In this document: positions 1-26,020 of the stretch, one piece after another | Layout: each line of letters starts with the position of its first letter | Numbering within the stretch: the stretch's first letter is position 1 | Source: a virus | Virus record (IMG/VR): IMGVR_UViG_3300046463_000118 | Span: 1-26,020 of that record | Direction: 5' to 3' (one strand) | DNA length: 26,020 nt | Made by a program: the position numbers and the translations under genes | Notes under the pieces: model-generated | Databases searched by the model: none | Seen by the model: only the letters and a program-made list of their open reading frames with translations | Told to the model about the DNA's origin: nothing

Positions 1-20
1 TTCTGGGTGGCGTGATCGTC
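1..20 (+). repeat. Direct repeat copy A (20 bp), fibre gene
   Basis: The first 20 bases are identical to 9201-9220, within the paralogous LGGV fibre repeats. The true match may extend left beyond the window edge. The two copies flank the whole spike cassette in direct orientation. Confidence 0.8.
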
Positions 21-851
21 AAGACTGGCCTGACCGTAGACGCCTCGGGTAATCTGAGTGCCAACGTGACAAGCGTCGCTGGACGGACCGGCATAGTCAC
101 ACTGTCGGCTAGTGACGTGAGTGGGTTGGCAACGGTAGCGACCACAGGTGCTTACGCAGATCTGAGTGGCAAGCCCACGATTCCGGCGGCTCAGGTCAAT
201 AGCGACTGGAACGCCGTATCTGGGGTAGCTCAGATACTCAACAAGCCGACTATCCCAGCCGCACAGGTCAGCAGCGATTGGAATGCCTCTTCTGGTGTGG
301 CACAGATACTGAACAAGCCTACGACGTTCACTCCGCCGATTGCTACCGCTAGTGTCCTTGGTGGCGTGAAGATCGGTAGTGGTGTTACCGTCGCAGGTGA
401 TGGTACGATCAGCGTCACGGCCTATTCACTTCCGACTGCAAGTGCCAGCGTCTTGGGTGGTGTGAAAGTTGGTACAGGATTAGCCGTCGCTGGGGATGGG
501 ACGCTTAGTGTCAGCAATATCGATCTCGGTTCGTTCTTCCCGGGGATTCCGGCTAATAGTCAGCGAATGGCTCGTACCAAGATTATACGCACCATCATAC
601 TGAAGGCTGGATTGCCTTCCAGTCAGGCTGATGCCGATGCAGCAGCGACCGCGGCAACCACGCTGACGATCAAGCAGAACGGCACTTCGATCGGCACAGT
701 CAATTTCGCGGCCGGAGCAAGCATCGCAACGTTCACGTTCAGTGCCGATATCACGTTGACTGCTGGTGACGTACTGGCTATCGATAATCAAGCAAGTGCC
801 GACGCGACACTCGGCAACATCTCAATCACGTTGGCTGGGCTTCGAGGTTAA
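1..851 (+). CDS. Tail fibre protein, C-terminal part (5' end outside window)
   Basis: Seen: the frame is open to the left edge and already encodes a fibre repeat (LGGVIVKTGL) at the first bases, so the gene starts upstream of the window; the GTG at 12 is internal. The visible part has a DLSGKPTIP-type segment, two 24-residue repeats of the AQVxSDWNAxSGVAQILNKPT type (186-329), two SVLGGVKxGxGxxVAGDGT repeats, and an Ala/Thr-rich C-terminal domain starting near MARTKIIRT. The same C-terminal domain and LGGV repeats occur in the fibre at 8225-9787, so these are paralogues. Such repeats form fibrous trimeric shafts in phage tail fibres (family knowledge). The inferred role is a fibre shaft with a distal domain for host contact. 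The next gene starts two bases after the stop, so they are co-transcribed. Confidence 0.85.
   Translation, partial: LGGVIVKTGLTVDASGNLSANVTSVAGRTGIVTLSASDVSGLATVATTGAYADLSGKPTIPAAQVNSDWNAVSGVAQILNKPTIPAAQVSSDWNASSGVAQILNKPTTFTPPIATASVLGGVKIGSGVTVAGDGTISVTAYSLPTASASVLGGVKVGTGLAVAGDGTLSVSNIDLGSFFPGIPANSQRMARTKIIRTIILKAGLPSSQADADAAATAATTLTIKQNGTSIGTVNFAAGASIATFTFSADITLTAGDVLAIDNQASADATLGNISITLAGLRG
186..329 (+). repeat. Tandem 72-bp coding repeat (2 units) in fibre shaft
   Basis: Two in-frame 72-bp units (186-257 and 258-329) encode 24-residue repeats beginning AAQVNSDWNA and AAQVSSDWNA. The second ends differently (TTF instead of TIP). The protein repeat is near exact while many third codon positions differ, so the duplication is not recent. 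Confidence 0.8.
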
Positions 852-853
852 TA

Positions 854-2884
854 ATGACAATCTGGTATCTTGATCCTGAAGGCGGTAACGATAGCAACAA
901 CGGCCAGTCGTTCGCTAATCGCAAATTAACCGTCCAGAGTATCACCGCCGCAGCAGTGGCGGCCGGGGATGAAATCCGATGCATCGCGTCAGTTGATCCG
1001 TGGAGTGTAGGCAACGCTACCTGGACAGACAACAGTGCCAGTATCACGCTGGCTGCCGCGCAGACCTTGACGTTGGATAACTGTGACGTCGTGTGGACGG
1101 CTGGAACGAATGTGACTGCAGCATTGACAACTCAGCGCCGCAAGCAAGGTACGAATGCGATGCAGTTCACGATGGGGGCTAGTTACGCTGGCGGACTGAT
1201 TGGATACAAGGCGTTCGGCAGCACCCAGAACTTGAGCGCCTATAACTGCATTTCGTTCTGGTTCTATTCGTCAAACACGTTCGTAGCAGCAACCGGTATC
1301 AATCTACGGATAGCGCTGTGTTCGGATGCGGCAGGTGCCACGCCTATCGCCAGCTATCCGTTGTCCGCGGCATGGTTATCTCTACTGAACACCGCAAGTT
1401 TGCCGAACAACCCGTGGCCTATTCTGCTCAACGAAGGTGGGTCAGCGCTACCTAACGGTGTGAACTCGATTGCCATCTATGCCGATGCCCAACCGCGTTC
1501 CGGGTTAAACCTTGTGTTCGACAACATCATCGCAACGACGCCGTCCAATGCCGCTGGGCATTTGTCACACGGATGTCTCATCAGTAAGAACACTACTGGC
1601 GAGCCGGAGTTCTATCCGATCCAATACATCGACGGCACTACAGTCAACCTCGGGAGCAGCGCCGACTTTTCGCTAGCTTCCGGATCACGTCCGTACCGAG
1701 GCACTACTGCGACAGTCACCACGTATGCGTTGCTCGGCTTGCGTCCATTACCGTGGACCACTACCCAGAGCACCACGTCCAAAAGTGGGGTGTTCGGTAA
1801 TCCAATCAAGTGGACGGGTGGTTGGGATCGTACTACGATGACCACCCAAACCGGAAGGTCCTGGTTCAACGGATTCGCAGGCATGTTCACCAACGGACTT
1901 ACGGTCTCGAATGACTTCCACCTGTTCGACGATCTGACCTTCGCGTTTACTGGCTACACTAACGGAATTAACTTATCCATCGGCAAAGGTTCTAAGATAC
2001 GAATCTATTCAGCAAGCAACTGCGGTCAGGCAGTATCAGGCGCTTCCGGGGCGAGCTGGTACTCGCGGTATATTGAGGTTAACTCAATAACGGCGTGTCT
2101 TGGTCAGGACGTTGCAACAGCGATTTCCACCGAATCTGGATTCTACAAGGCGCGGCGGATACATCACGGCACAGCGGGCGGGATCCAAACTAGTTCAACA
2201 CTTCCAAACATGCGACAAGCGGCACGCTGCGTCATTGGTCAGATTGATAACAACACGGGTTACGGAATTAACTTTGGGACGGCGGTGACGCTGACTATCG
2301 ACGGGCTGACGCTGCAGAACAATAGTACAGCGTCTATCAGCACCGGGTCCAGTGGTCAGCTTACGCTGAACAGACCAATCCTGAACGATGCGACATTTGC
2401 GTCAATAAGTGCCACGGATGCGATGATCAAAGTCAATCAAGCGAACGGTAATCGATATGACTATCGCATATACACGGCCTCGTACACGCTGCTCACTGAT
2501 CAGGCTACGGTACACGCCCCGGCGACGCAGTCGTTGAAGTTCACGATGAACGACTTCAACAGGTTCCCGGCCTATCTGCCTGCCCGCATTTCATTGTCCA
2601 AGATTGCCTGTTTCGCTAACAAGACGATCACGTTCAAGATATGGGTACAGCGTACGACGCAGAACGTTCAGAACGGTATTGCCGTCTATGCAGGTCCGAT
2701 CGCCGGGATGGTTGATACGTTTGTGCTAGGGACTGCGGCCAACGCAACGTGGGAACAGCTGACAGTCACGTTCACACCTACTGAAGACGGAGTGGCGGAA
2801 GTGTGGGGCACGGTTGCCGCATTGAATTCTAGTGCCAACACTTCCGTCAGTTACTTCAGTAATCCTACGGTGAGTTCAACATGA
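854..2884 (+). CDS. Tailspike-like protein 1 (probable right-handed beta-helix)
   Basis: 676 aa. Seen: the N-terminus carries WYLDPEGGNDSNNG, a block repeated in the spikes at 3138 and 5259. The middle has a conserved stretch (SHGCLISKN, EPEFYPIQYI, then RPYRGTT and GGWDRTTM) and Asn/Gly-rich segments such as IDNNTGYGINFG that look like beta-helix coils. The last ~110 residues form a domain shared by all three spikes (ISLSKIACFANKT ... FTPTEDGVAEVWG). Family knowledge: phage receptor-binding spikes commonly use beta-helices that bind or cleave surface polysaccharide. No catalytic triad or lyase signature is recognisable, so enzymatic activity is open. The start follows GAGGTTAATA, overlapping the previous stop; the end overlaps the next ATG by four bases (ATGA). 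Confidence 0.75.
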   Translation: MTIWYLDPEGGNDSNNGQSFANRKLTVQSITAAAVAAGDEIRCIASVDPWSVGNATWTDNSASITLAAAQTLTLDNCDVVWTAGTNVTAALTTQRRKQGTNAMQFTMGASYAGGLIGYKAFGSTQNLSAYNCISFWFYSSNTFVAATGINLRIALCSDAAGATPIASYPLSAAWLSLLNTASLPNNPWPILLNEGGSALPNGVNSIAIYADAQPRSGLNLVFDNIIATTPSNAAGHLSHGCLISKNTTGEPEFYPIQYIDGTTVNLGSSADFSLASGSRPYRGTTATVTTYALLGLRPLPWTTTQSTTSKSGVFGNPIKWTGGWDRTTMTTQTGRSWFNGFAGMFTNGLTVSNDFHLFDDLTFAFTGYTNGINLSIGKGSKIRIYSASNCGQAVSGASGASWYSRYIEVNSITACLGQDVATAISTESGFYKARRIHHGTAGGIQTSSTLPNMRQAARCVIGQIDNNTGYGINFGTAVTLTIDGLTLQNNSTASISTGSSGQLTLNRPILNDATFASISATDAMIKVNQANGNRYDYRIYTASYTLLTDQATVHAPATQSLKFTMNDFNRFPAYLPARISLSKIACFANKTITFKIWVQRTTQNVQNGIAVYAGPIAGMVDTFVLGTAANATWEQLTVTFTPTEDGVAEVWGTVAALNSSANTSVSYFSNPTVSST

Positions 2885-3087
2885 GTCTTCCAGTACAGTC
2901 TGATCTGTTGGGTCTGGGATGGGGCTTCGACGGGGAGCCCGCCGCTTGGGTTGCCCCGTCGCCGCTGTTCGCAGAGTACTCCATGCGTTGGGGATTCGAC
3001 GGCGAGCCTATGAACGCGCTTCAATCGGCGTCGACCGGTGGAGTCCCTATCATCAGTGGCAGTGCCTCGATACAGATACTTATGTGA
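2881..3087 (+). CDS. Small spike-associated protein (68 aa), paralogue of the 66-aa protein at 8003
   Basis: Function not recognised. Seen: translationally coupled to spike 1 through an ATGA overlap. It contains two copies of a W-G-F-D-G-E-P motif (residues ~14-20 and ~37-43). It aligns with the 66-aa protein at 8003 over its first half: S2, P4, V5, an aromatic at 14, G18, an acidic residue at 19 and P20 are shared, and the second halves share a Y...F..(D/E)GE pattern. Both genes directly follow a spike gene. Inference: a spike assembly factor, capping subunit or small accessory virion protein. It is not membrane-like and has no signal peptide. Confidence 0.65.
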   Translation: MSLPVQSDLLGLGWGFDGEPAAWVAPSPLFAEYSMRWGFDGEPMNALQSASTGGVPIISGSASIQILM

Positions 3088-3094
3088 AGAGGCC

Positions 3095-3105
3095 GTAATT
3101 TTATG
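3095..3105 (+). promoter_or_regulatory. Intergenic motif GTAATTTTATG (copy 1), possible phage promoter element
   Basis: An 11-base AT-rich motif sits in the 50-base gap between the 68-aa gene and spike 2. The identical 11 bases occur in the gap at 11832-11842. Both copies are intergenic, on the same strand and upstream of a gene. It does not match a sigma70 pair well. Its role as a promoter or regulatory site is inference. Confidence 0.35.
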
Positions 3106-3137
3106 TCATCGGCACCACACACTACACGAGATAAACT

Positions 3138-5213
3138 ATGACGATCTGGTACGTTGACCCGGAAGGCGGGAACGATAGCAACGCGGGTACGAGCTTCGCG
3201 CTGCGCAAGAGGACGATGAACAGCATCGCCAGCCCTCAAGCCGGGGATCAAGTCCGTGTGATCGCGAGCCGTCCACGGCAGCAGCCGATGAACGTGACGT
3301 GGACGGATGGTTCGTCGGTGCTTACAATGGCAAACGGCGCAGTCACCAAGACGATCGACACGTGTGACGTGGTATGGTCGATCACAGGTGGGAATCCGAG
3401 TGCTGCCACCAACGTGCAGACGGTGGGCAGTCGTCGGGAAGGGACGGCTTCTGTTCAGTTATCAATTCCGGTTGGAACGTTTACCGGCAAGATCGCATAT
3501 CACAATCTTGGGACGCCGGTTGACTTGAGTGGATATAAGGGTGTATCCATGGCGTTCATCCCGCCTAGCAATATTCCGGCGGGTAACACACTGGTCCTGG
3601 ACCTCTGCTCCGATACTACCGGTGACGTGCCGATCCTCTCTATCCCGATGAACTACGGTAGCACGTCCAACGCCGCGTTCTCCAGCCCATCTGCTCAAGC
3701 CTGGACTGCAGTGGCATACGACACGGGAGCCGCGCTTCCGGCAGTCGTGCAGTCGATAGCGATTCGGATCGCGACGTCGCTGGTTGTGGGAGGCACTGGC
3801 GTTCTTATGTACATCGATAACATCCTCGCAACCTTGGGTTGGGACGATCCGAATCACGTATCTCACCTGTCGGTGATCTCGAAGGACACAGTGGCTGAGC
3901 CTGAGTATTACCCGGTCATGGCTATCAGCGGCACCTCACTGCGTATCGGAAGCGTGTCGGACACCACGACGTCGGCGCGTCCGTACAAAGGAACCACCGA
4001 GACGGTCCCCACGTACTTCCGGCTAGCAACTCGTAGCTGGGTCGGTACGGATAACCGGCTGAACAACGGCGGGACTGTAGGTAATCGCATTGTTGTCAGC
4101 GGAGGGTGGGATCGCACAGCAATGTCTACCCAGTCCGACTACACGGTGCTCACTGGAATGGGCGCGCTCGGGACGGCTATTGATATCGGGAGCTGGTTCT
4201 CTTCGGCGTTCAACTCCGTGGAGGTGTCAGGCTTCGGCTACGCTAACTTCCCCGGAACGCTCATTCAGATCGCACAAGGGACGGGCGATCACAAGTTCGT
4301 GTATGAATTCGTGATCGGCGGGTACTTCACGAGCCTCACCTATGTAGGGTCGGCGTCCAACGCTGGATTGCCCTATGAACTGACGGTCAAGCGCAACTAC
4401 GGGTTCAACAACGGAAGTGGTCCGCTCGCGTCCGCCACAACGCTGTGGGCTATTGGATTCACGATGGCTCCGGTCAAGCTGTACATCCGACGCGTTCACG
4501 GCCGATCCGACGGTAGCGGTATGGTGCTTCCGAGTGGCAACCGCGAGACCATGGACGTCACGATCGACCGGATCGACAACAACAGCGGCGCAGCACTGGC
4601 GGTCGCCAGCTTCTACACCAACTTCCAGTATCTGCGTGGGTGTACGCTTCAGAACAACGACAGCGGTGACTTTGCCAACGGAAGTATCCAGCACACGCTG
4701 CATCTTGATCGCTGCTTCTTCTCCACGACGCCCTCAGTCAACGCCTTCTCGGATGACGGCTGGTCCGGCAAGCTCTTGGTGACTGCAGCCAACGGCAACG
4801 CATGGGACAACCGTGAGTATTCGAAATACTACACGTGGATATCAGATCAGGCTACCCGACATTCGGCGGATGGAGTAGCTTGGAAGATCTCGATCCGGAA
4901 CGCCAGCTTCTTCACGGCAGATGCGCCAGTTAAGAAGTCGCTGGTGAAGATCCCGTGTAAAGCGAATAGTCCGAAGACGGTCAACATGTGGATGCAGCGC
5001 GACAACGTCGGGTTGAACATGGGGCTAATGACCATGAGTGGATACGTCGCAGGGGTGGTTGATCAGCAAGTGGCAATGACCGCGGGTGCTGGAACATGGC
5101 AACTGGTGACGCTGAATTTTACACCAATAGAGGACGGACTAGTCGAGGTGTGGGGTTACGCCTACGGCGGTACGACGTACAATGGCTGGTTTAGCGATGT
5201 GTCCGTGACGTAA
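3138..5213 (+). CDS. Tailspike-like protein 2 (probable right-handed beta-helix)
   Basis: 691 aa. Seen: it begins MTIWYVDPEGGNDSNAG, nearly identical to spike 1, and shares the mid-protein blocks SHLSVISKD, EPEYYPVMAISG, RPYKGTTETVPTYF and GGWDRTAMSTQ, and the C-terminal domain (SLVKIPCKANS ... FTPIEDGLVEVWGYA). It is closer to spike 3 than to spike 1 in both the middle and the end. The region around IDRIDNNSGAAL looks like beta-helix coils. No catalytic motif is recognisable. The ATG follows ACGAGATAAACT. Unlike spikes 1 and 3 it has no small partner gene downstream; a perfect palindrome lies there instead. Expected role: receptor or surface-glycan recognition at the baseplate or fibre tip (inference). 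Confidence 0.75.
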   Translation: MTIWYVDPEGGNDSNAGTSFALRKRTMNSIASPQAGDQVRVIASRPRQQPMNVTWTDGSSVLTMANGAVTKTIDTCDVVWSITGGNPSAATNVQTVGSRREGTASVQLSIPVGTFTGKIAYHNLGTPVDLSGYKGVSMAFIPPSNIPAGNTLVLDLCSDTTGDVPILSIPMNYGSTSNAAFSSPSAQAWTAVAYDTGAALPAVVQSIAIRIATSLVVGGTGVLMYIDNILATLGWDDPNHVSHLSVISKDTVAEPEYYPVMAISGTSLRIGSVSDTTTSARPYKGTTETVPTYFRLATRSWVGTDNRLNNGGTVGNRIVVSGGWDRTAMSTQSDYTVLTGMGALGTAIDIGSWFSSAFNSVEVSGFGYANFPGTLIQIAQGTGDHKFVYEFVIGGYFTSLTYVGSASNAGLPYELTVKRNYGFNNGSGPLASATTLWAIGFTMAPVKLYIRRVHGRSDGSGMVLPSGNRETMDVTIDRIDNNSGAALAVASFYTNFQYLRGCTLQNNDSGDFANGSIQHTLHLDRCFFSTTPSVNAFSDDGWSGKLLVTAANGNAWDNREYSKYYTWISDQATRHSADGVAWKISIRNASFFTADAPVKKSLVKIPCKANSPKTVNMWMQRDNVGLNMGLMTMSGYVAGVVDQQVAMTAGAGTWQLVTLNFTPIEDGLVEVWGYAYGGTTYNGWFSDVSVT

Positions 5214-5221
5214 GAACACGT

Positions 5222-5239
5222 GGAGGGACTAGTCCCTCC
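5222..5239 (+). other. Perfect 18-bp palindrome between spikes 2 and 3
   Basis: GGAGGGACTAGTCCCTCC is a perfect inverted repeat just after the spike 2 stop and 19 bases before the ATG of spike 3. It has no T-run after it, so it is not a classical intrinsic terminator. As RNA it could form a short hairpin with almost no loop, or the DNA could be a dimeric protein-binding site. It would also hide GGAGGG, which might otherwise act as a ribosome-binding site for an upstream start. Confidence 0.55.
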
Positions 5240-5258
5240 GCATCTCACAGAGAACAAT

Positions 5259-7994
5259 ATGGCTATTGGATTTAACACCGCGAACAAGACGTCGGGCATG
5301 ACCATATCGCCAGACGGGCGGACTGCCACGAACTCTGCGGCAAATGGTGTAGCAAGCGGAGTTCAGGGGCTTCTGGCGTTGACGACTCGGTGCTACATCG
5401 AGTTCACTGTAATCGCCAACGCAAACACCAACTCCGCAACCTCCGGCGTAGGTATCGGTCCGGTTGGTATCGACCTGACACAGATGGCTGGTAGTGTGGC
5501 AACCCATTCGGCGGCCGCACTGTTCACTACGCTGACCGGCATCTACTTCAACGGCAGTACTCTGCGTAACATCGGCGGAGCTACTCCCGCTGGAACCACT
5601 ATCGGGATGGCGTGGGATCCGGCCACGCGGAAGGTGTGGTTCCGCAGCACGTTCAACACGAATGGGACAACCACTTACTGGAATGCATCCGACGTATCCG
5701 GTATCACTGAGAATCCGGCAACTGGACAGGGTGGTTACGTAATCGCTGGTGCCGAAACCATGTATGCAGTGTTCCAGTCCACAGTCAACGGGATGTCGCT
5801 GCTGATGAACAGTGGTGAGTCGCCGTACGTGATGATACCGCCCGACATGTCACCAGCCGGTTCGAAGGTCTGGTATGTGGATCCGGAAGGTGGACAAGAT
5901 ACCGGCACTGGTCTGTCGTTTATTCAACGCAAGCGTGTGATTGGTGGTCCTACTGGTATCCCGTCTTCGCTGGCGGGTGGCGATGTTATCCGTGTGATGG
6001 CGAGCCGACCGAAGAGCTTGGTGGGCAACGCAACGTGGACGGACAACAGCGGTACTGTCACGCTGGATGCGTCACTGTCGGGGCTCACGCAGGTGGTAGA
6101 CAACTGTGAAGTCGCGTGGCTTCGCACTGGAGGCGCAGCCAGCATTTCCACGGCGTCGACTGTGATCGTCAACAGCCGCGAAGGGAACAACGCGATCTCG
6201 ATCGACATTCCGGCGAGCGGCACAGGCAAGCTCGCGTATAAGACGTTGGGCGCGGCGTTGGACTTGAGTGCGTTCACAGGCGTTTCGATGAGCGCATGGT
6301 ACACGGGCAGCACGGCGACTCCTGCACCCGGAGTCTTGGTCCTGGATCTGTGCTCGGACGCCACTGGTGACGTACCGCTGAAGACTATTCCGTTGAACTA
6401 CGGGAACAGCGCGTCTCTGACGCTGCCTACCACGAACGGTTCCACCATCCTGATTGGTGATACGCAAGTAGCCCTCCCGTCAGGTGTCAACTCAGTGGCT
6501 CTGCGATTGACTGCCGCCTATGGGACGACGCAAACCATAATAGTGGACAACATCATTGCGACGAAGAGTTGGAGCGATCCCAACCACATTTCGCACATGA
6601 GCCTGATATCGAAGGACAATGCTGCAGAACCTGAGTATTATCCTATCATGTCGATCAGCGGTACGACGGTGGTGATCGGTGGTATTGCCGAGCGAGTGCG
6701 TGGGGCCAGCGTTCCCCAACCGCGCCCCTATCGTGGAACTACCGAAACAGTGCCTACGTACTTCCGCACACCGACGCGATACAACTGGACTACCGCACAG
6801 AGCGCCATTGTCACCGGCGGGACTGTCGGTAATCGAGTGGTGGTGAGCGGAGGCTGGAGTCGTACCGATATGAGCACTCAGACTGACATCACGGTGTTCA
6901 GCGCTGTGGGTGCATACAGTCAGGTGTTCAGCGTAGGACCCGGTATCAGCTCAGTAGAGGTGTCGAGCTTTGCGTACGCACACTTCAACAACGGCAATCT
7001 GTTCCAGACCAGTTTCTTGGCGAGCGGGGACTTCAAGCATCACGTGTCGTTTGTGGCCGGATGTTGGAATACGCCGTTCATTCGCACCGACACGTCACCG
7101 GCCAATGGTCAGCTGTACGATCTGCGCATTTCGCGCGGGTGGACCTTCAACTCCGGCGCGCTGGTCCTGGACAATGCGAATATCTGGAAGGTCAACGGGA
7201 TGCAAACTCCGTTGAAAGCGTACTTCCGACGGCTGCACGGTCGCTCAGAAGGCTCAGCGATAACGCTTCCCAACGGAAGCCGTGAGTTGATCAATATGCG
7301 TATCGACATGATCGACAACAACTCGGCTTTTGCGCTGACTGACAGCACGACGTATTACCTTCAGAACTGCTACCTGCGGAATTGCGTGATGCAGAACAAC
7401 GCACAGGGCGACTTCGCACCGGGTCTGGTGCAGCTCAACCTGTTCTTGGAACGATGCACGTTTCAGGGTCCAGTCATTAGCGGTAATCCCAACACTGGTC
7501 TAGGTTCACCGTTCAATAACGGCGGATGGGCCGGTAAGATTCTGGTCAACGCGTTCGGCGGCGTGACGTGGGACAACCGCGAATACTCCATGTGGTATCG
7601 GTGGGTATCGGACAACGCGAATAGGCATATCCCAGCAGGTCCGCCATCGCAAGGTGCCAGCTGGAAAGTGTCGCTGTACAACTCCACGCTGTTCACGGCC
7701 GATTTCCCGGCTCGCAAGTCGCTGGTCAAAGTCGCGTGTAAAGCCAACGAAGCGCGCACCGTCAGCGTGTGGTTGATGCGTGACGATCCTGGATTAACTC
7801 TGGGTCTGATGACGCTGTCCAGCTACGTCGCGGGTGTGACGCGACAGCAAGTGCCGATGACCGCAGGTGCTTCGACGTGGCAGCAAGTATCGATCTCGTT
7901 CACGCCGACGGAAGACGGTCTGGTAGACATCTGGGGTTACGCCTTCGGCGGCACTACGTTCAACGGCTGGTTCAGTGATGTATCAGTCACCTAG
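5259..7994 (+). CDS. Tailspike-like protein 3 with N-terminal SPRY-like domain
   Basis: 911 aa. Start: ATG at 5259 follows AGAGAACAAT, the same context as the fibre at 8225 (AGAGAACCAT); an in-frame GTG at 5220 lies before the palindrome and is less likely. Residues ~1-195 are unique to this paralogue and resemble a SPRY/concanavalin-like fold: VGIGPVGIDL, GIYFNGSTL, GTTIGMAWDPATRKVWF, ENPATGQGG and a final SPYVMIPPDM. From ~203 it repeats the spike architecture: KVWYVDPEGGQD, SHMSLISKD, EPEYYPIMSISG, RPYRGTTETVPTYF, GGWSRTDMSTQTD, beta-helix-like coils (DMIDNNSAFAL) and the shared C-terminal domain (SLVKVACKANE ... FTPTEDGLVDIWGYA). SPRY-like domains in phage fibres are generally binding modules (family knowledge). 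Role: adsorption protein with an added recognition domain (inference). Confidence 0.75.
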   Translation: MAIGFNTANKTSGMTISPDGRTATNSAANGVASGVQGLLALTTRCYIEFTVIANANTNSATSGVGIGPVGIDLTQMAGSVATHSAAALFTTLTGIYFNGSTLRNIGGATPAGTTIGMAWDPATRKVWFRSTFNTNGTTTYWNASDVSGITENPATGQGGYVIAGAETMYAVFQSTVNGMSLLMNSGESPYVMIPPDMSPAGSKVWYVDPEGGQDTGTGLSFIQRKRVIGGPTGIPSSLAGGDVIRVMASRPKSLVGNATWTDNSGTVTLDASLSGLTQVVDNCEVAWLRTGGAASISTASTVIVNSREGNNAISIDIPASGTGKLAYKTLGAALDLSAFTGVSMSAWYTGSTATPAPGVLVLDLCSDATGDVPLKTIPLNYGNSASLTLPTTNGSTILIGDTQVALPSGVNSVALRLTAAYGTTQTIIVDNIIATKSWSDPNHISHMSLISKDNAAEPEYYPIMSISGTTVVIGGIAERVRGASVPQPRPYRGTTETVPTYFRTPTRYNWTTAQSAIVTGGTVGNRVVVSGGWSRTDMSTQTDITVFSAVGAYSQVFSVGPGISSVEVSSFAYAHFNNGNLFQTSFLASGDFKHHVSFVAGCWNTPFIRTDTSPANGQLYDLRISRGWTFNSGALVLDNANIWKVNGMQTPLKAYFRRLHGRSEGSAITLPNGSRELINMRIDMIDNNSAFALTDSTTYYLQNCYLRNCVMQNNAQGDFAPGLVQLNLFLERCTFQGPVISGNPNTGLGSPFNNGGWAGKILVNAFGGVTWDNREYSMWYRWVSDNANRHIPAGPPSQGASWKVSLYNSTLFTADFPARKSLVKVACKANEARTVSVWLMRDDPGLTLGLMTLSSYVAGVTRQQVPMTAGASTWQQVSISFTPTEDGLVDIWGYAFGGTTFNGWFSDVSVT

Positions 7995-8002
7995 GAGATA
8001 GC

Positions 8003-8203
8003 ATGTCCCAGCCAGTAGCAGACGGGGTGGCCCAATTCGCGTTCGCGTGTCTTGGGGACCCCTATGTGGTGATTCCAGCCAGTGCCGCGACCCCGAAGTA
8101 CAACAGCTTCCCGTTCGCTGTAGAGGGTGAAGTGTACAACGACGGGTCCGTGGGATTGTCTGCCAACAGTCAGCAGCAGCCGATCGTCATGATCTGTATG
8201 TAA
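8003..8203 (+). CDS. Small spike-associated protein (66 aa), paralogue of the 68-aa protein at 2881
   Basis: Function not recognised. Seen: strong ribosome-binding site TAGGAGATAGC before the ATG, eight bases after the spike 3 stop. It shares MSxPV, an aromatic at 14, G18-(D/E)19-P20 and a later Y...F..EGE segment with the 68-aa protein after spike 1. The C-terminus is NSQQQPIVMICM, hydrophobic at its end as in the paralogue (SIQILM). Position suggests a partner of the preceding spike, such as an assembly chaperone or small tip subunit (inference). Confidence 0.7.
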   Translation: MSQPVADGVAQFAFACLGDPYVVIPASAATPKYNSFPFAVEGEVYNDGSVGLSANSQQQPIVMICM

Positions 8204-8224
8204 CGCATTCAAAAAGAGAACCAT

Positions 8225-9787
8225 ATGAATTTTCAAATCACACAAGCGGCACTCGATGCGTTGGCGGTCACTCCGGGATTGAGGCCCACCCTGTATCGCC
8301 TCGGTAGCGGCACTGGCTACACACCGGTTCCCGGCGATATCGCTATCCACGGTGGTCTGATCTATCAGGGATCGCTGACCACACAAGACGTCGTCAGTGG
8401 TAACATCATCCGCCAATCGGTGGTGCTGCCGTATGACTTGGGTCCCTTCGATTTCGGTGAAGTCGGCCTGTACACCGAGAGCGGTATGCTGTTTGCATTG
8501 GGCGTGTGTGACGTGCTCATGCACAAGACGGTGAACAGCGACACCACGAAAGCCAATTCCATTCGCTTCGACGCGTATCTGTCGAGCGTCGGCTCCATGT
8601 ACAATATGTGGCTGGACGTTGCGGAAACTAGCAACGCCTTCCAGATGGCAGTGCTGGATTCGGTTGATCAGTTGCCGATGGCGGCTAACAGTGTTCCGGC
8701 TGCGTACATCATTCGCGGCCGCAATCTGGCAGACAGCTTCCGTGCCTACACCGATGGTTACGGTCTGTGGAACTTCGACGAGTACGTGGTAACGCCGACT
8801 CCGAGCACGGTAGTGTCGGCAGACATGAACAGCATAACGCTGCCGATCTCGGATTACTACGGATACACGAGTGTCACGTCGGATGGTGACCTGATCGTAG
8901 AGTTTATCACGGGCGCTTGCTACTCGACGCCGCGTATCGTCCACCAAGCTGTCATCAGCGGGGCGAACATCACGCTGATCTATAAGACCCCGCTGCAAGT
9001 ATCACCGCAGCCGGGCGACCAGTTCCTGATCTTCAAGCGACGCACGGGCACGCAGTACGTGTTGCCCATCGCGAGCTCGACGATTCTGGGTGGTGTGAAG
9101 ATTGGTTCTGGTATCACCATCTCGGCAGACGGCACGATCAGCGCAGCAGGTGGTGGCGGAGGCGGCTCGGATTACACTCTTCCGGCGGCAACGACGTCTG
9201 TTCTGGGTGGCGTGATCGTCGGCGCTGGATTGGCTGTGCAGCTCAATGGTCTGATCAACGTGAAGGCCGCAACGTCGGCGCAGATCGGTGGTGTGAAAGC
9301 CGGAACCTCGATGACCATCGCAGGTGACGGAACGATCGACTACAATCTTCCGAAAGCGACTGCCGTGGTATTGGGTGGTATCAAGGTAGGTACGGGCTTG
9401 ACAGTCGCCGCAGACGGTACGCTGTCAGCAGTGGCTACGACCAATCCGTACGACATGCCGATTGGATACATCGGGGCAATGCCCGCCAACAATGCGCTGA
9501 TGGCGCGTGTGATGTTCGCACGTCAAGTTCAGTTCCCGAATAACTTCACAGGTTCGGTGGCGAGTGCAGCGACGGCGGCGACGGGTACGGTTGTCCTGTC
9601 CGTGCGTAAGAACGGTACGGAAGTCGCACAGGTGACGTTCTCAGCTGGACAAGCGACTGGTGCAGTAACCGGTGCCAGCGTCACGTTCAACGCTGGTGAC
9701 GTGCTTACTCTGTACACGACCCAAACGATTGCCGATGCCACGTTGGCGAACATGAGCGTCACGCTGACGGGTACGCGCCTGTCCTAA
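8225..9787 (+). CDS. Tail-collar-type fibre protein
   Basis: 520 aa. Seen: residues ~1-145 match the tail-collar fibre N-terminal domain, with LYRLGSGTGY, GPFDFGEVGLYTESG at 73-87 and an FDAYLS segment; the fibre at 13676-15154 on the other strand has the same domain. A Gly-rich linker follows (GGGGGG near residue 317), then four LGGVK/IGGVK-type repeats and an Ala/Thr-rich C-terminal domain that aligns with the end of the first gene in the window (MARVMFARQV, ADATLANMSVTLTG). Family knowledge: the N-terminal domain attaches to the baseplate or tail and the C-terminal part is distal. ATG at 8225 follows AAAGAGAACCAT. Confidence 0.85.
   Translation: MNFQITQAALDALAVTPGLRPTLYRLGSGTGYTPVPGDIAIHGGLIYQGSLTTQDVVSGNIIRQSVVLPYDLGPFDFGEVGLYTESGMLFALGVCDVLMHKTVNSDTTKANSIRFDAYLSSVGSMYNMWLDVAETSNAFQMAVLDSVDQLPMAANSVPAAYIIRGRNLADSFRAYTDGYGLWNFDEYVVTPTPSTVVSADMNSITLPISDYYGYTSVTSDGDLIVEFITGACYSTPRIVHQAVISGANITLIYKTPLQVSPQPGDQFLIFKRRTGTQYVLPIASSTILGGVKIGSGITISADGTISAAGGGGGGSDYTLPAATTSVLGGVIVGAGLAVQLNGLINVKAATSAQIGGVKAGTSMTIAGDGTIDYNLPKATAVVLGGIKVGTGLTVAADGTLSAVATTNPYDMPIGYIGAMPANNALMARVMFARQVQFPNNFTGSVASAATAATGTVVLSVRKNGTEVAQVTFSAGQATGAVTGASVTFNAGDVLTLYTTQTIADATLANMSVTLTGTRLS
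9201..9220 (+). repeat. Direct repeat copy B (20 bp), fibre gene
   Basis: Identical to bases 1-20. It lies in the second LGGV repeat of the collar fibre, and flanking codons differ downstream. Together with copy A it brackets the three spikes and both small partner genes. Confidence 0.8.
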
Positions 9788-9800
9788 GGAGTGCCGGGCC

Positions 9801-9989
9801 ATGGAATTTTATAAGGTAGCGGCACGTAACGGCGGCATTCGCACCGACCTCATTCTGTACAAGGACGACAACGGTGTGAAGTGGAATGTGCCGAGCGTAC
9901 ATCGGATCTGGCGTGAAATCTATCTGCCTTGGCTGGCAGCAGGTAACACGCCGAAGGAGCCAGACACGTCAGATAACGCCAGAGGTTAG
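9801..9989 (+). CDS. Small unrecognised protein (62 aa)
   Basis: Function not recognised. Seen: a good ribosome-binding site (TAAGGAG) overlaps the preceding fibre stop. The product is mixed charged and aromatic, with a Trp-rich centre (VKWNVPSVHRIWREIYLPW) and a hydrophilic tail; it has no transmembrane segment or signal peptide. The next gene starts two bases after its stop, so it belongs to the fibre operon. A small tail accessory or fibre-assembly factor is possible (inference). Confidence 0.6.
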   Translation: MEFYKVAARNGGIRTDLILYKDDNGVKWNVPSVHRIWREIYLPWLAAGNTPKEPDTSDNARG

Positions 9990-9991
9990 TA

Positions 9992-10564
9992 ATGATAGAG
10001 CAACTGAACTTCCCGTACACTGCGGTGAAGGCGGACGGGCAGATGATCATCGCACAGTCCCCGTCGGTCGATGCACTACCGTCCAGCGCGACGGTAGTGG
10101 ATCAGGTTGGTCACAACAACGTGGTGCTGACAGCAGACCTCAACGATAGTTATCGATTGGGGATGTACCAATACACGACGATCCGCAATCGGTGGCAGAT
10201 GGTGCTCCCGTACGAGGTCATCTGTTCGGAGCTGTTCGGCATCTCCACGATGTACGTGTGTCTTCCCAACGATGGGGACAATCTGCTGCCGATAGGCGAT
10301 ACGGGGCAAGCACTGCTGACCGTAACGCGGAACGGCGTGTCGATCTCCAACTACGACCGCACGAACACTGGATTGGCGTTGCAGTTACCGGCAGTCCGTG
10401 GTGATGTGTACGGTATCCTGTGTGCGTCTCCGATCACCGCAGCAACCGTAATACCGGCTGGAATAGCAGACGCACCGTTTGATAGCAGTCCCTACGTCCG
10501 CACTAACGGGATGTGGGACACGCTTCAAGATCACCTCAACGAAGGCGAATTCACAGGTTCCTAA
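9992..10564 (+). CDS. Unrecognised protein of the fibre operon (190 aa)
   Basis: Function not recognised. Seen: the start is two bases after the previous stop, with AGAGGTTAGTA upstream inside that gene; its stop abuts the ATG of the next fibre. The sequence looks beta-rich and soluble (VLPYEVICSELFGISTMYVCL in the middle), has four Cys, and ends with SPYVRTNGMWDTLQDHL, a (Y)VR.NG.W pattern often seen near the ends of fibre or baseplate accessory proteins. Context suggests a virion or fibre-associated protein (inference). Confidence 0.65.
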   Translation: MIEQLNFPYTAVKADGQMIIAQSPSVDALPSSATVVDQVGHNNVVLTADLNDSYRLGMYQYTTIRNRWQMVLPYEVICSELFGISTMYVCLPNDGDNLLPIGDTGQALLTVTRNGVSISNYDRTNTGLALQLPAVRGDVYGILCASPITAATVIPAGIADAPFDSSPYVRTNGMWDTLQDHLNEGEFTGS

Positions 10565-11815
10565 ATGGCTACGAAATTAATTCATCTACACAATAGCACG
10601 GCCGGGAAGGTTCCGCTGCCTTCGGAGTTGGTTGCAGGACAGATCGCAATCAATACCGCGGATAAGAAGATCTTCATTCTGGCCGCCGATGGTACGGTAG
10701 CATCTATCGCTGGCGGAGGTGGTGCTGGATCAGTAACCAGTGTGAACGGCGTGGCTCCTGACGGAGGCGGTAACGTCGCACTCACAGCATTCAATCTCGG
10801 TGCGTCTACCGTAGGGAACTCGATATTCACAGCGGTGACCGCGGCAGCAGCGCGCACTGCTCTGGGGGCAACTACGGTAGGATCGTCGGTGTTCACAGCA
10901 GCGACTGCAGCAGCAGCGCAATCCGCAATCGGCGCGACTTCAGTTGGTAGCGCAGTGCTGAGTGCGACGGATGCTCCGACTGCAGTCAGTGCCTTGGGTG
11001 CGTCATCGGTAGGAGCCGCAGTCTTTACGGCGAACAATACTGCGACTGCGCAATCAGCTCTCGGTGCTACGGCGATTGGTAAGTCGATCTTCACGGCAAC
11101 GGATGCACCGACTGTCGTGTCGTTGCTGCAAGTAGTTCCGTCCGGCTCAGTAGGCGCAGCCAACGGCGTAGCTCCGCTGGATGTCAACGGTAAGGTGCCG
11201 GTCGCCAATCTGCCGTCGTCTATCCTGGGGTCGGTGAACTACCAAGGCACGTTCACTCCCGGATCGTCCACGCTCCCCATCGCAGGTGTTGGTAACAAGG
11301 GATGGTACTACGTCACGACGTCAGGCGGCACGTACACTCCGCCGGGTGGAACGCTTATCACGTTCAGCCAAGGCGACTGGCTGATATCGGATGCTTCCAA
11401 GTGGTCAGTGCTCGACTCGCAGGATGCAGTCACTGCGGTGAACGGCAAGACGGGTACAGTCACATTGGTTGCTGGTGACATCACGAGCGGAACGTTCGGT
11501 GCTGCTCAGTTGGGTTCCAATCCGGCTACAGGTATCCGTGTGCTGACTACGGATGCTGGCGGAAGCCCAACATGGTTGACCGTTGCACCGTCGGGTGTTC
11601 TGGGTGCGAATCCGGGTACGACCAAGGTGTTGACGACAGACGTTGCAGGGAACCCGACATGGGTGACGGCGATTCCGTATGCAAATCTTCCGGTAGCAAC
11701 TGCTTCTTCGCTGGGACTGGCACAAGCTGGATCCGGTTTGTCGGTGGTCTCCGGTGTGATGAGTGTGAACACATCAGCTTTGACACTGGACGAAGGAACC
11801 TACGTCGGAGCGTAA
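10565..11815 (+). CDS. Tail fibre with 22-residue shaft repeats
   Basis: 416 aa. Seen: the N-terminus (HLHNSTAGKVPLPSEL, then AGQIAINTADKKIFI) matches the attachment-type segment found at the start of many phage fibres. A Gly-rich hinge follows, with an SVNGVAPDGGGNVAL segment. Five 22-residue repeats of the GATxVGxxVFTAxxAxxAxSAL type occupy residues 79-188. Next come DVNGKVPVANLPSSILG, a GTFTPGSSTLP ... GDWLISDASKWSVLDS block that is common in fibres, an AVNGKTGTVTL segment and two VLTTDxxGxPTW repeats. Family knowledge: these are trimeric fibre shafts. The ATG immediately follows the stop of the 190-aa gene. No recognisable enzymatic or self-cleaving tip is seen; the short ending may rely on another protein for the tip (inference). 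Confidence 0.85.
   Translation: MATKLIHLHNSTAGKVPLPSELVAGQIAINTADKKIFILAADGTVASIAGGGGAGSVTSVNGVAPDGGGNVALTAFNLGASTVGNSIFTAVTAAAARTALGATTVGSSVFTAATAAAAQSAIGATSVGSAVLSATDAPTAVSALGASSVGAAVFTANNTATAQSALGATAIGKSIFTATDAPTVVSLLQVVPSGSVGAANGVAPLDVNGKVPVANLPSSILGSVNYQGTFTPGSSTLPIAGVGNKGWYYVTTSGGTYTPPGGTLITFSQGDWLISDASKWSVLDSQDAVTAVNGKTGTVTLVAGDITSGTFGAAQLGSNPATGIRVLTTDAGGSPTWLTVAPSGVLGANPGTTKVLTTDVAGNPTWVTAIPYANLPVATASSLGLAQAGSGLSVVSGVMSVNTSALTLDEGTYVGA
10799..11128 (+). repeat. Five tandem 66-bp coding repeats in fibre shaft
   Basis: Five consecutive 22-residue units start with GAS/GAT and contain VGxxVFTA or IGxSIFTA. They are diverged at the DNA level. The unit is a widespread fibre-shaft repeat. 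Confidence 0.8.
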
Positions 11816-11831
11816 CCCTTGGCTTCGTCGT

Positions 11832-11842
11832 GTAATTTTATG
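11832..11842 (+). promoter_or_regulatory. Intergenic motif GTAATTTTATG (copy 2), possible phage promoter element
   Basis: Exact second copy of the 11-base motif at 3095-3105. It lies 45 bases upstream of the Cys4 protein gene and directly abuts an 8-bp-stem hairpin. An AT-rich promoter-like element next to an operator-like inverted repeat would explain the arrangement (inference). Confidence 0.35.
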
Positions 11843-11861
11843 CTGTAACACTTTGTTACAG
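11843..11861 (+). other. Inverted repeat (8-bp stem, 3-base loop) upstream of Cys4 gene
   Basis: CTGTAACACTTTGTTACAG: the stem CTGTAACA/TGTTACAG is perfect with a CTT loop. It is not followed by a T-run. It could be a weak terminator for the fibre operon, an operator for a dimeric regulator, or an mRNA 5' hairpin. Confidence 0.55.
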
Positions 11862-11887
11862 AACGATCTTGCGCGACGGGGCCAACG

Positions 11888-12103
11888 ATGTGCACAACAG
11901 ATAAAGCAATTGAATCACAAGAAGTACTCACTGAGTATGCAATCGCGGCGATCCGCAGGAACGCTAAGCGAACGCTACTTTATTCTGGACACTGTTACTA
12001 CTGTGACGAGACGGTACGTTCGCCGCATCTTTTCTGCGATCTCGATTGCCGCGATGACTGGGAACGAGAGAAACGGTTGAAGGAGATCGCTGGTAAGAAA
12101 TAA
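11888..12103 (+). CDS. Small Cys4 zinc-binding protein (71 aa)
   Basis: Seen: a C-Y-Y-C pair followed by C-D-L-D-C, in the segment GHCYYCDETVRSPHLFCD and then CRDDWEREKRL. This forms a probable zinc knuckle with a charged helical tail. Small phage proteins with a C..C ... FCD.DCRDD(W/F/Y)E pattern are common and generally uncharacterised; DNA or protein binding is a guess. The ATG has no in-frame start upstream and only a weak ribosome-binding site. The gene stands alone between two hairpins (11843-11861 and 12107-12141), so it may be separately expressed. Its composition, with no beta-rich or Thr/Ser-rich regions, is unlike the adjacent virion proteins. Confidence 0.75.
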   Translation: MCTTDKAIESQEVLTEYAIAAIRRNAKRTLLYSGHCYYCDETVRSPHLFCDLDCRDDWEREKRLKEIAGKK

Positions 12104-12106
12104 CCA

Positions 12107-12141
12107 AAGGGTCCGCACGAGTGCTTGCTCTGCGGACCCTT
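12107..12141 (+). terminator. Hairpin with 11-bp stem after the Cys4 gene
   Basis: AAGGGTCCGCA (12107-12117) pairs perfectly with TGCGGACCCTT (12131-12141), with a 13-base loop. It begins four bases after the stop codon. There is no T-tract after it, so termination efficiency is uncertain, but position and GC-rich stem fit a terminator or 3'-end stabiliser. Confidence 0.7.
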
Positions 12142-12180
12142 GACTCATTGAATGGCACATCCCCTCACGCACGGTATCCT

Positions 12181-12519
12181 ATGTATCCATCCAACGCGGT
12201 AGTACGTCGGCAGGCGGTCGTAGAAGCCACGCCGGTGACAATCGGTGACGCAGGTGCGGTCTACAAGCCGGGTCAAGTCATCAACCATTCCATTGTGCTG
12301 AACCCTGGACACAGCTTCGACAGTCCGACAGGGTTTTCGGCCGTCTCGATGTCCGTGAACAATACGGTATTGTTCGTGTCGACGGTCGACGGTGTCAGCA
12401 CCGAACAGAAGGTCAACAGTACCCTGTCGATGAACGAAAGTGTGGATTCGTTCAACATCCGTAACCTGAGCTATGCCGTGGTCGGGGTCCTACTCACGTT
12501 CATCACAAAGGAGGCTTAA
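12181..12519 (+). CDS. Small beta-rich protein (112 aa), paralogue of the next gene
   Basis: Function not recognised. Seen: the frame is open back to 12121, but an upstream GTG there lies inside the terminator hairpin, so ATG 12181 (MYPSNAVVRRQ) is preferred although no clear ribosome-binding site precedes it. The body shows a pattern shared with the following 131-aa protein: an S(F/Y)xxPxxxS segment, VNN then VLFV, VNSTLSMNESVDSF, and a terminal (A/V)xxxxxFI/YV strand. It looks like a compact beta-sandwich and is probably a small virion or head/tail decoration protein (inference). It sits four genes from the fibres but after a terminator, so it may have its own transcript. Confidence 0.65.
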   Translation: MYPSNAVVRRQAVVEATPVTIGDAGAVYKPGQVINHSIVLNPGHSFDSPTGFSAVSMSVNNTVLFVSTVDGVSTEQKVNSTLSMNESVDSFNIRNLSYAVVGVLLTFITKEA

Positions 12520-12915
12520 ATGCCCACTCCCGTCGTAGGCGATTGCGCAGATTGCATTGTCGCACTGCCGCAGACTCCACCCAAAGCTCTGAAGCTCGAG
12601 ACTTACGTATCCACAGGGAATCGTCTGGTGATTCAGCGTGTCGGCACGTTCACCGGATACTATCCCTCCAATTCGGACCCGATGGTCCACGCAGGGCCAA
12701 TGGCACCGGCGAGCAGCTATACCGTGCCTTCACCCGTTTCTGGTCTGTTTGTAGCTACAAATCAGCCTCTTAGCGTGACTGTGACGAAGGCTTCGGTCTC
12801 CATGACGTTCATTGTGAACCGTATGCTAGTTCTCGATGATACGTATGATTCGGTATCAGTGGTCAATACCGGAACCAATACGGCAGACGCCACTATCAGT
12901 TACGTGACTCCGTAA
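12520..12915 (+). CDS. Small beta-rich protein (131 aa), paralogue of the previous gene
   Basis: Function not recognised. Seen: an excellent ribosome-binding site (AAAGGAGGCTTAA) inside the end of the previous gene; the start directly follows its stop. The N-terminus has a Cys pair (GDCADCIVALP). The region from SSYTVPSPVSGLFVATNQPL to the end parallels the preceding protein: SxTVPxPxSG, VNRMLVLDDTYDSVSVVN and a final ISYVTP strand. Both look like compact all-beta virion proteins (inference). It ends four bases before a very strong terminator, closing the plus-strand block. Confidence 0.7.
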   Translation: MPTPVVGDCADCIVALPQTPPKALKLETYVSTGNRLVIQRVGTFTGYYPSNSDPMVHAGPMAPASSYTVPSPVSGLFVATNQPLSVTVTKASVSMTFIVNRMLVLDDTYDSVSVVNTGTNTADATISYVTP

Positions 12916-12919
12916 CGTC

Positions 12920-12957
12920 AAAAGCCCCATCCGAGTGTGATATCGGATGGGGCTTTT
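12920..12957. terminator. Strong bidirectional intrinsic terminator at convergent junction
   Basis: AAAAGCCCCATCCGA (12920-12934) pairs perfectly over 15 bases with TCGGATGGGGCTTTT (12943-12957), with an 8-base loop. The A and T runs on either side provide a U-tract in both directions. It ends the plus-strand fibre block and the minus-strand tail operon, whose last gene stops at 12972. Confidence 0.93.
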
Positions 12958-12971
12958 CTCATTCTGCGCGC

Positions 12972-13139
12972 TTACAGGCTGGAGAACGGCTTGTTTAACC
13001 AAGCAGAATACTCACCGGGTTTCCACCCACGAGCTTGCTGTTCCTGGTCAACCTTTTCGCATGTGGCAACCAGCCGCCTGACATCTTCGGCAGTTGGTTT
13101 GAAGCGCTTCGCTGCGGCAATAAGTTCAGTAACCGTCAC
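12972..13139 (-). CDS. Very small protein (55 aa) downstream of the Acb1-like gene
   Basis: Seen: a GTG start at 13139 with GAGGA eight bases upstream, an open frame of 55 codons and a TAA stop just before the convergent terminator. The product is hydrophilic and likely helical: TELIAAAKRFKPTAEDVRRL in the first half, then CEKVDQEQQARGWKPGEYSA and a short WLNKPFSSL tail. It starts 17 bases after the stop of the 2H phosphoesterase gene, so it is co-transcribed with it. No family is recognised. Its place at the end of an operon next to a probable counter-defence enzyme suggests a small accessory or defence-modulating protein, but that is inference only. Confidence 0.7.
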   Translation of the reverse strand: MTVTELIAAAKRFKPTAEDVRRLVATCEKVDQEQQARGWKPGEYSAWLNKPFSSL

Positions 13140-13156
13140 GTGCAGTTCCTCAGTGA

Positions 13157-13666
13157 TTACTTCAGCGAACAGGCTTTCAGCGACTTATCGAATTCGACCG
13201 GAATCGGATTCTCCTTCAAGAAGCTGTTGGCTTCTTCCAGCCATGTACGCACTTCAGCAGTGAGCTCGACTTTCTTACCCACACTGATGTGCGGAGTGTA
13301 GTCGTCGAAGCTGTGCTTGAATTGCTGGCCGATCAGCTCGTAGTGCAAGCTCATCAACTGCGGACTGTTGATCAACGCAACGATGATCTTCTCACCGTCT
13401 CGCTCTTCCCACACCACGAACTCCGTGAGCTCACCGCTACACGTCCGATCCTTTGGCACGTTGACTTCGGTGGGGATATCACCCGCATGGTACAGCACGG
13501 TAGTATGGAACTCCGTGCTGTTGCGGGTTTTGAACGGCGCGTTCTTCAGGATGCGGCTGAGCAACACGACGGTGCTTTCCGTAGGATCGACCCACACGTA
13601 GAAACCACCCGTGGGGTCGCTGCCCGCGATTTCGTCGTACAAGATTCTTGCTGTGACTTTGTTCAC
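13157..13666 (-). CDS. 2H phosphoesterase, Acb1-like (probable anti-CBASS nuclease)
   Basis: 169 aa, GTG start preceded by TAAGGATAGCCC. Seen: two 2H signature motifs, H54-T-T56 (TEFHTTVLYH) and H126-I-S128 (YTPHISVGKK), 72 residues apart. Around them are FVVWEERDGE, ALINSPQLM, a conserved H108 in SLHYEL and a Tyr at position 10. Family knowledge: 2H phosphoesterases use paired HxT/S motifs. The phage subgroup with Y.PHI(T/S), VW..rDG and LI.SP.LM..H features matches Acb1 (T4 gene 57B product), which degrades cyclic oligonucleotides of CBASS defence. The aromatic at 10 and W86 fall where Acb1 has base-stacking residues, from memory. Alternative: a LigT-like RNA 2',3'-cyclic phosphodiesterase. 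It lies 9 bases downstream of a fibre gene. Confidence 0.78.
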   Translation of the reverse strand: MNKVTARILYDEIAGSDPTGGFYVWVDPTESTVVLLSRILKNAPFKTRNSTEFHTTVLYHAGDIPTEVNVPKDRTCSGELTEFVVWEERDGEKIIVALINSPQLMSLHYELIGQQFKHSFDDYTPHISVGKKVELTAEVRTWLEEANSFLKENPIPVEFDKSLKACSLK

Positions 13667-13675
13667 GGGCTATCC

Positions 13676-15154
13676 TTACGTGTTGAAGTTGCAAAGCTGA
13701 AGCGTGATGACGGCACCAACGTTGGCGGAGTATATGATTTCATCGCCGGGCAAGAACATTGCAGTGTCATGGTGACGTCGACCATAACCACCACCGCCGT
13801 CCTTAGTGTTGCGCGAGACCATAGCACCATTGACGGACATGGAAGTGTTGCGCGACTGGTCGTCGACCACCCATGTATGGCAGACACCCTGCTTGAATGT
13901 CCGAATCGCATTGTTGCTGGTATATCCAGGAACTGTGTTGCCGCCACCATTGATGACGATGTTGGGTGCCGTCATGGTGAACGAGATCATCGCGTTGTTA
14001 CCACCGCTCGGAGTATAGCTGTAGGGCGGAACGCTGATGGTACCGTCACCCGCTTCGTTGATTCCCGAACCGATCTTCACACCGCCGAGCTGTCCGCCGT
14101 TAGCTATCGGCAGCACATACGGAGGAGGCGGGCTGTACGGCGGATTGGCACTGATACGTCCGTTGCCATCTACAGTCAGGTAATCACCGACGATCACACC
14201 ACCGAGGCTACCCGTCGTTGCTTTCGGCAGCACATACTGAGCCGGGATCACGGGCGGATCTACGATCTGGCCGTAGTAGACAGTACCGCCGCGCTGATCG
14301 TCGCGATAGATACGCATCTGCGAGCCAATGGTCGGCGCACTCAACAGCGGATTGGCATTCAGGTAGAATCGGTAGTTGCCGCCCGACACCACCACTTGCG
14401 ATACCGAACGGAAGAACTGGTCGGCAGTCTTGATGACGAAACGTCGGTTCACAGTAGTCAGATCCGACGGGCGGAACTGTGCAGCCGGGAACTCGATCCA
14501 CGTAGTCGTGCTGTTGGCAACGGTGAACGCTGAACCGTTTGCCGACGCGTATTCCATATAGCCAGTGGATTCGAGGGACCACGTAGCATCGCTGGTGTTG
14601 GTCAGCAACGAGCTGTCCCCATGCGAGTTCAGTTCACGCACCAGAACCAGAGGGATATCCGGATTGGCCGACAGTACCGGCGGATACACATCGCTCCAGT
14701 TGTAGACTTCCCATACCGCCGGAGGGCCGTTCATAGTGTCGATCTGGAAGACTGCCGTGGACTGTTGCAGCTTCAGCAGCGCGTGGAACGTATAGCTCGA
14801 CACGACGTTGGTTCCCAGCGAGCTGTACTTCGTCTGCGGAGTTTCGAACACAGCCTTCGCGAACATCGTGCCGTCTTGCAGGAACACTGCGACCTCACCG
14901 AAGTCGAAGGGGCCAGCGTCCGGCGGGATCTCCAGAACGATGTCGATAGTGTTGTTGCCGATATTGTTGTACGTGGTGGGGACGCCGGTGTACAGCAGAT
15001 TGCCGTTGATCCCAGCGTCGGTAGTCTGCGGGTCGTACCCGTAACCACTGCCGATCTGAAAGCTGGTGATGTGGATGTACGGTCCAGTCGGGGTTGCGAC
15101 ACTGGCAACCGCCAGCCCCCGATCGGTGATGAGAAACAGTGGAGTACCTGCCAT
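13676..15154 (-). CDS. Tail-collar-type fibre protein (minus-strand paralogue)
   Basis: 492 aa. Seen: residues ~1-140 form the same collar-fibre N-terminal domain as the gene at 8225 (FQIGSGYGYDP, GPFDFGEVAVFLQDGTMFA at 81-99, FHALLKL). The middle is distinct and unassigned. Near residues 335-405 there are LGGVIVG and LGGVKIGSG repeats separated by a Pro/Tyr linker (PPYSPPPPYVLP). The C-terminal ~90 residues (FKQGVCHTWVVDDQSRN, HHDTAMFLPGDEI) differ from the other fibres and probably form the distal tip. Family knowledge: attachment through the N-terminus to the baseplate. Position after the gpI-like gene parallels P2-type H fibre genes. The ATG follows a CAAGGCATAT ribosome-binding site. Confidence 0.85.
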   Translation of the reverse strand: MAGTPLFLITDRGLAVASVATPTGPYIHITSFQIGSGYGYDPQTTDAGINGNLLYTGVPTTYNNIGNNTIDIVLEIPPDAGPFDFGEVAVFLQDGTMFAKAVFETPQTKYSSLGTNVVSSYTFHALLKLQQSTAVFQIDTMNGPPAVWEVYNWSDVYPPVLSANPDIPLVLVRELNSHGDSSLLTNTSDATWSLESTGYMEYASANGSAFTVANSTTTWIEFPAAQFRPSDLTTVNRRFVIKTADQFFRSVSQVVVSGGNYRFYLNANPLLSAPTIGSQMRIYRDDQRGGTVYYGQIVDPPVIPAQYVLPKATTGSLGGVIVGDYLTVDGNGRISANPPYSPPPPYVLPIANGGQLGGVKIGSGINEAGDGTISVPPYSYTPSGGNNAMISFTMTAPNIVINGGGNTVPGYTSNNAIRTFKQGVCHTWVVDDQSRNTSMSVNGAMVSRNTKDGGGGYGRRHHDTAMFLPGDEIIYSANVGAVITLQLCNFNT

Positions 15155-15180
15155 GATATGCCTTGAACGTTATACGTTGG

Positions 15181-16296
15181 TTAGATGAGGCGCGGGCTGA
15201 TAACGTTCAGCGGACGCGACTGCTGATCCTTCTGCAACCCGAAGAAGTAGTTGCGGATACCATAGCTAAGGTCGAAGTTCGCCGGGAATGTTCCCAGATT
15301 GGTCTTGCCCGTGGTCACAGTCAGCGCTTCGGTATCCGTCCAACTCAAATTAAGGATGCCGCTGCCGCTGCTACTGTTCGCACTGGTAGGGCTCAACACA
15401 CTCGTCGTAGTGTTGCCCGGGATGTCGGCGTACAGCTTGATGAAGTACTGACGCGCCAGAAGCTGAGCTGCTGACGGGCCCGACGCCGCGTTCATCAGCA
15501 GACCGTTGATCTGGAACTGCGATGCGAACTGCGTGAGGTTGAGGCCTAGGGCACGAGCTTGCACACCCAAGAAGCCGAAGTACGCATTGGTGTCCGTCAT
15601 GTTGACGATACTACCAACCAACTGAACGTATCCAGCGTCTGCCAGCGAAGGGCTGCGCACAACGTCGATGTTCTGCGAGTACAAGCCGATGGAAGGAGTA
15701 GCAGGTGCCGCCGGAAGGTTGAGTTTCACGCCGCGGATGATGACGGTGCCACCCAGACGATTGATACCGTTCATGTACCACTGCGCGCTGATGTTCTGCA
15801 CAGCGAACGTGATGACTGGACGGTTCAGATCAGCCATCCATGCGGGAGCCGCACCTGTGCCGATTGGAGCGCCGTTGAAGTCACCGTACTGAGCATCGCC
15901 GTAGAACGTCAGGGTTACACGTCCACCGTAGATGTTGAAGTCGGCGTTCATCGAGAACGACTGTCCGGCTTGCAGTGCGATCGTGGTATCCGCCGCGCGA
16001 TATTGACCGAAGGGGCTTTGCGACGACAGGTAGGCCAGCGCATAGTCCAGCGAGCGGAACGGTGCGGCTTTCGTGCCGTGTGCCGGATCGTCGACTCCAG
16101 TGCTGGAGTTCACGTAGTAAGCAGTCGAACCGAGCTGACCGCCGACGTACAGTCCGTCACCAACGCTCTGAATGGTATTGCCAGCACGCGCAGACAACGG
16201 GACCAGCGCCGGGTTCACAGCCTCGACGCCCGAAGTCATGGGTCGATGGACCTTCGCGGTCGCATCATACACATCAGGGTTTAAAAAGTTTGCCAT
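15181..16296 (-). CDS. Virion structural protein, probably baseplate/fibre-associated (371 aa)
   Basis: Seen: residues ~58-88 read YYVNSSTGVDDPAHGTKAAP then FRSLDYAL, a pattern typical at the start of beta-helix-type phage spike domains (a strand, D...GT, then a short helix). The middle contains VTLTFYGDAQYGDF, VIIRGVKLNLP and FLGVQARALGL segments compatible with beta-helix rungs, and the C-terminus (LSYGIRNYFFGL) is aromatic. It lacks the shared spike blocks of the plus-strand paralogues. It lies between the gpI-like gene and the collar fibre. Inference: an adaptor or spike that connects the fibre to the wedge. No catalytic residues are identifiable. ATG 16296 follows TAAATAAGAC. Confidence 0.65.
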   Translation of the reverse strand: MANFLNPDVYDATAKVHRPMTSGVEAVNPALVPLSARAGNTIQSVGDGLYVGGQLGSTAYYVNSSTGVDDPAHGTKAAPFRSLDYALAYLSSQSPFGQYRAADTTIALQAGQSFSMNADFNIYGGRVTLTFYGDAQYGDFNGAPIGTGAAPAWMADLNRPVITFAVQNISAQWYMNGINRLGGTVIIRGVKLNLPAAPATPSIGLYSQNIDVVRSPSLADAGYVQLVGSIVNMTDTNAYFGFLGVQARALGLNLTQFASQFQINGLLMNAASGPSAAQLLARQYFIKLYADIPGNTTTSVLSPTSANSSSGSGILNLSWTDTEALTVTTGKTNLGTFPANFDLSYGIRNYFFGLQKDQQSRPLNVISPRLI

Positions 16297-16303
16297 GTCT
16301 TAT

Positions 16304-17557
16304 TTACCAATATGGGGTGAACTGGCCGCTGCCCGGGACGACTTCCTTGAAGCCCTTCGGATTCACGAGCAGATTAGCGCGTTGATTGCCTACGACCTGT
16401 GACGGTATCCAGTCCGGGTGTGTACCCGTCCGTGCGGTAGGTATCACGGTGTAGACCGGGAGTCGAGCATCCGACCGACTGCTGCCCGGTACTGGAATCC
16501 AACCTACGGGTCCGTACAGAACCTTGTATCCGTCAGGCGTACCAGTCGTGGACGCGCCACCACACAGAGTGGTTGGCAACGTCGGCGTGTTGCTAACTGC
16601 CTGATCATGCAGAGTGTACGCGGGGAGCTTGTTGCCGGACTGGTCCTGAATCCAGGCAGTCGGCTGGCTCAGCATGTAGATGCTGGTGTAGTCGGTCGCC
16701 GCCGGATTGGACATCAACGCACCTGACGGGACGTTCGGAGCCGTGTCGTAAATCGGCGGACTATCCACACCCATACGCATGGTATTGGACAGCACGATTG
16801 CCGAGTCGCCCCACAGACCGATGGCTACGACCTTGGCGTCGGTGTATCCAGCTTCCAGGTGGTCAACCACCGGGATCTTGTAGTCGAGCCTGACAGACTC
16901 AAGAACCAGATTGTAGTTGGCGATTTCATAGAAGAAAGACACCAGAGTCTTGATGTCCAGCTTCTCCAAACCACCGGATGCAATCACAGCTACGTGCGTA
17001 GTCGGATACCATGTGCCGCCGTCCCAGATCGCGGTGCCGATAGTCGGGTCACCTTCGTCGTAGAAGTTCACATAGTCCTGCGTCCACTGCTTGCGCACGT
17101 CGAGGCTGGTGGACAGGCAGTAGTTGATGAAGTTGATGAACGACTCGGTGCCTTTGCCGAACCAGTATTGCCCGACCCATCGACTGATCGTCTGATAGTT
17201 GTCGCTGGTTACAACTCCGGCGTTCTGCAGCTTCATCCCCAACGCGTTCACTTGCTTGACCAGCAAGTCCCGCTCAGGCTGCGACCACGCCTCGAACGGG
17301 ATGAGCTGGCTCTCGTTGATGTACGTAGCTTCCATCTCCGGATTGGTCACCCACATATTACGCAGGTTGCCCAAGATCTCCGTCTTCTTGTCCACAGTCG
17401 TTTCGAACACTTCGTCGACCGCGTCCATGAAGTCCGTGAAGTACGGGTTGATCTCCAGATACGGCGGCAGCAGGATTGACCGCGGTGTGCGATAACCAAG
17501 CCGCCGATTCTCAGCAGGATCGTTAGACGGTGGATCCGTCGTGTATTGGTAGCTCAT
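16304..17557 (-). CDS. Baseplate protein, gpI-like (wedge/fibre-attachment)
   Basis: 417 aa. Seen: a helical N-terminal region with SILLPPYLEINPYFTDFMD and VDEVFETTVDKKTEILGNL, then ESQLIPFEAWSQPERD and ISRWVGQYWFGKGTES. This arrangement fits the tail protein I position in P2-like operons (after J, before the fibre) though direct similarity is not obvious to me. The C-terminal half is a separate beta-rich part with proline-rich turns, longer than P2 gpI (about 176 aa), so it probably includes an added domain. The ATG lies four bases after the J stop. Assignment to gpI relies on gene order and the helical N-terminus. Confidence 0.6.
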   Translation of the reverse strand: MSYQYTTDPPSNDPAENRRLGYRTPRSILLPPYLEINPYFTDFMDAVDEVFETTVDKKTEILGNLRNMWVTNPEMEATYINESQLIPFEAWSQPERDLLVKQVNALGMKLQNAGVVTSDNYQTISRWVGQYWFGKGTESFINFINYCLSTSLDVRKQWTQDYVNFYDEGDPTIGTAIWDGGTWYPTTHVAVIASGGLEKLDIKTLVSFFYEIANYNLVLESVRLDYKIPVVDHLEAGYTDAKVVAIGLWGDSAIVLSNTMRMGVDSPPIYDTAPNVPSGALMSNPAATDYTSIYMLSQPTAWIQDQSGNKLPAYTLHDQAVSNTPTLPTTLCGGASTTGTPDGYKVLYGPVGWIPVPGSSRSDARLPVYTVIPTARTGTHPDWIPSQVVGNQRANLLVNPKGFKEVVPGSGQFTPYW

Positions 17558-17560
17558 GGT

Positions 17561-19345
17561 TTATCCGTTTGACAGACGCGTCGGATTGTTGCTGTCGATA
17601 CGCTGCTGACGTTCCGCGTAGAACACGTTGATGGTCAAGCTGTTCAGCGAGTTGTAGCGAATCGGCGTGTTAGCGATCGTGGTAGGCGCACCACCCGTCG
17701 GCGTTATCGTACCGTTGTCCGTGAAGGTCAGCGGCGACGCAGCCGATACGTTAGCCAGAATACCTAGCTGGCCGCTCTTGCGACCCCAGACTTGATACGA
17801 GGCAGCGTTCACGACGGCGGGCCAATCAAGCTTGACCGCATAGCTATTTGTCACACTGACGATCTGCGGGAATGTCCAGTTGGTCGGAACACCGACTTCG
17901 CCCGTGGTAAGCGTGGTGCTGACTGCGTATGCGTATACTGACGAACCCAAACCACCACCGCCCGGAATCAGAGTGTACGTGGCATCAGGACTTTCCGGGC
18001 TGGTGACGACCATCGAACCAGTAGGAGCATTCGGGATGATGTACGATATCTGACCGGGAGCCGCAGCCGTTGCCACGTCGATCAAGTCGGACACGTAGAA
18101 GTTGGTCATCAACAAACCGGGGCGCGGAGCAAACAGCTTGGTGATCGCGCTGGTCACTGCGGTCTGCACTTGGGACGGAATAGCCGTGTTGAACACGTAC
18201 ACGTCCAGCGCCACGTCGCGCGGTACAGCGATCGGATCCTGCCACAGGAAGTACGGAGCGTACATCGTGACTGATTGGCAGTAGTCCGTGAAGCTCCTCT
18301 TCTGCGCCTGTGTCCACGGACTGCTGGTCAACCCGGCTACGCGGATAACGTTCATCCAGCGATAGTCCGAGGGGTTGATCTCACGCTGTGCCTGCGTCAC
18401 TGCATCCAGGATACCGGGATACGTGGCGATGGTTGCTTGATACTGCGACTTGGTGACCGCCGACTGGTAAGTCCCGAATCCACCGGCTGCCACGTTCTTG
18501 TAGGCGACCACAGGCTTGTCGTTGGAACCACCGGTCGGATTGGCGTTGAACGTGCCGGTGATCTGCGGGAAGCCAGTGACGCTCACTGCCTTGTTGATGG
18601 TTACGACGTTGTTCCCGTTCGAACCCTGAGTAACCGGGTACGAGATGACAACCGCGTCGTTGACCTGCGGGATGGTGCCGAACTGGCCGTTCAACCCACC
18701 CAGATTACCGAACTGAATGAGCAACCGTCCGTCAGACATAGACAGGTCAGCGTAACCGGGCACACCGTCGAAGTTCCACAAGACGCCGAACGACTTGGGA
18801 ATGATGGTGCCGTTCACCTGCACGATAACGTCCTGATCCGAGATCACGAACCCGTCTTGCGAGGACACGAACGTCTGCCGTTCAGTACCCAGACCGTTCA
18901 TGGCGTAGCTGTAGACCTTGCCTTCATACAACGTTACTGCCAATGGCACGCCCGCCATGATGGTGATCTGCGAGCGGTTGAAGAAGTACGCGCCGCCACA
19001 TGAGAACTGTGTCAGTGGCGGAAGGCTGACTGATACCGGGCTGTTGAGCGTACCGGTCACACCGGCCGGCAGATAGCGGGCGATACGCAGTCCCTGCATC
19101 TGCGTGATGGACAGGATCGAATCGTCAGCCTGTGCCGTTTCCGAGAACACGTCCTCGACTTCGCGCATGATACGGCCTTGCGCAAAGGCACCAACAGCGC
19201 TGATAAGTTCGATCAGGGTTTGCGATGTCTGCGTTGTGAGGTTGCCTACCCAAGTAGGCTTGTTCGCCAACGCCTGTTGGAACTGTGCGACGAACTGGTC
19301 AACGTCCGCGGTCAGGTCCGACAAAACGAGATTGGTGGTTGCCAT
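17561..19345 (-). CDS. Baseplate wedge protein J (gp6-like) with FN3-like insertion
   Basis: 594 aa. Seen: an N-terminal helical region (LSDLTADVDQFVAQFQQ ... ELISAVGAFAQGRIM), SITQMQGLRIARYLPAG at 78-95, and a central DGRLLIQFGN ... GTIPQVNDAVVISY segment at 205-235, where J/gp6 proteins carry an FGDG..G.IP..G..V...Y pattern. Next are REINPSDYRWMNVIRVAG and DVYVFNTAIP, the usual C-terminal end of the family. Residues ~463-553 are extra: SVYAYAVSTTLTTGEVG, VKLDWPAVVNAASYQVWGR and a final FTDNGT resemble a fibronectin type III domain, after which the J terminal strand resumes (NSLTINVFYAE). The core would build the baseplate wedge ring; the insertion may be surface-exposed. Confidence 0.85.
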   Translation of the reverse strand: MATTNLVLSDLTADVDQFVAQFQQALANKPTWVGNLTTQTSQTLIELISAVGAFAQGRIMREVEDVFSETAQADDSILSITQMQGLRIARYLPAGVTGTLNSPVSVSLPPLTQFSCGGAYFFNRSQITIMAGVPLAVTLYEGKVYSYAMNGLGTERQTFVSSQDGFVISDQDVIVQVNGTIIPKSFGVLWNFDGVPGYADLSMSDGRLLIQFGNLGGLNGQFGTIPQVNDAVVISYPVTQGSNGNNVVTINKAVSVTGFPQITGTFNANPTGGSNDKPVVAYKNVAAGGFGTYQSAVTKSQYQATIATYPGILDAVTQAQREINPSDYRWMNVIRVAGLTSSPWTQAQKRSFTDYCQSVTMYAPYFLWQDPIAVPRDVALDVYVFNTAIPSQVQTAVTSAITKLFAPRPGLLMTNFYVSDLIDVATAAAPGQISYIIPNAPTGSMVVTSPESPDATYTLIPGGGGLGSSVYAYAVSTTLTTGEVGVPTNWTFPQIVSVTNSYAVKLDWPAVVNAASYQVWGRKSGQLGILANVSAASPLTFTDNGTITPTGGAPTTIANTPIRYNSLNSLTINVFYAERQQRIDSNNPTRLSNG

Positions 19346-19353
19346 CTATTTCT

Positions 19354-19773
19354 CTACTGAGTGATCGTGAAGTTAATGGCCTGTCTTGCACTCGTGAGTC
19401 CTACACCAAACGCCAGCCTCACGTTGTAACCGGGGAGCGTCAGGTCAGGTGTGATAAACGAGTTAGACATGTCGAGGTTGATGCGCGGTTCCCAGCGAGC
19501 GATAGCCTGGATCATCGCGATCTGCATCTTGTTGGCGGTTGTCTGATCGATCGGTTCCTGCAAGAACTGATACCACATCGAGCCGTACTCCGGCTGGAAG
19601 ATGCGGGACCGGGAACCTATGGGGCAGTTGAACAGATTGAAGAGGCTACACAACTGGATAGCCTGTGCGTCAGGCAAACGATCCGGTAGATTGTTCATAC
19701 CGAACTGAGTATTTACGTCGATCCAGGTTGCGCCGTCCAACGACGTCTGGTACGAAGTGAGTTGAGCGGCCAT
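19354..19773 (-). CDS. Baseplate wedge protein gp25/gpW-like
   Basis: 139 aa. Seen: the family signature RSRIFQPEYGSMWYQFLQEP (residues 55-74; E62-Y63-G64) followed by an amphipathic helix and ARWEPRI (92-98). These are the diagnostic motifs of the gp25/gpW lysozyme-like fold of the baseplate wedge (family knowledge; it has no enzyme activity in the virion). Length is typical. The N-terminal ~50 residues include a Cys pair (C42 and C50), which is less usual. It precedes J with an eight-base gap, as in P2 (W then J). ATG after ACAGGGTATAGCA. Confidence 0.88.
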   Translation of the reverse strand: MAAQLTSYQTSLDGATWIDVNTQFGMNNLPDRLPDAQAIQLCSLFNLFNCPIGSRSRIFQPEYGSMWYQFLQEPIDQTTANKMQIAMIQAIARWEPRINLDMSNSFITPDLTLPGYNVRLAFGVGLTSARQAINFTITQ

Positions 19774-19799
19774 TGCTATACCCTGTAAAATTCGGATTG

Positions 19800-20609
19800 T
19801 TAGATCGGCTGATTCGGCTTGCCAGTCGTGCGCTCGTTGCCGTCGTCAGTGTATTCGTGATCGTGATTGTCGTAGGTGCTGCGCATGTTCCCGACGGTCT
19901 TGGAGTTACCCGAACTCGTCAAGTCGGTAATGTCACCACCGGCCGCGATCGTGGAATCCGCAACGATGGGGCCGTGGAAGTTATGTGCCGACGCAGTGTA
20001 CGTAGCGGTTCCACCTGCCTGAACCGTGATGTTACTACTGGCGTGGACCGCGGCATTGCCACTAGCGGTGATAGACGCGTTCCCAGTAACGTTGACAGTC
20101 CAGTCGCCATTGGAATTCGTGACGTCCCCGTTGACCTGCGTGATGCGCTTGCCGTTAGCGTCGATATTGATTTGCGCGCCGCCCTTCGTGATGAAGGTAT
20201 AGGTATGGTTCGTCATATCGTACTTGACGATGTTACCATCCGGGTCCTTGAAGCCCCACACGTTCGGATCGCTGAAGTCCGCGTTCACATCGGCCTTGAC
20301 TTGCACCGGCGAGTACAGAGCGTTGTGCTCATCACCGTTCTGCAACTCGATCTTGATCTTGCTGCCAACCGCCGGACTGCCGTAGGTTCCGTACTGTCCG
20401 TTAGCGCCAGTACCGAAGCCGAACGGGCTGTCCTTGTGCGGACCAATCCAGGGCACTTCACCGGCAGCGCTGTCATACAGACCAGGCACGTCGGCCTGTA
20501 CTCGATGGAGGCCTAACGGATCTTGATTGTTGGTCACGGTTCCCAAGTAATAGCCGGAGCCGTACTCCTCGGAATGTGATACTGTGTCGTTGGCTGTGTG
20601 GAAGGCCAT
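19800..20609 (-). CDS. Baseplate spike protein (gpV/gp5-like) with metal-binding tip
   Basis: 269 aa from ATG 20609; a TTG four codons... two codons upstream is in frame but less likely. Seen: residues ~17-105 form an OB-fold segment (GYYLGTVTNNQDPLGLHRVQ, VPWIGPHKDSPFG, GSKIKIELQNGD). Residues ~120-225 are repetitive and beta-helix-like (INIDANGKRI, NVTGNASITASGNAA, NITVQAGGTATYTA). The end has an H-D-H motif (YDNHDHEYTDDG) and TTGKPNQPI. In P2 gpV and Mu gp45 a terminal HxH site binds iron at the spike apex. No lysozyme domain is present, unlike T4 gp5, so wall cleavage is likely supplied by the protein at 23096. The gp27-type hub stops two bases before its start. Confidence 0.85.
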   Translation of the reverse strand: MAFHTANDTVSHSEEYGSGYYLGTVTNNQDPLGLHRVQADVPGLYDSAAGEVPWIGPHKDSPFGFGTGANGQYGTYGSPAVGSKIKIELQNGDEHNALYSPVQVKADVNADFSDPNVWGFKDPDGNIVKYDMTNHTYTFITKGGAQINIDANGKRITQVNGDVTNSNGDWTVNVTGNASITASGNAAVHASSNITVQAGGTATYTASAHNFHGPIVADSTIAAGGDITDLTSSGNSKTVGNMRSTYDNHDHEYTDDGNERTTGKPNQPI

Positions 20610-20611
20610 GA

Positions 20612-21736
20612 TCAACCCGATGTGTAATTAGAATTCGTGCCCTGCCGTACTCCCAGCAACTTCTCAGCGTAGTTGGCACCGACGATCAGAAAGGCTTTGG
20701 CTGAGATGATATACGTCCCGGCGTAGGCCACATCCTGCTTCTGGTTCTCGGTATCCACTGCGAAGGTGAAGGTATCGAACAGTTGCAACGTTGTCGGAGT
20801 GGAGATGTTGAACTCAACACTCAGACTGTACGTGTTGGCAAACCGCATGTTCTGATAGACTGCGCGCTCGTAGTTCGTGTGGACGTTGCCAACGTCGATA
20901 GCGCTGAAGGTACGGTAGCCCTGCTGGATCTTGTCTTTGATAGCTACGTTGAACAGCGGACTATTGCTGTCCGGCGTGAACGTCACCTGATCGTGCATAG
21001 TGTGCGTGTCGTCGCCAATCATCGACTGCTGGACCCGGGTATTCTGGTAGCCAGTCATCTTGTTGTTAAGCCCAGACTTGGCTTGCGGCTGGTAGTCAGT
21101 AGCTGTGAACGCGCCGATGAGGTACTGGCCCAGAACAATCTTGGCAGACGGATCAGGCAACGTGTTCACATCCTTGTACTTCATTCCCCCGACAGGATCC
21201 ACACCCAGAACCATGTATGATCCATCGTTTGCGTATCCGCGCTTCGCCACTTGCTTGGCGAACTCACCGTAGGTTCGGTTGCGAGGCATCCACAGTTGCG
21301 AATCGTTTGTGGCGGTGCCGCTATACGGGATACCGCACGTCGAAGCAATCTGAGACAGGACATCGTCGCTCGTACCACGAACACCTCCAGTAGCAGTGCC
21401 CGTCCAGTAGCGAGGGGCGTCGTAGTAACCGTCCACCTCGTACTCAAACGACGAGCCGTTGAACTGCTTCACGTGATGGAACTTGCGGAAGTTATACGTG
21501 ACTGTGGCAGCGGCTGACGGCTTGACCACCACGCGGATCGGAATGGCATCCTGCAACTCTAGCTGGTCCAGAGAGTGGATTACGTCGATGAGCTTGAAGT
21601 GCACGGTCGGAAGGAACGTCTTGGTCGAATAACCAACGTGCAGAAAGGCCAGCGTGTTAGTACCCGGATCCAGCGGATACTCCACGTTGTTGATGAAGAT
21701 TGCTACTTCCAACCTTCCGTTTACGTTATAGCCCAT
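20612..21736 (-). CDS. Baseplate hub protein (gp27/gpD-like)
   Basis: 374 aa. Seen: N-terminal VAIFINNVEYPLDPGTN and HFKLIDVIHSLDQ, an HHVKQFNGSSFEYEVDGYY beta segment, DDVLSQIASTCGIPY, then FAKQVAKRGYANDGSYMVLG (a helix of the type ...L..YA...... followed by a strand, common in the hub fold), and a C-terminal beta domain (LQLFDTFTFAV, VAYAGTYIISAKAFL) resembling the second tube-like domain. Such proteins form the trimeric hub that links tube and spike. The adjacent spike gene downstream and LysM gene upstream match hub position in other myoviruses. ATG 21736 follows GAGGATAGC. Assignment relies on features plus strong context. Confidence 0.75.
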   Translation of the reverse strand: MGYNVNGRLEVAIFINNVEYPLDPGTNTLAFLHVGYSTKTFLPTVHFKLIDVIHSLDQLELQDAIPIRVVVKPSAAATVTYNFRKFHHVKQFNGSSFEYEVDGYYDAPRYWTGTATGGVRGTSDDVLSQIASTCGIPYSGTATNDSQLWMPRNRTYGEFAKQVAKRGYANDGSYMVLGVDPVGGMKYKDVNTLPDPSAKIVLGQYLIGAFTATDYQPQAKSGLNNKMTGYQNTRVQQSMIGDDTHTMHDQVTFTPDSNSPLFNVAIKDKIQQGYRTFSAIDVGNVHTNYERAVYQNMRFANTYSLSVEFNISTPTTLQLFDTFTFAVDTENQKQDVAYAGTYIISAKAFLIVGANYAEKLLGVRQGTNSNYTSG

Positions 21737-21743
21737 GCTATCC

Positions 21744-22085
21744 TCAGATGGTCAATGTCTGCTGCTGATTGTTCTGCTGCTTCGACAGATACGCGATAAC
21801 GTCTGCCTTGGTTGGCACACGAAGCACCAATCCGACAGCAAGATCCGAGATCGGGTCGGACAGACCGTTGTATGCCAGAAGGGCGCGCCACAGTGACGTG
21901 TCCCCGAACAAGCGGAAGGCCAGACCCGGCAGATTAGCGACGTCGGTGGACTTCAGCTGGATCTGCGTGTTAGGCTGCACGTTGAAGCGCAGATTCTTGT
22001 AACCCGATTTGAACTTGTCGTAGTTGCCACTGTTATCCAGCGGCGTGTAGCGACTCCAGTTGTAATCGCCGGTGTAACCGTCCAT
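21744..22085 (-). CDS. LysM-like baseplate protein (gpX/gp53-type)
   Basis: 113 aa. Seen: residues ~46-100 carry a LysM-type pattern: DVANLPGLAFRLFGDTSLWR, LLAYNGLSDPISDLAVGL and VLRVPTKADV. The aromatic-R-x-LL-x-N...DP...L..G..L.(V/I)P pattern is characteristic of small baseplate proteins with a LysM fold such as P2 gpX and T4 gp53 (family knowledge); these are structural, not necessarily peptidoglycan binders. A Gln/Asn-rich tail (KQQNNQQQTLTI) ends it. Excellent ribosome-binding site TAGGAGATAGATC overlaps the upstream stop. Sits immediately before the hub, a common arrangement. Confidence 0.8.
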   Translation of the reverse strand: MDGYTGDYNWSRYTPLDNSGNYDKFKSGYKNLRFNVQPNTQIQLKSTDVANLPGLAFRLFGDTSLWRALLAYNGLSDPISDLAVGLVLRVPTKADVIAYLSKQQNNQQQTLTI

Positions 22086-22095
22086 GATCTATCTC

Positions 22096-23079
22096 CTACA
22101 GGTGGAAGCCGAATGAACTGGCGGCTTTCGAGGCAGCGCCAGATGCGGCTTGGAATGCGTTCTGACCGACGCTGGAAATTGCGTTCGGAATGCTGAACCC
22201 GAAGTTGTCGGCACCGCTGGTGGTCCCACCGTTAGGATTCAGGAACAACTGATCCAAGTCCGACTGGACCAGCATGAAGAGTGGCTTGAATCCGACCATC
22301 ACCTTCGCGTGGTGCGGCAAGCCAGTCTGCGCATCGAAGTTGGAACTGAACGTCTGCTGCACGTTCGTGATGACCACGCTATCGAAGAACATGTAGTTAC
22401 CGATGCGGATGCTGATCTGATTCTTGATACGCGACTTCCAGTAAGCGGACGTACCGAGACTGGGGTTCTGCTGCAAGCTCGACTGAATGGTCGAGTTAGC
22501 CCCGTCGTTAGACGTCGTTGCACTGTTACTCAACGTGCCTAGTTGCGGGGACACACCGATAGCGCTGCCTACTTGGTTGACGACATCCTTGCCAAGATTC
22601 GTCGCGGTGTTCCACAGACCTTTGGCAACCGTACCGAACGTGGTGCCAGCGCTTTTGATACCGTCAGCGGCGGTCCCCACCAACTGCGACAAGTCCATGG
22701 ACGGGCCGGGCTGTTGCAGCAATCCGAACGTGGAGTTGATTGAAGGCATCGTCAACTTCAACAGGTTCAGAATCGGCTGCCGCACGTCGGCATCCGGATC
22801 CGTTTCGGTGTGGAACTCCAATTCGATCGACAGGTCCGAGTCCTGATTACCAGACCAGATCTGAGCCGTAAGCGCTTGCACCGACAGCTTGGTGCCGAAC
22901 AACGCCATCGCGTCGTTCAGCTTCTTGTTGCCTGAGAGCCCTTGTGCGAACGGTGTGTCGTAAGTGGCACGAGCATCGAACGCGAAGCTATCAGGCATCG
23001 GTGCAGTCACGACGATAGGCTGTCCGCCGTTGCTCGGCTGCGTCTGTTGAATGACGCACAGATAATTCGTATTTGCCAT
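22096..23079 (-). CDS. Tail-tube initiator/baseplate protein (gp48/gp54-type, tentative)
   Basis: 327 aa from ATG 23079 (MANTNYLCVIQQ); a TTG four codons upstream is in frame but ATG is preferred. Seen: an N-terminal beta region with APMPDSFAFDARATYDTPFA and LSVQALTAQIWSGNQD, ending in DSDLSIELEFHTETDPDADV; a Ser/Thr/Asn-rich central linker (~130-205); then a second beta region SIRIGNYMFFDSVVITNVQQ and AKVMVGFKPLFMLVQSDL. A paired beta domain with an IGNY..(F/I)(D/P)....(T/S)NV.....F pattern is seen in tail-tube initiator or tube-end proteins. The C-terminus is Ala/Ser-rich. Position between tail lysozyme and LysM/hub supports a tube-baseplate junction role (inference). Confidence 0.6.
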   Translation of the reverse strand: MANTNYLCVIQQTQPSNGGQPIVVTAPMPDSFAFDARATYDTPFAQGLSGNKKLNDAMALFGTKLSVQALTAQIWSGNQDSDLSIELEFHTETDPDADVRQPILNLLKLTMPSINSTFGLLQQPGPSMDLSQLVGTAADGIKSAGTTFGTVAKGLWNTATNLGKDVVNQVGSAIGVSPQLGTLSNSATTSNDGANSTIQSSLQQNPSLGTSAYWKSRIKNQISIRIGNYMFFDSVVITNVQQTFSSNFDAQTGLPHHAKVMVGFKPLFMLVQSDLDQLFLNPNGGTTSGADNFGFSIPNAISSVGQNAFQAASGAASKAASSFGFHL

Positions 23080-23095
23080 TGTAAACCCCAATCAA

Positions 23096-24655
23096 TCAAG
23101 CGTTGACTGCTATGAGAACACCCTGCGGTCCGCGAATCACAGTGTTCCCGTTTGATCCGTCCTTCGAAGCGACGACGTTGCCGTTAGCCATCCGCTGACC
23201 AGGAGCTGACGCCGTGCCATTGTTAGGTTTCCCGTTGGGCTGCGTGGTCGCCCCGTTCTGCATCGCTACCTGTGCGTCTGGAAGTGACGACGTCGCACCC
23301 TGCGGATACTGCGTATTGTTTGCCAGCTGGACCAGCGATGCCTTTTCTGATTCGGCACGCTTACGCAAACCTCCCCACAGCGTAGGGCTCTTCGAGAACA
23401 GCTTCTCGGTGTTCGCGTATTTGTAGTCCTGGATAGCAGCGACGATCTGAGCGTCTGTCCACTTCTGCCAGTCCTGACCAGCCAGCGCTCCCTGCACGAC
23501 CTTCAGAGTTAGGCCACGCATCTGCACAGCCGTCGACCAGATGTTATCCTGTACCGCTGGACCACGGTCGCTGAAGTCGAAGCCCGCCTGTTTCAAGCGG
23601 CGCATCTGCACATCGTAATACTGACCCTTGATGAAGTCGTGCTGTGCCTGTCCAAACGCTGGATCCTTTGCCAGTTCCTTCCACTTGGCATTAAACGCAT
23701 CCGTGGCTGGAACCAGACCTTCGAACTCCTTACCGTATGGCGTGTTCTTCAGGAACTCCTGCACACCACCGGTCTTCGAGCTGAACTGATAGATACCGTA
23801 GGACACACCACCCAAGTCGCCAGCGCCGGACGAGATAGTGCCAGCACCACCTGAACCAGACTCGAAGCGCTTGGACGTCTGACCGAGACTCCAGGCACCA
23901 CTCTGCGTGATTGCACGAATAGGAGCACCCGCTTCGCCTGGAGCTCCGGCCGCGATAGGGGCTCCGGCCATGCCTTCCATGCGAACAGGACTTTCCAGCA
24001 GTGCATCCGCTTGATCAGCGAGATTGCTCTTATCCGCATTGGCATCTTTCAGTGAATCCTTGTTACCCTTGAAGAACATGTCCCATGCCGCGTAACCAAG
24101 GACCGCAGCACCACCCAAGACTACGATAACCGGCCACAGTTCAGGGTTCAGGCCGATGAAGCCCAACACTTCCATGAGCACTGGACGCACCAACCATTCG
24201 ACCATACCCATCATGCCGCGTACGATAACCTCTTTGACTATCCACTTCACGAAGCGAAACACTGCGCGCACTGCCGTCTTGACCACCCATTTCACGATCT
24301 TCTTCAGCGCCCACTTGGTAACGCGTTTCAGCAGACTGTCGCCTTGGCGTACCCGCTTGGCTTCAGCTTCATCAGCATCGGCCTCTTCGTCCAATCGCGA
24401 CTGGATGAACGCTTCCTTGGCTGCTGCCTGTACTCGTTCCCAGTCAGCTTGCTCGTCATCGTGATTAGCGAAGTGCGTAACCACACCCTGGAAGGTCCAG
24501 GCCATGTAGTCACGCTTCTCCTGCTCGCGAGGTACGATAACCTTGTCGATAAATGACGACAGGTCCATAAACGACTTGGGGTTATCGACCGCAGTGCTGT
24601 CTTCCTTCGGTTCTCTGAAGGGCACCAGAGCCGTTGCGTCCGTCAGAGTAACCAT
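23096..24655 (-). CDS. Virion-associated lysozyme-like protein with membrane region
   Basis: 519 aa. Seen: a charged N-terminus with coiled-coil-like Glu/Asp/Ala sequence (~65-100), then ~80 residues of Lys/Arg/Trp-rich amphipathic helices (LKRVTKWALKKIVKWVVKTA ...) ending in a hydrophobic segment WPVIVVLGGAAVLGYAAW (174-191). After an Ala/Gly/Pro linker comes a domain at ~256-440 with F264-E265-S266-G267, GTISSGAGDLGGVSYGIYQF, QAQHDFIKGQYYDVQ and NIWSTAVQM. This pattern resembles lysozyme/chitosanase-superfamily peptidoglycan hydrolases found in phage tails and VgrG C-termini; E265 is the likely catalytic acid (family memory plus inference). A Gln/Asn/Pro-rich tail ends it. Role: local wall cleavage and possibly membrane engagement during injection. 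The ATG lies one base after the preceding stop. Confidence 0.75.
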   Translation of the reverse strand: MVTLTDATALVPFREPKEDSTAVDNPKSFMDLSSFIDKVIVPREQEKRDYMAWTFQGVVTHFANHDDEQADWERVQAAAKEAFIQSRLDEEADADEAEAKRVRQGDSLLKRVTKWALKKIVKWVVKTAVRAVFRFVKWIVKEVIVRGMMGMVEWLVRPVLMEVLGFIGLNPELWPVIVVLGGAAVLGYAAWDMFFKGNKDSLKDANADKSNLADQADALLESPVRMEGMAGAPIAAGAPGEAGAPIRAITQSGAWSLGQTSKRFESGSGGAGTISSGAGDLGGVSYGIYQFSSKTGGVQEFLKNTPYGKEFEGLVPATDAFNAKWKELAKDPAFGQAQHDFIKGQYYDVQMRRLKQAGFDFSDRGPAVQDNIWSTAVQMRGLTLKVVQGALAGQDWQKWTDAQIVAAIQDYKYANTEKLFSKSPTLWGGLRKRAESEKASLVQLANNTQYPQGATSSLPDAQVAMQNGATTQPNGKPNNGTASAPGQRMANGNVVASKDGSNGNTVIRGPQGVLIAVNA

Positions 24656-24656
24656 A

Positions 24657-26020
24657 TTAGTTCACGAGGAAAGTAGAGTTCATCAATGGCAGACTATCAT
24701 CAATGCCTGACTGGAAGCCGAAGCTTGACCCACCAATCTTCGGTGAGCCTACACCCGGAGCGTTGCTACCAGTTCCAGCCGGACCACTCGGTGAGCTGGC
24801 TCCAGGCGGCGGCGTGGATGTTCCCGGATTTACCTTGACGGTAGTGCCCGGATTCGACACCGTCGAGTTGGTGATGCTACCGGCATTGGCCTGATTGTTG
24901 ACGGTCGAGCGGTTGCCTCCGACGTTAGCACTCGACGACGCGGTCACCGTAGTGTTGGCGTTGACGCTGGTAGTGTTGGAGTTGCCACCCTTGTTCGCAT
25001 AGTAGCTCGGATTGCTCGTGGCGTTGGCTACGTCGCTCTTCACCACGTTCTCATCACCGAGCTTGATGCCAAAGAAGTTGCCGATCTTCGACTGCCACGA
25101 CTGATGCGCACCCGGATCTTTGGCTTCCGGTAGCTTGGCTCCAGGATGCTGGTCCTTCAAGCCCGCGTCCATCTTTGCCAGTTCAGCCTGTACCTTCGGA
25201 TCTTGTAAGCGCTGCGCGTTGGACTTGGTGAGCTTGGCACCACCGTGATCCTTGGCTGCGTCTACTTCAGGCTGCTCGATCTTCTTGTTGAGCCCGAGCT
25301 TCTCGAGAACCCAATCAATGATCGTCTTGCCCTGATCCTTCATGTACTCCCACGAAGAGACCGCCATCTTCTTGATGTTATCCCATGTGAGGATCTTCTG
25401 AACCGTTTCCGCCAATCCAGTGAACAACTGCGGGTCCATGATCATGGCGGCCAACACACCACCCAGACCCTTCAGCCATGAACTAGTGTCGTCCTTCTCC
25501 TTCTTGGACTTCTTGCCTGAAGACTTATCGCCGAACTCATTCTTCAGGGCGCGGGCGACGGCGTTGGCATTCTCTTCAGCCTTATCCGATTCACCACTCT
25601 TGTGACCGTTCGGGTTAGCCAGGAAGTCCATCAGCTGTTTGTACAGCGACGTCTGGTCGTTAGCCGCATTGGTGATCGCAGCTTCCGTATTCGGAGACAG
25701 CGATACCACGTCTGCACCCTTGACGGTACTGCCTTGAGTAGCAGTGTTGCCTGTCGGCATATCGATGACGTCGGCTGCCGGAGCGCTATCACCTTCGCGA
25801 TTGCCGCCAACCAACGACATCGCACGATTCAGCACTGAAGGCTGTTCTGCTAGGTGCCAGTCGTTGCTCTGATACGGGACCAGCGAGTTACCGCCACCCG
25901 AAGGTCCCGACAGAAGCGGGGTATTGGCGTGATGTCCAATCTCGCCGTTCCCCATCGCAGTGCGTTCCCGCTTGATGGACGCCGCCAGATCGCGCAACGT
26001 GTGTTGAAACACGTCGGCAA
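24657..26020 (-). CDS. Virion protein, C-terminal part (5' end outside window); possibly tape-measure-related
   Basis: The frame stays open to the right edge; the GTG at 26012 is probably internal (ADV precedes it), so the true start is outside the window. Seen (numbered from that GTG): a polar region, a Lys-rich segment (DKSSGKKSKKEKDD, ~162-175), an amphipathic/hydrophobic helical stretch at ~178-240 (LKGLGGVLAAMIMDPQLF and WEYMKDQGKTIIDWVLEKLG), then a Thr/Asn/Ser- and Pro/Gly-rich low-complexity tail (~340-430) ending DDSLPLMNSTFLVN. No conserved family recognised. Upstream position relative to the tail lysozyme and hub fits a tape-measure C-terminus or a central tail protein (inference). 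Its stop is one base before the next gene's ATG. Confidence 0.65.
   Translation of the reverse strand, partial: ADVFQHTLRDLAASIKRERTAMGNGEIGHHANTPLLSGPSGGGNSLVPYQSNDWHLAEQPSVLNRAMSLVGGNREGDSAPAADVIDMPTGNTATQGSTVKGADVVSLSPNTEAAITNAANDQTSLYKQLMDFLANPNGHKSGESDKAEENANAVARALKNEFGDKSSGKKSKKEKDDTSSWLKGLGGVLAAMIMDPQLFTGLAETVQKILTWDNIKKMAVSSWEYMKDQGKTIIDWVLEKLGLNKKIEQPEVDAAKDHGGAKLTKSNAQRLQDPKVQAELAKMDAGLKDQHPGAKLPEAKDPGAHQSWQSKIGNFFGIKLGDENVVKSDVANATSNPSYYANKGGNSNTTSVNANTTVTASSSANVGGNRSTVNNQANAGSITNSTVSNPGTTVKVNPGTSTPPPGASSPSGPAGTGSNAPGVGSPKIGGSSFGFQSGIDDSLPLMNSTFLVN

Follow-up and report, generated by a model that had tools for sequence, protein, structure and literature searches.

A diverged Acb1-type phosphodiesterase gene behind the tail genes of a jumbo phage, with a probable anti-CBASS role

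Does the small gene that lies behind a set of phage tail genes encode an Acb1-type anti-CBASS enzyme, and is its place among late structural genes odd for an enzyme that degrades an alarm signal? Both points were raised by a first-pass annotation of the window, the 26,020-nucleotide stretch that makes up positions 1–26,020 of IMG/VR record IMGVR_UViG_3300046463_000118. The annotation gave the coordinates of the gene correctly and left out its strand; the ORF list and translation place it on the minus strand, with a GTG start (Table 1). Each of the motifs quoted at the time (H54-T-T56, H126-I-S128, YTPHISVGKK, FVVWEERDGE and ALINSPQLM, plus H108) was found in the minus-strand translation. The plus strand of the same interval is also stop-free, but its reading, which overlaps acb1, is unrelated. 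Because synonymous sites were saturated in most pairs of relatives, we left dN/dS ratios aside and compared pS with pN; for the window and the diverged locus L007, these were 0.84 and 0.19, respectively. Near-saturated synonymous change together with lower amino-acid change among relatives shows that purifying selection acts on the minus frame.

Table 1. Coordinates of acb1, its gene cluster and other features of the window
Feature	Position	Strand	Basis or remark
Large tandem protein, 676 aa	854-2884	+	Related to the next two; the three adjoin tail-fibre genes
Large tandem protein, 691 aa	3138-5213	+	No match to PHROGs
Large tandem protein, 924 aa	5220-7994	+	No match to PHROGs
Collar/fibre protein	8225-9787	+	Related to the 492-aa collar protein below
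DksA-like zinc-finger protein, 71 aa	11888-12103	+	PHROG 54
Probable bidirectional terminator	12920..12957	.	Perfect 15-bp inverted repeat, 8-nt loop, A-run and T-run ends
orf55, 55 aa	12972..13139	-	Downstream of acb1, last ORF of the cluster; no family
acb1, predicted 2H phosphodiesterase, 169 aa	13157..13666	-	PF23474, phmmer match to 9q2g, predicted fold
Tail-collar fibre protein, 492 aa	13676..15154	-	PF12571, 34.3 bits (cut-off 23); PHROG 327 tail protein
Rest of the co-directed tail/baseplate genes	15181..26012	-	ORFs, PHROGs, Pfam; some without a named family
Baseplate wedge	17561-19345 and 19354-19773	-	PHROG/Pfam
Baseplate assembly	19800-20615	-	PHROG/Pfam
Tail sheath/wedge-type	21744-22085	-	PHROG/Pfam
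VgrG3-like C-terminal domain protein	23096-24655	-	PF21277, 224 bits

Profile searches tied the protein to the Acb1 family. The Pfam Acb1 model (PF23474), with a cut-off of 27 bits, matched at 49.7 (E 4.2e-13), over profile positions 2–110 of 144, with the C-terminal part outside the match. RNA-ligase-type models stayed below their cut-offs: 22.9 bits against 27 for 2_5_RNA_ligase2 of the 2'-5' RNA ligase superfamily (PF13563), and 14.5 against 65.7 for the NCBIfam RNA 2',3'-cyclic phosphodiesterase (TIGR02258). A phmmer search of the PDB returned 9q2g (E 5.7e-30, residues 3–165) and 9q2y (E 1.4e-28), followed by 7t26 (E 3.6e-4). Given the values for PF23474, 9q2g and PHROG 755 (E 1.9e-22), the motifs are not a product of chance. 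PHROG 755 is labeled 'RNA ligase', though the affinity to Acb1 is clear; the record of T4 gene 57B itself bears that product name, so the label is probably historical. At E ≤ 1, PF13563 matched all 13 members of our alignment, as did Acb1, and the BcepSauron copy, with its frame taken whole, scored just over the PF13563 cut-off (29.2 versus 27). Each of seven virus records chosen for holding a relative contained one match over the Acb1 cut-off; of 14 control genomes, one (Bacillus subtilis) gave a signal below it.

The predicted structure pointed the same way. We built an AlphaFold2 model of the window protein from 11 sequences (the window and viral contigs), with a mean pLDDT of 89 and a pTM of 0.83. 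In Foldseek, the first five ranks were taken by chains of the phosphodiesterase of Burkholderia phage BCSR5 and of FBB1 Acb1 (E 1.6e-17 to 6.9e-9), the next entry being human C16orf57 (E 6.6e-5). VIA-align gave Z 23.8 for the open-lid form of the BCSR5 protein (9q2y; rmsd 1.4, 158 residues aligned), 20.3 for its closed-lid form (9q2g; rmsd 2.1, 150 aligned) and 16.0 for FBB1 Acb1 (7t26; rmsd 1.9, 135 aligned). A further match reached 15.6, compared with 11.8 for the best LigT-type chains, at an rmsd of at least 3.5. For the closed-lid and FBB1 entries, Foldseek rmsd values were larger than those of VIA-align (8.9 and 4.2–4.6, respectively). For the top matches (9q2y, 9q2g, 7t26 and 7t27), the aligned range of the model extended to residue 169 and so took in the predicted C-terminal region. 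Both programs thus placed Acb1 entries ahead of LigT-type enzymes.

In T4 Acb1, catalysis involves H44, T46, H113 and T115; Y12, W74, F107 and W147 stack on the bases, E141 contacts adenine N6, and residues 145–152 form a lid (Hobbs et al., PMC9117128). We compared these positions in an alignment of 13 rows, 10 from the window, metagenomes and jumbo phages plus T4, KVP40 and BCSR5. The catalytic tetrad of T4 aligned with H54, T56, H126 and S128 of the window protein, with three residues identical and T115 replaced by serine, the residue found in this column in 4 of 13 rows. Y23, W86 and F120 are identical to Y12, W74 and F107, and F159 stands for W147 in a gapped region aligned by sequence; two rows have leucine there. 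H54, T56, H118, H126, Y23 and W86 are invariant in all 13 rows, and H108 is present in 12. The register around E141 is uncertain, with K151 in this column of the window protein (N153 in a by-eye register, E152 being adjacent). Glutamate occupies the column only in T4 and KVP40 and in none of the 10 window, metagenome and jumbo-phage rows; BCSR5 has glutamine. Since E141 appears not to be conserved, the substrate range may differ. About 12 extra N-terminal residues are shared by the jumbo-phage rows and BCSR5, and are absent from T4 and KVP40.

With the base-stacking aromatics kept in the alignment, profile, structure and residue comparisons together support the first-pass proposal of an Acb1-type 2H phosphodiesterase with a probable anti-CBASS function. 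Neither computable finding that the annotation had named as contrary to it, a lack of Acb1 affinity or a loss of the stacking aromatics, turned up. Judged by its sequence and predicted model, the jumbo-phage gene almost certainly encodes a diverged Acb1, an enzyme of a known kind.

We then considered where the gene lies. Only 9 nt separate the stop codon of the collar gene from the start codon of acb1 (measured on L002, which is identical over acb1), and the shared direction and spacing suggest that the co-directed tail genes and acb1 form one operon. The earlier placement of acb1 at the end of a tail operon was accurate in that the gene sits near the cluster end, after the tail genes, but orf55 still follows it. 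orf55 is present in L002 and L003, which are nearly identical to the window, and absent from four other records searched. Of five records searched for a partner role, the twin record alone contained it, and we rejected it as a conserved partner of acb1. An inverted repeat divides the acb1 cluster from the converging plus-strand genes. A consensus terminator scan reported no terminator, despite this repeat at 12920–12957.

Other features of the window deserve mention. The VgrG3-like protein is perhaps a cell-wall-cutting tail enzyme. The two collar/fibre proteins lie on opposite, converging strands and share 29% identity over residues 3–365 of the plus-strand protein (measured on L004). The gene for the DksA-like protein lies close to the acb1 cluster, at its convergent end, and homologues occur within ~4 kb of acb1, on either strand, in L005/L012 (BcepSauron), L007, L009, L011 and L013. 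Among the large tandem proteins, those of 676 and 691 aa show 34% and 47% identity, respectively, to the product of the third gene over most of their length.

Scanning viral contigs with a profile yielded 12 loci. The acb1 sequence of the window recurs unchanged in L002, which lies on a contig of 217,605 bases, and in L003, with flanking proteins 98–100% identical over the stretches present; L004 is a near-identical cut copy of the same locus. The diverged loci L007–L012 (43–70% identity) include BcepSauron as L012. In all six, acb1 comes after a homologue of the collar gene, and in all six an additional ORF of 164–214 aa, which the window lacks, intervenes. This ORF ends between 4 nt inside acb1 and 112 nt before it. 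It matches a tail-fibre or tail-fibre-assembly PHROG in L007, L010 and L011, and unknown-function families in the remaining three, the BcepSauron match being weak. L014 (Motura) and L015 carry acb1 outside the tail place, behind a gene of 1,528–1,551 aa and ahead of a 129-aa gene; in Motura, the gene before acb1 encodes an SNF2-type helicase, and the major capsid gene starts 3.6 kb downstream of acb1. L013 begins 46 bases before acb1 and was left out of the count. Of the eight diverged loci open to checking, six therefore have the tail place and two, the Motura-like ones, do not. In T4 and KVP40, the tail-fibre chaperone gene and acb1 (57B) overlap at the end of the former; the gene 1 kinase and tail gene 3 come earlier, and the gene next to acb1 in T4 encodes the internal virion protein ipI. 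The T4 neighbors were already displayed by Hobbs et al. (PMC9117128).

More distant relatives are placed differently. Those of Klebsiella phage Miami and Erwinia phage pEa_SNUABM_54 lie among other or unnamed genes. The relative in Erwinia phage pEa_SNUABM_47 (L020, 4947-5393), annotated 'putative structural protein', matches at E 9e-3 with 56% of the query covered, and has mainly NAD-metabolism neighbors (NMN adenylyltransferase, nicotinamide phosphoribosyltransferase, Sir2-like and Nudix). A relative in a Pseudomonas putida phage has a head-tail connector gene ~2.5 kb upstream. Placement with tail or late genes is thus no universal rule, as the Miami, pEa_SNUABM_54 and pEa_SNUABM_47 cases show. 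In a phage collection, 223 of 50,697 records matched the window protein; among the best 60 and another 60 spread over the 223, the match reached back to residue 3 or 4 only in records of BcepSauron, BcepSaruman and Motura. Megablast of window positions 1–25000 against this collection found no DNA-level relatives. A pattern-limited search of bacterial and archaeal genomes gave 64 stretches that fit the pattern, none of which was confirmed, and no prophage or cellular copy of this branch was seen.

Is the timing implied by this placement odd? Late phage proteins are the likely triggers of CBASS. T4 Acb1 activity is reported from ~15 min of infection, matching the late onset of CBASS (Hobbs et al., PMC9117128). 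A late position of acb1 is therefore to be expected. The first-pass annotation had called such timing odd unless the gene also had an early promoter or its product were packaged. Neither part of that view found support: late placement is shared by related phages and T4 and fits late CBASS onset, so the timing is unremarkable and calls for neither an early promoter nor packaging. A sigma-70 consensus scan of 12850–15300, which leaves other promoter types outside its scope, returned two sites, versus 1.9 expected in shuffles, and no minus-strand site upstream of acb1. With neither site upstream on the acb1 strand, we rejected an early promoter of its own for acb1, as far as the sigma-70 consensus goes.

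The family, the predicted fold, the aligned catalytic residues and most of the stacking ones, purifying selection and tail linkage in the nearest relatives were all observed. We consider it highly probable that the product is Acb1, a 2H phosphodiesterase that works without metal, presumably with an anti-CBASS role and co-transcribed with late genes. If it works as its T4 and FBB1 homologues do, the scissile phosphate of a cyclic di- or trinucleotide would be attacked by the two HxT/S motifs, Y23, W86, F120 and F159 would stack on the bases, and the C-terminal lid would shut over the ligand. Opening of the ring would abolish the CBASS signal before effectors kill the cell, and late co-transcription would have enzyme and alarm appear together. 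That the window protein hydrolyzes cyclic nucleotides and counters CBASS is suggested by analogy: nine further acb1 genes were assayed by Hobbs et al., and each product cleaved 3'3'-cGAMP and cAAA (PMC9117128).

The same 2H chemistry could conceivably serve RNA end-healing, with the enzyme opening 2',3'-cyclic phosphates and a phage RNA ligase then resealing cleaved tRNA or mRNA. Such a role for jumbo-phage 2H enzymes was proposed by Iyer et al. 2021 (PMC7824862), according to whom the Burkholderia phages carry all three ligase types. The name of PHROG 755 agrees with it, as does the predicted fold, which also resembles LigT-type enzymes (Z ~11.8). We searched four records for ligases (those of BcepSauron and L011, the 217.6-kb twin G001 and Motura, G005). 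BcepSauron, whose acb1 just passes the PF13563 cut-off, matched Rnl1 (PF09511), Rnl2 (PF09414) and RtcB (PF01139), and the L011 record matched RtcB only. The twin, which is possibly incomplete, and Motura matched none of the three, yet the gene is kept in both; in each of the four records, acb1 was the sole PF13563 match at E ≤ 0.1. The lack of a ligase match in the possibly incomplete twin makes RNA-end repair less likely. The sub-threshold scores of the window protein with RNA-ligase-type 2H profiles and its retention of the Acb1 stacking residues also argue against this explanation, which we regard as improbable.

Chances are slimmer still that the 2H phosphodiesterase belongs to NAD/ADP-ribose chemistry (ADP-ribose 1'',2''-cyclic phosphate type) or targets a different nucleotide alarm. 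Among the fold matches is the plant Appr>p phosphodiesterase (1fsi, 1jh6), and the pEa_SNUABM_47 relative sits inside an NAD-gene cluster, but the plant structures ranked well below Acb1, that relative is a weak one, and no NAD-gene family was present among the window proteins scanned. Least probable of all is that Acb1 is packaged in the virion and enters with the DNA. Packaging would explain the linkage to structural genes, since acb1 is linked to tail or head genes in two groups of jumbo phages and has tail-related neighbors in T4-like ones; ipI as the next gene in T4 and the 'structural' name of the pEa_SNUABM_47 relative fit as well. However, that name is annotation alone, and the published T4 activity (Hobbs et al., PMC9117128) appears only ~15 min into infection, not at injection.

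A co-transcribed, diverged Acb1 therefore remains our preferred reading. A bolder extension of it, which we think doubtful, is that acb1 at or near late structural clusters (57A–57B in T4-like phages, collar/fibre-assembly/acb1 in Saruman-like phages, capsid in Motura) acts as a built-in timer, made only with late proteins that are likely CBASS triggers; the jumbo branch, with its N-terminal extension and no E141, might also no longer require adenine and act on further cyclic dinucleotides, for example c-di-GMP. Two points are mildly new: acb1 is repeatedly linked to tail or head genes, and E141 is apparently missing. The tail linkage may already have been published. More broadly, this work offers a simple, testable account of the timing of an anti-CBASS enzyme, made alongside late genes rather than early, and adds diverged Acb1 members for structure–function work.

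How does the window protein compare with known systems? LigT/ThpR enzymes carry two H-x-T/S motifs. The window protein shares the 2H superfamily fold with these RNA 2',3'-cyclic phosphodiesterases, but their profiles fall under cut-off and their structure match is clearly weaker. With the Acb1 enzymes of T4 (57B) and FBB1 (7t26, 7t27), it shares the 2H fold, the HxT/HxT-S motifs and the equivalents of Y12, W74 and F107, and its gene, like T4 acb1, is placed behind tail-related genes. It differs from T4 Acb1 in its low identity (26%), the W147 to F change, the apparently non-conserved E141 column and the N-terminal stretch of ~12 residues.

The BCSR5 phosphodiesterase, deposited as 'Anti-CBASS protein Acb1' (9q2g with closed lid, 9q2y with open lid), is a nearly full-length relative with 34% identity in the 13-row alignment and the same fold; a literature search found no paper describing these entries. 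The two proteins are alike in N-terminal extension, catalytic positions and C-terminal region, and unlike at S128 (T in BCSR5), F120 (H) and H108 (N). The closed-lid entry fits the window model less well than the open one. Closer is the BcepSauron/BcepSaruman gene (43% identity), which has the same place at the end of the tail cluster; unlike the window, BcepSauron has its 214-aa gene between the collar gene and acb1. Labels for this gene range over 'prohead protease', 'RNA ligase' and 'hypothetical protein', and BcepSauron_269 (L005) is a 'prohead protease' in MK552141 and an 'RNA ligase' in NC_049851, both probably wrong. The comparison thus corrects the labeling of a jumbo-phage family as one that probably belongs with Acb1.
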